This document shows, piece by piece, positions 1-64,000 of a stretch of DNA of 64,000 nt. Source of the stretch: Bacillus sp. FJAT-44742 (GTDB lineage: Bacteria; Bacillota; Bacilli; Bacillales; Marinococcaceae). The stretch is taken from the NCBI RefSeq assembly GCF_002797315.1, contig NZ_KZ454936.1, positions 3,233,645-3,297,644 on the forward strand. The letters run 5' to 3'. The position numbers and the translations under genes were made by a program. Under the pieces are notes generated by a model. That model saw only the letters and a program-made list of their open reading frames with translations. It ran no database searches and was not told the DNA's origin. The stretch's first letter is position 1. The number at the start of each line of letters is the position of its first letter.

Positions 1-285
1 TTTAAAGACGATCAGGAAGCCTTATCGATTGCAAATGATACCCTTTATGGGCTGGGGGCAGGTGTATGGACAAGAGATTTCCATACCTCTTACCGTTTTG
101 GCAGAGAAATTGAGGCTGGCCGTGTATGGACGAACTGCTATCACGACTACCCTGCCCATGCAGCATTCGGCGGCTACAAAATGTCGGGAATCGGGAGGGA
201 AAATCATTTGATGATGCTAAGCCACTACCAGCAAACGAAAAATTTACTCGTAAGCTATAGTAAAGACGCTCTTGGATTCTTTTAA
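1..285 (+). CDS. Aldehyde dehydrogenase, C-terminal part (5' end outside window)
   Basis: An open frame runs from base 1 to a TAA at 283-285 and gives about 94 residues of the C-terminal end of an NAD(P)-dependent aldehyde dehydrogenase. Visible family features are the [11 protein letters not shown] stretch, the GRVWTN segment, the [12 protein letters not shown] motif that closes the active-site tunnel, and the ending [12 protein letters not shown], which resembles the acetaldehyde-oxidising ExaC/AldB group. The catalytic Cys and Glu lie upstream, outside the window. An iron alcohol dehydrogenase gene lies 4 kb away on the other strand, so an alcohol-to-aldehyde-to-acid route is possible, but that link is inference. 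Confidence 0.9.
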
Positions 286-346
286 CATGTACTAGTCACG
301 CAATCCTTCTGTTTCGAAAAAACTATCTATATTCCGGGGTGATTCT

Positions 347-1000
347 ATGACGGAAGCATTGTATGATCAATCTTATTTTTCCCGAATTCTTGAGTTTTCA
401 CAACTTTCACCAGAGTCCTTTCAAGCCTTTATCCAATTTGACCAAAGCGTCATGGAAAATGGTATTCTTTCCGTTAAGCTTAAAGAGTTAACAGCGGTGG
501 CTGTTGCTCATACAACCGGATGCCCGTACTGCATTGAGGTTCATGTCGGAAACCTCAAAGAAGCCGGAGGCACCAAAGAGGAAATGAGCGAAGCGATTTT
601 TGTAGCCACGGCTCTTAAAGCCGGCTCAGCCGCTGCTCACGGTGTAAATGCTCTTAATGCCTATGACGGAGAATCCGACGGCTCCCTTTACAAAAAAGAA
701 TATTTTGCACGGATGAAAGAGTTTTCAGATTTGAGTGGAGAGAGCTTTGCTTCCTTTATTGATTTTGACCAAAAAGCCTTGAAGGAAGGGGCGCTTACTG
801 TAAAAGAAAAAGAGCTGATTGCTGTGGCGGTCGCCCATACCACAGGATGCCCGTACTGCATTTAGGTTCACATTGAAGGTGCCAGAAAAGCCGGTGCAAT
901 TAAAGAGGAAGTAGCAGAGGTGATCATGGTCGCTACCGCGTTAAAAGCGGGGTCAGCCCTGGCTCACGGAGTGAATGCTTTAAATTCTTTTGATTCGTAA
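347..1000 (+). pseudogene. Tandem-duplicated AhpD/carboxymuconolactone decarboxylase-like protein with an in-frame amber codon
   Basis: ATG at 347 follows a GGGGTGA ribosome site. The frame encodes two copies of an AhpD/CMD-like domain with a period of about 113 residues. Each copy carries HTTGCPYC, with Cys59/Cys62 in copy one and Cys168/Cys171 in copy two. A TAG at 863-865 replaces the Glu codon (GAG in copy one) two codons after the second CxxC. The same frame continues after it with well-preserved sequence (ATALKAGSALAHGVNALN) to a TAA at 998-1000. Members of this family use the CxxC pair in thiol-based peroxide or peroxidase-partner chemistry. The result is either a nonsense mutation leaving a 172-residue product with one complete domain, a sequencing error, or readthrough. 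The intact downstream half suggests a recent change. Confidence 0.75.
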
Positions 1001-1030
1001 CCAGCATAGTCACAATCACATATGGGACAC

Positions 1031-1087
1031 AGAGGACTGAGGCCAAGCAGAACGCAGCTGCTTTTCACTGCCGGTCCTCTTTTTCTT
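1031..1087 (+). terminator. Possible rho-independent terminator of the AhpD-like gene
   Basis: AGAGGAC at 1031-1037 pairs with GTCCTCT at 1074-1080, followed by TTTTCTTT. The loop is long (36 nt), but an inner CAGCTGCTTTTCACTG stretch may fold further. Confidence 0.5.
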
Positions 1088-1263
1088 TGGGAGAGCGTCT
1101 CTTGGCTCCTTCCTTACAGTGATGATATCTGATTTAAGCAATAGGCCTACGTTCGGAAACTAACTCAAGCAGATGTTCAACACATCGAGCCTAGTTCAAG
1201 ATCAACCTGGTAACATTGCAATATATATTCAGTAGCCTCCCAAGGATTCATGCTTCCGTTGGT

Positions 1264-2739
1264 CTATCCAGAAGATGGAGTCCCTTTTTCATTTAATATA
1301 TAACGAATCTTTCTCATCGTAATGTCCAGCTGCCTGGCCGCTTCCCGTCGATTTCCATACGTCTGCTGAAGAGTTTTCTCTACAAATGACTGCCCGGTAA
1401 CCTGCTCAAGCTCCTTCACCTTATCTAATACCTCATCCAGAGGAGGCGGTTCCTCCTGATGCCATAAGGAAAGTACATGACTTGTCCATTCTTTAAGGTA
1501 GCGTTCAAACTCAGCAGTGGAGTGGCTGCTGCTTTCCTTCTTTTGAGGTATCTCCACAGCGGCACCGGCTTCCTTTTCTGCTGGAGATGCGTGAAAGGTA
1601 TGAGGCAGAAGAGAAACAGGAATCATTGTGGTCTCTTCGTCTGCAAGGGCAATTGCCCGGGAAATGACATTAGACAGCTCACGGATATTCCCGGGCCAGT
1701 GGTACTTCTTCATTCTCGACATGGCTTCGCTGCTGAATGTCATGTCAGGACGTTCGCTTTGACTGACTAAAAAAGCTGTGAGCTCATCAAGATCATCCAC
1801 CCGTTCACGTAGAGGAGGGATCGTAAGCTTGACTACATTCAGCCGGTAGAGAAGGTCTTCACGAAAGGCTTTTTCTTTGACTGCTTCCTGCAAATCCTGG
1901 TGACTTGCGGCCAGAATTCTTGCATTGGTTCGTTTTACTTTTTCACTTCCTACCGGGTAATACTCTCTTGCTTCAAGCACCCGAAGAAGTTTCACCTGAG
2001 TTTGGGGAGAAGCTTCGGCGATTTCATCCAGAAAAAGAGTCCCCTGACTTGCAAGCTCAAAGAGCCCTCTCCTGGTTTCCACGGCTCCGGTAAATGCTCC
2101 CTTTTCATGGCCGAATAATTCACTTTCCAAAAGCTGCTCAGAGAGAGCCCCGCAATTTACCCCAATAAACCTTTCCTTTCTGCGATGACTTGCCATATGA
2201 ATAAACCTGGCAAGCACCTCTTTGCCGCTTCCGGTTTCTCCTTCTATCAACACGCTAAGCTGTTTTTGGGCTATTTTATAGGCAAAGGCCGCAAGGTAAC
2301 TCATGGCCTCAGAGGATCCCAGAAAAAAGCCTGCCTGATCAGCAATGGCTTGCACATGCTTTTCCATTTGATTTGTTCCATTTTCAAGCAAGCCATCTAT
2401 TTGCTCCTCAAGCTTATCGATATCATCAAAGGGCTTTTCAACAAAATCATTGGCTCCTGCCTTGATGGCATCTACAGCTGTTTTGACAGTGCTGAAGCCC
2501 GTCATAATCAATGTTTTGCAGGAGGGCTGTTCCCGCTTTAACTCTCTTAACAGTGTCAGTCCATCAGCATCAGGAAGACGAACATCCAAAATGGCGAGAT
2601 CAAACTGTTTTTCCTTTATGTGTTTGTAAAAGTCGGTTCCATTTAACCCTGTAGTCACATGATACGTTTTTAATGTAAGCAAATGAGATAAAAAAGTGCA
2701 GATTTCACGTTCATCATCAATAATCAGGATATTCTTCAT
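1264..2739 (-). CDS. Sigma-54-dependent response regulator, NtrC/AtoC family
   Basis: The 491-residue protein has the three NtrC-family parts. An N-terminal receiver has acidic residues D8/D9, phospho-acceptor D52 and K102. A central AAA+ domain has a Walker A GETGSGKE at 167-174, the sigma-54 contact loop GAFTGA at 214-219 and Walker B GTLFLDEI near 233-240. A Fis-type helix-turn-helix lies at about 460-488. It should open sigma-54 promoters when phosphorylated by the kinase encoded just upstream. Its ATG overlaps the kinase stop codon in an ATGA at 2736-2739, so the two are translationally coupled. No -24/-12 promoter was recognised upstream of the linked alcohol dehydrogenase, so its targets are unknown. 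Confidence 0.92.
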
Positions 2740-4397
2740 GTGTGCCTCCTTTTAGCCGGCAGCAGCAGGGTAAAACAACTCCCTTTTCCTTCTTCACTCG
2801 TTACAGTCAGCATGCCGCCATGGGCCTTTGCAATTCCAAGGCTTACGGATAACCCCAGCCCTGTTCCTTTATCTGTTTCTTTTGTCGTATAAAAAGGATG
2901 AAAGATTTCCGTTTGCAGCCGAGGAGGGATTCCTTTGCCGTTATCGGACACTGTTAATTCCACCCACTCCTCTCCTTCTTTGAAAATCGCTTTTGTTTCA
3001 ATCAAGATACACTTCTCTTCTTTCTCTTCTTCTAAAAGGACATCCTTGGCGTTTAATAAAAGGTTGATGATCGTCTGCTCAATTTGCTGCATGCTTCCGT
3101 TAAACGCAGGCAGCTCAGAAGCAAGGGTAACCGTCACCTGTATATGCTGACGTTCAATTTGATATTTTACTAAGCTCAGTACCTGCTCTACAGCCTGGTT
3201 CAAGGAGCACTCCTGAAACATGTACTCATCCTGCCTGGAGAATGTCAGTAAGTTTCTAATGATATGCTTGCAGCGGTCTCCGCAGTTTCGAATGTCTGTT
3301 AACAGCTCATAGCTTATGTCTTTTTGATCGGCCTGGCGTAAAAGGAGCTGGGCATTGCCAAGAATGGCGGTGAGAGGACTGTTCAGCTCATGAGCAACTC
3401 CCGCAGCCATTTCCCCGATCGCGGCAAGCTTGCCCGACTGCATGAGCTGAGCTTCAATATGTGTTCGCTTTGTTACGTCTTTTATATATAAAAGAATGCC
3501 GTGAAGCTGGTTATCATCGGTGATAACGGGATACGTATTCATCTCGCAAATTCGATTTTCCTCCAAAACGAGTCGGGCATGCTGGGACTGGCTGAAATCA
3601 AGCTCTTCTCCTTTGCTCTTTGGATGGCGAAACAGAATGTCAGCGTAGTGTCTTCCGATAATTTCACCAGGTTTCACTTTAAAAAAGTTCAACACAGCCT
3701 GGTTAAATCGCAGAATTTTTTCCTCTTCACTAATTAGAAACAGCATATCTTCTACGGCATTAAAGGTGGACTCCCATTCTTTTTTTCCCTGGAGAACCGC
3801 ATTGTAAAGACGTGAATTCTCTATGCAGACAGCAAGCTGATCGGCAAATTGCTGAAAAAAGGAAAGATCATCCTCACTGTAGGCTGCAAATTCCTTGCTT
3901 CCAAGGCTCAACACCCCAAGGACACGCTCTTTACTTAAAAGAGGAAGAGCGAGGACACTTTCCATACCCAGCTTTTCAAAGGTGTGCCGCTCGATATATG
4001 GAACCTCCTCCTTTTTCAAAGGGAACGAGTACAAGGTGGCCCTCTTTTGATAGGTAGCCTCCCAGTAAAGAGATTCATCGGATGGAAGCTTTGAGCCTAC
4101 CTGAAGAAACTTGGAGTCAAGGGGATAAACATTTGTCAGGATTAACTCTCCTTCTTCAAGAAGACTGAGACTGATCCTTGAAACCGAGTACACCCTTTGC
4201 AATTTTTCCAGGACGTTTTTTAACATGTCGTCAATATCCATGTTGACGTTAAAGCTTTTAAGACTTTCATTCATAATTTCAAGGTTAATATTCTTTTTTT
4301 CCAGCTCCTGAATTGTTTTTTTCAGCTCGGTATAATAATTCATTTTCGAAGATTTGACGCCTGTCAGGTGCTCAATCATCGTCTGCTTATTCTCCAT
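2736..4397 (-). CDS. Soluble sensor histidine kinase with GAF and PAS domains
   Basis: The 553-residue kinase has no membrane segment and should be cytosolic. In order I see an N-terminal coiled coil (about 20-50), a GAF domain (about 55-195), a PAS domain (about 207-310), a HisKA dimerisation helix with phospho-acceptor His336 in AAGVAHELNSPLTAIL, and an HATPase_c domain with an NLLLNAKD N-box, DNGKGIP and GTGLGLSVS G-boxes. The PAS and GAF domains imply an intracellular small-molecule or redox signal. The gene begins 33 bp after the iron alcohol dehydrogenase gene on the same strand and overlaps the response regulator by 4 bp, so the three probably form one operon. The signal is not readable from sequence; an alcohol- or aldehyde-related cue is inference from context. 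Confidence 0.92.
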   Translation of the reverse strand: MENKQTMIEHLTGVKSSKMNYYTELKKTIQELEKKNINLEIMNESLKSFNVNMDIDDMLKNVLEKLQRVYSVSRISLSLLEEGELILTNVYPLDSKFLQVGSKLPSDESLYWEATYQKRATLYSFPLKKEEVPYIERHTFEKLGMESVLALPLLSKERVLGVLSLGSKEFAAYSEDDLSFFQQFADQLAVCIENSRLYNAVLQGKKEWESTFNAVEDMLFLISEEEKILRFNQAVLNFFKVKPGEIIGRHYADILFRHPKSKGEELDFSQSQHARLVLEENRICEMNTYPVITDDNQLHGILLYIKDVTKRTHIEAQLMQSGKLAAIGEMAAGVAHELNSPLTAILGNAQLLLRQADQKDISYELLTDIRNCGDRCKHIIRNLLTFSRQDEYMFQECSLNQAVEQVLSLVKYQIERQHIQVTVTLASELPAFNGSMQQIEQTIINLLLNAKDVLLEEEKEEKCILIETKAIFKEGEEWVELTVSDNGKGIPPRLQTEIFHPFYTTKETDKGTGLGLSVSLGIAKAHGGMLTVTSEEGKGSCFTLLLPAKRRHT

Positions 4398-4430
4398 AGC
4401 TCTCTCTCCTTCTAAGCTGCTTTCTAACCA

Positions 4431-5579
4431 TTACAGCGCCTGCTTGCAAATGGCTATGATATCTTTCGTAGAGATATCCCGGGGATTTGTGATCATGCAG
4501 GCATCCTCAATGGCATCCTCCGCTATAAGCGGGAGGTCATCTTCTGTAATGCCCAAAGCACTCAACGTATGAGGAGCTTCTATGTCCTTTGATAACCGTC
4601 TGACCATATCTATCGCTTCCCTGCCGGCTTCTTCATCCGACAGTCCGGTGACATCCTTGCCCATTGCTTTAGCAATTTCTTTGTACCGCTTTGGGCACGC
4701 AATCAAATTAAAATCCATTACATAAGGGAGGAGCACAGAATTAATGACGCCATGAGCAAGCTCAAATCGCCCCCCTATCGCATGGGAAATCGCATGAACC
4801 GCCCCCAAAATAGCGTTGGAAAAAGCAATTCCCGCCTGGAGGCTTGCCATGGCCATATGAAGCTTTGCTTCTTCATTTGTTTTCGATGCAACGGAAGGCC
4901 GAAGATTGGAAGACACCAGTTTCATTGCATTTTTTGCCTGTACGTCGGTAAGAGGAGTCGCTGCCACACTAACATAGGATTCAATGGCGTGAGACAGAAC
5001 ATCCAGACCAGTGGAAGCAGTTAAGTAACTGCTTTTCGTCATTAAGGTTAAAGGATCAGTAATTGAAATATCGGGAACAAGAGATTTTGAGACAATCGTC
5101 ATTTTCTTCTTTCTTTCTGAGTCAACTATAACTGAAAATTGGGACACTTCAGAGCCTGAACCAGCCGTCGTTGAGATCATGACTAATGGCGGCAGAGGAT
5201 GGGCAATTTGATTGACTCCTTCATACTGAGCAATTTCTCCTCCGTTTGTTGCTATAATGGCAATTGATTTGGCTACATCAAGCACGCTCCCTCCGCCTAT
5301 TCCTATGACAGCATCACACTCATTCTCCACGTATCTTTGAGAACCTTTTTGAACTTCAAGATCGCTCGGGTTTGTGGTCACTTCAAAAAAAGTGGAAAAA
5401 GATAATCCTGCTTCCTCGCATGTCGTAATCACTTTGTCTGCCCATCCTGCTTCGATAACCCCTGGATCACTTACAATGAGTACTTTTTTGGCGCCAAGCC
5501 GCAGGCAGCTGTCTCCTGCCTGTTCAATTGAACCATTGCCAAAAATAATCTCTGGAGTGATAAATTTGGTCATTTTCAT
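4431..5579 (-). CDS. Iron-containing alcohol dehydrogenase (group III)
   Basis: This 382-residue protein is a typical-length group III alcohol dehydrogenase, reducing aldehydes or oxidising alcohols with NAD(P). The nucleotide-binding GIGGGSVLDVAKS stretch and the DVLSHAIESY motif are present. The metal ligands His and Asp are supplied by that motif and by HAISHAIGGRFELAHG. It is the first gene of a likely operon with the downstream kinase and NtrC-type regulator, an uncommon partnership that suggests dedicated control of alcohol metabolism. The 95-bp tandem repeat array lies upstream of its promoter region. Substrate (ethanol, butanol, 1,2-diol or other) cannot be decided from sequence. Confidence 0.9.
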   Translation of the reverse strand: MKMTKFITPEIIFGNGSIEQAGDSCLRLGAKKVLIVSDPGVIEAGWADKVITTCEEAGLSFSTFFEVTTNPSDLEVQKGSQRYVENECDAVIGIGGGSVLDVAKSIAIIATNGGEIAQYEGVNQIAHPLPPLVMISTTAGSGSEVSQFSVIVDSERKKKMTIVSKSLVPDISITDPLTLMTKSSYLTASTGLDVLSHAIESYVSVAATPLTDVQAKNAMKLVSSNLRPSVASKTNEEAKLHMAMASLQAGIAFSNAILGAVHAISHAIGGRFELAHGVINSVLLPYVMDFNLIACPKRYKEIAKAMGKDVTGLSDEEAGREAIDMVRRLSKDIEAPHTLSALGITEDDLPLIAEDAIEDACMITNPRDISTKDIIAICKQAL

Positions 5580-5730
5580 TTACACTCAGCTCTTTCTATT
5601 TGGATATAGGGGGAAATCCTATGTATTCGCTTTCCTGAACATAGATATGTATTTCGAGAAAAACAACCGTTTTCCTTCCTCGTGTCCCCCATTTCCGAAG
5701 CGATGCGGGGGCTTTTGGGGGTACCTTTTG

Positions 5731-6030
5731 GGGGTGCCTGGCACCCCTCACCGTTGTTACACTTCTGTAACCTTGTTTCGGCTCTATCCCTTGGTATACT
5801 GCACTTCTCTTCCAGCACCCACTAAGCGGTGCCTGGCACCCCTCTCCGTTGTTACACTTCTGTAACCCTGTTTCGGCTCTACCCCTTGATATACTGCATT
5901 TCTCTTCCAGCACCCATTTTACGGTGCCTGGCACCCCTCACCGTTGTTACACTTCTGTAACCTTGTTCCGGCTCTATCCCTTGATATACTGCATTTCTCT
6001 TCCAGCACCCATTTTACGGTGCCTGGCACC
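5731..6030. repeat. Tandem array of a 95-bp repeat built on palindrome GGTGCCTGGCACC
   Basis: The 13-bp palindrome occurs at 5733-5745, 5828-5840, 5923-5935 and 6018-6030, exactly 95 bp apart each time. Between the palindromes lie three units differing by only a few substitutions. Each unit also contains a second inverted repeat, GTTACACTTCTGTAAC, just after the palindrome and a pyrimidine-rich tail. The array fills the gap between the divergent-end iron alcohol dehydrogenase promoter region and the end of ywlC. Short open frames across it on both strands are artefacts of the repeat. The same palindrome recurs at five other loci here. Confidence 0.95.
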
Positions 6031-6077
6031 ACAGCGAGGATGTAATAAAAAAAGCACAAGGTTGTCCCCTGCACTTT

Positions 6078-7133
6078 TTAGTCCTCTTTTATTACTCTTC
6101 CACCGGCTGCTTTTTCAAGCCTGTTCATAATGGCCGTACCTACTCCCTTTTTAGGGAAAGTCACGCTAAACAACACATCTGCTTCTAGCTTGTCTGCCCT
6201 TCTAAGCGTATCATACAGCTTTGCTGCCACTTCCTTGATGTTGTCTTTTGAACCATAAGAAATCACGTGGTCCGCATGAATTTCATGAATAAGTTCATCC
6301 ACTGTAATAACCCCTGCTTTTAAGCCTTCCTCCTCCACTTCTTTTATTTTTTCCTGTAGAAATGCAGAGGATCCTTCCACCAGGCTTAGAGGAGCATCCG
6401 GGGCGTAATGGCGATATTTCAAGCCGGGGGAACGAGGTACTTCATTATCACTGATAAGGGCAGGATCAACTTCAACGACTCCTGCAACCTTTTCCAGGTC
6501 TTCTCTGGTCACTCCGCCCGGGCGCAAAATCATTGGCACATCACGGGTGCAGTCTACCACTGTTGATTCCAGCCCGTATCCGGTTGGCCCGCCGTCTACA
6601 ATTCCGGCAATACGGCCATCAAGATCATGCCTTACATGCTCTGCGGTCGTAGGACTTGGCCGGCCGGATCGGTTGGCGCTTGGAGCAGCTACAGGTACTC
6701 CGGCAGCTTTTATGACCGCTTGGGCTACAGGGTGGTCCGGCATCCGTACGGCAACTGTGGATAATCCCCCTGTGACTTTCTCAGAGACTTGTTCTGTTTT
6801 TGGTAAAATTAATGTCAAAGGACCAGGCCAGAAAGCATTCATGAACTTTTCAGCAATGAGTGGAATATGAGAAACCAACTCACTAAGCTGCTTTCTTTCA
6901 CTAATATGTACAATCAATGGATTGTCACTAGGCCTTCCTTTGGCAAGAAAAATTTTATCAATAGCTTCTTCGCTGTTAGCATTTCCTCCCAGTCCATATA
7001 CAGTTTCTGTGGGTAAGGCGACAACTTCTCCACAACTTATCCACACACCCGCTTTCTGAACGTTCTCATCTTCTTCTAAACTTATCCACTTATCCACAAC
7101 CAATACCTCTGTTTGTTTATAATCCACGAACAT
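6078..7133 (-). CDS. ywlC: Threonylcarbamoyl-AMP synthase (YwlC/Sua5/TsaC family)
   Basis: The enzyme makes threonylcarbamoyl-AMP from threonine, bicarbonate and ATP for the t6A37 modification of ANN-decoding tRNAs. The YrdC-type domain is clear: GEVVALPTETVYGLGG, KGRPSDNPLIVHI, AVRMPDHPVA, APSANRSGRPSPT and SPGLKYRHYAP, followed by the C-terminal Sua5 domain ending in AAGGRVIKED. The open frame extends further upstream to a GTG at 7247, but homology with YwlC begins near residue 15 of the ATG at 7133. GGGAG lies 3 nt before that ATG and 9 nt before a GTG at 7127, so the GTG may be the true start. Its position near spoIIR, prmC and prfA matches B. subtilis. Confidence 0.93.
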   Translation of the reverse strand: MFVDYKQTEVLVVDKWISLEEDENVQKAGVWISCGEVVALPTETVYGLGGNANSEEAIDKIFLAKGRPSDNPLIVHISERKQLSELVSHIPLIAEKFMNAFWPGPLTLILPKTEQVSEKVTGGLSTVAVRMPDHPVAQAVIKAAGVPVAAPSANRSGRPSPTTAEHVRHDLDGRIAGIVDGGPTGYGLESTVVDCTRDVPMILRPGGVTREDLEKVAGVVEVDPALISDNEVPRSPGLKYRHYAPDAPLSLVEGSSAFLQEKIKEVEEEGLKAGVITVDELIHEIHADHVISYGSKDNIKEVAAKLYDTLRRADKLEADVLFSVTFPKKGVGTAIMNRLEKAAGGRVIKED

Positions 7134-7273
7134 CCGCTCCCGTTTCGAGGTCTTTTTTTCCTTATATTGTAGGGTTTCCTGGTTAAAAAAGTAAACTAAA
7201 AAAGTTACCCACATTAGGTGGATAACTTGTTGATAACTATAACCCACTCACTTCAGTATTTCCACAGGTTATC

Positions 7274-7876
7274 CTAGGATTGACCAAACCATTCTTTGAA
7301 TTTTTCCACAAAGAAGAACGCGACTTCAGGTTCTTCTGTGGATAACTCACTGCCTGCTTGTTCCTTTTCTTCAGCTTTGTCTTCCTTACTGAAATCAAGG
7401 AAGCAAAGAGGAGGAAATAGAACACACCACCAATTTTCACCTTTGCCTTCTCCAAGTGTCACTACCAAGGCTTCATAGTCTCCTGCCGGATAAACTAAAG
7501 GACCGTATACGCGAGTTGGAAACTCTACATCCTTTCTCAGCTCTACTTCAAAAGGAATCGTTAAGTCTCTTGAATCTAAAACATTTTGAATCTCTTCTTC
7601 TATGACTGGAAGATGTTCATTGATTGCTTCTCTTGCTTTTCCTTTATTATCAAGACCCGTAACAATTTCTCTGATTTCTGCATTGACTTCATCACGAACT
7701 TCCCGCTTGACCAACTGATGCACTGGAGCATCACTGTGAGCAAGAATTCTAAGACGGATTGCATCATCAGGAATCACTTCTTCCCCTGCATTTACTGCCG
7801 CAAATTGCTGACCTTCCCAGTTTACTAACAAAATAAAAATAATAATAATAATATAAATAAAGACGTTTCGTTGCAT
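7274..7876 (-). CDS. spoIIR: Stage II sporulation protein R, SpoIIR
   Basis: SpoIIR is made in the forespore under sigma-F and secreted into the intermembrane space, where it triggers SpoIIGA to process pro-sigma-E in the mother cell. The 200-residue protein has an N-terminal hydrophobic segment (about residues 5-18, IYIIIIIFILLVNW) serving as a signal peptide or anchor. It then has the family core: IRLRILAHSD, VKREVRDEV, YGPLVYPAGDYEALVV and NWWCVLFPPLCF. A sigma-F-type promoter lies just upstream at 7903-7932. The C-terminal tail is acidic and variable, as is usual. The location between prmC and ywlC matches B. subtilis. Confidence 0.95.
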   Translation of the reverse strand: MQRNVFIYIIIIIFILLVNWEGQQFAAVNAGEEVIPDDAIRLRILAHSDAPVHQLVKREVRDEVNAEIREIVTGLDNKGKAREAINEHLPVIEEEIQNVLDSRDLTIPFEVELRKDVEFPTRVYGPLVYPAGDYEALVVTLGEGKGENWWCVLFPPLCFLDFSKEDKAEEKEQAGSELSTEEPEVAFFFVEKFKEWFGQS

Positions 7877-7902
7877 GTGGGTTCACCAACCTTTCGTATT
7901 CA

Positions 7903-7932
7903 CATTGTGGTCAGTGAACCCAGTTATTAAAC
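7903..7932 (-). promoter_or_regulatory. Candidate sigma-F promoter of spoIIR
   Basis: Reading the minus strand, GTTTA (7932-7928) is followed after exactly 15 bp by GACCACAATG (7912-7903). This fits the sigma-F pattern GYWTA-N15-GGNNANAHTR except for one G. It sits 27 bp upstream of the spoIIR start, and spoIIR is a known sigma-F gene. Confidence 0.7.
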
Positions 7933-7984
7933 TTAGAATTGTTCGACAATTATTGTGGTGAAGAGAGGGATACGTTCCTTGAGA

Positions 7985-8266
7985 GGTGCCAGGCACCCCT
8001 GCGCGCTGTAACATTTTTTCCCGCGCTATCCCTTGTGCCACAGCTCTTTCACGGTTTCTTGGGAGCGGTGCCTGGCACCTCTTCACGCTGTAACATTTCT
8101 TTCCGCGCTTTCCCTTGAGCCACAGCTCTTTCACGATTTCTTTTGTTACAACCTGGGAGCGGTGCCTGGCACCCTAGCGCGTTGTAACATTTTTTTCCGC
8201 GCTTTCCCTTGAGCCGCAGCTCTTTCACGATTTCTTATGTTACAACCTATGAGGGTGCCAGGCACC
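7985..8266. repeat. Second array of the palindromic repeat between prmC and spoIIR
   Basis: Palindromes GGTGCC(A/T)GGCACC occur at 7985-7997, 8067-8079, 8161-8173 and 8254-8266, spaced 82, 94 and 93 bp. The units share the TGTAACA...TGTTACA inner inverted repeat and a CGCGCTTTCCCTTGAGCC-type core. That core is a diverged relative of the GGCTCTATCCCTTGATAT core in the array at 5731. The first unit lacks the TGTTACAACC segment, which explains its shorter spacing. The array separates prmC from the spoIIR promoter. Confidence 0.93.
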
Positions 8267-8280
8267 TTAACGTGGCACCC

Positions 8281-9168
8281 TTAGTGTAGATACACTTTGC
8301 AAAATACCATTCGGTCTTTTCCGTTGATGTCTTCACGTACAGTAACATCTATGTCAGACGCCTCAGAAAAAGCTTCCCGTAGTAAACGAGCGACTGTTTC
8401 TCCTTGTCCCGCCCCTACTTCAAAGGCGGCAAGGCCTGGTTTTTTTAGCACTTTTGGCAGATCAGCAGCCAGTCTCCTGTAGCAGACTAAGCCGTCTTCT
8501 CCAGCAAACAAGGCAGTCTCCGGCTCAAAATCCTTCACTACGGTATCAAGGGACTCTCTATCTTCTTCCGGGATATAAGGAGGGTTAGAGACGACGACAT
8601 CGACTTTTTTGCCCTGTTGAACCAGGGGAGAAAGTAGATCTCCCTGCAGGAAGTGAACATCTGCTCCAAGCGCCCTCGCATTCGAAACTGCCACCTCTAA
8701 GGCCGGCTCTTCCACATCTATCGCTGTAACACTTATATGTTCTGCCTCCAGCGCAAGGCTGACAGCAATAGCCCCGCTTCCTGTACCGACATCCACTACT
8801 TCAAGTGAACTTCCTTCCTGTCGCCTTGGCCATGCTTTGATTTCCTGAAGCACGCCCTGAACCAGCTCTTCTGTTTCCGGACGAGGAATCAGGACCCGTT
8901 CATCCACCCTAAAGGAACGTCCGTAAAATTCTTCGTGTCCTATAAGGTGCTGTACTGGCACTCCTTCTCCGTGGCGCTTCACATCGGCCAGGAACCCGTC
9001 CCAGATTTTTTCAGGAAGCGGATCCCGGCGCTTCATGTGGAGTTGCGTCCAGCTTGCCCCCAAGTGGTGGCGCATGAGCCACTCCCCGCTTTTCGCTTCC
9101 CGTCCTTTTTTCTCCAAAAAAGACGAAGCCCAATACAGGGCTTCGTAAATGTAGTCAGGCTTTTTCAT
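8281..9168 (-). CDS. prmC: Peptide chain release factor N5-glutamine methyltransferase PrmC
   Basis: PrmC methylates the glutamine of the GGQ motif in release factors using S-adenosylmethionine. The 295-residue protein has an N-terminal helical substrate-recognition domain (about 1-85). A Rossmann methyltransferase domain follows, with DVGTGSGAIAVSLALE and the diagnostic catalytic NPPYIPEE. Its ATG (9166-9168) overlaps the stop codon of prfA in TAATG, so substrate and modifying enzyme are translationally coupled. Length and neighbourhood are normal. Confidence 0.96.
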   Translation of the reverse strand: MKKPDYIYEALYWASSFLEKKGREAKSGEWLMRHHLGASWTQLHMKRRDPLPEKIWDGFLADVKRHGEGVPVQHLIGHEEFYGRSFRVDERVLIPRPETEELVQGVLQEIKAWPRRQEGSSLEVVDVGTGSGAIAVSLALEAEHISVTAIDVEEPALEVAVSNARALGADVHFLQGDLLSPLVQQGKKVDVVVSNPPYIPEEDRESLDTVVKDFEPETALFAGEDGLVCYRRLAADLPKVLKKPGLAAFEVGAGQGETVARLLREAFSEASDIDVTVREDINGKDRMVFCKVYLH

Positions 9169-10238
9169 TATTCGCCCGCCTTTTCCATCATTTCTGCTTG
9201 TTCTTCCACAATAAGAGCATCTATGATTTCATGAAGATCTCCTTGCAGAATTTGATCAAGCTTTTGCACGGTCAGGCCAATACGGTGGTCTGTCACACGG
9301 CTTTGAGGAAAATTATACGTCCGAATTCTTTCGGAACGGTCACCCGTTCCCACAGCGGATTTCCGGTTTTCTGCGTACTCAGCCTGAGCCTCACGCTGAA
9401 ACTTATCATAAATTCGAGCACGAAGAACCTTCATTGCTTTATCCTTATTTTTGATCTGGGATTTTTCATCCTGACAGGAAACAACAATGCCTGTTGGTTC
9501 ATGGGTTAAACGGACCGCTGACATCGTCGTATTTACACTCTGTCCCCCTGGTCCGCTAGAAGCAAAGGTATCCACACGGATATCCTTTTCATGGACTTCC
9601 ACTTCTACTTCTTCAGCTTCCGGAAGTACAGCCACTGTTGCCGTGGAGGTGTGAATTCTTCCTCCTGACTCTGTGGAGGGCACACGCTGCACCCTGTGAG
9701 CTCCATTTTCATACTTCATTTTCGAGTAGGCGCCTTCACCGTTAATCATAAAAATGATTTCCTTGTAGCCGCCAAGCTCCGTGGAGCTTGATTCAATCAC
9801 TTCTGGCTTCCAGCCTTGCTGCTCGGCAAAACGAGAGTACATTTTGTAGAGGTCTCCGGCAAACAGAGCGGCTTCGTCCCCGCCCGCTGCACCCCGAATT
9901 TCCACGATAACGTTTTTATCGTCGTTTGGATCCTTTGGCAGAAGGAGAACTCTAAGCTTTTCTTCAAGCTCTTCTTTTTTCTCACTAAGCTCTGAAATCT
10001 CCATCTTTACCATTTCAACCATTTCGTCATCCAGGCTGTCTTCAAGCATGGATTTGGCATCGGCAAGCTGGGTAGAGACTTCTTTGTACGTCCGGTACGT
10101 TTGCACCGTTTCTTCGATATCTGACTGTTCCTTTGAATATTCTCGGAGTTTCTTGGAATCACTGATCACTTCTGGATCACTTAATAATTCATTTAAATGA
10201 TCATAACGATCTTCTACTGATTGTAGACGTTCAAGCAC
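9168..10238 (-). CDS. prfA: Peptide chain release factor 1
   Basis: RF1 reads UAA and UAG stop codons and releases the peptide. The 356-residue protein carries the catalytic [10 protein letters not shown] loop that PrmC methylates, the preceding [19 protein letters not shown] stretch, and the C-terminal [13 protein letters not shown] segment. The start is a GTG at 10238 with GAGGTG seven bases upstream. It is followed directly by prmC. Because RF1 reads UAG, it is the factor that would terminate the AhpD-like gene at 863-865. Confidence 0.97.
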
Positions 10239-10392
10239 AGGCTTTCACCTCATTTATGATTGCATAACATTCTAATTATATTATAGCAGGACTTTACAGT
10301 CAAAATGTATAGGCGATTATGAGTAGAACTCTTGTTTTTATATGTGAATTAAGGGAATCGTATAAATAAAAGCTGACTAGGAGGTACATAGC

Positions 10393-11721
10393 ATGAAATT
10401 TGTTATTATTGGCGGCGATGCTGCTGGCATGAGTGCAGCGATGCAGATTGTCCGCAACCGCGAAAACCCTGACGTGACAGTTCTTGAAATGGGAAATATA
10501 TATTCCTACGCACAATGCGGTCTCCCTTATGTAATCGGCGGCTCAGTAAAAGGGACCGATCAGTTGATCGCAAGAGACGTCACAACCTTTCGAGAAAAGT
10601 ACGGGATTGATGCCCGCGTATTTCATCAGGTAACCCATGTGAATGCAGAGAAAAAGATCGTCTCAGGGACAAACCTGGAAAGCAATGAGACATTTGAAAT
10701 TCCTTATGACCGGCTCCTGGTAGCAACAGGGGCCCGGCCGTTTCTGCCTCCCTGGAAAAATCATGACCTTCCCGGCATTCATACGTTAAAAACAATCCCT
10801 GACCTGGAATCAATCAAAAGTAATCTTGACCGTGTTAAACATGTCACCATTATTGGCGGCGGGTACATCGGCCTTGAAATGGCTGAAAATTTTCGAGAAA
10901 CAGGACGGCAGGTACGAATGATTGAGCGTGGTAACCGGCTGGCAAAGATGTTTGATGAAGATATGGCAGAGCACATCCATAAGGAAGCGGAAGCAAACGG
11001 AATTGAAACCTGCTTTGAGGAATCAATAGAAGGCTTTGAAGGAAATGACCGTGTCGAAGCAGTGGTGACAAATAAAAACCGTTATGAAACAGATCTGGTC
11101 ATTGCTGCAGTTGGGGTAAGACCAAACACTGATATGCTGAAAGGAACAGATGTGATTTTGGAAACAAACGGGGCGGTGAAAGTCAACTCCTACATGCAGA
11201 CGAACGTGGATGATATTTATGCAGCAGGAGACTGCGCCACACAATACCACCGTATTAAACAAAAAGACGACTATATCCCATTGGGAACTCACGCCAACAA
11301 ACAGGGGCGTGCAGCAGGATTAAACATGGTCAACAACCCGAAGGCATTCCAGGGTATTGTCGGAAGCTCTATTCTGAAATTTCACCGCCTCACTCTAGGA
11401 AGAACAGGCCTTTCTGAAAAAGAAGCGTCAGCTCTTCATTTCCCTTACGAAACTGTGACATATAAAGGCTCAGATATCGCCGGCTATTATGAGGATAAAA
11501 AACCGATTTATATTAAAATTTTATACCGCACAGATAACGATATGCTGATCGGCGGCCAGGTCATTGGAGAGTCCGGGGTGGACAAGCGGGTAGATGTTCT
11601 GGCCACTGCTCTTTTTCACCGTATGACAATCTCAGAATTTGAGGATCTTGACCTTTCCTATGCGCCTCCTTACAACGGGGTGTGGGATCCTCTTCAACAG
11701 GCTGTTCGCCGGGCTAAATAA
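10393..11721 (+). CDS. FAD-dependent CoA-disulfide reductase / NADH oxidase-like protein
   Basis: The 442-residue flavoprotein belongs to the pyridine nucleotide-disulfide reductase family. It has an N-terminal FAD fold ([13 protein letters not shown]), the single redox-active Cys at about position 43 in [13 protein letters not shown], an internal NAD(P) fold ([15 protein letters not shown]), a second FAD motif (IYAAGDCAT) and a dimerisation domain ending in [12 protein letters not shown]. The lone Cys, not a CxxxxC pair, fits CoA-disulfide reductases and water-forming NADH oxidases; length is close to S. aureus Cdr. Staphylococci and bacilli use CoA or bacillithiol as thiol buffers. AGGAGGT lies 8 bp before the ATG. 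It is the only plus-strand gene between 1.1 and 20 kb. Confidence 0.88.
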
Positions 11722-11755
11722 CACCGAGCATAAGTAATACCACTGCAGAAAAATA

Positions 11756-11777
11756 GTAACCCCAACCAAGGGGTTAC
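11756..11777 (+). other. Hairpin downstream of the CoA-disulfide reductase gene
   Basis: GTAACCCC (11756-11763) and GGGGTTAC (11770-11777) form an 8-bp perfect stem with a 6-nt loop. No T-run follows, so it may be a weak terminator or an mRNA 3' stabiliser. Confidence 0.4.
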
Positions 11778-11863
11778 AGCGTGCACCTCAAACAAAGCAA
11801 CAAAACCACACCTTCCCCCCTTCTTTGCACCATTAGCGGACCCACCATCGAACACGATCCTTC

Positions 11864-11896
11864 AAAAAAAGGCTGCCCCCCTTTGGGGACAGCCTT
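11864..11896 (-). terminator. Rho-independent terminator of the lipoprotein gene
   Basis: On the minus strand AAGGCTG-TCCCC pairs with GGGG-CAGCCTT around a short loop, followed by seven U. It lies 10 bp after the stop codon of the YhcN/YlaJ-like gene. Confidence 0.85.
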
Positions 11897-11905
11897 CCAT
11901 TCTTA

Positions 11906-12394
11906 TTAGCCGTCATTCAATACGTGGACCTCTACATTATACCGAGGCGTGTTTTGTTCATACGCTGTTCTAAGCTCTTTCACTTTATTATCTCTCTCTT
12001 GTTTGCTCCACCCTTGATTTCCGTTCACGTAAACAGTGGCATGACTGCCGCCGTACAGGACATACAAAGGTGTAAAGCCATTTTCTCTGGCAATGTAATG
12101 CATGTTATCTGCATCATCGCCAATGTCGGGACGATCCGCATCCAGTGTGGTAAAGCTGGTTCCGTTATTGATTTCTCCCTGATTCAACGGATGATCAGAG
12201 TGGTCCTGAGGATTAATTGTTCTGTGATTAATCGGGCCTGGACCAAAAAGACCTGGTGTTATTTCCTGGGCGTTCCCATGCTCTTGGGTTCCTCCATGGC
12301 CACCCTGCGCCTCTGTTGCTCCGTCACCGGCTCCGCACCCTGCCGGCACAAGGATAGCTGCACAAAGAACACCTGTTAAAAGCTGCTTTTTCAC
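11906..12394 (-). CDS. YhcN/YlaJ-family sporulation lipoprotein
   Basis: From a GTG at 12394 the 162-residue product begins with a lipoprotein signal (Lys-Lys, hydrophobic stretch) and a lipobox ending LVPAGC. A Gly/Gln/His-rich linker follows, then a C-terminal domain with HYIARENGFTPLYVLYGG, ATVYVNG and an ending YNVEVHVLNDG. That C-terminal region resembles the YhcN/YlaJ domain of lipoproteins found in spore inner membranes. I chose the GTG because GGGGGAG lies 6 bp upstream. The open frame reaches further up to 12454, but that part is Cys-rich and has no ribosome site. Exact role in the spore is unknown for the family. Confidence 0.8.
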   Translation of the reverse strand: MKKQLLTGVLCAAILVPAGCGAGDGATEAQGGHGGTQEHGNAQEITPGLFGPGPINHRTINPQDHSDHPLNQGEINNGTSFTTLDADRPDIGDDADNMHYIARENGFTPLYVLYGGSHATVYVNGNQGWSKQERDNKVKELRTAYEQNTPRYNVEVHVLNDG

Positions 12395-12400
12395 TATTAA

Positions 12401-12433
12401 CTCCCCCTTGCAGCAACACAGAGCTGCTGCAAG
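12401..12433 (-). promoter_or_regulatory. Ribosome site flanked by a perfect 9-bp hairpin
   Basis: GGGGGAG at 12401-12407 is the ribosome site for the GTG start at 12394. Directly upstream in the mRNA, CTTGCAGCA and TGCTGCAAG (12407-12433) form a perfect 9-bp stem with a 9-nt loop that touches the first base of the ribosome site. It could stabilise the mRNA 5' end or modulate translation. Confidence 0.6.
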
Positions 12434-12544
12434 TATAGTCTTTCTCAAAAGCACAGCTTATACACTGGTAACCTGTTACTCCAGACCCTCCTCAGGTTTT
12501 TGAAGCTGACTTAGTAAAACAGCTTCTCCCAGAAACAGTATCTA

Positions 12545-13159
12545 TTAGAGGACTTCATTTTGTAAAGTAAGTGAAGGCTCTGGTTTCCCTGGAACTTCGT
12601 GGCAGTGACGACATCTCGCTTCATATGCTTCATCAGCCCCCACTAGAATAATTTCATCTTCGTAATGAGCTGGTTCACCATCAATGAGGCGCTGCGTTCT
12701 TGAAGCAGGGGAACCGCAGTCCGGGCAAACCGCTTGCAGCTTAGTCACGTCTTCTGCCAAAGCCATCAGCCTCATCACCTGGGTAAATGGCTCTCCTCTA
12801 AAATCCTGGTCCAGACCGGCAAGAACCACCCTAATTCCACTGTCAGCAAGCTCCTGGGCGACTTCCACAATGTCAGCATCAAAAAATTGGGTTTCATCAA
12901 TAGCGACCATTTGAATGTCTTCCTCAAGTCCGTCCAAAATATCTTTTGACCGAGCAACAGCAATTGCCCGCACCTTTGTGCCATTATGAGAAACAACTTC
13001 CTCTTCACTATAACGGTTATCCAAGGCAGGTTTAAACACCGCTACATTCAGCTTTCCAAACAAAGCCAGTCTGATTCTGCGGATCAGCTCCTCAGACTTT
13101 CCTGAAAACATACTTCCGCAAATGACCTCTATCCAGCCTTCCTTTCTCACCACGTACAT
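12545..13159 (-). CDS. tdk: Thymidine kinase (type II)
   Basis: The enzyme phosphorylates thymidine with ATP in the pyrimidine salvage path. The 204-residue protein has the P-loop [11 protein letters not shown], the catalytic DETQFFD motif, the [13 protein letters not shown] lasso region, and four zinc-ligand Cys in two CxxC-type pairs (CPDCG and CRHCH). The ATG at 13159 has a GGGGGAA close upstream; a GTG two codons in has AAGG at better spacing. It lies between prfA and rpmE, as in B. subtilis. Confidence 0.96.
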
Positions 13160-13431
13160 TGCCTTCCCCCACCTTATATTTATTGGTTTACCTAGTGTAC
13201 CCCAGTTTTCCCTGCGTTCAGTCTCTGAAAAAGAAGTGATCTCGTTTAACGCTTCTTATGTAAATGCTTTTCTGGATCTTTCCAAGCAAGCAGAGTGTAT
13301 TAATTTGTTTGTGTTATCTTCTCCTGCACAAGCATCCTCGTCCTCAGACTCTTTCACGAGGTGTACGTGACATAAGAAGTCCGATTCTAAAGAAAGGTTC
13401 CTGCTTTCTGCACAAGCAACTGAATTCAAGC

Positions 13432-13468
13432 AATAAAAAAACAGGCAAGCGGCGTTCCCTTGCCTGTT
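13432..13468 (-). terminator. Rho-independent terminator of the L31 gene
   Basis: ACAGGCAAG (13441-13449) pairs with CTTGCCTGT (13459-13467); on the minus strand it is followed by a U-rich run. It is 29 bp beyond the rpmE2 stop codon. Confidence 0.88.
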
Positions 13469-13496
13469 ACAAGCTTAACACACCACGAAGTAAAAA

Positions 13497-13742
13497 TTAC
13501 TTCATGTTGTATTTCTTCTTAAATTTATCAATTCTTCCACCAGCTTCAGCATTCTTCTGACGGCCAGTGTAGAATGGGTGGGAATCAGAGCTGATTTCCA
13601 CTTTGATTAGAGGATAAGTGTTGCCGTCCTCCCACTCGATTGTTTCGCTTGATCCTTTAGTAGAACCAGTTAGAAACTTAAAACCAGTGCTTGTATCCAT
13701 AAAAACAACTTCTCTGTATTCTGGATGAATAGCTTCTCTCAT
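13497..13742 (-). CDS. rpmE2: 50S ribosomal protein L31, type B (zinc-free)
   Basis: The 81-residue protein begins [16 protein letters not shown] and contains [19 protein letters not shown], a clear L31. It has no cysteine at all, and Ser occupies the places where the zinc-binding form has Cys, so it is the zinc-independent paralog. B. subtilis uses the zinc-binding form at this place beside rho and keeps the zinc-free form (YtiA) elsewhere under Zur. Here the zinc-free type occupies the rho-tdk site. The ATG at 13742 follows GGAAGGAG; the open frame continues upstream but without homology. No Zur box was recognised. Confidence 0.93.
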
Positions 13743-13870
13743 TTTTTTCACTCCTTCCGCCCTGAACTTATATATATCAGAGTCTTTGTTCACACATAAA
13801 AGAATTATATCAAGGTGTCTTTTTTTTTTCAACTCTTTTTAAAAATGCTGGCAAGGAAATTACCTTTACC

Positions 13871-15148
13871 TTAACTTTTTCCTGCTGCTACTCCCTTTGC
13901 TTTCTCTTTTTCCATCTCTTCAAAGAATTCATCATTCGTCTTTGTTTTCTTGATCCGCTTAATAAAGTGATCAACAAAATCTGGTGAATCGTTCATTGTT
14001 TTCCTGATTGCCCAAAGATTTTCAAGCTGTTCTTTTGAAACAAGCAGCTCTTCTTTCCGAGTGCTGGAGCGGCGGATATCAATAGATGGGAAGATTCGGC
14101 GTTCCGCAAGACGTCTGTCAAGGTGAAGCTCCATGTTTCCTGTTCCTTTAAATTCTTCATAAATAACATCATCCATACGGGAGCCTGTCTCCACAAGTGC
14201 TGTAGCCAAAATCGTTAAGCTTCCGCCTTCTTCAATGTTTCGCGCGGCTCCAAAGAAACGTTTAGGACGATGGAAGGCAGCCGGGTCAATCCCCCCGGAA
14301 AGAGTTCTTCCGCTTGGAGGGATCACAAGGTTATAGGCACGTGCAAGGCGAGTGATGCTGTCCATTAAAATGACAACGTCTTTCTTGTGCTCAACAAGGC
14401 GCATCGCTCTTTCAAGCACAAGTTCAGCAACTTTTATGTGGTTTTCCGGTACCTCATCAAAAGTGGAGCTGACAACATCTCCCTTAACAGAGCGCTCGAT
14501 GTCAGTAACTTCCTCGGGACGTTCATCAATTAAAAGAACGATCAGTTCAGAATTAGGATGATTTTCGGCTATACTGTTTGCCACTTCCTTTAAGAGGGAC
14601 GTTTTCCCTGCTTTTGGAGGAGCCACAATGAGACCACGCTGCCCGAAGCCGACAGGTGTAATTAAATCAATAATGCGGGCAGAAATTCTTCCCGGTTTGG
14701 TTTCAAGAGTCATTTTTTCCTGAGGATACAGAGGAGTTAAAGCTGGAAAATATGGACGTTCTTTCGCTGTATCAGGATCTTCACCGTTTACCGCATTTAC
14801 TTGCAGGAGGCCGTGATACCTTTCCGTATCCTTTGGCGGCCGCACTTTCCCTGACACCTTGTCCCCGTTTCGCAAATCAAAACGGCGGATCTGGGAAGCG
14901 GAAATATATATATCCTCAGAGCTTGGCAGGTAATTGATCGGACGAAGGAAACCATAGCCTTCGGATTGAATAATTTCAAGTACGCCTTCCATGAACATAA
15001 AGCCGTCTTTTTCTGCCTGTCCTTTTAAAATGGCAAAAATAAGTTCTTTTTTAGTCAGCTTGCTATAGTAAGAGACATTATATTCCCTGGCTAAACCGTA
15101 TAATTCACGGAGTGTCATACTTTCTAATTGACCTAAATTTACATTCAA
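13871..15148 (-). CDS. rho: Transcription termination factor Rho
   Basis: Rho is the hexameric RNA-dependent ATPase that ends unprotected transcripts. The protein of about 425 residues has the N-terminal Rho_N helices ([19 protein letters not shown]), the cold-shock-like RNA-binding domain (EGYGFLRP), Walker [10 protein letters not shown], the Q-loop ([14 protein letters not shown]) and R-loop ([21 protein letters not shown]). I place the start at a TTG (15148): GTGGTGA lies 5 bp before it and the encoded N-terminus then aligns with B. subtilis Rho. The open frame also offers GTG codons at 15160 and 15157, but they lie within that ribosome site. Confidence 0.96.
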
Positions 15149-15375
15149 AGATGTCACCACTTTTCTACATATTTGTACTGCTTTTATCTACCAAATAAAC
15201 CTCTATAACACAATCTGCTTTTCAATAGAGTTTTGGAAATGTCTCAATGGAGAGGGGTAGAAATTCATTTACCTGTTTGGTTATTTCATTTATTTCCTGT
15301 TATGGACATAAGAGGTGTAAACGAAGAGAATAATAGGAAGAAAGAAGTCTTCACTTGATTAGTAAAGTCTTATTT

Positions 15376-15404
15376 ATTGTAAACGGAATCATCGGCTTCT
15401 TCAA
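15376..15404 (-). promoter_or_regulatory. Candidate sigma-A promoter of rho
   Basis: On the minus strand TTGAAG (15404-15399), 17 bp, then TACAAT (15381-15376). Transcription would start near 15369 and leave a leader of about 220 nt before the rho TTG. No other structure was seen in the 15149-15375 stretch. Confidence 0.5.
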
Positions 15405-15415
15405 GAGGAAAGAAA

Positions 15416-15455
15416 GGAAAAGAATGCCGAAAGCCGTCTAAGGCCTCCGACATTC
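15416..15455 (-). terminator. Terminator of glpX
   Basis: In minus-strand RNA, positions 15455-15442 pair with 15435-15422 over 14 bp, counting three G-U pairs, with the loop UUAGAC and a UUUU tail. It lies 13 bp after the glpX stop and 12 bp upstream of the proposed rho promoter. Confidence 0.8.
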
Positions 15456-15468
15456 CCGTATTTAAGGT

Positions 15469-16437
15469 TTAAGGACGGATCACAAAATCTGGTTTCTTTT
15501 TCACGTTATGCTTTCCATCGACAAAACGAACTGTTCCTGAACGGGCGCGCATAACAAGAGACTGAGTCGTTGCTTTGACCCCTTTGTAATGAACTCCTTT
15601 TAACAGCTCTCCGTCGGTCACGCCTGTTGCTGCAAAAATACAATCATCACCGCCGACAAGGTCCTCCATCATGAGTACTTTGTTGACATCTTCAATTCCC
15701 ATTTTCTTACAGCGTTCAAGCTCCTCGTCATTTTGCGGGAGAAGCCTTCCTTGATGTTCGCCGCCTAAGCATTTCAGTCCGACTGCCGCAAGAACTCCTT
15801 CAGGAGCTCCACCGGAACCCAGCATAATATCCACACCAGTTTCATCAAAAGCCGTATTAATTGCCCCGGCTACATCTCCGTCATGAATAAGCTTGATTCG
15901 TGCTCCTGCGTCACGTACTTCCTGAATAATTTTCTTATGTCTATCCCGGTCGAGGATCGTAACAACCACGTCCTCTACATCTTTTCCTTTTGCCTGGGCC
16001 ACTGCTTTTAAGTTATCAATGACAGGAGCATCAAGGCTTACTTTCCCAACAGCTTCAGGTCCGACAGCAATCTTTTCCATGTACATGTCAGGGGCATGGA
16101 GCAGGTTGCCGTGATCAGCAACAGCGATGACTGCAAGTGCATTCCAGAGACCTGCAGCAACAATGTTGGTTCCTTCAAGAGGGTCTACTGCTACATCAAC
16201 ACGCGGCCCAAATCCTGTCCCGAGCTTTTCCCCAATATAAAGCATAGGGGCTTCATCCATTTCCCCTTCCCCGATAACCACTGTTCCTTTCATCGGGATC
16301 GTATCGAATACATCTCTCATGGAGCTTGTGGCTGCATCATCAGCTTCTTCTTTTTTCCCTCTTCCCATCCACCGGGCAGATGCAAGCGCTGCTGCTTCAG
16401 TAACACGAACTAATTCCATTGACAAACTTCTTTCCAT
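15469..16437 (-). CDS. glpX: Class II fructose-1,6-bisphosphatase GlpX
   Basis: The enzyme hydrolyses fructose 1,6-bisphosphate in gluconeogenesis. The 322-residue protein contains [15 protein letters not shown] and the metal-binding DPLEGTN motif, followed by [12 protein letters not shown] and the C-terminal [21 protein letters not shown] family signature. The ATG at 16437 follows AAGGAGAGG; the open frame extends 14 codons further but with no ribosome site. Genes fba, transaldolase-like, murA2, glpX, rho are in the order known from B. subtilis. Confidence 0.96.
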
Positions 16438-16588
16438 AGCGATTCCTCTCCTTTTCCCACACAATTTCTTTCTGATCAATTTGTATGTAAAATCTTCTCT
16501 TTATTTATTCGCCGCTTGTTGCCTTTTCCCCTGTTAAAAAAGCGAAGGAAGAAGAATGGCCCTTTATGGCTCTACTTTATGCTCTTCC

Positions 16589-16604
16589 TGTTTCATGTGA
16601 AACG
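16589..16604. promoter_or_regulatory. parS-like palindrome (candidate ParB/Spo0J site)
   Basis: TGTTTCATGTGAAACG matches the Bacillus parS consensus TGTTNCACGTGAAACA at 14 of 16 positions. The two differences are at the centre and the last base. The arms GTTTCA/TGAAAC are perfectly symmetric. It lies in the 238-bp gap between murA2 and glpX. B. subtilis has several parS sites spread over the origin-proximal part of the chromosome, including this general side. Confidence 0.45.
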
Positions 16605-16675
16605 CTTCGCCTTGCTCGCTTCTATAAACAGAGAAGGCCTCTTTTCAGAGGACCTGTCTCTTTTTTTTCGGCTTA

Positions 16676-17962
16676 TTATGAGCTTTTGACCTGCTCTGCT
16701 TCTTCTTCTGTCAGTCCTTCTCTCCATACCTTGGCGCCCAGGGAGAGGAGTTTTGATTCCAAATCTTCATACCCTCTGTCAATATGCTCAAGCCCTGTTA
16801 TTTCCGTTACCCCTTCAGCCATAAGGCCGGCAATGACCAGGGCCGCTCCCGCACGAAGGTCGCTTGCCTTAACCCGGGCTCCTTGCAGGCGGGTTTTTCC
16901 GTTAATTAATGCAGAACGGCCCTCCACCTTAATGTCAGCGCCCATTCTCCGCAGTTCATCAACATGCTTAAAGCGCGCATTATAAATCGTATCCGTTACA
17001 ATGCTGGTGCCTTGAGCCTTTGTTAAAAGAGAAGTAATGGGCTGCTGGAGGTCCGTGGGAAATCCCGGGTGAACAAGTGTTTTAATATCTACACTTTTCA
17101 ACTTAGGGGAAGAACGGATTAACAGCTGGTCGTCGCCTACGTCGATTTGGACGCCCATTTCCCTAAGCTTGGCAATTAAGGATTCTAAATGATCCGGAAT
17201 CACATTATCAATGATGACCTCGCTGCCTTTTGCTGCCGCCGCAATGATGTAGGTCCCTGCTTCTATCCGGTCTGGAATAATAGGATGGGCACAGCCATGA
17301 AGGCTTTCCACACCATCAATGCGGATCACATTCGTACCGGCTCCTTTGATCCTGGCCCCCATGCTTGTAAGCAATGTAGCCACATCAATAATCTCAGGTT
17401 CTTTTGCAGCGTTTTCAATAATCGTCCTGCCTTCAGCCCTGACAGCAGCAAGCATAATATTAATTGTCGCTCCTACACTGACAACGTCAAGGTAAATCCT
17501 AGCTCCCGTCAGTTTATCTGCCCGCAGGTATATAGCCCCATGCTCATTGGTTACTCTTGCGCCTAATGCTTCAAAGCCTTTGATGTGCTGGTCAATAGGA
17601 CGAGGACCCAGGTTACAGCCCCCCGGAAGCCCTATCGCTGCTCTTTTAAATTTACCCAGCATAGCTCCCATCATATAATAAGAAGCTCTGAGCCGCTTCA
17701 CCCGTCCATTAGGAAGCGGCATAGGAATCACACCGGCCGGGTTCACTGTCATTACCTGATTTTCATAGGACACATCAGCCCCGATATCTTCTAAAAGGTC
17801 AGCTAGTATTTCCACATCCGAGATTCGAGGGAGGTTATCAATCTTTACCGTAGAGTCAGCCAGGATAGCTGCAGGAATCAATGCAACAGCACTATTTTTC
17901 GCACCGCTTATATGTATTTTCCCGTTTAAAGGATATCCTCCCTCAACCATCAACTTCTCCAT
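16676..17962 (-). CDS. murA2: UDP-N-acetylglucosamine 1-carboxyvinyltransferase (MurA2/MurZ type)
   Basis: MurA transfers enolpyruvate from PEP to UDP-GlcNAc, the first committed step of peptidoglycan synthesis. The 428-residue protein has [16 protein letters not shown] near the N-terminus, and the fosfomycin-target Cys near position 117 in [14 protein letters not shown]. It also has the [11 protein letters not shown] and [15 protein letters not shown] segments. Its place between glpX and the transaldolase-like gene corresponds to murAB (murZ) of B. subtilis, the second MurA of low-GC Gram-positives. A main murA is presumably elsewhere. Confidence 0.95.
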
Positions 17963-18148
17963 GTATGCTCACTTCCTCATAAATATTCTAGTTGCAGGCC
18001 GCCGTTTATACGAACTCTTTATTTTCTTTTTTTACCTAGTATTGACAACCATACCATGTAAAAGACAGGAACAACTACAACTTTCCAGAAAAATTTAAAC
18101 GAAGGCGCCCTGCCCTTGAAAGGAAAGCAGCTGGAGAAAGGGTTTCGG

Positions 18149-18793
18149 CTATTTCTGCTGCTTTTCCCAGTCAGCTAAGAACTTCTCAATGCCCTGATCC
18201 GTAAGGGGATGCTGTGCGAGCTGAGAAATGACTTTCAACGGCACTGTTGAAATGTGTGCTCCTCTGGCTGCAGCTTCAGAAACGTGTAACGGGTGACGCA
18301 CAGAGGCCGCTATAATCTGGGTTTCAATTCCGTGCAAATCGAAAATTTCTGAAATCTGACTAATTAAATCAAGCCCATTATGGCCAATATCATCAAGCCG
18401 GCCAAGAAAAGGTGACACATACGTAGCTCCGGCTCTGGCAGCAAGAAGCGCCTGCACAGACGAAAATACAAGCGTTACATTTGTCTTAATTCCTTCGTCC
18501 GAAAATGTTTTAACCGCTTTCAAACCTTCCATTGTCATTGGAACCTTTACAGTGATGTTTGGAGCAATCGCAGCAAGCTCCCGGCCTTCCTTAATCATCC
18601 CTTCCGCTTCAAGGGAAATTACTTCCGCACTTACAGATCCTTTTACAATTTCAGTAATTTGGCGGAGACGGTCATGAAAATCGATGCCTTCTTTTGCTAC
18701 TAAGCTGGGATTCGTTGTTACTCCGTCCAAAACTCCAAGCTCATGAGCTTCTTTAATCTCTTCTAAGTTAGCTGTATCAATAAAAAATCTCAT
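18149..18793 (-). CDS. tal: Transaldolase / fructose-6-phosphate aldolase-like protein (YwjH)
   Basis: The 214-residue protein is a small (class 3) transaldolase, similar to B. subtilis YwjH. It starts [20 protein letters not shown] and carries the Schiff-base lysine in NITVKVPMT, plus [14 protein letters not shown] and the [19 protein letters not shown]-terminus. Members move a dihydroxyacetone unit in the pentose phosphate pathway; a few act as fructose-6-phosphate aldolases. The ATG at 18793 has GGGGGA eight bases upstream. It follows fba on the same strand with about 100 bp between them. Confidence 0.92.
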
Positions 18794-18841
18794 TACGTTT
18801 TCCCCCATTTTCTCAATGTACTTCTCTTTGTACAGAAGTCT

Positions 18842-18863
18842 GCAGGGGCACTGGGGCCCCTGC
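18842..18863 (-). other. GC-rich hairpin between fba and the transaldolase gene
   Basis: GCAGGGGC (18842-18849) and GCCCCTGC (18856-18863) form an 8-bp stem with a 6-nt loop, extendable by flanking AGAC/GTCT with one bulge. No U-run follows on the minus strand. It may protect the fba mRNA 3' end or lower readthrough into the next gene. Confidence 0.45.
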
Positions 18864-18898
18864 CAGACAAACTGTCAATCAAGCATGCTCTTTGTCAA

Positions 18899-19762
18899 TT
18901 ACGCTTTGTTGGAAGATCCAAACTCACGCATTTTGCCTTTGACGGTTTCTTTAATGGCATCACGAGCCGGCCCCATGTATTTACGAGGATCATACAGCTC
19001 AGGCTTCTCATCCAATACTTCACGCACAGCTTTGGCGGAAGCAATTTGGCTTTCGGTGTTTACGTTGATCTTGGCATGGCCGTAACCGATCGCTTTTTGG
19101 ATGTCTTTTGTCGGGATGCCTGTCCCGCCGTGAAGCACGAGAGGAACTCCTACAAGCCCGGAAATCTTCTTCATATGGTCAAACCCAAGGTTCGGCTCGC
19201 CTTTGTATGGCCCGTGTACAGATCCCAGAGCAGGAGCAAAGCAATCGACATTTGTTTCACGGACAAGCTCTTCGCACTCTTCCGGAATCGCATACGCTGC
19301 TTCCGCATCATCAACGATGAGGTCATCTTCCTGCCCGCCAATGCGGCCGAGCTCAGCTTCTACAGAAACTCCAACAGCATGAGCAACATCAACCACACGC
19401 TTTGTCAGCGCGATGTTTTCAGCAAGCGGGTAGTGGGAGCCATCGATCATGACAGACGTAAATCCTGCGTGGATCGCTTCCACACACTTTTCAAAGCTTG
19501 ACCCATGGTCAAGGTGAATTGCCACAGGGACAGTCACGTTATAGGCTTCCATCAGGGTTTTCACCATGTCAACAACAGGCTTAAATCCGCCCATGTAACG
19601 AGCTGCTCCCTCGGACACACCGCAGATCAGCGGGGATTGCTCCTCCTCTGCAGCTTGCAGGATCGCTTGAGTAAACTCAAGGTTATTCAGGTTATACTGG
19701 CCGACAGCATACCCTTCTGCTTTTGCTTTATCAAGCATTTCTTTCATTGATACCAAAGGCAT
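18899..19762 (-). CDS. fba: Class II fructose-bisphosphate aldolase
   Basis: The zinc enzyme splits fructose 1,6-bisphosphate into glyceraldehyde 3-phosphate and dihydroxyacetone phosphate. The 287-residue protein has [13 protein letters not shown] with zinc and catalytic residues, [33 protein letters not shown] and [14 protein letters not shown] lies before the ATG at 19762. It is downstream of spo0F on the same strand, as in B. subtilis. Confidence 0.97.
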
Positions 19763-20001
19763 GACAAAATCCTCCTTATAAACATTGAGAAATTAGGATG
19801 TCTTTTCTAATGGAGCGCAAACAGGGACACGCCCTTTCATGTACAGACATTCCAGGACGGGTTCATTCAATATGAGGAAAGTGCCTATATGTATGAGGGC
19901 GGTGCATGTGGGTCTCCATTAACATCTTTGGTTATTATACCACATGACTAGGGATTTTCATCCTTATAAGGCTGAAAGAATCTCACCGCCTGTCAATCTC
20001 C

Positions 20002-20364
20002 TCAGGAAGAAGGTAAATATTCCTTTATCGATTCTCTCAGTTCTTCAATATCAAAAGGTTTGGCGATGTGCGTCAGCGCACCGAGACTTTTGGCATCCTG
20101 AATCATGCTCAGCTCCCCGTAAGCAGTCATCATCACCACACGTATGCTCTGGTCTTTTTCTTTGAGACGCCTTAATATTTCAATGCCATCCATCCCCGGG
20201 ATTTTCATATCTAAAAGAACAAGGTCCGGCTTCTCTTTTTCGGCCAGTTCAAGTGCCTGCATGCCGTTTGCGGCCTGGAACACTTCATACCCGTCTTTAT
20301 GCAGTATTTCTTTTAACAATACTCGAATACCGTATTGATCATCGACGATAAGTATTTTTGGCAT
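20002..20364 (-). CDS. spo0F: Sporulation phosphorelay response regulator Spo0F
   Basis: Spo0F is the single-domain relay protein that takes phosphate from sporulation kinases and passes it to Spo0B. The 120-residue protein is a bare receiver with the acidic pair in [10 protein letters not shown], phospho-acceptor Asp54 in [19 protein letters not shown] and Lys104 in IAKPFD. The residues following Asp54 and the [11 protein letters not shown] first helix match the Spo0F type. Upstream at 20398-20404 there is a CGACGAA that resembles a Spo0A box with one mismatch, plausible because spo0F is Spo0A-controlled in B. subtilis. Confidence 0.95.
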
Positions 20365-20553
20365 ACTTTATCTCTCCTTTTACTAGGTTTTTAATCATTC
20401 GTCGACTGCATCTACTCTCTCCCTTTTCCCCTTTAAATATAATTCCACTTATTTGACAAATTACCTTTTTATTTTCAAATAAACTTTCCCCTGTTTTCAT
20501 TTCTACCTCTTTCCGGCACAATATAACTCATAACTCATAGGAGGATTTGATGT

Positions 20554-21072
20554 ATGTTAAAAATCTTTTCAACACAGCTTCAAGGCTTATTTCGAAAAAT
20601 AACCGATCAGCAGGAGGAAGCACTCGAAAACAGCGCGAGACTGCTGGCACAAGCCTTAGCAGGCGAAGGAAATATTTATATATTTGCTACCGAGAAAATG
20701 AAAGGAGTTGCACACTCGGCCCTTTACAGCCAAGATGCTCCTGAATCGACAGCTCTCTTTCCCGAAAAAGAAAATCTGTCTCCTTCTGATCGTGTGCTGA
20801 TTATTAGCGAGAGTGACAGCAATCCTGAAGCCATGAATATTTTAGAAGCATGCCAGAACGTGAACGTTCCGGTAGTCAGTATCTCACCGCTTACCACTCA
20901 AGAGGGCGCATTGGAACAAAGCAGCGACTTTCATATTAATACGTTTGCCCAAGGGGGAGTCGTCCCCGATGATGCCGGAAACCGGACCGGTCATCCAGAA
21001 CATCTCGTTTCCCTCTTTGCAGTTTTGTCCTTGTTTCTGACACTCCATGAAATGCTTCTGGAATTAGAGTAA
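20554..21072 (+). CDS. ywjG: DUF2529 family protein (YwjG-like)
   Basis: This 172-residue protein matches the conserved hypothetical that sits convergent to pyrG beside spo0F in B. subtilis. It shows a helical N-terminus (LQGLFRKITDQQEEALEN), then an alternating alpha/beta pattern with RVLIISESDSN and VPVVSISPL that looks like a sugar-isomerase (SIS)-type fold. The function is not known. AGGAGG lies nine bases before the ATG at 20554. It diverges from spo0F and shares a bidirectional terminator with pyrG. Confidence 0.85.
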   Translation: MLKIFSTQLQGLFRKITDQQEEALENSARLLAQALAGEGNIYIFATEKMKGVAHSALYSQDAPESTALFPEKENLSPSDRVLIISESDSNPEAMNILEACQNVNVPVVSISPLTTQEGALEQSSDFHINTFAQGGVVPDDAGNRTGHPEHLVSLFAVLSLFLTLHEMLLELE

Positions 21073-21121
21073 GGCAGGTAGAATAGAAGCTTTGCAGGTG
21101 ATATGGCCACAACAGCTATGC

Positions 21122-21166
21122 AAAAAGCCCGCTCCATGCTCCTAAGCACGGAAATCGGGCTTTTCT
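21122..21166. terminator. Bidirectional terminator between ywjG and pyrG
   Basis: AAAAAGCCCG (21122-21131) pairs with CGGGCTTTT (21156-21164). T-rich DNA follows on both strands, and it lies 4-5 bp from the pyrG stop codon and about 50 bp after ywjG. Confidence 0.8.
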
Positions 21167-21168
21167 CA

Positions 21169-23006
<1,838 letters not shown>

Positions 23007-23055
23007 AAAAACAAAAGTGACACCTCACCCATAGGAGGGGCGCACTTTTGTTTTA
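23007..23055 (-). terminator. Strong terminator downstream of rpoE
   Basis: AAAAACAAAAGTG (23007-23019) pairs with CACTTTTGTTTT (23043-23054), with a further GC-rich inner stem. A run of eight U follows on the minus strand. It is nearly 200 bp beyond the rpoE stop; no gene was found between. Confidence 0.85.
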
Positions 23056-23247
23056 GTATCAAATTTCATCTTTTGCAAAATGTAATTTTTTAACCTTTTA
23101 AAGCCCAAAAATGATTTTACCGAGCGCCCTTTTAAAAGTCAAGAGCGGAAAAATAGAACCAATGAACTTTATTTTGCAAGCGTTACTTTTCTCAGCTGAA
23201 CTGTCTTTGTACCTGGGTGTTCATAAGAATCAGGTCAACAAAAAAAC

Positions 23248-23742
23248 TTAGTCTTCATCTCCGTCTTTGTGAGGGTACGGCTCTTCGCCTTCATCCTCAA
23301 AACGGCCGCCAAGATCGTCATCTTCGTCAAGATCAACGTCGCCGCTTTCACTGTGAGAAAGCTCGTCCAGCTCATCTTCAAGATCTTCAAGACCTTCATC
23401 ATAATCCTCGAAATGATCAAAGCCGTCTTCGTGAGCTTTTCCTTTTCCGGAATCAGTCACTGTGTGGCTAAGGTCTTCATCTGTTTTATCAACAGGATAC
23501 CATGCTTTGAGTCCCCAGTGGTTTTCTCCAAGGTGGACAAAGCGTCCATCCAGGTTCATTGAAGTAAAAACTTTCGTCCGGCGCAATGCCTTCTCTTCTT
23601 CATTTAATCCTTTTACTTTTGCAATGGTGTCAATTAACTGAAGATAAGGGTAAGGTTTCTTTTCTTGCTCCAGTAACATGTGAGCCACTTCCACCGCTGC
23701 CATTTCTTCTACTTCTTCACGGGAATAATCGCGGATGCTCAT
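23248..23742 (-). CDS. rpoE: DNA-directed RNA polymerase delta subunit
   Basis: Delta is the Gram-positive polymerase subunit that promotes core recycling and sensitivity to the initiating nucleotide. The 164-residue protein has the folded N-terminal HARE-HTH domain (SIRDYSREEVEEMAAVEVAH through FTSMNLDGRFVHLGENHWGLK, about 1-90). A long disordered, strongly acidic Asp/Glu tail follows. The ATG at 23742 has GGAAGTG upstream; an earlier start at 23787 lacks homology. Place upstream of pyrG matches B. subtilis. Confidence 0.95.
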   Translation of the reverse strand: MSIRDYSREEVEEMAAVEVAHMLLEQEKKPYPYLQLIDTIAKVKGLNEEEKALRRTKVFTSMNLDGRFVHLGENHWGLKAWYPVDKTDEDLSHTVTDSGKGKAHEDGFDHFEDYDEGLEDLEDELDELSHSESGDVDLDEDDDLGGRFEDEGEEPYPHKDGDED

Positions 23743-24137
23743 GGAACAACACTTCCTTTCCAATTGTTTTTCAGCCTTGCGGCTCATGCTCTTTCTTTCA
23801 TGGTTTGAAAGGAAGAACTATTTAGAACTCTCTATGAGTGACCTTCCCCGCTTGAGGCTGATCACTGATTGGAAATTCCCTTGCATGAAAAGGGAGTAAA
23901 CCGTTAAAATCATACTTTCCATTATAAACACATTTCCCCTCTTTATGCTAGCAAGGAACAAAGATTTCAAGAAAAAAAGAAAGAGCTGGAAAAACTCCTC
24001 ACTAAACCTTTGTAAAAACCCTTTGACTACTCTTATTCTTAAGGCTTTGTTAATTTTGTTGTTCGTTGTTGTTAAAGCTTTAAAAGAGGCTCGCTTGCAC
24101 CTAAAGGTACAAGTGCGACATCCATTTATAAATAAAG
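23743..24137. other. Gap upstream of rpoE without a recognisable gene
   Basis: About 395 bp, rich in A+T. Short open frames on both strands have no ribosome sites or protein-like composition. It should hold the rpoE promoter, but no clear -35/-10 pair was picked out. Confidence 0.5.
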
Positions 24138-24181
24138 AAAGAAATCCCAAACCACTATAGCAAGTAGTTCGGGACTTCTTT
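24138..24181 (-). terminator. Terminator of the thiolase-icmF operon
   Basis: In minus-strand RNA, positions 24181-24163 pair with 24156-24138 over 19 bp counting three G-U pairs, with a 6-nt loop, followed by CUUUAUUUAU. It lies 27 bp after the icmF stop codon. Confidence 0.88.
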
Positions 24182-24207
24182 CCATTCTTTTTTCGGTCTC
24201 TTCTTCC

Positions 24208-27200
24208 TTACATATTACGCCGGTACTGTCCCCCTACCTCATATAGGGCGTGGGTAATCTGCCCAAGGCTTGCCACTTTCACTGTCTCCATCAGCTCTTC
24301 AAAGATGTTCCCGCCGCTTACTGCTGTCTCTTGAAGTCTTTTCAGCGCTTTTTCCCCTTCTTCTTTGTTTCTTTCCTGAAACGCCCGCAGGTTTTGAATC
24401 TGGCTTTCCTTTTCCTCCTTCGTTGCCCGGGCCAGTTCCATATCGAAATCTTCATCTTCCTCATCGGCCGGATTCAGATACGTGTTTACCCCTATAATCG
24501 GAAGTTCCCCTGTGTGCTTTTTCATTTCATAATACATGGACTCTTCCTGGATTTTACCGCGCTGATACTGTGTTTCCATCGCGCCAAGTACGCCGCCTCT
24601 ATCGTTGATCCGCTCCAGCTCTTGAAGAACTGCTTCCTCTACCAGCTCCGTCAGCTCCTCAATAATAAATGAACCTTGCAGCGAGTTTTCATTTTTTGCA
24701 AGACCAAGCTCTTTACTGATAATCATTTGAATTGCCATGGCTCTTCTTACCGAACTCTCTGTAGGAGTCGTGACTGCTTCATCATAAGCATTCGTGTGCA
24801 GTGAGTTACAATTATCATAGATAGCCATTAACGCCTGAAGTGTGGTACGTATATCATTGAAATCAATTTCCTGGGCGTGCAATGAGCGTCCGGACGTCTG
24901 CACGTGATATTTGAGCTTCTGGCTCCGTTCATTGGCATCATATTTATTTTTCATCACTGTTGACCAGATTCTTCTTGCAACACGGCCAATCACTGTATAT
25001 TCCGGATCAAGTCCGTTACTGAAAAAGAAGGAAAGATTCGGTGCAAAATCGTCAATGTCCATACCCCGGCTTAAATAGTACTCCACGTAGGTGAAAGCAT
25101 TAGCCAGAGTAAAAGAAAGCTGACTGATAGGGTTTGCCCCTGCTTCGGCAATATGATAGCCCGAGATCGAAACGGAATAATAGTTTCGAACCTTCTTTGT
25201 AATAAAGTAGCTTTGGATATCCCCCATCATTCTAAGTGCAAATTCTGTGGAGAAAATACATGTGTTCTGCCCTTGATCTTCCTTTAAAATGTCAGCCTGT
25301 ACTGTTCCTCTTACGGTAGACAGGGCCCATTGTTTTATTTCTTCTGCTTCCTCAGCGGTCGGGCGTCGTCCATGCTTTTCAGCAAAAAACTCGATCTGCT
25401 GGTCAATGGCTGTGTTCATAAACATGGCTAAAATAATTGGCGCCGGTCCGTTGATCGTCATAGACACTGAGGTAGTCGGCGCACAAAGGTCAAAGCCGTC
25501 ATAGAGCTTTTTCATGTCTTCCAATGTACATATGCTTACGCCGCTTTCCCCCACTTTTCCGTAAATATCGGGCCGGTGGTCCGGGTCTTCCCCGTACAAT
25601 GTAACAGAGTCAAAGGCTGTGCTTAGACGCTTGGCCTCATCGTCTTTCGATAAATAGTGGAAACGGCGGTTTGTCCGTTCAGGTGTTCCTTCTCCAGCAA
25701 ACTGTCTCTTAGGGTCTTCTCCTTTTCTCTTAAACGGAAATACACCGGCTGTAAAAGGAAACTTGCCTGGAACGTTTTCCTTCATGCTCCACTTTACAAT
25801 TTCTCCCCAATCCTTGTATTTTGGGAGAGCCACTTTGGGAATTTTCAGACCTGACAATGATTCGGTCTGAAGCTCGGTTACGATTTCTTTATCCCTGATT
25901 TTTGTAGTAAAGGTATCTTGTTTGTAGGAATCTTTAAAGTCTTCCCAGTTTCGTAAGAGCTTTCGTACATCTTTATCAAGGTCATCTTCGATATCCTCGT
26001 AGATGTTCTGCAGCTCTTTTATCATCTCTTCATTTACTTCCTCCTGCTTCTTAAGCAAATCAATGGTTCCGGAAATCTGGAACAGCTTGCGGGCCAATTC
26101 AGACTGCTTTTCAGCATAAGCTTTATAATTTCTGACTGTCTGGACAATCTCCCTTAAATACGTAATGCGCTCAGGAGGAATAATTAAGTCCTTCTTTTTT
26201 GATTCCTTCGTTACATCAATGGCCGTTTCCCACTCTGTACCGCATTTTTTGTTTAATGCGTCAATTAATGCAGCAAATAAAATATTAGTGCCCGGGTCAT
26301 TAAATTGACTGGCTATTGTTCCGTAGACAGGCATTTCTTTTGTATCCTGCTCAAAAAGCATGTGACTCCGCTGATATTGTTTACTTACATCACGCTTTGC
26401 ATCCTCTGACCCTTTTCGGTCAAACTTGTTTACCGCAATTAAATCGGCAAAATCAATCATGTCGATCTTTTCGAGCTGAGAAGGGGAACCGAATTCACTT
26501 GTCATGACATACATGGACACATCAGAAACCTCTGTGATTTCAGCATCACCCTGTCCTATCCCGCTTGTCTCAATAATGATTAAATCAAAGCCTGCAGCCT
26601 TAGCCACTTCAATAGCCTCTACAATGCTGTTGGACATCTCCGTCTTTGAGCCCCGTGTGGCAAGACTTCTCATAAACACCCGTGAATGGTGTATAGAGTT
26701 CATCCGTATACGGTCCCCAAGAAGAGCTCCTCCCGTTTTTTGCTTAGTGGGGTCAATAGACAATATCGCCACAGTTTTCTCAGGGAATTCACGTATGAAA
26801 CGCCTGACTAGCTCATCAGTCAATGAGCTTTTCCCGGAGCCACCCGTTCCTGTAATGCCAAGCACCGGAGCATCCTTTGCTCCTGCAAGTCCTTTAAGCT
26901 CCTGCAAAGCTTTTTCCCATGCCTTTTTTATTTCTCCTTCTGTTTCTACGACAGAAAGAAAACGAGCCACCGCCTGGTCCCTTTTCTCCTTGACCTCTTC
27001 CATCCGCATGGTTGTATCCTGGATGGTAGGAAAATCGCATTCCTCAAGCATTTGACTAATCATTCCACGAAGCCCGAACGTCCTTCCATCCTCCGGAGAG
27101 AAAATTCGGGCAATTCCATATTCATGAAGCTCCTTAATCTCTGGAGGGGTGATCACTCCGCCGCCTCCACCATAAATTCGAATATGGCCCGCTCCTTTTT

Positions 27201-27465
27201 CCTGTAACAGATCATAGCAATACTTAAAATATTCGATATGACCGCCCTGATAGGAAGATATAGCGATTCCTTGTACATCCTCTTGAATGGCAGCGTTTAC
27301 AACTTCCTCTACTGAACGATTATGACCGAGATGCACAACTTCTGCCCCTCCTGCCTGCAAAAGCCTCCTCATGATGTTAATTGAGGCATCATGTCCATCA
27401 AACAGACTAGAAGCTGTCACAAAACGAACGTGGTTCTTCGGTCGGTATAAATCCTCTTGTGCCAT
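24208..27465 (-). CDS. icmF: Fused isobutyryl-CoA mutase IcmF (B12-dependent, with G-protein chaperone domain)
   Basis: IcmF interconverts isobutyryl-CoA and n-butyryl-CoA with adenosylcobalamin. The protein of about 1085 residues has three parts. An N-terminal B12-binding domain carries the DGHDASI lower-axial His. A MeaI/ArgK-type GTPase has P-loop GTGGSGKS and base-specifying NKFDRKG. A large TIM-barrel mutase domain spans about residues 530-1085 ([33 protein letters not shown]). The GTPase gates cofactor loading and repair. I chose the second ATG (27465), seven bases after AAAGAGGG. The gene ends a beta-oxidation-type operon, so the mutase probably links branched C4 acyl-CoA from valine with the straight-chain butyryl-CoA path. 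Confidence 0.94.
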
Positions 27466-27493
27466 CTGCATGCCCTCTTTTCTTTTCAAAATA

Positions 27494-28126
27494 TTAAGAC
27501 ATTTGTTCTGATACCACTCCACCGAGCAGCATCTTAATTTGGATATCCGTGTATTCCTTGAGAGTAAACGAATGCTTTAAAGCCCAGCGCCTAAAGGTCC
27601 ACATTTGTCCTTTTACCATTATGTTATGAGCCATTAATGTGGCTTCCTTATCTGAAATGGTCAGGACCCCGGGCTCCCTGCAGTCTTTTATCGCCTGTTC
27701 TATAATGGCCGTCATGGCCACTTCTTTTTTCAGGACATACGGAAGCGCCTCTTTCGGGAGCGATTTGACTTCCTGGTACATCACCAGCACTTCATCCTGC
27801 ATTTCATCCATTACATTAAACAGAGAAGTTATGATTAACTTAAGACGGTCAAGACCAACGGATTCTGTATCGATCAAGGAGTCAAGACGGGTCCTTACTT
27901 CTTCATACACTGAATCGCACACCAAATACAAAACGTCTTCCTTTGATCCAATATACTCGTACAGTGTTCCAATACTGAAACCTGATTCCTTCGCAATTTC
28001 CCTGGTCGTGGTCCGATGATAACCTTTTTCCTTAAAAAGCGTGATAGCTCCTTGTATCATTTGCTCACGTCGATGTTTAATGAGCTGTTGATCCTTCACC
28101 ATCGATGGCACTTTCTTTTTTTTCAC
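27494..28126 (-). CDS. TetR-family regulator (FadR/YsiA-like)
   Basis: About 210 residues. A basic start (KKKK) is followed by a TetR helix-turn-helix ([42 protein letters not shown], about 20-65). An all-helical ligand domain follows. The arrangement and the downstream position resemble FadR, the acyl-CoA-responsive repressor of fatty acid degradation in Bacillus. I chose the GTG at 28126, eight bases after GGAGG; an earlier GTG (28132) is too close to it. It lies between acyl-CoA dehydrogenase and icmF genes and probably represses its own operon through palindromes near 32825 and 35383. Confidence 0.85.
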
Positions 28127-28161
28127 CAGCACGACCTCCCCTTGATTTATAAGAAAGGGGT

Positions 28162-28180
28162 GCAGCTTATGAAAAGCTGC
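28162..28180 (-). other. Hairpin between acyl-CoA dehydrogenase and TetR genes
   Basis: GCAGCTT (28162-28168) and AAGCTGC (28174-28180) form a 7-bp stem with a 5-nt loop; a CCCCUUUCUUAU stretch follows on the minus strand. It could attenuate transcription into the TetR-icmF part of the operon. Confidence 0.4.
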
Positions 28181-28252
28181 TCTCCCTCACATCTTTCACA
28201 CCCAATTGGCTCCTGCACTCCCCAAAACGGTTTTCCGTGCCGGCTCCTTTTT

Positions 28253-29395
28253 TTACTCAGATAAAAGCATTTTTGAAATAACAAGGCGCTGCACTTCATT
28301 GGTTCCTTCATAAATTTGAGTGATCTTGGCGTCACGCATATACCTTTCAACGGGATATTCCTTTGTGTAGCCGTAGCCCCCAAACACTTGCACTGCCTCT
28401 GTTGTTACTTCCATGGCTGTATCACCTGCAAAAAGCTTTGACATCGCAGATTCTTTCCCATAGGAAATTCCTTCACTTTCTCTCCAGGCAGCTTGATAGG
28501 TAAGGAGTCTAGAAGCCTCTATCTTTGTAGCCATATCTGCCAGCTTAAAAGAAATCCCCTGCATTTTTCCGATAGCCTGGCCGAATTGTTTTCTTTCTTT
28601 TGCATAGTCTGCCGCAGCATCCAGGGCTCCTTGAGCGATACCGACGGCCTGGGCCGCAATGCCATTTCGCCCTCCATCGAGTGTGCTCATTGCTACTTTG
28701 AAGCCTTCCCCTTCTTTTCCGAGCATGTTTTCTTTTGGAACCCGGCAGTTTTCAAAAATAATTTCCGTGGTAGGAGATGAGCGAATTCCCAGTTTCTTTT
28801 CTTTCTTGCCTACTGAAAAACCAGGAAAATCTTTCTCTACAATAAATGCACTGATGCCTTTGTGTTTTTTCTCAGGACTTGTAATAGCAAAAACGATATA
28901 GATATCAGCAATACCGCCGTTAGTAATAAAAATTTTAGAACCATTAAGAATATAATTGTCCCCGTCTTCCTCAGCAGTCGTCTTCATTGCTGCTGCATCT
29001 GACCCTGAACCAGGCTCCGTCAGTCCGTAAGCTCCCATTTTTGTTCCTTCCGCCATGGCCCGTAAGTATTTTTGTTTTTGTTCTTCTGTTCCGTATTTGT
29101 ATACAGGCCAGCTTGCCAGAGACAAATGGGCAGATAACGTTACCCCTGTGGATGCACATACTCTTGATAATTCCTCCACTGCGATGACATAGCTGACATA
29201 ATCTGCTCCAATCCCTCCGTATTCTTCCGGCCAGGGGATGCCTGTCAGGCCCAGCTCAGCCATTTTCTCAAAAATCTTCATATCAAAACGTTCTTCTTCG
29301 TCACGCTCTGCAGCCGTGGGAGCCACTTCCTTTTCAGCAAAATCCCTTACCATTTTTCTAATCATTTGCTGCTCTTCTGTTAATAAAAAGTTCAT
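28253..29395 (-). CDS. Acyl-CoA dehydrogenase (short-chain/butyryl type)
   Basis: The 380-residue flavoprotein removes two hydrogens from acyl-CoA and passes electrons to ETF. Family marks are [15 protein letters not shown], the [14 protein letters not shown]-binding segment, [18 protein letters not shown], the ERKQFG motif, and [35 protein letters not shown] in two pieces with the catalytic Glu in the EGT region. It pairs with a second paralog directly upstream, about 65% similar by eye. The gene belongs to the MmgC/AcdA group; which paralog takes straight or branched acyl-CoA is unknown. Confidence 0.95.
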
Positions 29396-29493
29396 TTGTT
29401 ATCTCTCCTTATTTATCCTGTGGAATGCACCTGCCTTGTCTGCCTCAAAAGCTGAGTGGAAAGTCATGACAGGCACATTCCCTGTTTCTTTTT

Positions 29494-30636
29494 TTACTGG
29501 TTCAGCAAGGCTTTACTAATGACAATTCTTTGGATTTCGCTCGTTCCCTCATATATTTCACAAACCTTGGCATCCCGGAAAAACCGTTCCGCTGGATATT
29601 CCTTTGTATAGCCATAGCCGCCAAATACTTGAACCCCTTCGATTGAAACATTTATGGCAGCACGGGAGGCAAAAAGCTTAGCCATAGATGATTCCTTGCC
29701 GCTTGGTTTGTTTTTTGAAATCAGGCTGGCTGCCTGATACGTTAAAAGTCTAGCTGCTTCCACCTGTACCGCCATATCTGCCAGTTTAAAAGCAAGGCCC
29801 TGATGGGATCCTATAGGCTTTCCAAACTGCTTGCGCTCTTTGGCGTAGGTTTTCGCTGCTTCAAAGGCTCCTTCGGCAATCCCAAGAGACTGGGCGGCTA
29901 TTCCGACACGCCCATTATTAAGATTAGCCATGGCAATGGTAAAGCCTTCTCCTTCTTTACCGAGGCGGTTTTCCAAAGGTACTTGGCACTCTTCAAAAAT
30001 TAACTCTGTTGTATTCGAACCATTAAGGCCCATCTTTTCTTCATGTTTTCCTACCTTCAGTCCTGGTGTGTTCTTCTCTACAACAAAGGCAGTAATGCCG
30101 TTTTTCCCTTTTTCCGGGCTGGTTGATGCAAATACGATATAAGTGTCAGCAGCCCCTCCGTTTGTGATAAACACTTTGCTTCCATTTAGAGAATAATAAT
30201 CCCCCTTTTTCACAGCCGAAGTTTTCAAGCTGGCCGCGTCGCTTCCTGAACCAGGCTCCGTGAGTGCAAATGCCCCGAGATACTCTCCTGAAGCAAGCTT
30301 TGGCACGTACTTTTGCTTTTGTTCTTCCGTCCCAAAGTAAAGAATAGGATTTGTGCCAACGGAGGTATGAACCGACAAAATGACCCCAACGGCCGGACTG
30401 ACCTTTGACAATTCATGAATGGCGATAACATAAGAGGTAAAATCCATGGACGCCCCGCCGTACTTCTCAGGAACTGGAATACCCATAAGACCCAGCTCAG
30501 CCATCTCTTTCATCAGTTCTGCCGGAAAACGTTTTTCCTCTTCCATCCTCTTTACTTCTCCTTGGACACGGTCCGCTGCAAATTCTCTGACCATTTTCCT
30601 CATCATTTGCTGCTCACTCGTAAATGTCAGCTCCAT
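29494..30636 (-). CDS. Acyl-CoA dehydrogenase, second paralog
   Basis: A 380-residue acyl-CoA dehydrogenase with the same marks as its neighbour: [63 protein letters not shown] and [15 protein letters not shown] followed by EGTSEIQ with the catalytic Glu. The ATG at 30636 follows GGAGG; the frame extends eight codons further up into the end of the 3-hydroxybutyryl-CoA dehydrogenase gene region. Two adjacent paralogs suggest different chain preferences, for example butyryl- versus isobutyryl- or longer acyl-CoA, but that is inference. Confidence 0.95.
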
Positions 30637-30669
30637 GACCGTCCTCCTTTGGCTTTTCATTTCAGAGAA

Positions 30670-31521
30670 TCAATCGTATTGGTAGAAACCTCTTCCTGAT
30701 TTCTTTCCAAGCCACCCAGCCTTCACGTACTTTCTAAGAAGAGGACACGGTCTGTATTTGTCATCTCCCAGTCCTTCATGAAGCGTTTCCATAATATACA
30801 GACATGTATCGAGCCCGATAAAGTCAGCAAGAGTTAAAGGTCCCATCGGATGGTTCATGCCAAGCTTCATCACTTCATCTATGGCTTCTGGCTCCGCTAC
30901 ACCTTCATAGACGGTGTAGATGGCCTCGTTAATCATAGGCAGCAGGATGCGATTGGACACAAACCCGGGAAAGTCGTTTACCTCTACCGGAACCTTCTTT
31001 AGAGCTTCGGCCGTGTTCTTTACGTTTTCAAATACCTCATCAGTCGTGGCCAGTCCCCTGATGATTTCGACAAGCTTCATGACTGGAACCGGGTTCATGA
31101 AATGCATACCGATTACCTGTTCAGGCCTGTTGGTGGCAGCTGCAATCTCAGTAATCGGAAGAGAAGATGTATTCGTAGCCAAAATGGCATGCTCCGGCGC
31201 TAACCGGTCCAACGCAGCAAATATCTCCTTTTTTGTTTCCATATTCTCAATCGCTGCCTCAATAACCAGATCCACTTTTTGGGCATCGTCTAAGTCGGTT
31301 GAGAGGTGGATATGAGCAAGTGCAGCTTCTTTTTGCTCCTCGGTCATTCTTTTTTTCTCTACCTGTCTTGATAGATTTTTTCGGATGACCGCTAATCCTT
31401 TTTCTACTCTCGCTGCATCAATATCGTTTAAATAAACGTGATATCCAGCTTCGGCATGTACCTGTGCGATGCCGGATCCCATTTGGCCTGCACCGACGAC
31501 CATAATGTTTTGTATTTTCAT
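30670..31521 (-). CDS. mmgB: 3-hydroxybutyryl-CoA dehydrogenase
   Basis: The NAD-dependent enzyme oxidises 3-hydroxyacyl-CoA to 3-ketoacyl-CoA. The 283-residue protein shows the nucleotide-binding GAGQMGSGIAQVHAEAG at its start, then ATNTSSLPI, IGMHFMNPVPVMKLVEIIRG with the catalytic His, the NDFPGFVSNRIL linker, and MNHPMGPLTLADFIGLD. Length is right for the short HBD form without enoyl-CoA hydratase. GGAGGAAGGG lies before the ATG. The gene order thiolase, HBD, acyl-CoA dehydrogenase corresponds to B. subtilis mmgABC. Confidence 0.94.
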   Translation of the reverse strand: MKIQNIMVVGAGQMGSGIAQVHAEAGYHVYLNDIDAARVEKGLAVIRKNLSRQVEKKRMTEEQKEAALAHIHLSTDLDDAQKVDLVIEAAIENMETKKEIFAALDRLAPEHAILATNTSSLPITEIAAATNRPEQVIGMHFMNPVPVMKLVEIIRGLATTDEVFENVKNTAEALKKVPVEVNDFPGFVSNRILLPMINEAIYTVYEGVAEPEAIDEVMKLGMNHPMGPLTLADFIGLDTCLYIMETLHEGLGDDKYRPCPLLRKYVKAGWLGKKSGRGFYQYD

Positions 31522-31611
31522 ATATACACCCTTCCTCCTTGCTGCTGGTCTTTGACAGTTGATCGTTTCCTGCCCTTCTTATACAAGCAGAAATAATAGT
31601 GATTACGCCTT

Positions 31612-32790
31612 TTATACCTCTATTAAAACAGCGTCTCCCTGGCCTCCTCCGCTGCAAATAGCTGCGATGCCAAGACCTCCTCCTCTTTCTCTTAATTCAT
31701 AAGCAAGAGTTAAAATAATTCTGGCTCCACTTGCTCCAATTGGATGGCCTAATGCTACGGCACCGCCATTTACGTTCACTTTTTCCGGAGACAGTCCTGC
31801 AATTTTGTTACTGGTTAATGCCACTGCTGAGAAAGCCTCGTTAATTTCAATCAGCTTGATGTCATCCAGTCTTTTTCCTGTTTTCTTAAGAAGCTTTTGA
31901 ATAACAAGACCAGGGGTCTTAGGAAAATTCTCTGCTTCCAAAGCGAGGGCCGTATGACCAACTATCGTTGCAAGCTTATTTAAACCGGCCTCTTCAGCCT
32001 TCTGCTCTTCCATCAGCACCATTGCGCAAGCTCCGTCATTTACTCCAGGCGCATTCCCGGCAGTGATCGTTCCATCCTTGGAAAAAATAGAAGAAAGCTT
32101 TCTCATTTGTTCGATGCCGGCGTTTCTTCTAGGAGCTTCATCTTCTTCTACAACCAAATCTTCTCCTTTGCGCTGGGGGATGGTCACACCGACAATTTCC
32201 TTTCTCAGCCTTCCATTGTCGGTTGCACTGACAGCTCTTTCATGGCTTCTCAGTGCCCATTCATCTTGCATTTCCCGGGAAATTTCATGCTGGTCCGCTA
32301 CTGTGTTTCCATATACCCCCATGTGAACTCCCTGGAATGAACACGTGAGGCCATCATGAACCATGAGATCTTTCATGGGAGTATCACCCATTCTTGCTCC
32401 CCAGCGAGCTTTGGGCACTATGTATGGAGCATTGCTCATCGACTCCATTCCCCCCGCGATGATCAGTGTACCGTCCCCTGACCTGATGATTTGATCAGCA
32501 GCTGTCACACTTCTCATCCCAGAAGCACAAACTTTGTTAATGGTTTCTGTTTCTACTTCCCAAGATAGACCGGCATGGCGAGATGCCTGCCTGGAAGGAA
32601 GCTGACCCTGCCCTCCTTGCAAGACATTTCCCATAATTACTTCCTGAATGTCCTCTTTATTCACACCTGAGCGTTCTACAGCTTCTTTAATGGCATACCC
32701 TCCAAGCTCTGAAGCTGTTAATGCCTGCAACGCCCCGCCAAACTTACCAAATGGTGTTCTTGCACCTTCCACAATTACTGTTCTTCTCAT
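31612..32790 (-). CDS. mmgA: Acetyl-CoA C-acetyltransferase (thiolase)
   Basis: The enzyme splits 3-ketoacyl-CoA with CoA or condenses two acetyl-CoA. The 392-residue protein has the acyl-accepting Cys in INKVCASGMRSV, the NEAFSAVAL active-site loop, NVNGGAVALGHPIGASGARI with the catalytic His, and the CSGGGQGDA C-terminal Cys motif. It is the first gene of the operon that ends with icmF. A cre site and TetR-operator-like palindrome lie in its 5' leader. Confidence 0.95.
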   Translation of the reverse strand: MRRTVIVEGARTPFGKFGGALQALTASELGGYAIKEAVERSGVNKEDIQEVIMGNVLQGGQGQLPSRQASRHAGLSWEVETETINKVCASGMRSVTAADQIIRSGDGTLIIAGGMESMSNAPYIVPKARWGARMGDTPMKDLMVHDGLTCSFQGVHMGVYGNTVADQHEISREMQDEWALRSHERAVSATDNGRLRKEIVGVTIPQRKGEDLVVEEDEAPRRNAGIEQMRKLSSIFSKDGTITAGNAPGVNDGACAMVLMEEQKAEEAGLNKLATIVGHTALALEAENFPKTPGLVIQKLLKKTGKRLDDIKLIEINEAFSAVALTSNKIAGLSPEKVNVNGGAVALGHPIGASGARIILTLAYELRERGGGLGIAAICSGGGQGDAVLIEV

Positions 32791-32816
32791 CAGAAACCAC
32801 CCTTTCCTTTTCCTAT

Positions 32817-32832
32817 CGAACGCTCGCTCATT
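32817..32832. promoter_or_regulatory. Imperfect palindrome in the thiolase leader, candidate TetR operator
   Basis: On the minus strand TGAGCG-AG-CGTTCG has two six-base arms around a 2-bp centre, matching at four of six positions. It has the same geometry as TGAATG-AA-CATTCA upstream of the fadF-like gene. It lies 27-42 bp before the thiolase start. Confidence 0.4.
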
Positions 32833-32943
32833 ATTTTCGGCTGCAAAAAAAGACGGTCACCCAATAGCAAAAAACCACCTCGTACCCTTTAGATGGTTCT
32901 TGTCTCTTCTGCAGTCCTGCATTTGCTGTTCAAGGACCTTACC

Positions 32944-32957
32944 TGAAAGCGCTTTCT
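32944..32957. promoter_or_regulatory. Catabolite-responsive element (cre) of the thiolase-icmF operon
   Basis: TGAAAGCGCTTTCT agrees with the CcpA-binding cre pattern TGWAANCGNTNWCA except at the last base. It lies just downstream of the -10 element at 32970-32975, a place where bound CcpA blocks transcription. The mmg operon of B. subtilis is likewise glucose-repressed. Confidence 0.8.
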
Positions 32958-32969
32958 TCTTACTATTAA

Positions 32970-32996
32970 ATTATACAAAAAATTTAGAAAAATCAA
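32970..32996 (-). promoter_or_regulatory. Candidate promoter of the thiolase-icmF operon
   Basis: On the minus strand TTGATT (32996-32991) and TATAAT (32975-32970) are 15 bp apart, shorter than the ideal 17. The -10 is a perfect sigma-A match. No better sigma-E pair was recognised. Confidence 0.5.
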
Positions 32997-33056
32997 CCTT
33001 TTTTATTAAATAGCTAAATATTTATAGTTAGATTTAAAATGACATCTTTATTTTCA

Positions 33057-33088
33057 GAAAAAAGGGAGCATCTACTCTGCTCCCTTTT
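33057..33088 (-). terminator. Terminator of the fadF-like gene
   Basis: AAAAGGGAGCA (33060-33070) pairs with TGCTCCCTTTT (33078-33088) around a 7-nt loop, with a U-rich run on the minus strand, 5 bp after the stop codon. Confidence 0.92.
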
Positions 33089-33092
33089 ATTC

Positions 33093-35228
33093 CTATCTTT
33101 CCGCTGCCGGCTGAGGTTCTTCTTCCTTATTCCCAGTTGGTTTCGTTGGTCCAACCACAGATTGTTCAAGAATTTCAGCAATATCCAGGGTGGAAATATC
33201 ATCTTCCACTTCCTTGGCTTTGGTCCCGTCACTTAGCATCGTCAGGCAGTACGGGCACCCGCTTCCAATCATGGACGGGCTCACTTCCATCGCCTGCTCT
33301 GTCCGGGCGACGTTCACCCGCTGCCCCGCTTCTTCTTCCATCCACATCATGCCGCCGCCGGCTCCGCAGCACATACCGTCCTCACGGTTTCGCTCCATTT
33401 CCACGACCGTAAGCCCTGGAATGGCTTTTAAAATTTCTCTTGGAGGATCATACACGTCATTGTAGCGGCCCAGGTAACAGGAATCGTGGTACGTGATCGT
33501 TTCCTTGATATCATGGGTCGGCTTCAGCTTGCCTTCCCGGACCAGCTCAGCGAGAAGCTCGGTATGGTGATAGACTTGCACATCTTCTTCCAGTCCGAAT
33601 TCAGGATATTCATTTTTAAACGTATTGTAGGCGTGAGGATCAATCGTGACGATCTTTTTCACGTCATTTTTCTGGAACGTGTCAATGTTTGCCGTCGCAA
33701 GCTCCTGAAACAGAAACTCGTTTCCAATCCGTCTTGGCGTGTCGCCGGAGTTCTTTTCCTTGTTTCCAAGAATCGCAAACTTCACACCCGCTTCATTCAT
33801 CAGTTTCGCAAAGGACTGGGCTATCTTTTGACTTCTCTTGTCATAGGAGCCCATGGATCCCACAAAGAACAGGTACTCAAACTCTTCCCCGCGTTTTTTC
33901 ATTTCTTTGATCGTCGGCGCGTCGACATCGTCCCGGCTTTCCCGCCAGTTCTCACGCTCTTTGCGGTTAATGCCCCACGGGTTCCCCTGGCGTTCAATGT
34001 TCGTCATCGCACGCTGGGCTTCTGAGTCCATCTTACCTTCGGTTAAGACAAGATAACGGCGCATGTCAATAATCTTATCAACGTGCTCATTCATTACCGG
34101 GCACTGGTCCTCACAGTTTCGACACGTTGTACAGGCCCAGAGTTCTTCCTCCGTAATGACATCGCCAATCAGGTTCACCTGTTCAAAGGAAGCGGCTGCT
34201 TCTTCGGCTCCCTGGGAGGCAAGCTGGTTTCCTTTCGTGTTACTGAACGCGTACGCCGGAAGCCACGGGGACTTGGAAGTGACAGCCGCGCCTTTCTCGG
34301 TGAGATGATCCCGCATTTTCAGAAGCAGGTCCATCGGGGATAAGATCTTCCCGGTGCCCGTCGCCGGACACATATTCGTGCAGCGCCCGCACTCCACACA
34401 GGCGTATAAGTCAAGCAGCTGTTTCTGGTTAAAGTTTTCAATGCGCCCGACCCCGAACTCTTCCTGGGACTCGTCTTCAAAATCAATCTTTGACAGCTGT
34501 CCCACCTTATTGGTTCGCCCGAACCAGACATTTGCCGGTCCTGCGAGTAAGTGGGCGTGCTTGGACTGAGGCACATACACCAGGAAGGTCAGTAAAATGA
34601 GCAGATGAACCCACCAGGCCACGTAGAAGATGGCTCCGGCCGCCGTGGCCGATAACGGGGAAAGGGCAGCCCCAATCACCGAAGCGATCGGCTCAAACCC
34701 GGTCAGGGATTTCCCCAGCCACACCATTTCCGCTCCTTTGGCGACCAGCTTTGACACCATCAGGCCGCCGATAAAAATCAGGACCAGTCCTGCTTTCCAA
34801 TTTCGTTTCAGGCGGACAAGCTTTTCAATATAGCGGCGGTGAAAGGCCCAGACGACCGCCACCAAAATCATGACAACGACAGCTTCCTGAAACAAAGTGA
34901 AAACAGGGTACACCGGACCCAACGGGAGGTGGGACCCCGGATTCAGCCCTTTCCAAATCACATCAATGGCACTAAACTGAACAAGCAAAAAGCCGTAAAA
35001 GAACATGACATGAATGATGCCGCTTTTCTTGTCCTTGAGCAGTTTTTTCTGCCCGAAAACGTTTTCAATAATGGCGTTCCAACGCTCTTTTGCCGTATGT
35101 TCAAACTCAGCCTTCTTACCCATCTTGATATATTCATAACGAGTCAGCACCAGCCTGGCAAATAGATAAAGTCCATAACCTACAACCAGCAGAAAAGCGA
35201 TCCAGTTTACAATAAGAAACGTTTCCAT
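33093..35228 (-). CDS. fadF: Membrane-bound Fe-S oxidoreductase, FadF/YwjF-like (probable ETF:menaquinone oxidoreductase)
   Basis: The protein of 711 residues starts with about five or six membrane helices (first at about 5-28), with His residues suited to b-haem. Two [4Fe-4S] clusters follow, CVECGRCTNMCP from about residue 277 and CTTCRNCEDQCP from about 366. Two HdrB-type CCG domains follow, visible as SCYLGRYND, GMCCGAGGGMMW and GSGCPYCLTML. This build is that of FadF and of the EMO enzymes known from fatty-acid oxidising bacteria, which pass electrons from ETF to menaquinone. It would take electrons from the two acyl-CoA dehydrogenases next door. The ATG at 35228 follows GGAGAGAGG. Confidence 0.9.
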   Translation of the reverse strand: METFLIVNWIAFLLVVGYGLYLFARLVLTRYEYIKMGKKAEFEHTAKERWNAIIENVFGQKKLLKDKKSGIIHVMFFYGFLLVQFSAIDVIWKGLNPGSHLPLGPVYPVFTLFQEAVVVMILVAVVWAFHRRYIEKLVRLKRNWKAGLVLIFIGGLMVSKLVAKGAEMVWLGKSLTGFEPIASVIGAALSPLSATAAGAIFYVAWWVHLLILLTFLVYVPQSKHAHLLAGPANVWFGRTNKVGQLSKIDFEDESQEEFGVGRIENFNQKQLLDLYACVECGRCTNMCPATGTGKILSPMDLLLKMRDHLTEKGAAVTSKSPWLPAYAFSNTKGNQLASQGAEEAAASFEQVNLIGDVITEEELWACTTCRNCEDQCPVMNEHVDKIIDMRRYLVLTEGKMDSEAQRAMTNIERQGNPWGINRKERENWRESRDDVDAPTIKEMKKRGEEFEYLFFVGSMGSYDKRSQKIAQSFAKLMNEAGVKFAILGNKEKNSGDTPRRIGNEFLFQELATANIDTFQKNDVKKIVTIDPHAYNTFKNEYPEFGLEEDVQVYHHTELLAELVREGKLKPTHDIKETITYHDSCYLGRYNDVYDPPREILKAIPGLTVVEMERNREDGMCCGAGGGMMWMEEEAGQRVNVARTEQAMEVSPSMIGSGCPYCLTMLSDGTKAKEVEDDISTLDIAEILEQSVVGPTKPTGNKEEEPQPAAER

Positions 35229-35293
35229 ACTTCCTCTCTCCTTTCCCCTGAGGGTCTTTCCTCCTGCCTGACAATCTGGCCAAAAGCCTTTCC

Positions 35294-35306
35294 TGAAAGC
35301 TTTTCT
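35294..35306. promoter_or_regulatory. Weak cre-like sequence upstream of the fadF-like gene
   Basis: TGAAAGCTTTTCT resembles the cre at 32944 (both are followed by TCTT) but lacks the central CG. It lies downstream of the likely -10 of this gene. Function is doubtful. Confidence 0.3.
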
Positions 35307-35356
35307 TCTTGCCCGCCTGGTCATTCAGTGGATCGAATATTCTGTTTTATGGTCTA

Positions 35357-35389
35357 AGTATAACAAAAAAACTAATGAATGAACATTCA
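35357..35389 (-). promoter_or_regulatory. Candidate promoter of the fadF-like gene with overlapping palindrome
   Basis: On the minus strand a TATACT -10 (35362-35357) is preceded at 17 bp by TGTTCA (35385-35380). The palindrome TGAATG-AA-CATTCA (35376-35389) covers that -35. Its half-site TGAATG is the one I recall for Bacillus FadR boxes, though the spacing differs. The neighbouring TetR protein is the obvious candidate ligand. Confidence 0.5.
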
Positions 35390-35570
35390 GTCACTGAAAC
35401 TTTTATATATTTTTTTAACCAATTACTTCCTTCATTGCTTTTCCTTTTCATGGGCATAGTAACGATAGTACTGAATAAGGGATGGAAGTTGATATAAGTC
35501 ATTCTCTCTTTCTTGCTCTAATTCCTTTTTATTCATTTGCTTTTCTTTATTTTCTAAAGGAGGTGTCTCT

Positions 35571-36761
35571 ATGGTTTGGTTGTTATTACTCCTATTGCTT
35601 TTATTTATATGGATTCGTATGGACTTTCTCCTTGGCCTGCGTAATCACCGACATACCATTGATACCCTTCGTTTTCCAAAAAGGCAAGGGCGTGTACAGT
35701 TCATGGATGATGGCAAAGAATTTTTTTCTTCTTACGTTAAAGATATAGAAGAATCTGTTGATCATATTCATATTCTTTTTTATATTTTCAGAGGTGACAG
35801 CATAGGCAGTAAGATTATTGAGTTGTTGACCGAAAAAGCAAAGGCCGGGATTGAGGTAAGAGTCATGGCAGATCGCCTTGGTTCTCATCTTTCAAAAAAA
35901 GATGTTGAAAAACTGAAGGCAGCGGGTGTGCAATTTGCCTATACACGAAAAATTACCCCCCCTTACCTTTTCTTTACTTTTAACAGACGAAATCACCGCA
36001 AGATCACGATCATAGATGGCAAAACAGGGTATGTCGGCGGGTTTAATGTTGGAGATGAATACTTAGGAAGAAAAAAGAAGTTTGGTTTCTGGCGGGATTT
36101 TCAGCTTCGTATTTCAGGAGATGGCGTTCAGGATTTACAAACTCAGTTCTTTACTGACTGGAAAGAGTCTCAGCAAACAATCCCTGCTTCTAAAGACCGC
36201 TATTACCCCTTGCTGCAACAGGGGCCCCATCCTCTGCGGTTCATGCCGACAAACGGTCTTGGCCTTGAAAAGAAGTTCATTCAAGTCATTAAACAAGCTG
36301 ATTCCTATATTTATATTGGCTCACCTTACTTTATACCAGGGAAACCGTTGCAAAAAGCCTTGATTACTGCTGCCAGGCGTGGGGTGAAAGTCAGCATTCT
36401 TCTGCCAAAAAAGTCAGATCATCCTCTCGTCAAGGAAGCCTCCTATCCTTATTTCAAAGATATGATGGAAGCTGGTATCAATATTTTTCATTACCCGAAA
36501 GGATTTTATCACGCCAAAGCTATGGTCATCGATGACCATTTTTGTGATGTAGGTACAGCCAATTTTGATAAGCGAAGCCTCCATCTAAATAATGAAATTA
36601 ACTGTCTGCTTTTACATCCTGACCTCATATCCGTAGTTAAGGAAACGCTTAGCAGTGATATGAAGAAATCTGAACAGTTAACATGGGAAAGCTACTGCAG
36701 CCGCTCCGTGTTCCACCGGGGGAAGGAAAGGGTTTCTACCTGGATTTCTGAGCTGCTTTAA
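35571..36761 (+). CDS. ywjE: Cardiolipin synthase-like phospholipase D family protein (YwjE-like)
   Basis: Cardiolipin synthases join two phosphatidylglycerol molecules. The 396-residue protein has one N-terminal membrane helix (VWLLLLLLLLFIWI) and two HKD catalytic motifs. They are HRKITIIDGKTGYVGGFN and HAKAMVIDDHFCDVGTANFD. The usual bacterial form has about 480-500 residues and two membrane helices; this shorter form equals B. subtilis YwjE, which also neighbours the fadF gene. AAAGGAGGTG lies before the ATG at 35571. Confidence 0.92.
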   Translation: MVWLLLLLLLLFIWIRMDFLLGLRNHRHTIDTLRFPKRQGRVQFMDDGKEFFSSYVKDIEESVDHIHILFYIFRGDSIGSKIIELLTEKAKAGIEVRVMADRLGSHLSKKDVEKLKAAGVQFAYTRKITPPYLFFTFNRRNHRKITIIDGKTGYVGGFNVGDEYLGRKKKFGFWRDFQLRISGDGVQDLQTQFFTDWKESQQTIPASKDRYYPLLQQGPHPLRFMPTNGLGLEKKFIQVIKQADSYIYIGSPYFIPGKPLQKALITAARRGVKVSILLPKKSDHPLVKEASYPYFKDMMEAGINIFHYPKGFYHAKAMVIDDHFCDVGTANFDKRSLHLNNEINCLLLHPDLISVVKETLSSDMKKSEQLTWESYCSRSVFHRGKERVSTWISELL

Positions 36762-36789
36762 GTTGTGTTCCTTTCGTGAACGCTAAATA

Positions 36790-36826
36790 GGGGCGGCCTC
36801 AAAAGTGTACCTTTTGAGGCCGCCCC
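36790..36826. terminator. Perfect 16-bp hairpin between convergent genes
   Basis: GGGGCGGCCTCAAAAG (36790-36805) pairs perfectly with 36811-36826 around a 5-nt loop. No long T-run follows on either side, but the place between two convergent genes suggests a bidirectional terminator. Confidence 0.7.
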
Positions 36827-36835
36827 TTGGTGCTC

Positions 36836-37720
36836 TTACACCAGGGTAAGAGCCCTTTTTTCGACTGTAATATGAAGAGGAGTCTGCTTTACTTGTTCAC
36901 CGTCACTTTGGACGAGAACGGGAGGATCTGAGCTAATATAAATATCTTCTCCTTTTAAGAGGGTGACTTCTTTCGCTGAAATATGTTTCCCCTTAAAAGC
37001 TTTAGGCAATAGGCGTATAAGCTTTCCTCTTCTTAATCCATGCACGACGCAAATGTCCAGCTTTCCGTCCGTGTGGGAAGAAAGAGGACTGATCTTGATC
37101 CCGCCCCCATATGTCGTCGTATTTGCTGCCGCTGCCAGCCAGACGTCTGCAAAGTCCAGCTTTTTTCCATCTACGGTAATTTGCATGTTTGTGGGCTTAT
37201 ATGTTCTTAATGTATCAAGCACACTTATCGCATAAGATAAGCTTCCCAGTCGGAAGAAATTCAGATATTTTTTATAAAGTGCCTCATTTACGTTCTTAGC
37301 AACCTGCCCGTCAAATCCTATACCGGCGACAGTAAGGGAGTACCTTTCTCCAAGGTTTAACAGGTCCACCTGCTGCGGTCTGTTTTCAAAGATACGTTCA
37401 AGAGCCTTCTCGTATGCTAAAGGAACACCGAGACACCGGGCGAAATCATTTCCGGAGCCTGCAGGGATAATACCTAGAGAAACATTTTTATACACTAAAC
37501 CATTTACAACTTCATGAATTGTGCCGTCTCCGCCGATGACAATGACTGTCTCTACATCCTTTGCTAAGAGCTCAGCTACAATTTCTTTGGCGTGCATGGG
37601 CCTTTCTGTAAAACGCACCACATACTCAATGTCTCTCTTTATTACGGTGCTTTCTACCTGTGACCAAACCTTTTTTCCGTAACCATTTCCTGACTCTCTA
37701 TTTACAATAAACCCAAACAT
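36836..37720 (-). CDS. Diacylglycerol kinase-type lipid kinase (DgkB/YegS family)
   Basis: The 294-residue protein has the DAGK catalytic domain: an N-terminal FIVNRESGNGYGKK, the nucleotide-binding VIVIGGDGTIHEVVNG and GIIPAGSGNDFARCL. An ASP-sandwich C-terminal domain follows with TYGGGIKISPLSSHTDGKLDICVV. Family members phosphorylate diacylglycerol or related lipids with ATP and recycle lipid in Gram-positives. AAAGGAGA is eight bases before the ATG at 37720. It lies 56 bp after the acyltransferase gene on the same strand, so both belong to phospholipid metabolism together with the cardiolipin synthase. Confidence 0.9.
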   Translation of the reverse strand: MFGFIVNRESGNGYGKKVWSQVESTVIKRDIEYVVRFTERPMHAKEIVAELLAKDVETVIVIGGDGTIHEVVNGLVYKNVSLGIIPAGSGNDFARCLGVPLAYEKALERIFENRPQQVDLLNLGERYSLTVAGIGFDGQVAKNVNEALYKKYLNFFRLGSLSYAISVLDTLRTYKPTNMQITVDGKKLDFADVWLAAAANTTTYGGGIKISPLSSHTDGKLDICVVHGLRRGKLIRLLPKAFKGKHISAKEVTLLKGEDIYISSDPPVLVQSDGEQVKQTPLHITVEKRALTLV

Positions 37721-37776
37721 GCTGCGTTCTCCTTTACGTCCGGTTCACTAATCGCCATCCCGTGCTTTTTTCTTCT

Positions 37777-38400
37777 TTATTCCACTATTCTTCCATGCCC
37801 TCTCTCAAGGGCTGCCTCCGGGTGATGCCAGGCAAGCTCTCTTGACTGGTCCATGACAAGCCTTGCAACTTCCTTGTAGTCATCCGTCTCAAGTGTAGAA
37901 ACCTCAATCGGACTCCCGATGTGAATCGTTACCTTCTTTCGCAGGGAATTCTTTTTTTTATAAATGGATATCCCTACTGGTACGATTGGCACTCCTGTTT
38001 TCACTCCAAAAAAACCTACACCTTTGGCGGGTTCTACCCGTTTGCCGGTTGGAATTCTCGTTCCTTCAGGAAAAATACCGACAACCTGACCTTCTTCCAA
38101 AAGCTTCAAAGCTCTTCTTACAGGACGAATAGCATTTCCACTTTGCCTGTTTACAGGAATGGTATGGAGCTTTAGCATAAGAGACCTCGTCATGCGACTG
38201 CTGAACAGTTCTATTTTCGCCAGAAAGTGTATATCGCGTTTAACAAGTATTCCTAAAAAGACAGGGTCAAAAAAGTTGATATGGTTAGAGGACAGGATCA
38301 CCGGACCATCTTCCGGTACATTTTCCCTCCCTGTTATTGTTATGCTGAACCGCAGAGGTATAATAACTTTGGCTATAAATTTAAGTACTGTATAAAACAA
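37777..38400 (-). CDS. 1-acyl-sn-glycerol-3-phosphate acyltransferase (PlsC family)
   Basis: The 207-residue protein carries the acyltransferase motifs NHINFFDPVFLG (NHxxxxD), FLAKIELF, and VGIFPEGTRI, followed by VPIVPVGIS. PlsC makes phosphatidic acid from lysophosphatidic acid at the membrane. The start is a TTG at 38400 preceded by a run of G. It forms a pair with the lipid kinase gene downstream. Confidence 0.9.
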   Translation of the reverse strand: MFYTVLKFIAKVIIPLRFSITITGRENVPEDGPVILSSNHINFFDPVFLGILVKRDIHFLAKIELFSSRMTRSLMLKLHTIPVNRQSGNAIRPVRRALKLLEEGQVVGIFPEGTRIPTGKRVEPAKGVGFFGVKTGVPIVPVGISIYKKKNSLRKKVTIHIGSPIEVSTLETDDYKEVARLVMDQSRELAWHHPEAALERGHGRIVE

Positions 38401-38618
38401 CGTTGTCCCCCCCCACTTGCTAGTTCGATTATATAGTAAATTAGTCTCTGTCTCTACAACAGACGTTTAAAAATGACCAAGGTTAAAAATAATGATGATA
38501 CGAGTTTCGTTATATCATAACCTGGCCATATACCATTCAGCTGAAATATTGACAGTTTTCTCTAAGACTGCTTTTGAACAGAATGCTTCTTTCCTCTCTC
38601 CACAGACCCTTGCTTTGC

Positions 38619-38648
38619 TTGACAAACCATTTTTGATTTGAAGATAAT
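38619..38648 (+). promoter_or_regulatory. Sigma-A-type promoter of the aldolase/dehydrogenase operon
   Basis: TTGACA (38619-38624), 18 bp, GATAAT (38643-38648). Transcription would begin near 38655, leaving about 100 nt of leader that ends in a GGAGGG ribosome site. The rest of the 38401-38618 gap shows no gene. Confidence 0.65.
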
Positions 38649-38752
38649 GTTGCTATAACATGGAAAAGAAACAATGATCTGCCTAATCAGTATCATTATA
38701 CACTCGCCACCATCTATTATACACCCAGCTATTAGACACGGAGGGATCATTA

Positions 38753-39844
38753 ATGAAAACCTTTGCATTTAATGGGCAGCCAACACACCCAACTACCGAG
38801 TGGCTTTTGAATGGAATGAAAGACGTCTTTTCCAAAGAAGGATACTCTTATCTTACAGCACCAGAAGACAACACTAATCTGGTCTTCAATGTGATTGACC
38901 GTGAATCTCCTCGTCCTTTTCGGCGAAAAGCCCAGGGAACATTTGTTGTTTCCATTGCAGAAACAAACAGCTCCCCTGAGGATATTCACAAGGAAGCCTA
39001 TCCTTACCTTGTACGAAGCTTAGCTAATCACTTGATGTATATTGCCCACGGTGATAAGGAAACAGAAGTCCATTTCTTAACACCTGAACAGGGAAGCTAC
39101 AGCCTCACTTTTTCTACCGAGGAAAAGGAAAATACTGTGATTGAGAGAGTATTTACAAGATTGGAGCCTCTTGCTTCCTCCCAGCTTGTCATTGATAACG
39201 ACTTCGTTGAAGACCTGCCCGAGGAATTATGGCAGGGTGATCATGTCACCCGGTCTTTAAAAGACTCTGGAGCCAAGCTTGACAGCATGGACCTGCTTCC
39301 TGCTCCGTTTCCTTTGGAAGAGGTGTTATCTGACCGGGACATTCGCCATCTTAAAAAGCTTTATGGCATCGGCGGACTCAGCTATGGAAACTTAAGCGCC
39401 CGTAAAGATAATAATCATTTTTGGATGAGTGCAAGCGGCATTGATAAAGGAAATATGAACGAAGTTGGAAAAGACTTTCTTTATATTACCGGCTATGATG
39501 ATGAGAAAAACACCATGAAGGTAAGCATCCCGCCGCGAATTACACCAAAACGAGCCTCAGTTGATGCGATTGAGCACTGGATGATTTATAAAGAACACCC
39601 AGAGGTTGGAGCGATTGTCCATGTTCATGCCTGGATGGACGGCATTGAGGCCACCGAGTTTAACTACCCGTGCGGAACAGTGGAGCTTGCAGAAGCAGTG
39701 GCTGATATTGTAAGCAAGTCAGAAGATCCCTCTCGCACAGTCGTGGGATTGAAAAACCATGGGTTAACGATCACCGGGACAAGTCTGGAAGATATTTTTG
39801 AACGTATTGAAGGGAAGATCATTCCTCAGGTTCCTATGCAATAA
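38753..39844 (+). CDS. Class II aldolase/adducin-domain protein with a long N-terminal extension
   Basis: Of the 363 residues, about 190-363 form a class II (zinc) aldolase/adducin domain: GGLSYGNLSAR, MSASGIDKG, the zinc pair in IVHVHAWMDG, and LKNHGLTITGTS with the third His. The first 185 residues (starting MKTFAFNGQPTHPTTEWL) are not a domain I recognise; they contain no signal peptide and look folded. Single-domain relatives (fuculose-phosphate aldolase, ribulose-phosphate epimerase) are about 215-230 residues. The gene is followed 35 bp later by a zinc alcohol dehydrogenase gene on the same strand. The two could oxidise and cleave a sugar or polyol, but substrate is unknown. Confidence 0.8.
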   Translation: MKTFAFNGQPTHPTTEWLLNGMKDVFSKEGYSYLTAPEDNTNLVFNVIDRESPRPFRRKAQGTFVVSIAETNSSPEDIHKEAYPYLVRSLANHLMYIAHGDKETEVHFLTPEQGSYSLTFSTEEKENTVIERVFTRLEPLASSQLVIDNDFVEDLPEELWQGDHVTRSLKDSGAKLDSMDLLPAPFPLEEVLSDRDIRHLKKLYGIGGLSYGNLSARKDNNHFWMSASGIDKGNMNEVGKDFLYITGYDDEKNTMKVSIPPRITPKRASVDAIEHWMIYKEHPEVGAIVHVHAWMDGIEATEFNYPCGTVELAEAVADIVSKSEDPSRTVVGLKNHGLTITGTSLEDIFERIEGKIIPQVPMQ

Positions 39845-39879
39845 GGAATCAAGGAAAATTAACTTACACAGGTGGTGCC

Positions 39880-41121
39880 ATGAAAGCCGTACAGTTTGAT
39901 TTAAATTTACCAAAGTATGCCTTTAGTAAAGCGGCGGGAAAAATCAACCCTTCCTTTTATGTCAACTCGCCCTTTACCTGTTTGCAGCTCAGGGAAGTGG
40001 AAGCTCCTTCCCTTCCAAAGGAAGATTGGGTGGAAGTGAAAGTGAAGTACGGAGGCATATGCGGCAGTGATTTAAATTTGATTTCCTTAAAAGACAGTCC
40101 GTCTACCTCTCCATTCATATCCTTTCCATTTACAATCGGCCATGAAATAACAGGCACTGTTTCTAAAGTCGGCAGGGACGTAAAGGATGTAGCAGTTGGG
40201 GAACGAATCGTGATTGATCCGATACTCGCATGCGAAGCACGAGGCATGGAGCCAATGTGTCATGAATGCCAGCAAGGAAACTATAATCTTTGCCACCATA
40301 TGAAAGATGGTACTATTTCTCCAGGTCTTTTAACTGGTACATGCAAGGATACAGGCGGCAGCTGGGGAGAGTATCTTGTTGCTCACCAGAGTCAGATCAT
40401 TAAGCTCCCTGATAACGTGGATGATAAAAATGGTGTGTTAGTTGAACCCTTCAGCTGTGCGTTGCATACCGTTTTGCAAAATCCGCCTAAGCCTAATGAT
40501 TCTGTACTTGTGATTGGCGCGGGTGTCATCGGCATTTGTCTTGTGGCTGCCCTGAAAGCCCTTGATTTTCAGTGTCACGTGAAAGTTCTTGTGAAATATC
40601 CTTTTCAAGAAGAGTTAGCAAAAAAATACGGTGCCGATGAGATTTTTTACTTAAGAGGGGATTACGTCAAAGACATTGCTGATTCTTTCGGTGCCGAGGT
40701 TCTCAAGCCTGTCATAGGAGAGCCCATTGTTCATGGCGGAGCAGATATCATTTACGAATGTGTCGGCAGCAAAAAGAGTCTTAACGACGCGATCCGTTTC
40801 ACCCGAAGAGGAGGAAAAATTGTTCTTCTTGGCCTGGCAAGCTTTGTTGACAACCTGGATATGACGATGATCTGGTTGAATGAACTTGAGATCAAAGGCT
40901 GTTTTTCCTATGGAACCGATGAAGTTGGTGGAGAAAGAAAACGGACGCTGCAAATTGCCGTGGATATAATGGAAGCTGGAAAGGTGGACCTTTCCCCTCT
41001 TGTTACTCATTACTTCCCCCTTGAGCATTATAAAGAAGCTTTGGGAGCAGCCTCCAATAAGAAAAAAGAAAATACGATGAAGGTGGTATTTGAACCTTCT
41101 GTTTTCCGGCTCCCTTCTTAG
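39880..41121 (+). CDS. Zinc-dependent medium-chain alcohol dehydrogenase
   Basis: The 413-residue protein is an MDR-family dehydrogenase. Catalytic zinc ligands appear in GGICGSDLN and the GHEITGTVSKVGRDV motif. The NAD fold has VLVIGAGVIGICLVAAL. The structural-zinc lobe is unusual: CEARGMEPMCHECQQGNYNLC gives C-x8-C-x2-C-x7-C where most members have C-x2-C-x2-C-x7-C, and the protein is about 60 residues longer than the usual 350. AGGTGGTG precedes the ATG. It is co-directional with the extended aldolase gene and should act on the same compound. A sorbitol/threonine/butanediol-type activity cannot be singled out. Confidence 0.88.
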   Translation: MKAVQFDLNLPKYAFSKAAGKINPSFYVNSPFTCLQLREVEAPSLPKEDWVEVKVKYGGICGSDLNLISLKDSPSTSPFISFPFTIGHEITGTVSKVGRDVKDVAVGERIVIDPILACEARGMEPMCHECQQGNYNLCHHMKDGTISPGLLTGTCKDTGGSWGEYLVAHQSQIIKLPDNVDDKNGVLVEPFSCALHTVLQNPPKPNDSVLVIGAGVIGICLVAALKALDFQCHVKVLVKYPFQEELAKKYGADEIFYLRGDYVKDIADSFGAEVLKPVIGEPIVHGGADIIYECVGSKKSLNDAIRFTRRGGKIVLLGLASFVDNLDMTMIWLNELEIKGCFSYGTDEVGGERKRTLQIAVDIMEAGKVDLSPLVTHYFPLEHYKEALGAASNKKKENTMKVVFEPSVFRLPS

Positions 41122-41292
41122 TTTCATAAGAAAGTATTAGCTGCAGTGATTAGAAAGCCCTTATGTCATGTTATTGTTACTAGGTAGTTAGACTCAGAAC
41201 GTGAGAAAATCTCTAATAAGATAATAACTTGTTTATTCTCTCTCTTGAAAAGGGAAAAGTAGACTAAACCTTTTTAAGAGAGGATGAATGTC

Positions 41293-41361
41293 ATGCTTCG
41301 TACAATCTTAATGATTATTGGTCTTATTGTAGTAATTAGTATTATTTTATCTTTCCTTTAA
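41293..41361 (+). CDS. 22-residue hydrophobic peptide with its own terminator
   Basis: An ATG at 41293 opens a frame for MLRTILMIIGLIVVISIILS plus two residues, ending TAA at 41359-41361. It has one Arg near the start and is otherwise a single membrane helix. AAGAGAGG lies nine bases upstream; an in-frame ATG at 41284 would add three residues but sits on the ribosome site. A perfect terminator follows 7 bp after the stop codon, so this is a self-contained transcription unit. It could be a small membrane modulator or a type I toxin-like peptide; no antisense RNA was identified. I do not recognise the family. Confidence 0.55.
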   Translation: MLRTILMIIGLIVVISIILSFL

Positions 41362-41368
41362 AAGACAG

Positions 41369-41402
41369 AAAAAGAACTCCTGACCGCTCAGGAGTTCTTT
41401 TT
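41369..41402 (+). terminator. Rho-independent terminator after the 22-residue peptide
   Basis: AAAAAGAACTCCTGA pairs perfectly with TCAGGAGTTCTTTTT around a CCGC loop. The flanking T-run suits the plus strand and the A-run also suits the gerC end on the minus strand. Confidence 0.93.
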
Positions 41403-41440
41403 AATTATTTCTGTATCCTATGCTGGTTCCCGTAGAAAGC

Positions 41441-42574
41441 CTACTTGAAATTCCTTGGGCCTGTTTTAAAGAGTCCAGTGTCTTTAATGGTTACATCTAC
41501 GTCGGCTGTTATATCAACAGCAGGAAACATTTCGTCTCTCCACTCTTCTTCGGACCATTCGAAAGTTCCAAGCTTTTTCTTAACATGCTTTCCAATCCCA
41601 AGACTGTCTACTCTAAGATCCTGAAGCTCCTGGGCTATTTCTTCCACCATGTTTTCAATATATACAGCAAGAGTTTGTTCCAGCTCTTTTTGCGCACCTG
41701 GTGAAAATATATCCATATCTCCCTGATATTCGTGAAGGGATCCTTTTACATCCGCTTTGTAATTTACCTTGATATGTGCGGGATCGCTGACATCCACCTT
41801 AAGGTTTCTATCACTGGTAACAGCAGTAAGTACAATGTTTTCCTGTTCTTCTCCCTCCGAACTGAGATTCACATTTATTTCTCCAATACGTACTCCGTCT
41901 CTTAAGAAAAAGAAAATATTGCTTTTTTTAGGGTTGATTTTGGAAATATATTGATCACCTTTAAAAAGAGCAGTTCCGTCCAAAATTATTTCGTTTTCTC
42001 CTACCTTGACAAGCGTGGCCACAGGATCTACTCCATCGTTTATCAAGTCTCTTGCAAAACTATATAGGTCAACAGGAGGGAGCGTAAATGACCTTGTTTC
42101 TTTTTCAATGATCCCGTCAAGATAATAGTCCGTTCGCTCATGTTCAGGGAAATCAGTCACGATTAAATCATGAGCAGTGCCCTGAGTGACGATTACTTTT
42201 ACTCTTTTACTTATTGTCGGGTCTCTAACCAGAGTATCGAGTGTCTCCCATACTCCTTCTTCCGCCAGATCAAGGCCAAAGAGAGCCACTCTCATCTGTC
42301 CTCCTACCAGCTCACGACTTGTTTGTCTGGAAAGCTGATGACGAGCATCCCTGCTGCTGGCTGCTTCCATCGTTAAGGTTTCACTTTCGGCTCCCTCAAG
42401 CTCCCCTGCTTTTGGCAATTTCATAGTTACCCGAAGTTTCTCTTCCTCTTCACCGTCGTTTATATCATAGCCAATTGTATGGATCACCCCCAGCTCTTCC
42501 AAAATTCGTTCGTCCTCACATCCTGAAGCCACCATGAGAAGGAGGAAAAACAGAAAAACAATACGGTTCTTCAT
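41441..42574 (-). CDS. Spore germination lipoprotein, GerC family
   Basis: GerC-type subunits are lipoproteins of the nutrient germination receptor in the spore inner membrane. The 377-residue protein has a signal peptide with lipobox VASGC (Cys19). The family N-terminus follows (DERILEELGVIHTIGYD), then GQMRVALFG, RDPTISKRVKVIVTQG and a C-terminal Ger(x)C domain. Its ATG overlaps the gerB-type stop in ATGA. It is the last gene of the operon. Confidence 0.94.
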   Translation of the reverse strand: MKNRIVFLFFLLLMVASGCEDERILEELGVIHTIGYDINDGEEEEKLRVTMKLPKAGELEGAESETLTMEAASSRDARHQLSRQTSRELVGGQMRVALFGLDLAEEGVWETLDTLVRDPTISKRVKVIVTQGTAHDLIVTDFPEHERTDYYLDGIIEKETRSFTLPPVDLYSFARDLINDGVDPVATLVKVGENEIILDGTALFKGDQYISKINPKKSNIFFFLRDGVRIGEINVNLSSEGEEQENIVLTAVTSDRNLKVDVSDPAHIKVNYKADVKGSLHEYQGDMDIFSPGAQKELEQTLAVYIENMVEEIAQELQDLRVDSLGIGKHVKKKLGTFEWSEEEWRDEMFPAVDITADVDVTIKDTGLFKTGPRNFK

Positions 42575-43656
42575 CCTTTTTGAACACTCCTTCCCGGCTT
42601 TTTAAAAGACAAGATAACTAATAGTAATATAGGAAGGCCAAACGAAATAACGGTAGCATGCATGGCCACGAGTGCAAGGTACTCTTGGATTTGATGAAAA
42701 GTGTCAAGCATTCTAACCGGAATGTAGGTACCGATAATGAGAAAAACGACAATCCAGGTTGGACGCTTAGGCTTGTATATTCTTTCGAGAGCTTCCTTTG
42801 CTGCCCAATAATAAAATCCGACCGTCACCACGACTTTTCCAATAAAAAAGGAAAAGATTAGAGCCTCCGCTCTCTCCACAAAGGGAAGCCGCACATAACC
42901 AATTAAGTCTAATACTGGAAACATAATCTCCACTACATACTGTGAGCCAAAGAAGCCTAATGAAACAATGGTTGTAGCCATGTAAACAAAAAGAGAAAAG
43001 AGATTCCCCAGCACCAGGGCTTGAAAAAGCCTGAACTTCTTGTACATCAGGGGAAACAGCAACAGAATCAGCTCAAAACCTAAAAACGCAGGATATACCT
43101 CCAGCATTCCTTCCACATTTGCAATATTTGAATGAAAAAGTAGTGGCTCAGTTCTTCCCCATTCAAATTCCTGCATAGGAAAAATAAGCGTGCCCAATGT
43201 CCAAATTGACAAGAAAAATATCATAGATGCAGCTTTTACCATACTGTAAGCCTTTGTATGGACGTATAGTACAACTAATAACAAAATGGTCACTTTAAAT
43301 ACCCATGGTGAGGTGGTTGGAAAGCTGATCATTTGAAAAATAAACACAAACTGGGCGTTAACGAGACACCCTAAAAAAGCCCACACAAGAACCAGGTAGA
43401 CATATATAGGGTAAGCGAGCCACATAGAAACTGATTCTAGAATCTCAAATACAGACTTTCCTTTCCCACGTTGAAAAGCCAGGGCGATCAGCCAGGCATT
43501 GGCTATGACAATCAGAAAGACAGCAAGGAGTCCAATCCAACCATTGGGACCAAGATTTTCTTCCACAAGGCGGGGCAAGCTGAACAGCACAACTCCTGAT
43601 TGAAGCATGTACGTTAGGAGGATCACATGAAAAACTTGCAGTTTTTCTCTTAGCAT
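42571..43656 (-). CDS. Spore germination permease-like protein, GerB family
   Basis: The 361-residue integral membrane protein has about ten hydrophobic helices and the family start LLTYMLQSGVVLFSLPRLV. GerB subunits belong to the amino acid/polyamine transporter superfamily and bind the germinant in receptors of the GerA type. It sits between the GerA- and GerC-type genes, and its stop overlaps the next gene by 4 bp. Confidence 0.93.
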   Translation of the reverse strand: MLREKLQVFHVILLTYMLQSGVVLFSLPRLVEENLGPNGWIGLLAVFLIVIANAWLIALAFQRGKGKSVFEILESVSMWLAYPIYVYLVLVWAFLGCLVNAQFVFIFQMISFPTTSPWVFKVTILLLVVLYVHTKAYSMVKAASMIFFLSIWTLGTLIFPMQEFEWGRTEPLLFHSNIANVEGMLEVYPAFLGFELILLLFPLMYKKFRLFQALVLGNLFSLFVYMATTIVSLGFFGSQYVVEIMFPVLDLIGYVRLPFVERAEALIFSFFIGKVVVTVGFYYWAAKEALERIYKPKRPTWIVVFLIIGTYIPVRMLDTFHQIQEYLALVAMHATVISFGLPILLLVILSFKKPGRSVQKG

Positions 43657-43678
43657 AGCTTATACCTCGTTTGCTGAC

Positions 43679-45103
43679 TTATTTAATATATTTCTCTCTC
43701 GTTCCCTTTGGGCGAGCCCAATACGGACCTCGAATAAAGGTAAAAAGCATATCTCTGAGGACTAATGGAGTTAAAGGAACCATATACGACGTTCTAACAT
43801 TCTGTAAGCTTGCCAGGTGAATAATAATGAAAACCAGACCGACTACGAGGCCGAAGTGCCCTAAGAAGCCTGCAAGAATTATTAACCCAAAACGAATAAC
43901 CCTGATTGCTGTGCTCATTAAGTAACTTGGTATCACAAAGGAAGCAATCGCAGAAATCGCCACCGTCACAAGGAGGATACCGCTCGCAATGCCTGCCTGC
44001 ACAGCAGCCTGTCCGATGACAATTCCTCCCACAATCCCAATTGTCTGTCCGATTTTTGTAGGAAGACGGGCCCCTGCTTCTCTTAGCAGCTCAATGGTAA
44101 ACTCCATCATCAGCGCTTCAACGAGGGGAGGAAAAGGAACCTGTGCTCTTGAGGAGGCAATCTGTAAAAGCAGATCTTCCGGGATAAGCTCGTAGTGATA
44201 AGTAATCACAGCAACATAAAAGGCAGTAAACGTCAGTGTAATCAAAAACGCCACTAAACGAAGAAGCCTGGTTGCTGAACTTAATATCCAGCGCTGATAA
44301 AAGTCATCAGGGGAGGCAAAAAACTCAAAGAAACTAGTAGGTGTCATCAATGCAGACGGACTGCCATCAACCATGGCTGCTACTTTTCCATCAACGAGCT
44401 TGGAAGAAATCAGATCTGGTCGCTCTGTCGTCATAAACTGGGGAAACAAGGAGTTTGGGTGATCATCTATATATTGAGCCAACATTGTACTTTCAAAAAC
44501 GGAATCCATTTGCACGCTGGTAATTCTTTTTTTCATTTCCTCTACTGTTTCCTCTTCGGCTCTTCCTTCCATGTAAAGAAGGGCCACATCTGTCTTTGTG
44601 ACTGCTCCTACCTCAAAAAATTCGATCTTCAAATCAAACGATTTAATTCTTCTTCTAATAAGAGAAAGGTTTGTCCCTAAGGTCTCTACAAAGGCGTCAT
44701 GAGGACCGGAAACGACTGTCTCCGTTTCACTTGATTGTACGGTGCGGCTTTCAGGCCCGTATACATCTATTAAAAAGGTTTGATTTTTCCAGAACACTGC
44801 TGCCTCTCCACTAAGGATGCCATCGACCACTTCAGCAGTCTTTTTCCCAACAGCTGATTGTTCTTCAATAAACAGCTCATTGATGTCTGCTTCTTTCTTT
44901 TCCCGGAGAGGGCCAAGAAGGTTTCTCTCAAGCTTGTCTTCTTCTACAAGGTGATTGAAATAAAGAACAGTAGTATCAGCATCTGGAGTCTTTCGTTCAA
45001 TCAAGTCGTCACATCGTTCGAAGTGACGAAGCACTTCTTTTAAAGATGGAGAGCTGTTCTCTTGTTCCTGAGTAGATTTTGGATGTAGTAGTGACCGCTT
45101 CAC
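43679..45103 (-). CDS. Spore germination protein, GerA family
   Basis: The 474-residue protein has a soluble N-terminal half with VDGILSGEAAVFW. The membrane domain carries the family motif (PFPPLVEALMMEFTIELLREAGARLP in two parts), GIVGGIVIGQAAVQAGIAS and four to five helices. GerA subunits form the oligomeric ion channel of the germinant receptor. The start is a GTG at 45103, nine bases after GGAGG. A sigma-G-like promoter lies upstream. Which nutrient is sensed is not predictable. Confidence 0.95.
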   Translation of the reverse strand: MKRSLLHPKSTQEQENSSPSLKEVLRHFERCDDLIERKTPDADTTVLYFNHLVEEDKLERNLLGPLREKKEADINELFIEEQSAVGKKTAEVVDGILSGEAAVFWKNQTFLIDVYGPESRTVQSSETETVVSGPHDAFVETLGTNLSLIRRRIKSFDLKIEFFEVGAVTKTDVALLYMEGRAEEETVEEMKKRITSVQMDSVFESTMLAQYIDDHPNSLFPQFMTTERPDLISSKLVDGKVAAMVDGSPSALMTPTSFFEFFASPDDFYQRWILSSATRLLRLVAFLITLTFTAFYVAVITYHYELIPEDLLLQIASSRAQVPFPPLVEALMMEFTIELLREAGARLPTKIGQTIGIVGGIVIGQAAVQAGIASGILLVTVAISAIASFVIPSYLMSTAIRVIRFGLIILAGFLGHFGLVVGLVFIIIHLASLQNVRTSYMVPLTPLVLRDMLFTFIRGPYWARPKGTREKYIK

Positions 45104-45136
45104 ATCTCTTCACCTCCAAACCCTGATCCTTCTTCT

Positions 45137-45165
45137 CATTATGCTCCACTCTTTCATATTCATTC
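45137..45165 (-). promoter_or_regulatory. Candidate sigma-G promoter of the ger operon
   Basis: On the minus strand GAATG (45165-45161), 17 bp, CATAATG (45143-45137). This fits the sigma-G pattern GHATR-N18-CATNHTA, with spacing one short and the last base off. Germination receptor operons are typical sigma-G members. Confidence 0.6.
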
Positions 45166-45230
45166 GTTACCAAGAAGAAACATGTCGACGAAGGAAAGAA
45201 TGATTTCCAAAGTACTGCCTGTTTTGCTGC

Positions 45231-45269
45231 AAAATAAAAACAGCTTCCTTTCTGGTTGAAAAGAAGCTG
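45231..45269 (-). terminator. Terminator of the alpha/beta hydrolase gene
   Basis: CAGCTTCCTTTC (45241-45252) pairs with GAAAAGAAGCTG (45258-45269) on the minus strand with one G-U pair, followed by UUUUUAUUUU. Confidence 0.9.
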
Positions 45270-45296
45270 CTTGAAGACGAGTTTACAAATAAATCT

Positions 45297-46085
45297 TCAG
45301 GTAATAGAACTCAAATGATGCTGTGCAACAAAGCTTCGGATAATTCCATGAAGCTCTTTCGGCTTTTTCGTTGGAATCTGATGAGCAATGTCCTGAATAT
45401 GAATCAGTTGAATGTTTCTCACGTACTTGTAAAACACATACTGATAGTAGTGGATATAATAATCGTTGGCTCCATAGATGGCAGCGACAGGGCACTTTAT
45501 CTTGGGAAGCTGCTCGGTACACTGGTAATACAAGCTATTGGCATAAAGGTTTTTTAACAGAACCGGATTGCTTGCTTTGGCTGTTTTCTCAATAAAGCGT
45601 TGATGTTTTTTGTTCCCTGTGTGAGAGACAGCAAGCCATTTGGCCAGCATCCCTCTAAGATCCTTTTTCATTCCCCATATTCCAATTTTAATCTGCTTAT
45701 CAAGAATGTTCGTGCTGACTTCAGGATATCCGCTAATAAGAATCAAGCCGGCTGTTCGATCCGGGTAAGATATCGCAAACTCCAAAGCCGGGTTTGCTCC
45801 GCTTGAATAGCCGCATGGAATGATCTGGTTCACTCCCAGGTGGTCCGCAAGTGCTGCCATGTCCTCTGCCCACTCAGCAATCAAAAGATCATTCTTACCT
45901 CCGTCTCCGCTCTTTCCATGACCCCGGGCATCAAAAGTAATGACCTGAAATTGATCACTCAGCTCCTCCCGCTGGGTATAAAAAGCTGCTGCTCCCATCG
46001 CAGGCGGATGAAGAAACATGAGAGGGGGGCCGCTCCCGGTGCTTTCATAGTATAGATGTGCTCCATTCGAATGAAAATACGGCAT
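45297..46085 (-). CDS. Alpha/beta-fold hydrolase
   Basis: The 262-residue protein has the alpha/beta hydrolase plan: oxyanion-forming FLHPPAMG, the TFDARGHGKSG strand-loop, the nucleophile elbow GYSSGAN, a VAAIYGANDYY strand carrying the likely acid residue, and a late His in DIAHQIPTKKP. No signal peptide is present, so it should be cytosolic. The family covers esterases, peptidases and lyases, and the substrate cannot be told. It is a single gene with its own terminator. Confidence 0.88.
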   Translation of the reverse strand: MPYFHSNGAHLYYESTGSGPPLMFLHPPAMGAAAFYTQREELSDQFQVITFDARGHGKSGDGGKNDLLIAEWAEDMAALADHLGVNQIIPCGYSSGANPALEFAISYPDRTAGLILISGYPEVSTNILDKQIKIGIWGMKKDLRGMLAKWLAVSHTGNKKHQRFIEKTAKASNPVLLKNLYANSLYYQCTEQLPKIKCPVAAIYGANDYYIHYYQYVFYKYVRNIQLIHIQDIAHQIPTKKPKELHGIIRSFVAQHHLSSIT

Positions 46086-46105
46086 CGTCTATTTCACCTC
46101 TGCTT

Positions 46106-46282
46106 TTATGATCCCCCATTAAAAAGAGGGAGAATCCACTGAAAGATCTTATACCCCAGAAAAATTCCTACGATACCCATAATTCCGGCAAAAGCAGGAG
46201 GTGCAGGTATGGGCAGGCGAAGGAGCGCAAATAAAAAACCCACTACCGCTCCTGTAAGTAAGGCATAAATAACCTCTTGCAT
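46106..46282 (-). CDS. Small membrane protein with XapX-type domain
   Basis: From the ATG at 46282 the 58-residue product has two membrane helices separated by a LRLPIPAPPAFAG turn, which is typical of the XapX/DUF1427 family of unknown function. AAGGAT lies ten bases upstream; an earlier GTG at 46291 is too near that site. It precedes the hydrolase gene by 20 bp on the same strand and may be co-transcribed. Confidence 0.75.
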   Translation of the reverse strand: MQEVIYALLTGAVVGFLFALLRLPIPAPPAFAGIMGIVGIFLGYKIFQWILPLFNGGS

Positions 46283-46417
46283 CTCAATCACATCCTTGTT
46301 ACTATGGTTTACTCTAAAGGATTTACTATCCTGATAAATTTTTATTCTAAGGAGTTAGTTTAAACTTCACGTAAACGTGAAATAACAAAGCTAACGAACT
46401 TATTAGCAGGTGATACT

Positions 46418-46603
46418 ATGGCAGAAGAAAAGCCTAAACTATTTGAGACCGGTCAAACAGTCTACTATGATGGCGAAGAAATGAAAGTCATTGCTGAATA
46501 CGACCGGACAATTGTGGCTGAATTCATTGATTTTCCTCTTGTTGGAAAAGAAGAGGAGTTTCCTTATAACAGGATCGTCCTCTTAAAAAATGAAGTCAGT
46601 TAA
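46418..46603 (+). CDS. Small acidic hypothetical protein
   Basis: The 61-residue protein (MAEEKPKLFETGQTVYYDGE at its start) has no signal or membrane segment. It reads as a short beta-rich domain: TGQTVYYDGEEMKVIAEYD, then IVAEFIDFPLVG and NRIVLLKN. AGGTGATACT precedes the ATG and a strong terminator follows, so it is very likely real. I do not recognise its family. Confidence 0.75.
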   Translation: MAEEKPKLFETGQTVYYDGEEMKVIAEYDRTIVAEFIDFPLVGKEEEFPYNRIVLLKNEVS

Positions 46604-46613
46604 CACCCATGGG

Positions 46614-46646
46614 AAAGGGAGCCTCAGCCTGAGGCTCCCTTTTGTT
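46614..46646. terminator. Terminator shared by the small acidic gene and argS
   Basis: AAAGGGAGCCTCAG (46614-46627) pairs with CTGAGGCTCCCTTT around a very small loop; TTTTGTTATAT follows on the plus strand. Confidence 0.9.
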
Positions 46647-46686
46647 ATATTCCCCGCTTTCCTTATTAAAAACCTTGCTGCGTTTA

Positions 46687-48357
46687 TTACATTTTTTCAG
46701 GCGCAGACACGCCGATAAGCTTCATTCCATTTTGAAGCGTGGTCTGGACAGCTTTTGCCAGAACCAGGCGTGCTTTGGTCTGCTCAGGGTTCTCTGCATC
46801 AATCACCCGTTCTGCGTTGTAAAAGCTGTGGAAGGCAGAAGAGAGCTCATGAAGGTAGTTTGTGATCCGGTGGGGGGCATATTTATCGGCTGACCATGCA
46901 ATCACTTCCGGAAACTCACCTATCTTCTTAAGAAGATCAAATTCTTTTTCTGTGTTAACGGGAGCAAGGTCAGCTTCTAGATCAAGACTGATTCCTTTTT
47001 CCTCAGCCTGGCGGAAAATACTGCATAGTCTCGCATGGGCATACTGAACGTAATACACGGGGTTTTCGTTTGAGCTGGATACAGCGAGATCCATGTCAAA
47101 ATCAAGATGGCTGTCTGCACTTCTCATAGCAAAGAAATACCTGGTCGCATCAATGCCGACTTCCTCCATAAGATCTCGTAACGTAACAGCTTTTCCTGTC
47201 CGCTTGCTCATTTTTACCTTTTCACCGTTTTGGTAAAGGCTGACCATTTGTATAATCTGCACTTCAAGCTGCTCTTTATCATAACCCAGCGCCTGTACTG
47301 CAGCACGCATTCTTGGTATGTAGCCATGATGGTCTGCACCCCAGATGTTAATAACTTTCTCAAAGCCCCGCTCATACTTATCACGGTGATACGCAATGTC
47401 GGGCATTAAGTACGTGTATGTTCCATCGCTTTTTACCAGCACACGGTCCTTGTCATCTCCGTACTCCGTGGATTTAAACCACACAGCACCCTCTTCTTCA
47501 AAGGTTTCTCCTTTGGATTTCAAAAGCTCCAGCGTGTCCTCTACATTGCCATTTTCGTAAAGAGAGGTTTCGGAGTACCACACATCAAATTCAACACCAA
47601 AGTCGGCTAAATCTTTCTTTAGCTTGTCTATTTCTCTCTTAAGACCATACGCACGGAAAAAAGAAAGCTGGTCTTCCTCAGAGAGATCCTTTAGCTTCTC
47701 GCCGTGCTCTTCGGCAAGCTCCCGGCCAAAGCCTTCAATGTCAGCGCCCCGGTACCCGTCTTCAGGCATATCCACGTCTTCCCCAATCGCCTGCAAATAA
47801 CGAGCCTGCACAGAAAGAGCGAGGTTTTGAATCTGATTTCCCGCATCATTAATATAATATTCACGTGTCACTTCATAACCCGCTTTATCAAGGATATTAC
47901 ACAGCGTATCTCCAACAGCTGCACCACGGGCATGTCCTAAGTGAAGGTTCCCGGTAGGATTAGCAGAGACAAACTCGACCTGTACCTTTTTGTTTTTTCC
48001 GCTGTTTGTTTGGCCGTACTCTTTACCGGCTTGAATAACAGTTGGTATTAGATCTCTTAAATAGCCGTTATCTAAAAAGAAGTTAATAAACCCAGGACCG
48101 GCAATGTCTACCTTCTCAATAGAGGCCTTTTCTTTATCAAGCTGTGCCGTTAATTCCTCTGCAATTTGACGGGGAGCTTTTTTGGCAATGCGGGCCAGCT
48201 GCATTGCCATGTTTGTTGCAAAGTCCCCATGTTCTTTTTCTTTAGGTGTTTCTAAAATAACTTCAGGGATCTCACCACTACTGGCGAGCCCTGCTTTTTC
48301 AACGGCTGCTATGATTTCTTCTTTGAGCCGCTCCTTCATTTGCTCTGCTATGTTCAT
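46687..48357 (-). CDS. argS: Arginyl-tRNA synthetase
   Basis: A class I synthetase of 556 residues. It has the N-terminal Add-1 domain, the HIGH-type [16 protein letters not shown], and the KMSKS-type [10 protein letters not shown]. The DALR anticodon-binding domain ends in a conserved [19 protein letters not shown] lies before the ATG at 48357. Two bases separate it from ywiB, so the two genes are co-transcribed, as in B. subtilis. Confidence 0.97.
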
Positions 48358-48359
48358 TC

Positions 48360-48797
48360 TTACGTCTCCTCCTCAATCGAAATCTTCACATCATATCTTC
48401 CCGCTGCTGACCCTTGCAGTGTCAGATCGTATCCAAACGAAATATCTCCCTTGTTTCCATCGTCAGACCAATGGATGGATACTTGATCCGTATTCGCTTC
48501 TGTCGCAAGTTTGCCAAAAGGGGTTTCATAGCTTCCGGAGGTCACTTCTCCAAGAAAGAAAGGCTGTCTCATGGAAACAGCTCCTTTACGAATGACCGTG
48601 ATCTGCTCGTCTCCAACCTTTAACAGCGTATTCACTTCACCGATATCCTTGAGGGTTTCCGTAAAGGTCACATAAATAAAATCATTTTTACGGTACAGTT
48701 CTCCTGCAGCCTCTAAATTTATTTGATCCTTTTGCCCTTCTTGGCTTATATTTGTTGTCATTTCTACATAAATCGGTGTTTTTGCATTAATAGGCAT
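48360..48797 (-). CDS. ywiB: DUF1934 family beta-barrel protein (YwiB)
   Basis: The 145-residue protein begins [20 protein letters not shown] and resembles B. subtilis YwiB, a calycin-like beta-barrel of unknown function always found before argS. Alternating strand patterns ([29 protein letters not shown]) and a final [20 protein letters not shown] fit the family. The ATG at 48797 follows AAAGGTGAG; the longer open frame to 48863 adds a basic segment with no homology. Confidence 0.9.
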
Positions 48798-49182
48798 GTT
48801 TTTTCTCACCTTTCTTTTTAAAAGTGTAGCGATTCCCACCTTGTCATGCAAGGGGAGCCTCACTCCTTTTTATAACTTCCTTTAAGGAGCGCCATTTTCT
48901 GTCGGCCTCTTCTTCCTCAAATGCGTGAAATAAAAAAACGTTTGTACACTCTATGTTAGAAAAGGACAACCTATGTATGGCATGGCATAAATAACTATGT
49001 TCGTCTTCTTTATGGGAAGATCCTTTTAGAAAGGTGATGGTAACGACTATGATACCATATGTCTGACTAATACACAGTATCAACCTTTTATCACCGGAGA
49101 GCAGCCATATGCCTGTTATTAAGGGAGGATACGCTATCCTATCATCCTCTGAAAGGGGAGTTTTATCCTGCAGGCTCCATGT
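48798..49182. other. Gap upstream of ywiB without a supported gene
   Basis: About 385 bp. A 133-codon minus-strand frame covers most of it but begins inside eutC and passes through the eutC terminator, and has no ribosome site. The ywiB-argS promoter should lie here but was not pinned down. Confidence 0.5.
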
Positions 49183-49216
49183 AAAAAGCGGGAGCCTTGA
49201 TGGCTGTCCCGCTTTT
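49183..49216 (-). terminator. Terminator of the doeA-eutC operon
   Basis: AAAAGCGGGAGCC (49184-49196) pairs with GGC-TCCCGCTTTT (49202-49216, two-base bulge) around a TTGAT loop, with a U-rich minus-strand tail, 7 bp past the eutC stop codon. Confidence 0.88.
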
Positions 49217-49223
49217 GTATCCT

Positions 49224-50219
49224 TTATTCCTTTTCCCCAAACCAAACACCTTTTTCCTGCTCTCGGAGGCGGTCATAACCATATACAGCAATCGCTGTGT
49301 CCTGTACCCCCGTTCCCGTTAAATCAGTCACCGTTATCTGTTCATCACTTGTTCTTCCTTTTTGGTTCCCGGCAGCCAGTGCTCCAAGCTCAATGATGGA
49401 GTCCTCTTCAGAAACCAGACCTGCTTTTTTTGCATGGTGATGTTCACCGAACGTAAACACCTGGTTTACCACATCACAGCTTAAAAGGTCTGCTTTTTTC
49501 AAAACCTCTGGATGAAGCTCATTTTTCTCTTCTGCATCTGAGCCCATAGCAGTAATATGAAGCCCCGGCTTTATCCACTCTGCTTGAATGATCGGTTCTT
49601 TAGCTGGGGTGGTTGTAATTAGAATATCGCTCTTGGATACTGCTTCTTCTGGATTTTCTACGGCTACCACAGGGATTTTAAACTCTTCCTCCATGTCTCT
49701 TTTATACTTCTCAACATGCTCTGGCGTTCGTCCATAAACAACAATCCGCTTAAAATTACGCACCAGACTGAGCGCTTTTACTTGATAACGGGCCTGGGTG
49801 CCTGTGCCAATCACCCCTACCGTATCAATTTCATCCTTTGCCATGTATTTGGCTGCCATGGCTCCTGCCACTGCTGTTCTGACATCCGTTAAATAACCGT
49901 TATCCTGAAGTACGGCTTCCGGTACACCGGTTTCTGTGCTAAAGAGAAGCATCATGCCGCTCAAGCTGGGAAGACCGATTTTGTAATTATCAAAGAAACC
50001 AGAAGATATTTTTAAAGCAAACTTGTCCATTCCTTTAATATAAGCGGTCTTCACATCGACTTCGCCGTTGTTTTCAGGAATGTCCACCCGTAAAATAGGC
50101 GGGAGAGTCACCTCTCCCTCCTCGAATCGTTTAAAGCCTTCTTCGATCAATGACAATGCCTTCTTGTCTACCTTTACAATGTCCCGAATATCTTTCTCTG
50201 AAAAAATATACAAGCCCAT
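49224..50219 (-). CDS. eutC: Ectoine utilization protein EutC (ornithine cyclodeaminase family)
   Basis: The 331-residue protein belongs to the ornithine cyclodeaminase/mu-crystallin family and carries the EutC-type stretch LPPILRVDIPENNGEVDVKT, then KISSGFFDNYKIGLPS, DNGYLTDVRTAVAGAMAA and the NAD fold GVIGTGTQARYQ. Its neighbours doeA and eutB identify the pathway as ectoine/hydroxyectoine breakdown, where EutC is proposed to act on a late intermediate. AAGGAG lies only 2 bp before the ATG at 50219 but 8 bp before a TTG at 50213, so the TTG may be the true start. It follows doeA on the same strand at 30 bp. Confidence 0.88.
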   Translation of the reverse strand: MGLYIFSEKDIRDIVKVDKKALSLIEEGFKRFEEGEVTLPPILRVDIPENNGEVDVKTAYIKGMDKFALKISSGFFDNYKIGLPSLSGMMLLFSTETGVPEAVLQDNGYLTDVRTAVAGAMAAKYMAKDEIDTVGVIGTGTQARYQVKALSLVRNFKRIVVYGRTPEHVEKYKRDMEEEFKIPVVAVENPEEAVSKSDILITTTPAKEPIIQAEWIKPGLHITAMGSDAEEKNELHPEVLKKADLLSCDVVNQVFTFGEHHHAKKAGLVSEEDSIIELGALAAGNQKGRTSDEQITVTDLTGTGVQDTAIAVYGYDRLREQEKGVWFGEKE

Positions 50220-50249
50220 CACTCCTTTTCACAGCTTTCTACCATACTT

Positions 50250-51449
50250 CTAGATTGCCGTTGAAAAACCTGGCTGAACAATAAGAGAACGAGGGTAATC
50301 TACTAAGGTTTCACACCCTTTATCAGTTACAATAAAGGACTCACTTATCTCTACCCCCATATTGTCGAGCCAAATACCAGGAATGAGGTGAAAAGCCATA
50401 TTGGGCTGCAGAATCGTATGATCGCCGGGTCGTATTGACGCTGTATGCTCTCCCCAGTCTGGCGGGTAGTTTACACCGATGGAATAGCCTATACGGGAAT
50501 CCTTATTAAATCCATGCTTTGAGATCGTATTCCTCCACACTCCCTCGATCTCCTCACAGGTCAATCCTGGACGGATGGAATCGAGGGTGTTTTCGATGCC
50601 TTCTGTCACTGCATAAGCCAGCCTTTGCAGCTCGGCATCCGGTTTGCCCAGTACGACCGTTCTTGCAAGGGGCGCATGATAGCGACGGTAGCAGCCCGCA
50701 AGTTCAATGATGATAGGTTCTCCCTTTTTCAGCGGTTCGTCTGTCCAGGTCAGATGGGGAGCAAAGGTAAGCTCTCCCGCAGGGATCAGAGGAACAATGG
50801 CCGGGTAATCGCCCCCTATTCCATTTGCTCCCCGAATTTGAGCCGAAGAAATAGCTGCTGCAATGTCACAGGTTCTTGTTCCTTCCTGAATGGCACGAAT
50901 TCCTTCATTCATCGCTTCCTCGGCAATAGCAGCCGCTCTTTTCATAAAAGTAATTTCCCTGTCTGATTTAATCATTCGTACATAGTTAACCAGGTTTGTT
51001 GTATCAGCAAATGCCGCATCAGGAAGTGCTTGCTCTAAATGGTTCATAGCTTTAGCAGAAAAATAATATGCGTCCAGTTCTACTCCGATTCTTTTCGCAT
51101 GCTTTCCTTTGCTTTTGAGCCACCGTCCCGCTTCATCCATGGGATGCTTGGTTTTGGCATGCACAAATTCGTCCCCGTAGGAAAGCAAATGACTTTCAGG
51201 AAGCCACGTGGTCGCCTTGGCCCCATTTACATCCTGGCCCCTTCCAAACCAGTAAGGCTCCGGTTCATCAATAAAAATCATTACCATTTGTGATACATAA
51301 AAAGACCAGCCATCATACCCGGTAATGTAATTCATATTGGCCGGATCACTAATTAACAGCAGCTCCACCCCTGCTCGTTCCATTTCCTCTTTCACTTTGA
51401 TCAAACGCTCGTCATATTCTTGTTTTGGAAAGGCTGTCATTGATCGCAT
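50250..51449 (-). CDS. doeA: Ectoine hydrolase DoeA (EutD), M24 peptidase-like
   Basis: DoeA opens the ectoine ring to N-acetyl-2,4-diaminobutyrate. The 399-residue protein has the creatinase/prolidase fold and stretches I know from DoeA: NMNYITGYDGWSFYV, FGRGQDVNGAK, GGDYPAIVPLIPAG, APHLTWTDEP, ELAGCYRRYHAPLARTV, SIGVNYPPDWGEHTASIRPG and HLIPGIWLDNMGVEISES. The ATG at 51449 is seven bases after GGAGG; the frame continues 71 codons upstream without homology. No doeB deacetylase gene lies in this window, so the next step must be encoded elsewhere. Confidence 0.93.
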   Translation of the reverse strand: MRSMTAFPKQEYDERLIKVKEEMERAGVELLLISDPANMNYITGYDGWSFYVSQMVMIFIDEPEPYWFGRGQDVNGAKATTWLPESHLLSYGDEFVHAKTKHPMDEAGRWLKSKGKHAKRIGVELDAYYFSAKAMNHLEQALPDAAFADTTNLVNYVRMIKSDREITFMKRAAAIAEEAMNEGIRAIQEGTRTCDIAAAISSAQIRGANGIGGDYPAIVPLIPAGELTFAPHLTWTDEPLKKGEPIIIELAGCYRRYHAPLARTVVLGKPDAELQRLAYAVTEGIENTLDSIRPGLTCEEIEGVWRNTISKHGFNKDSRIGYSIGVNYPPDWGEHTASIRPGDHTILQPNMAFHLIPGIWLDNMGVEISESFIVTDKGCETLVDYPRSLIVQPGFSTAI

Positions 51450-51921
51450 TCGGCTGCCTCCTTTGTCGTTCACTTTACAACCTTGAGAAAAGAGCTGCAG
51501 ACAACCATCCTCCCTGCAAGGTAAGCTCTTTTTCCTATCTATTTCACGAGAAGATTCCCCTTCAGTCTGTTTTACTTTTACTTTCCCCTGCTGCCGGAAG
51601 TCTTTCTTTTGCAGACAGTCATCAATGGTCAGCAGCTTACGGCTTTCTGCTATTCTTTCCATGCAGCAGCCTGCCCAGCTGGTTTTTATCAGCCAAGAGG
51701 AATAGCTTTATACTTTTCAATATATTATGTAAGGAATGGAAAGCATGATTACTTTTTAAAAAAGTTTGGACGAGCTTTTGGGCGGAAAATGAACTGGGGA
51801 TTTAATGGCTGACCCTAAACAGGATTTTCGCAAGAAAAAAAACCTTTTTGGTTCAGGGAAAGGATTTTCTTTTTTAAAACAGAAAGACATAATGTAAGAA
51901 CCTAATGGCAGGAGGAATAGG
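51450..51921. other. Divergent regulatory region between doeA and eutB
   Basis: About 470 bp with no convincing gene; a few short frames lack ribosome sites. The last 60 bp carry A/T-rich runs with the repeated GGATTTTC motif at about 51821 and 51862, and a GGAGGA ribosome site before eutB. It should hold the promoters and operator for both transcripts. No regulator gene is next to it. Confidence 0.45.
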
Positions 51922-52905
51922 ATGAAGGATCTAACTGTAAGACACGTGTGGGAAGCAAAAGAACGAATTCAAAGCACGGTTTCTTCTACTCCCCTTCTTT
52001 ATTCATTGCCTTTATCAAAACGACTGAACGTCCCTGTCTTCTTAAAATTGGAGCAGCTTCACCCGACAGGCTCATTTAAGCTTAGAGGGGCGACAAATAT
52101 GATCAATAATCTAAGCGAAGAGGAAAAAGCCACGGGGGTGACAACCTTTTCTACGGGAAATCACGGGTTTGCTGTGGCGTTTGCAGCTTCTCGCTCAGGA
52201 CTTCGAGCTGTCATCTGTATTTCTGAAAATGTGCCCCCATCGAAAGTGGAAGCATTAAGAGAAAGCGGTGCTGAACTTCATATTGAAGGAAAGGGACAGG
52301 ATGATGCGGAGGCTGCCTGCTACCGTCTTCGGGATGAGGAAGGGTTAACGGTGATCCCTCCTTTTGACCATCCGGACATCATTGCCGGGCAAGGGACCAT
52401 TGGCCTTGAGATACTCGAGGAACTGCCACAGGTCACGACCGTCATGGGCGGACTGTCCGGCGGCGGACTTCTGTCTGGTGTTGGAATGGTGATGAAGGAA
52501 ACCGCTCCTGATGCCCAGGTGATCGGGCTTTGTGTAGAAAAGGGAGCTGCAATGGATGAAAGCCTGCTTGCCGGAAAGCCCGTTGTTATTCCGGAACACC
52601 CTACTTATGCGGACAGCCTGCTTGGAGGCATCGGACAGAACAATAAATACACGTACAGATGTGTGGAGCAGTATGTCGATCAAAGGTGCCGGCTGTCTGA
52701 GGATACCATCGCAAATGGGATGGCTTATCTTTATGAAAAGCACCGGCTGGTAGTAGAAGGTGCAGCGGCCGTCGGAGTGGGGGCTTTGCTTGCCGGAACC
52801 GTCCAACCGACCGGACCGACAGTTATCTTAGTGACCGGAAACAACGTTGGAGTCAAAGACCATTTTAAAGCCGTCCACCCCTATATCACGGTGCCTGGCA
52901 CCTAA
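51922..52905 (+). CDS. eutB: Hydroxyectoine utilization dehydratase EutB (threonine dehydratase family)
   Basis: The 327-residue protein is a fold-type II PLP enzyme. The PLP lysine is in TGSFKLRGATN, then STGNHG, and the phosphate-binding glycine loop GGLSGGGLLSGVG. EutB-type marks include PPFDHPDIIAGQGT, EKGAAMDESLLAG and YADSLLGGIGQNNKYTY. EutB is thought to dehydrate the hydroxylated intermediate of hydroxyectoine breakdown. The gene points away from doeA-eutC. Its last codons (VPGT) and the region of the stop come from a copy of the GGTGCCTGGCACC palindrome, so the natural end has probably been rewritten by the repeat. Confidence 0.9.
   Translation: MKDLTVRHVWEAKERIQSTVSSTPLLYSLPLSKRLNVPVFLKLEQLHPTGSFKLRGATNMINNLSEEEKATGVTTFSTGNHGFAVAFAASRSGLRAVICISENVPPSKVEALRESGAELHIEGKGQDDAEAACYRLRDEEGLTVIPPFDHPDIIAGQGTIGLEILEELPQVTTVMGGLSGGGLLSGVGMVMKETAPDAQVIGLCVEKGAAMDESLLAGKPVVIPEHPTYADSLLGGIGQNNKYTYRCVEQYVDQRCRLSEDTIANGMAYLYEKHRLVVEGAAAVGVGALLAGTVQPTGPTVILVTGNNVGVKDHFKAVHPYITVPGT
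52890..52902. repeat. Single palindromic repeat copy at the eutB 3' end
   Basis: GGTGCCTGGCACC overlaps the eutB coding end and is followed by TAA. Downstream bases GTTGTAACACTACTGTAATAAAA match the start of a repeat unit, so this is a half-element. Confidence 0.9.
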
Positions 52906-52928
52906 CGGGGTTGTAACACTACTGTAAT

Positions 52929-52964
52929 AAAAGAAGCCATTGCTTCCACGCAATGGCTTCTTTT
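52929..52964. terminator. Bidirectional terminator between eutB and the 62-residue gene
   Basis: AAAAGAAGCCATTGC pairs perfectly with GCAATGGCTTCTTTT over 15 bp with a 6-nt loop. Confidence 0.95.
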
Positions 52965-53151
52965 ACATTCCTATTTCTTTTACTTTTATCGTGTAATCGT
53001 CCGGCAACGCTGTTTTCATGTCGGCACAAGCCCTTTCTGCTTCCTCTTTCGTTGTAAAAATAGCATCCTGTTCTAAATGACTTGGAGAAACGCTGAATTC
53101 CTCTCCTTGATCGTTGTACGCCACAACCTTATATTGAAGCTGATCTTTCAT
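52963..53151 (-). CDS. Small hypothetical protein, 62 residues
   Basis: The product begins MKDQLQYKVVAYNDQGEEFS and is hydrophilic with no signal or membrane segment. The pattern (a beta strand pair, then a helix EEAERACADMKTAL, then YTIKVKEIGM) suggests a small alpha/beta fold. AAAGGAGGA lies before the ATG and the terminator touches its stop codon. The family is not recognised. Confidence 0.75.
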   Translation of the reverse strand: MKDQLQYKVVAYNDQGEEFSVSPSHLEQDAIFTTKEEAERACADMKTALPDDYTIKVKEIGM

Positions 53152-53308
53152 TGCTATCCTCCTTTTTCAGTCAGAATACAACCATTATGTAAGAAAGGAT
53201 CCTGACCACCTCTTAAGGTTTTTACTTCCTATTATTCCCTATTCCCTTTTTATTTAATTTTAATCTTTTAACTTTTAAGACAAAATTAATAGTATATGCC
53301 TTTGATTC

Positions 53309-53341
53309 AAAAAAAAGAAGCTCCCTTTTAAAGAGAGCCTC
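53309..53341 (-). terminator. Terminator overlapping the MFS transporter stop codon
   Basis: On the minus strand positions 53341-53333 pair with 53325-53317 over 9 bp (two G-U), followed by a U-run. The TAA stop (53328-53330) lies in the loop, so the 5' arm is coding. Confidence 0.8.
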
Positions 53342-54560
53342 TCTCCACTTGAAAGATTGTTTTGTTTCTTCCGGCGCCAAGCCCTGCGATCACCATGACG
53401 ACTACAATCCCAACAAAAATGAACAACGGAACAAAAGGAGAACCTGTCATATCAAGGAAAAATCCTATCAACACCGGCCCGGTAGCTGCAAAAGCATAGC
53501 CAAGAGACTGGGCCATTCCGGAAAGCTCAGCTGATTCTTTCGGATTTGCTGCTCGTAGTCCAAGCAATGTAAGAGCCAGGCTGATTGAAGATCCCTGCCC
53601 AAGACCAATCAGCATTACACTTATAGTAATAAGCACTACACTGCCGCCTGTTAGTAAGCCACAAAGACCTGTCATATAAAGAGCCCCGATAAGCCATATC
53701 AATCCTTTTTGATTTTCAATGCGCCCTGCGAGCACAGGGATAAAAAAGGCCATCGGGATACCAGCAAGCTGCATGATAGAGACAAGCCACCCTGCTGTTG
53801 CCAGGGGCAGCCCGGCTCCACTTAAAATTTCAGGAAGCCAGGCAATCATGCAATAAAAAAGAAAGGATTGAAAGCCCATAAAAAGAGTGACCTGCCAGGC
53901 AATAGCCGAGCGCCATATATTACTTCCAGGAACGGCTTGAGCTTTTCTTTTTACATCAGCCTGGTTTCCTGATGACTGATGAATCTGCGGATACCATAGG
54001 ATAAGTGCAGCGAGGGCAAGAATTCCCCAGAACATCAGGGAATGCTGCCAGCCTAATTGAAATCCGTCCGCTAACGTGATGGTAAACCCGGAGCCAAGCG
54101 CTGCGAAAATAGACATGGACGCCGTGTACACACCGGTCATCAGACCGATTTTAGCAGGGTACCTGTTTTTTATAATGCTTGGGAGCAATACGTTTGCCAG
54201 AGCAATGCCAACACCGACAAGAGCCGTTCCAATAAATAAAGCAGACAATACTCCCGTGGACCTGATAAGAATACCGGCAAGTAAAGCCAGCATGCCTGCA
54301 AATATCATGGCTTCACTTCCAAAGCGGTATCCCAGCTTAGGAGCAATAAAAGAAAACACCGCAAATGAAAGAAGCGGCAGAGTCGTAATGAAACCAGCTT
54401 GTCCATTTGTAATATGAAGATCAGCCCTGATTGCACTTACTACCGGGCCCACAGCAGTAATAGCCGGGCGCAGATTAAAAGATACAAAAAGAATACCAAG
54501 GATCAGGATCACTTTGTTTGCAGTCATCCCTTTATCAAATACTAAAGAATGATTATTCAT
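53328..54560 (-). CDS. MFS transporter, CynX/NimT family
   Basis: The 410-residue membrane protein has about twelve helices and the CynX/NimT start VSFNLRPAITAVGPVVSAIR. Relatives include cyanate and 2-nitroimidazole transporters and YycB. The ATG at 54560 is eight bases after AGGAG; the frame extends 16 codons further without a ribosome site. It is a single gene; the substrate cannot be inferred. Confidence 0.9.
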   Translation of the reverse strand: MNNHSLVFDKGMTANKVILILGILFVSFNLRPAITAVGPVVSAIRADLHITNGQAGFITTLPLLSFAVFSFIAPKLGYRFGSEAMIFAGMLALLAGILIRSTGVLSALFIGTALVGVGIALANVLLPSIIKNRYPAKIGLMTGVYTASMSIFAALGSGFTITLADGFQLGWQHSLMFWGILALAALILWYPQIHQSSGNQADVKRKAQAVPGSNIWRSAIAWQVTLFMGFQSFLFYCMIAWLPEILSGAGLPLATAGWLVSIMQLAGIPMAFFIPVLAGRIENQKGLIWLIGALYMTGLCGLLTGGSVVLITISVMLIGLGQGSSISLALTLLGLRAANPKESAELSGMAQSLGYAFAATGPVLIGFFLDMTGSPFVPLFIFVGIVVVMVIAGLGAGRNKTIFQVERGSL

Positions 54561-54754
54561 ACGTAATACTCCTGTACTTACACTTTTTCTTTTGACAAAA
54601 CTCTGCAAGCTTTGCTTCTATTACTCTATCACGTTATGAAAAATAGTGCTTACTCATAAAGTTTCCGCTGGTCAGAAGAAGTTCCTTACATGGACGGTGT
54701 ATACCGGTTCATGATTTTTATTTACCTATGGCCGTCCCTTTTTATGTTGGCATG

Positions 54755-54791
54755 AAAAAGGAGACTTCTTTCAACTAAGAAAGAGAGCCCC
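54755..54791 (-). terminator. Probable terminator of speB
   Basis: A stem formed by GAAAGAGAGCCCC (54779-54791) and GGAGACTTCTTTC (54760-54772), with mismatches and G-U pairs, is followed by UUUUU on the minus strand, 10 bp after the speB stop. Confidence 0.6.
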
Positions 54792-54800
54792 CTTTGATTG

Positions 54801-55679
54801 TTATTTTTGCGCCCAGCCCAAAATCATTTCTCTAATAAATTTAGCGGCAGCAATTTGTGTTTTTTCACTTGCGTCATAAGCCGGCGCTACTTCTACTAGG
54901 TCTGCCCCTACCACGTTCGCCTCTGACCGTGCAATAAAATGAATGGCCTCCAGGAGCTCTTTAGATGTAATGCCTCCCGCTTCCGCTGTCCCTGTTCCAG
55001 GTGCGTAGGCCGGATCAAGTACATCAATATCAATGGTGACATACACGGGCCTTCCTTCCAGGTTAGGCAGTTCCTGTTTTAAAGGGTCCGCTACGTTAAA
55101 CCGGTGGAAGTGCATTCCTGATGTACTGGCGTATTCAAACTCCTCCCTTTCTCCAGAACGAATACCGAAGGAGTATACATTTTCCGGTCCCAGCCACTCG
55201 CAAGCCTTTCGGATCGGTGTAGAATGAGAAAGCTCTTCGCCTTCATAGTCTGTTCGTAAATCCGTGTGGGCATCAATGTGGATCACGGCAAGATTTTCAT
55301 ACTTACGGGACATCGCCTTAATAATCGGCCATGTGACAAGATGCTCTCCTCCCAGGCCAATTGGAAACTTTCCATCCTTTAAAAACATGTCTATCGTCTG
55401 CTCAATCATATCAAGACTTTTTTGTGGATTTCCAAAGGGAAGTAGAAGGTCGCCTGCGTCGTGATAGGCAACATCTTCTAAATGCTTGTCTAAATAGGGA
55501 CTGTATTCCTCAAGACCAATGGAAGCTTCGCGAATCTTCCCTGGCCCAAAACGGGATCCCGGCCGAAAGCTGACCGTCCAGTCCATCGGCATACCATACA
55601 ACACGATGTCACTTTCTTCATAAGAAGGAGAACTGGCGATAAATACTTTTCCAGAGTAGGCTTGGTCAAAATTCCTGAT
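54801..55679 (-). CDS. speB: Agmatinase SpeB with an apparent ATC start codon
   Basis: Agmatinase makes putrescine and urea from agmatine. Manganese ligands are visible in GGEHLVTWPI, IHIDAHTDLR and YVTIDIDVLDPAYAPGTG. The only ATG/GTG/TTG starts (GTG at 55604, others later) would remove the first ~25 residues that match B. subtilis SpeB: RNFDQAYSGKVFIA continues upstream in frame to an ATC at 55679-55677. That ATC lies eight bases after AAAGGAGG and aligns with the Met start of the homolog. The extended product has 292 residues, close to the usual 290. An ATG-to-ATC change or an assembly error are alternatives. Upstream lies the repeat pair that separates it from speE. Confidence 0.8.
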   Translation of the reverse strand: MRNFDQAYSGKVFIASSPSYEESDIVLYGMPMDWTVSFRPGSRFGPGKIREASIGLEEYSPYLDKHLEDVAYHDAGDLLLPFGNPQKSLDMIEQTIDMFLKDGKFPIGLGGEHLVTWPIIKAMSRKYENLAVIHIDAHTDLRTDYEGEELSHSTPIRKACEWLGPENVYSFGIRSGEREEFEYASTSGMHFHRFNVADPLKQELPNLEGRPVYVTIDIDVLDPAYAPGTGTAEAGGITSKELLEAIHFIARSEANVVGADLVEVAPAYDASEKTQIAAAKFIREMILGWAQK

Positions 55680-55702
55680 GATAACTTCCTCCTTTGTATT
55701 GT

Positions 55703-55810
55703 GGTGCCTGGCACCCCATTGTGTTATTTCTGATAAAATCCTTGCAGGACAACGATTCCCGCTGAAGTATTATAACAAACTTGTTACAACCAGGCTGGGT
55801 GCCAGGCACC
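55703..55810. repeat. Pair of palindromic repeats inside the speE-speB intergenic gap
   Basis: GGTGCCTGGCACC at 55703-55715 and GGTGCCAGGCACC at 55798-55810 begin exactly 95 bp apart, with TGTGTTA and TTGTTACAACC inside. The right copy abuts the speE stop codon (55811-55813), the left ends just upstream of the speB ribosome site. Confidence 0.92.
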
Positions 55811-56638
55811 CTACTTGATGAGGTCGGTGACAAATTTGGGCAAGGCAAAGGCTGCTGTATGAAGTTCTTTTGTATAGTACTTGGTTTCTATATCGTGGAA
55901 TCGCTCCTCGGGCACCTTCAACGGATCATGTTTTTTGGAACCGATGGTAAATGTCCACAAGCCACTTGGATAGGTAGGGATATTACATGTATACAAGCTT
56001 GTAACCGGGAAGATTTCTTTAACATCAGAGTAGACATTTTTCACAAGATCGCTTTGGAACCATGGGTTATCTGTTTGCGCCACAAAGATTCCATCTTCTT
56101 TAAGCGCTTTGTAAATACCTTCGTAAAACCCTTTTTCAAACAGTTTCACAGCTGGTCCCACCGGTTCTGTTGAGTCGACCATGATCACATCGTAATTATT
56201 TTCGCTTTCTGCAATGTGCATAAACCCATCTCCAACTTTTACCTCTACGCGTTCATCATCCAAAGCTCCGGCAATCGTTGGTAAGTACTTTTTCGAGTAT
56301 TCGATGACTTTGCCGTCAATCTCTACTAACGTGGCTTTTTCGACAGATGGATGCTTCAGTACCTCTCTGATTGCTCCTCCATCTCCACCGCCAACTACAA
56401 GAACACTTTTAGGTTCTGGGTGAGTAAACAAAGGTACATGCGTAACCATTTCGTGATAAACAAACTCATCTCTTTCCGTGGTCATTACCATTCCGTCAAG
56501 AAGCAGCATATTCCCAAACTCTTCCGTCTCTACCACATCGAGCTGTTGATAGTCTGTTTTTTCTGTATGGAGCGTTCGTTTCACTTTCGCTGTAATACCA
56601 AATTTATCTGTTTGTTTCTCCGTAAACCAAAATTCCAC
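55811..56638 (-). CDS. speE: Spermidine synthase
   Basis: SpeE transfers an aminopropyl group from decarboxylated S-adenosylmethionine to putrescine. The 275-residue protein has an N-terminal beta domain, [12 protein letters not shown], the binding loop [25 protein letters not shown] and the catalytic DSTEPVGPA. The start is a GTG at 56638 with GAGGTG upstream. It precedes speB, and both make the polyamine path, but the two are separated by a repeat element. Confidence 0.96.
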
Positions 56639-56990
56639 TGCAAATCACCTCAACTTGAAATAGGTTCTTTCCCGCTTTCCTTCCAGGTCTTCACCCGTTC
56701 TTAGCCTTACACTGACGCAAAGAATACCACTCAGACCCCGGTCCGGAAATTAGCATCCAGGGTAAGGGAGTTCTCTCACTACCGGCCAGCAATTCCTGGC
56801 TGTGAATAAAGCCTTATCAAAAGCAATGGTTGAACCCTCTTTTTGTTATACCCGCAGGAAGGCAGAGAATGCAAGGTTATTTTTCACTCCTTGTTTAAAA
56901 TTCTTTCAAAAAACCAAAACTAGAAATAGATTCTATCAAACAGAGAGTTTGTTATCTAAATCTTCCTGTAAGGAAAAGAGGTGTAATGGC

Positions 56991-59087
56991 ATGGATGTCG
57001 TAACAAGAAAAAGAAGGCAGCGTCTACAGAAGAAACGGCCGGGATTTATTCGTATGGGATTTCGTCTTACATTATTGGCAGGCATTTTTGCCATGGGAGG
57101 AGCACTGTTGGTTGTGCTTTACTCCTTAGGAGCAGGAGCTCCTCCTCTGCAGGTAGAACAGACGACAGTATTTTACGGGGAAGACGGTTCCATCATCGGA
57201 GAGAGCCAGGGGGGACAGCAGCGATACTGGGTGAACGTTGAAGAAATTTCGCCTGACCTTATTGATGCTACTCTTGCTATTGAAGATCGCAGATTTTACA
57301 GCCACAAAGGATTTGATTTTACAAGAATCGGAGCCGCTGTGGCAGCTAACATAAAATCAGGCTCAAAGGCACAAGGAGCCAGTACAATTACACAGCAGTA
57401 TGCAAGGAACCTCTTTCTTTCTCATGATAAAACGTGGTCAAGAAAGATTGAAGAAGCTCTTTACGCCCTCCGTCTGGAAATGCACTACGACAAGGAAGAC
57501 ATTTTAGAAGGGTATGTCAATACGATCTATTACGGTCACGGGGCCTACGGAATAGAAGCGGCCTCAAGACTCTATTTCAATAAATCGGCTGTTAACCTAA
57601 CATTAGGAGAATCCGCCATGCTTGCTGCCATTCCAAAAGGTCCTACCTATTACTCACCGTTTCTGGAACCTGAACGAGCGGAATCCCGGCAGAGAACCGT
57701 GCTTGCCGCCATGGAAGAAACAGAAATGATCACAGGAGCTCAGAGAGAGGAAGCGGAACAAGAAGCACTCCCTCTTGTCGACAGTGCAACAGTAACAGAT
57801 GGCCGTACTGGTCCGTTTTTTCAGGATTATGTAAAGCAGCTTCTTGTTGATGAATATGAGCTCGACCCTCAGCTTGTGGAAGAAGGAGGGCTTCAAATCT
57901 ATACCACCCTGGATCCTGTGCTTCAAGAAAAGGCTGAAAACCAGCTGGCGGTTGAACTGCCTGCTGATACGGAAATTCAAGGGTCACTTGTATCCATAGA
58001 TCCCCGCTCAGGAGCTGTCAAAGCGATGGTTGGAGGAAAAAACTATGAACAATCCGCCTTTAACCGGGCGACTCAGGCTATGCGTCCTCCAGGGTCTACC
58101 TTTAAACCTTTTTTGTACTATGCGGCTCTTGAGAACGGGTTTACCCCAACCACTTCTTTTGTGAGCGAAGAGAGTACATTCCCGTTTAACGACGGGGAAG
58201 ATGAATACTCGCCAGGAAACTTTGGAAACCGTTATGCCGATGATTTTATTACGATGGCTGAAGCTTTAGCTGTCTCTGATAACATATTTGCTGTCAAATC
58301 CCATTTATTTCTTGGTCCCGAAGCATTGATGGAAACGGCCAAAAAAGCGGGAATTGAAAGTCCTCTTTCTCCCATTCCTTCTCTTGCGCTTGGGACAGAA
58401 AACGTAAACCTCCTTGAACTGACTGGAAGTTACAGTCCTTTTGCAAACGGCGGTTACCGAATTGATCCTTATTTGGTTGAAAAAGTGACAGATGGAGAAG
58501 GGAACGTGATTTTGGAAACGGAAAATGAGAAAGTTGAAGTGTTTGATCCTTCTTTAGCTTACATTATGACCGATTTAATGACTGGGATGTTTGATGTAGA
58601 AATGGACACCTATACCACAGTAACGGGGAGATCCGTCGCACACATGATTAACAGGCCCATTGCAGGAAAAAGCGGCTCTACACCAGCAGACAGCTGGATG
58701 GTGGGCTTTTCACCCCAGCTTCTTACAGGGGTCTGGGTCGGATATGATGATAACCGCTCCCTTCACCACGGAGATGAAGGACAGTTTGCAAAGCGAATCT
58801 GGGCGCGGACAATGAATGAAGGGCTAGCCGAAGAGCTGAAACTCTCTTTCTCAAGGCCGCCTGATGTCATTGAGGCAGACATTGACCTTGAAACCGGCCT
58901 TTTAGGAGCTGAAGCATGCGGCCCCTCGCGAAAAGTTGCTTTCCTTGAAGGGACAGAACCAATTAAATCCTGTACCGAAGAGCTCGAGGAAGATGATAAT
59001 GACAAGCCGGAAGGGCAGCTTGAGGATGAACTGCCTGAACAAAAAGAAAAATTCTTCGACCGCTTTATCAACTGGTTTGGTGAATAA
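56991..59087 (+). CDS. pbpG: Class A penicillin-binding protein, PbpG (PBP2d)-like
   Basis: The 698-residue protein has a basic cytosolic start, one membrane helix (about 25-50), then a glycosyltransferase domain with EDRRFYSHKGFD, GASTITQQYARN and RKIEEALYALRLE. A transpeptidase domain follows with the active Ser in PPGSTFKPF, the SDN triad and GKSGST in place of the more usual KTG. The C-terminus is acidic. It builds and cross-links peptidoglycan; in B. subtilis PbpG is a forespore enzyme made under sigma-F and is likewise divergent from speE-speB. A GTTTA...ACCAAAACTA element (56893-56922) resembles a sigma-F promoter but lacks the GG. I chose the ATG at 56991 with GAGGTG upstream. Confidence 0.92.
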   Translation: MDVVTRKRRQRLQKKRPGFIRMGFRLTLLAGIFAMGGALLVVLYSLGAGAPPLQVEQTTVFYGEDGSIIGESQGGQQRYWVNVEEISPDLIDATLAIEDRRFYSHKGFDFTRIGAAVAANIKSGSKAQGASTITQQYARNLFLSHDKTWSRKIEEALYALRLEMHYDKEDILEGYVNTIYYGHGAYGIEAASRLYFNKSAVNLTLGESAMLAAIPKGPTYYSPFLEPERAESRQRTVLAAMEETEMITGAQREEAEQEALPLVDSATVTDGRTGPFFQDYVKQLLVDEYELDPQLVEEGGLQIYTTLDPVLQEKAENQLAVELPADTEIQGSLVSIDPRSGAVKAMVGGKNYEQSAFNRATQAMRPPGSTFKPFLYYAALENGFTPTTSFVSEESTFPFNDGEDEYSPGNFGNRYADDFITMAEALAVSDNIFAVKSHLFLGPEALMETAKKAGIESPLSPIPSLALGTENVNLLELTGSYSPFANGGYRIDPYLVEKVTDGEGNVILETENEKVEVFDPSLAYIMTDLMTGMFDVEMDTYTTVTGRSVAHMINRPIAGKSGSTPADSWMVGFSPQLLTGVWVGYDDNRSLHHGDEGQFAKRIWARTMNEGLAEELKLSFSRPPDVIEADIDLETGLLGAEACGPSRKVAFLEGTEPIKSCTEELEEDDNDKPEGQLEDELPEQKEKFFDRFINWFGE

Positions 59088-59104
59088 ATTTAAGTGCCAA
59101 TTTA

Positions 59105-59117
59105 GGTGCCTGGCACC
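59105..59117. repeat. Single palindromic repeat copy after pbpG
   Basis: GGTGCCTGGCACC 18 bp after the pbpG stop codon, followed by GCTGTAATATTTGTAATAAAA, the same half-element layout as at eutB. Confidence 0.9.
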
Positions 59118-59147
59118 CTGGGTAAAGCTGTAATATTTGTAATAAAA

Positions 59148-59187
59148 CTAAAACGTGCAAGGATTCGGAAACCCTTACACGTTTTAG
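59148..59187 (+). terminator. Possible terminator of pbpG
   Basis: CTAAAACGTG (59148-59157) pairs with CACGTTTTAG (59178-59187), and inner AAGG/CCTT can extend the stem. The T-run is only within the 3' arm. The remaining 59188-59356 shows no gene. Confidence 0.55.
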
Positions 59188-59356
59188 TGTCCTAGCTATA
59201 TTGCGTGTGTGTGTAATGCTAGTTTACTTATATTTTTCCAAAAGAACAACCAGGTAATCCATCTGTTCAAAAATCGTTCATAGTTTGCATAATTGGGGGA
59301 TGGACAAAACCAGACCTTTATGTTGGGTTACCAAATGAATATTTAAATATTACCTA

Positions 59357-59399
59357 TAAAAAAACCTGTGACTTTTCTCGTGAGTGGTCACAGGTTTTT
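59357..59399 (-). terminator. Terminator of ywhD
   Basis: AAAAACCTGTGAC and GTCACAGGTTTTT form a 13-bp perfect stem; an A-run gives the minus-strand U tail. It could also stop pbpG transcripts. Confidence 0.92.
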
Positions 59400-59417
59400 C
59401 ACTTCTTTCTGCTGAAA

Positions 59418-59966
59418 TCAGGTTGTACTCAGAGCCTGGTGGAGGTCTTCATCACTATTTTTCCACATCTCTTCACTATGACTTTGCAGAAACTCGGCTA
59501 ATATTTGCTTTGACTTATCGTCCATCTTATCGACGACAAGTTTTCTTTTTAACGACCTATCCATGTTATTTACATGTTCCGGAAGGCTCTTGTAGCCGCG
59601 GCGGATCTCTTTATCAACTGTCATTTCACAGGCTGCTACTCCGGCGTAATACGGCTTGCCATCACGGTGGTCTACGGTCACCCACACAAGCCAGTACAAA
59701 CGGCCATTTGGCACTTCTTCTTTATTCTTTAAAAACTTAATGCGTTTTTCAATCTCAGAACGAGCATGAAGAGCACCCATATCCACAAAGGCATCTCCAC
59801 CCTCAGGATCGACAATGACCGGGGAAATATTATTTAAGTTTAACGTCCCGGCTCCGTACCCGCCATGACCATCCGTGGAATCACTGTTTAAAATATTAAA
59901 TCCGCCGCCTCTTCGGCCGCCCATCTTTTTTATTTCTTCGTTCTTCTTTTTATCGAAAAGGTCCAT
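59418..59966 (-). CDS. ywhD: YwhD family protein
   Basis: The 182-residue protein matches YwhD by its neighbourhood and by conserved stretches: GGGFNILNSDSTDGHGG, NLNNISPVIVDPEGG, DMGALHARSEIEKRIKFL and YYAGVAACEM. Function is unknown; it has no signal peptide. AAAGGAG is eight bases before the ATG at 59966. Confidence 0.9.
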   Translation of the reverse strand: MDLFDKKKNEEIKKMGGRRGGGFNILNSDSTDGHGGYGAGTLNLNNISPVIVDPEGGDAFVDMGALHARSEIEKRIKFLKNKEEVPNGRLYWLVWVTVDHRDGKPYYAGVAACEMTVDKEIRRGYKSLPEHVNNMDRSLKRKLVVDKMDDKSKQILAEFLQSHSEEMWKNSDEDLHQALSTT

Positions 59967-60115
59967 GTATATAACTCCTTTCAACAGCCTTTTTCTTCTT
60001 GAGTTAATGTTTAGTTTATCATAATAGTTCTGCTTTCTACCACTCGAAGGAAAATGACTTTCACTCCTTCTGGCGCTTTTTCTTCACTGAGAGGAGGTGG
60101 CTTCACTCACCTTCT

Positions 60116-60146
60116 ATTAAAAAACGCCCGCTGTATCAGCAGGCGG
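60116..60146 (-). terminator. Terminator of ywgA
   Basis: On the minus strand CGCCTGCTG pairs with CAGCGGGCG around AUA with one G-U pair, followed by UUUUUUAA. It is about 65 bp past the ywgA stop. Confidence 0.88.
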
Positions 60147-60210
60147 TAATAGTAAGTATCAGCCCTGAGGCCTGTCCTGTCAGACTATCACAGGTAATAA
60201 AAAAGAATCA

Positions 60211-60711
60211 TTAATGTTTCAATGAATGTATATAATGATATGCTTCTTCTATATCCTCTTCAGAATAATTCTGCTTTTTCTTTAACGTAAATACCTTTTC
60301 CTTCACTTCTGCCTTAGGAAGGTCGTCAAAATAAAGAATCGTAGATACAAGCTCCAAAAACTTTGAAGGATGGGTATTCATGCTTTCTACCATCCCTTTT
60401 GCCTTTTCATCGGGCCATTCTAAAGGAAATTTCTTTAAAAATGTTTCTCCGTCTTCTGTAAGGGCATAACGATATTGGTAATAGCCAGCTTTCTTTTCCT
60501 TGACCTCTTTTACAAATCCTAAATTGCTCAGCTCCTCCACTCTCAAGGTCAGTTCCTCAGAGTACGGACCAAACATATGGAAATTGTATCTCTCTTGAAA
60601 AGGGAGCTTCATTTTTTTGCTGATGTATACCATCTTTTGCAGCTTTTTACGTCCTACGACTTCTCCTGCGTCTTTTAATAACGCCATTACTTTCGCGTGT
60701 TCAGTCAGCAC
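60211..60711 (-). CDS. ywgA: YwgA family protein
   Basis: From the GTG at 60711 the product has 166 residues, the length of B. subtilis YwgA, and starts VLTEHAKVMALLKDAGEVVG with the start Val as Met. It has a winged-helix-like YNFHMFGPYSEELTLRVEEL and is probably cytosolic. AGGAGG lies nine bases before that GTG. The frame extends further to 60765 but has no ribosome site. Function is unknown; the family has a helix-turn-helix appearance. Confidence 0.87.
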   Translation of the reverse strand: MLTEHAKVMALLKDAGEVVGRKKLQKMVYISKKMKLPFQERYNFHMFGPYSEELTLRVEELSNLGFVKEVKEKKAGYYQYRYALTEDGETFLKKFPLEWPDEKAKGMVESMNTHPSKFLELVSTILYFDDLPKAEVKEKVFTLKKKQNYSEEDIEEAYHYIHSLKH

Positions 60712-60802
60712 TGGCAAGCGCCTCCTCTGCCCAGATAATTCATTTCTGCCATCTATACTTGTCACTTCTATTTCCTACTGTTTCGCCTGCGAAACCTTCC
60801 TC

Positions 60803-62098
60803 TTACGTTTCTAACAAAATTTCTTTAATTCGTTTCTTTTCCTTCTCATGGCCTTTTGTCTCCAGAAGATCCACTGGAAAATACAGCTTGTGATCAGTTC
60901 TTTTTTTTCCTGATATGGCTTCGACCACATCTGATTCCCTCGATAACTCTCTAAGCTTCCCATTTGGCATTAACAAATGAATAGGCATCCGCTCTTCTTC
61001 TTCTCCCGGCCGGTAAAAATCATAAGGAAGATCCGAGGAAAAATCAATAACAAGATAGTATTCCGGATCAATTTCTGCTTTACGGAACAGTTCTTGAAGT
61101 TCGCCCCATTCATTCATGACAAAGTTCTGGTCAAATTCCACATATTTAAACAAGCGGCGGTTCATAAACCGCTGGCACAAATCTTTAAGAATAGCATCCT
61201 CTTCATCCTGCCAGGCTTGAAAGTAAAACAATACGACAGATTCATCTAAACGAAGGTACTCTTCTAAAGAGAGGGATTCATTAAAAAAGCCTTTAAAATG
61301 GGCGGGTTCCTGTTTAAAATTGTAGCCTTTATCATATAAAACACGTACACGACGCAATATTTTACTTAAAATAACTTCGGCGCTTCTCGTGACTGGATGA
61401 AAATATACTTGCCAGTACATCTGGTAGCGGCTCATTATGTAATCTTCCACAGCGTGCATGCCGGTATATTTTACAACAGCCTGGTCTTCTGTAGGTCTCA
61501 TTACCCGAAGGATACGTTCCATATCAAAATGGCCGTAGCTTACTCCTGTATAAAAAGCGTCCCGCTGGAGATAATCCATACGGTCAGCGTCAATCTGACT
61601 TGATATCATGCTGACTACCAGCTTGTTAGGGTAGGTTTTTTCAATAACATCAGCAACCTGCTGGGGAAAATGATCCCCCATCCTTTTAAGAACCTGGTTG
61701 ACTTCGGTATCTCCTACAATGATTTTTCTCGTCCATGTTTCGTGATCTGTGTGAAATACTTTTTCAAATGAATGAGAGAACGGGCCATGCCCTATATCAT
61801 GAAGAAGTGCCGCACATAAACAAAGGAGCCTTTCCTGCTCATCCCAGTGGGGCCTGCCTTCGAAGCCTTCAATAATACGACGCATGATTTCATATACTCC
61901 CAGTGAATGGTTAAAGCGCGTGTGTTCAGCACCGTGAAACGTGAGGTACGTTGTCCCAAGCTGACGGACACGACGCAGACGCTGAAATTCCTTCGTTCCA
62001 ACCAGCTCCCAAATGAGTTCGTCACGCACATGGATATAACGGTGCACCGGGTCCTTAAATACCTTTTCTTCTTTCAACGTTCGGTTGCCCTTTCCCAT
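60803..62098 (-). CDS. ywfO: HD-domain phosphohydrolase, YwfO-like (dNTPase-like)
   Basis: The 431-residue protein opens with DPVHRYIHVRDELIWELV, then the HD metal motif in the pieces AEHTRFNHSLGVYEIM and LLHDIGHGPFSHSFE, and IDADRMDYLQRDAFYTGVS. This is the SAMHD1/dGTPase-like set. Members hydrolyse dNTPs or phospho-nucleotides. The protein is cytosolic. It lies upstream of ywgA on the same strand. Confidence 0.93.
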   Translation of the reverse strand: MGKGNRTLKEEKVFKDPVHRYIHVRDELIWELVGTKEFQRLRRVRQLGTTYLTFHGAEHTRFNHSLGVYEIMRRIIEGFEGRPHWDEQERLLCLCAALLHDIGHGPFSHSFEKVFHTDHETWTRKIIVGDTEVNQVLKRMGDHFPQQVADVIEKTYPNKLVVSMISSQIDADRMDYLQRDAFYTGVSYGHFDMERILRVMRPTEDQAVVKYTGMHAVEDYIMSRYQMYWQVYFHPVTRSAEVILSKILRRVRVLYDKGYNFKQEPAHFKGFFNESLSLEEYLRLDESVVLFYFQAWQDEEDAILKDLCQRFMNRRLFKYVEFDQNFVMNEWGELQELFRKAEIDPEYYLVIDFSSDLPYDFYRPGEEEERMPIHLLMPNGKLRELSRESDVVEAISGKKRTDHKLYFPVDLLETKGHEKEKKRIKEILLET

Positions 62099-62181
62099 GG
62101 CCTACCCTTCCTTTGCCTTCGGTCTTTTTTGTTATACCTCATTATACCTAAGATCGAAACATAGGGAAACCTGTCATTTAT

Positions 62182-62288
62182 GGTGCCTGGCACCGAAGAT
62201 GGCTGTAACATTGTTTCTTACGCTTTTTCTTTTAAATCAATGATTATTGTGAGCAAAATTGTTACAAAGACTTGAGGTGCCTGGCACC
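62182..62288. repeat. Pair of palindromic repeats between ywfO and the symporter gene
   Basis: GGTGCCTGGCACC at 62182-62194 and 62276-62288, 94 bp apart, enclosing GGCTGTAACATTG and AAATTGTTACAAAG as an inner inverted repeat. This shows the complete unit with both ends and both inner arms. Confidence 0.92.
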
Positions 62289-62289
62289 T

Positions 62290-62325
62290 AAAAAAAAGAC
62301 TCCTCCGTTAGCGGGAGGAGTCTTT
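62290..62325 (-). terminator. Terminator overlapping the symporter stop codon
   Basis: AAAGACTCCTCC (62295-62306) pairs with GGAGGAGTCTTT (62314-62325) around a 7-nt loop that holds the TAA stop; eight U follow. The 5' arm encodes the last four residues. Confidence 0.93.
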
Positions 62326-63564
62326 CGTTGCTTCGATATCGGCAGAATTCTCTTTTCTGTCTTCGGATTTTGAAACAACATAGGCGCATGTTGCATCACC
62401 TGTAATATTAACCGATGTTCTGATCATATCGAGGAGACGGTCCACACCGATGATTAACGCAATTCCTTCTACAGGAAGGCCTACCTGGTTTAATACCATG
62501 GCCAGCATAATCATCCCTACCCCAGGAACACCTGCCGTGCCGATACTTGCCAACGTAGCAGTTAATACGACCAGGACCAAATCTGTAAAGCCGAGCTGCA
62601 CACCATATACCTGAGCAATAAACACTGTAGCTACTGCCTGCATAATGGCGGTACCGTCCATATTAATGGTTGCTCCCAAAGGCTGCACAAAACTACTGAC
62701 CGATTTTCTTACTCCCAATGCCTCCTGGGCTGTTTTCATGGATACCGGTAAAGCTGCAGCAGAGCTGGACGTACTGAAACCTAACGTCATTGCCGGGAAG
62801 AACCCTTTGTAAAAGCTTAACGGGTTTCCTTTTCCAATTAACCCAATGGCCAGGCTGTACGTAAAGACTGCATGTATAAGGAGAGCACCGATAACCGTGA
62901 CAATGTACATCACCATAGAACCTAAGGCTTCTAGTCCTGCATCCCCCAGTGCAGAAGCAATCAGGGCAAACGCTCCATACGGAGCGAACTTCATAACAAG
63001 GGTTACGAGGAACATGAAGATATCATTTCCCTGTTCAAACAGTTTGATAATTCCTTCGGTTTTTTTACCCAGTTTCGCAAGGGCAATCCCAATAAAGATG
63101 GCAAAAGCAATAATTTGAAGCATTTCACCGGCTGCCATAGCTTCAATTGGATTATCAGGAATAATTTCCAGAAGCGTATCCATAATCGGTGGTGCTTCTT
63201 CTTGTTGGAATTCTTCTTCCCCGCCTGCCTGCTCCAACAGGCCTTCCTGACCAGGCTGAACGATATACGCCAGACTCAGGCCGATAACCAGTGCAATAGC
63301 CGTCGTAGCCAGGTAAAAGCCAATCGTTTTGACGCCAATCCTCCCCAGCTGTACCGGGTCATTTAATCCCGCTACCCCTAAAACAATAGAGATAAAGACA
63401 ATGGGCACTACGAGCATCATGATAAGGTTGAGGAACAGCTGTCCCACTGGAGTCAAAGCATACGTATCAAGTGCTTCAAACACGTCAGCAGGAACAAAAT
63501 TCAGCCCTAAACCAACAACGACACCTAATACCAGTGCAATTAATATTTTTTTCGTTAAACTCAT
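62308..63564 (-). CDS. Dicarboxylate/amino acid:cation symporter (DAACS, GltP/DctA-like)
   Basis: The 418-residue membrane protein has eight or so helices and the family signature SSSAAALPVSMKTAQEALGV, with INMDGTAIM (substrate and Na+ site) and TAGVPGVGMIML. It takes up glutamate/aspartate or C4-dicarboxylates with protons or sodium. A Glu/Gln-rich loop (EQAGGEEEFQQEEAPP) lies between helices three and four. GAGAGGAGATAT lies before the ATG. A single gene. Confidence 0.92.
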   Translation of the reverse strand: MSLTKKILIALVLGVVVGLGLNFVPADVFEALDTYALTPVGQLFLNLIMMLVVPIVFISIVLGVAGLNDPVQLGRIGVKTIGFYLATTAIALVIGLSLAYIVQPGQEGLLEQAGGEEEFQQEEAPPIMDTLLEIIPDNPIEAMAAGEMLQIIAFAIFIGIALAKLGKKTEGIIKLFEQGNDIFMFLVTLVMKFAPYGAFALIASALGDAGLEALGSMVMYIVTVIGALLIHAVFTYSLAIGLIGKGNPLSFYKGFFPAMTLGFSTSSSAAALPVSMKTAQEALGVRKSVSSFVQPLGATINMDGTAIMQAVATVFIAQVYGVQLGFTDLVLVVLTATLASIGTAGVPGVGMIMLAMVLNQVGLPVEGIALIIGVDRLLDMIRTSVNITGDATCAYVVSKSEDRKENSADIEATKDSSR

Positions 63565-63763
63565 AAATATATCTCCTCTCTCAAACGAGGGGTCTGTTTG
63601 CTTGCTTGGCTGCTTCCTTACTTCTAAATTCCTTATTTATAAAATTTTTAAACTTCATTGCTTTCTTCAGCAGCCTGAAGCCAAACCCCTTACCAAACAA
63701 CCGCTATGCGGATACAGATATTAATAAAACAAATCATTTCCTGATCTTTCCTCTTTGTCGCTT

Positions 63764-63806
63764 AACAAAAAAACGGCCTGCCTTTACAACCAAAGGACAG
63801 GTCGTT
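63764..63806 (-). terminator. Terminator of the DUF1450 gene
   Basis: On the minus strand AACGACCTGTCCTTT pairs with AAAGGCAGGCCGTT with G-U pairs, followed by seven U. It lies about 10 bp after the stop codon at 63816-63818. Confidence 0.88.
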
Positions 63807-63815
63807 CTTGCCTAT

Positions 63816-64000
63816 TTATGATTTCATGCGACGTTGGACTTTTTCTAGAAGCTGCTCTTCATCAGGTGCAGCTACCGGACGATTATTTACGAACGCAAAA
63901 GACTTTTTCCGGCCAGGTCCGCAATAAGATTGACAGCCAATATCTATTGTAGCCTTTGAATCAAGCTTCTTTAGCTTTGGCAGCAATGTTTTCAAATTGG
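63816..64000 (-). CDS. DUF1450 (YuzB-like) small protein, C-terminal part
   Basis: The minus-strand frame reading into the right edge encodes at least 60 residues ending [27 protein letters not shown] matches the conserved Cys-containing core of DUF1450 proteins (normally YGCLxYCGxCxxxPFALVNG), though the third Cys of the usual set is replaced (PGRKK). The family is of unknown function, about 75-80 residues, so only the first 15-20 are missing. Confidence 0.8.

Follow-up and report, generated by a model that had tools for sequence, protein, structure and literature searches.

Which pathway is served by two adjacent genes of Bacillus sp. FJAT-44742, one coding for an aldolase-like protein of 363 residues and the other for a zinc dehydrogenase of 413 residues, is the question raised by this locus. 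The original prediction, made on the 64,000-nucleotide stretch of DNA that we call the window, presented the pair as an undescribed pathway and implied a stand-alone sugar or polyol route with no kinase nearby. We find both genes where they had been placed, on the same strand and separated by a gap of 35 bp (Table 1). The idea of an undescribed pathway is supported by the strong linkage of the two genes, by their phyletic co-occurrence, and by the lack of any equivalog match above cut-off and of any paper found. The proposed setting, by contrast, is contradicted by a DAGK_cat/YegS-type lipid kinase gene close to the pair. Furthermore, the conserved partners of the pair are this kinase together with genes of the PlsC, Lgt and UgtP types, which argues against a stand-alone, kinase-free sugar or polyol route and makes a lipid-related pathway more likely.

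Table 1. Features of the window at and around the aldolase-dehydrogenase pair, in order of position
Feature	Position	Strand	Remarks
Heterodisulfide-reductase-like membrane-bound iron-sulfur oxidoreductase, 743 aa	33093-35324	-	judged by eye
DAGK_cat/YegS-type lipid kinase, 294 aa	36836-37720	-	divergent from the pair
PlsC-like protein of the 1-acylglycerol-3-phosphate acyltransferase family, 207 aa	37777-38400	-	divergent from the pair
Sigma-A-like promoter, TTGACA-N18-GATAAT	38619-38648	+	11 of 12 matches; upstream of the pair; consensus match only
Aldolase-like two-domain protein, 363 aa	38753-39844	+	N-terminal domain (about 1-185) of no assigned family; class II aldolase-fold domain (about 186-363); H290, H292, H336, D271
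Coding region for residues 1-185 (N-terminal domain)	38753-39307	+	alpha/beta and conserved; unmatched in Pfam, NCBIfam and PDB sequences, with no confident match to a PDB fold
MDR zinc dehydrogenase, 413 aa	39880-41121	+	retains catalytic C61, H88 and the E89/E189 region as well as four structural Cys; NADP(H) probably preferred
Tiny hydrophobic ORF, MNVMLRTILMIIGLIVVISIILSFL	about 41287-41361	+	between dehydrogenase gene and terminator; no similar peptide in the fetched relatives
Strong hairpin terminator	41369-41402	+	possibly bidirectional; downstream of the pair
GerA-type spore germinant receptor-like operon (474, 361 and 377 aa)	41441-45103	-	adjoins the pair; last protein with a lipoprotein-like start; judged by eye

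The clear sigma-A promoter that had been claimed for the pair is there as a match to the consensus. A site of high quality is present upstream, but the scan returned five promoter-like sites where 6.1 were expected by chance, and since the class as a whole is not above chance, only the quality and the position of this site support it.

The only Pfam family in the 363-residue protein is Aldolase_II (PF00596), confined to the C-terminal half (64.3 bits against a gathering cut-off of 22.2), and its gene is the sole Aldolase_II gene found in the 3.99-Mb source genome. Its nearest aldolase sequences belong to Bacillaceae, for example Salsuginibacillus, Salipaludibacillus and Evansella. The alignment profile matched no PDB sequence at E<=0.01, and fold comparison returned FucA-type structures with E values down to 2e-8, the best being 2irp, 2opi and YgbL. 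The histidine triad H290, H292 and H336, as had been noticed, is complete; it is invariant in 29 homologues and aligns with the corresponding metal ligands of Aquifex 2irp. The position of Glu73 (FucA numbering) is held by Asp271, an invariant and conservative replacement, and AraD also has an Asp there. Phosphate recognition in FucA involves N29, T43, G44, S71 and S72, and its catalytic residues are Glu73 and Tyr113' of the neighbouring subunit (PMC11841055). In the alignment to 2irp most of the phosphate pocket is kept, namely N213 with the Gly of the G-N pair, S228 (for Thr), G229 and S269; the Ser72 position is taken by Val270.

These residues make it likely that the protein binds a metal and a phosphate group. 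Classical FucA catalysis, and hence aldolase activity, is not assured, because the segment that carries Tyr113 is absent, with about 31 residues fewer between positions 293 and 311 than between 102 and 151 of 2irp. The missing acid may come from the N-terminal domain or from an adjacent subunit, and a replacement for Tyr113 from elsewhere, by analogy with pyruvic oxime dioxygenase (POD), is possible. All NCBIfam equivalog scores are far under cut-off, including the best, that of methylthioribulose-1-phosphate dehydratase, MtnB (45.4 against 137.05 bits).

The first 185 residues, for which no family could be named from the sequence by itself, also resisted assignment here. The region has no match in Pfam or NCBIfam, its profile gave a best E value of 0.11 against PDB sequences, with nothing significant, and its predicted structure matched no PDB fold at E<=0.001 even though the models are of fairly high confidence (pLDDT 84.9 for the domain alone and 86.8 for the whole chain). 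A flavodoxin-like identity was rejected, the fold matches to SsuE and flavodoxins being weak (TM at most about 0.46, E above 0.001). In 29 homologues, with identity in this region down to 38%, residues R57, R58, T63, Y83, R88, N92, F108, T110, E112, G114, Y116 and R136 are invariant, and in a broad-phylum scan the region was joined to the aldolase part in 20 of 20 matches; the conserved residues and the constant company of the aldolase part indicate that it is not filler. In a few genomes the gene for the two-domain protein is frameshifted, split or reduced to a remnant (L133 in genome G022, L078, L081, and L139 in genome G039), and it is therefore dispensable in some lineages.

The second protein has ADH_N and ADH_zinc_N domains and both catalytic and structural zinc ligands, which identify it as an MDR zinc dehydrogenase. 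Its relatives are threonine, sorbitol and ketose dehydrogenases, and every equivalog score is far under cut-off; for the L-threonine 3-dehydrogenase models the values are 150.6 against 380 and 148.1 against 458 bits. The suggestion of an altered structural-zinc lobe is right in that the first loop is longer, but all four cysteines (C118, C127, C130 and C138) are kept and invariant in 17 sequences, and the spacing C-x7/8-C-x2-C-x7-C (6-9 in a few rows) is a trait of the whole subfamily. Its Bacilli members share the invariant motifs DSP-x2-S and C-x2-TGG. The cofactor is likely to be NADP(H), since the second Rossmann strand ends in an invariant Lys, within the stretch that aligns with the Arg-bearing site of the NADP(H)-dependent enzyme 1e3j, and no acidic residue of the NAD type is present there.

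How often the two genes occur together had been proposed as a check, and at 46 of the 57 other fetched loci the dehydrogenase gene lies beside the aldolase gene on the same strand. In these loci and the window the two are mostly overlapping or at most 50 bp apart, with the dehydrogenase first in 40 cases and the aldolase first in seven; linkage kept despite differing gene orders argues for function. The pair is also present in deep-branching high-GC Bacillota (L109, L110, L113-L119), where the dehydrogenase is 33-48% identical. In Thermoactinomycetaceae an SDR occupies the dehydrogenase position, and one locus (L071) has the order aldolase-SDR-kinase on one strand. Among 61 relatives the dehydrogenase was found in 11, every one of them aldolase-positive; the search for an ortholog gave nothing in four close relatives that do have the aldolase, nor in the MAGs of Actinomycetota and Chloroflexota that were included.

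After the dehydrogenase, the commonest neighbour family of the aldolase gene is the lipid kinase (44 loci, window included), which at 42 loci lies upstream on the opposite strand. Lgt-like (16 loci), UgtP-like (14), PlsC-like (12) and phosphodiesterase (12) genes also recur. With orthologs of the kinase defined by scores above 270 bits (the next best being 239), the kinase is present in all 15 aldolase-positive genomes, one of which (G022) is that with the frameshifted gene, and in none of the other 46 relatives. The Fisher p value of 1.4e-14 overstates this association since the genomes are related; the positives span several families. In one genome (G033) both genes are present on different contigs, and at three loci (L070, L071 and L137) both are retained in an altered arrangement. 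A PlsC-like gene scoring at least 130 bits follows the same pattern (13/15 aldolase-positive genomes against 0/46 others), and a locus-specific Lgt paralog above 400 bits occurs in aldolase-positive genomes only. This second prolipoprotein diacylglyceryl transferase gene was seen 3' of the aldolase gene at L034, L036, L040, L131 and other loci. In the aldolase tree, kinase-linked loci are confined to the Bacilli part (40 rows), and the kinase/acyltransferase neighbourhood was seen only in the Bacilli/Alicyclobacillaceae/Thermoactinomycetaceae clade; in the deeper rows no lipid kinase lies near the aldolase gene, and the dehydrogenase is present or missing. Genes of the locus may have orthologs in ytlQ and ytlR of B. 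subtilis, and ytlR presumably codes for a member of the same kinase family. The latter gene appears once, in a list of membrane phospholipid genes (PMC2885750), and a literature search on ytlQ returned nothing relevant.

The dehydrogenase is also found in other company. Of 398 genomes, 43 have a match to it and 20 have the aldolase, and several clostridia-like families have the dehydrogenase without the aldolase. At nine loci (L147-L154 and L159) a gene for an alpha-oxoamine synthase lies directly 5' of the dehydrogenase ortholog, in several cases with a 4-bp overlap. The best PDB match of the synthase is serine palmitoyltransferase (SPT) in the f88 family (E 2.5e-88) and a KBL/BioF-like one in f122. 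No curated cut-off for SPT, KBL or BioF is reached, and in the dehydrogenases so paired Asp replaces Glu as the third ligand of the catalytic zinc. These loci may or may not be threonine dehydrogenase-KBL pairs: the window dehydrogenase falls under the TDH cut-off, and the best hits of the synthases are an SPT/KBL/BioF mixture under all cut-offs. Possibly the loci represent an undescribed sphingoid-like or threonine/glycine route. No SPT-type family was noticed among the recurrent aldolase neighbours, SPT/KBL-type synthases lying only beside dehydrogenases in aldolase-free genomes. In both settings, judging from the families concerned, the dehydrogenase would have as its partner an enzyme that forms or cleaves a C-C bond adjoining a ketone.

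We propose, with confidence about evenly balanced, that the pair supplies the soluble enzymes at the centre of a lipid-related locus, conserved but undescribed, in which C-C bond chemistry and ketone reduction are combined with kinase and acyltransferase steps. The 363-residue protein would act on a phosphorylated substrate, probably linked to a lipid, and carry out metal-dependent C-C chemistry (aldol or retro-aldol) beside the phosphorylated end, and the N-terminal domain, so far seen here only in this aldolase family, would probably complete the active site or bind the non-phosphate end. The dehydrogenase would perform the NADP(H)-linked reduction, or oxidation, of the ketone adjacent to that C-C bond, the divergent lipid kinase would make or consume a phosphorylated lipid, and the PlsC-like acyltransferase would acylate it. 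The linkage, the co-occurrence and the retained metal ligands and most phosphate-site residues are observed; we infer the lipid nature of the substrate, the NADP(H) preference and the direction of the reaction, and the divergent neighbours may be kept together for other reasons. A more specific form, which we put forward with low confidence, is a metal-dependent counterpart to sphingoid-base metabolism, in which DHAP or another phosphorylated three-carbon unit would be joined to, or split from, a long-chain aldehyde, the ketone reduced, and a new class of polyhydroxy lipids in Bacilli finished by the kinase and the acyltransferase.

Alternatively, the pair could belong to an ordinary sugar- or polyol-phosphate pathway, in which a ketose phosphate is cleaved or epimerised, the dehydrogenase interconverts polyol and ketose, and the lipid genes alongside are incidental. 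We regard this as possible though doubtful. Such reactions dominate both enzyme families, the phosphate pocket is largely retained, and the deep high-GC lineages have the pair with no adjoining lipid genes; however, none of the recurrent neighbour families at the aldolase loci is a sugar kinase, sugar transporter or sugar regulator, co-occurrence with the lipid kinase ortholog is perfect, dehydrogenase orthologs are elsewhere paired with an SPT/KBL-type synthase, and the Tyr113 segment is missing.

That missing segment, together with Asp in place of Glu73, also speaks for the view that the fold catalyses a reaction other than an aldol one, still coupled to the dehydrogenase; it could be a dehydratase like MtnB, a decarboxylase, an epimerase, or an oxygenase like POD. 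The top family model, MtnB, is a dehydratase, and POD, in which Glu73 and Tyr113 have been lost, provides a precedent for a changed reaction on the aldolase fold (PMC11841055). We nevertheless think this improbable: the MtnB score is far short of its cut-off (45 vs 137 bits), and, in contrast to POD as described in PMC11841055, the protein retains an acidic side chain at position 73 and the greater part of the phosphate pocket. Finally, that the kinase and acyltransferase genes merely share inherited synteny around a common promoter region in Bacilli, uncoupled from a pair with an independent house-keeping or detoxification role, would fit the nearly constant divergent arrangement and the restriction of kinase linkage to a single aldolase clade, but is rendered quite unlikely by the joint retention of kinase and aldolase on separate contigs or after rearrangement and by agreement of their presence and absence in 61/61 genomes.

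The lipid-related locus that we favour resembles several known systems in part. With the class II (zinc) aldolase/MtnB superfamily (FucA, AraD, MtnB, DrdA) the 363-residue protein shares, in its C-terminal half, the His triad, an acidic residue at the Glu73 position (Asp271) and the G-N, S-G and Ser elements of the phosphate pocket; it differs in the extra 185-residue N-terminal domain, the missing Tyr113 stretch and Val270 for Ser72. L-threonine 3-dehydrogenase, sorbitol dehydrogenase and the whitefly NADP(H) ketose reductase (1e3j) have the MDR domains, catalytic-zinc residues and four structural cysteines in common with the window dehydrogenase, as well as the lack of an acidic NAD-type residue, whereas the longer loop between the first and second structural cysteines sets the latter apart in its own subfamily. 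The synthesis and turnover of sphingoid bases (SPT, 3-ketosphinganine reductase, sphingosine kinase, S1P lyase) combine the same kinds of gene product, namely an enzyme for a C-C bond, a ketone reductase and a kinase of the DAGK_cat family, and dehydrogenase orthologs adjoin an SPT/KBL-type synthase in clostridia-like genomes; the C-C bond enzyme of the window, however, is a metal-dependent aldolase-fold protein and not a PLP-dependent one. The conserved neighbours come from the families of the Bacillus glycerolipid genes (YegS/DgkB-type kinases, PlsC, Lgt, UgtP), but are paralogs specific to this locus and occur together with the aldolase, and to our knowledge neither the aldolase nor the dehydrogenase of the pair is part of any glycerolipid route. 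A literature search for this module, or for clusters of an aldolase with a lipid kinase or acyltransferase, found nothing relevant within a coverage that largely excluded subscription papers.

If the proposal is correct, a gene pair that family models assign to the sugar enzymes would serve lipid metabolism in many Bacillota, among them Priestia megaterium, Bacillus methanolicus and several alkaliphiles, and a domain with no known fold partners would take part in chemistry of the class II aldolase type. A missing lipid would come as a surprise, since most lipid pathways in these widely used bacteria are regarded as already known.
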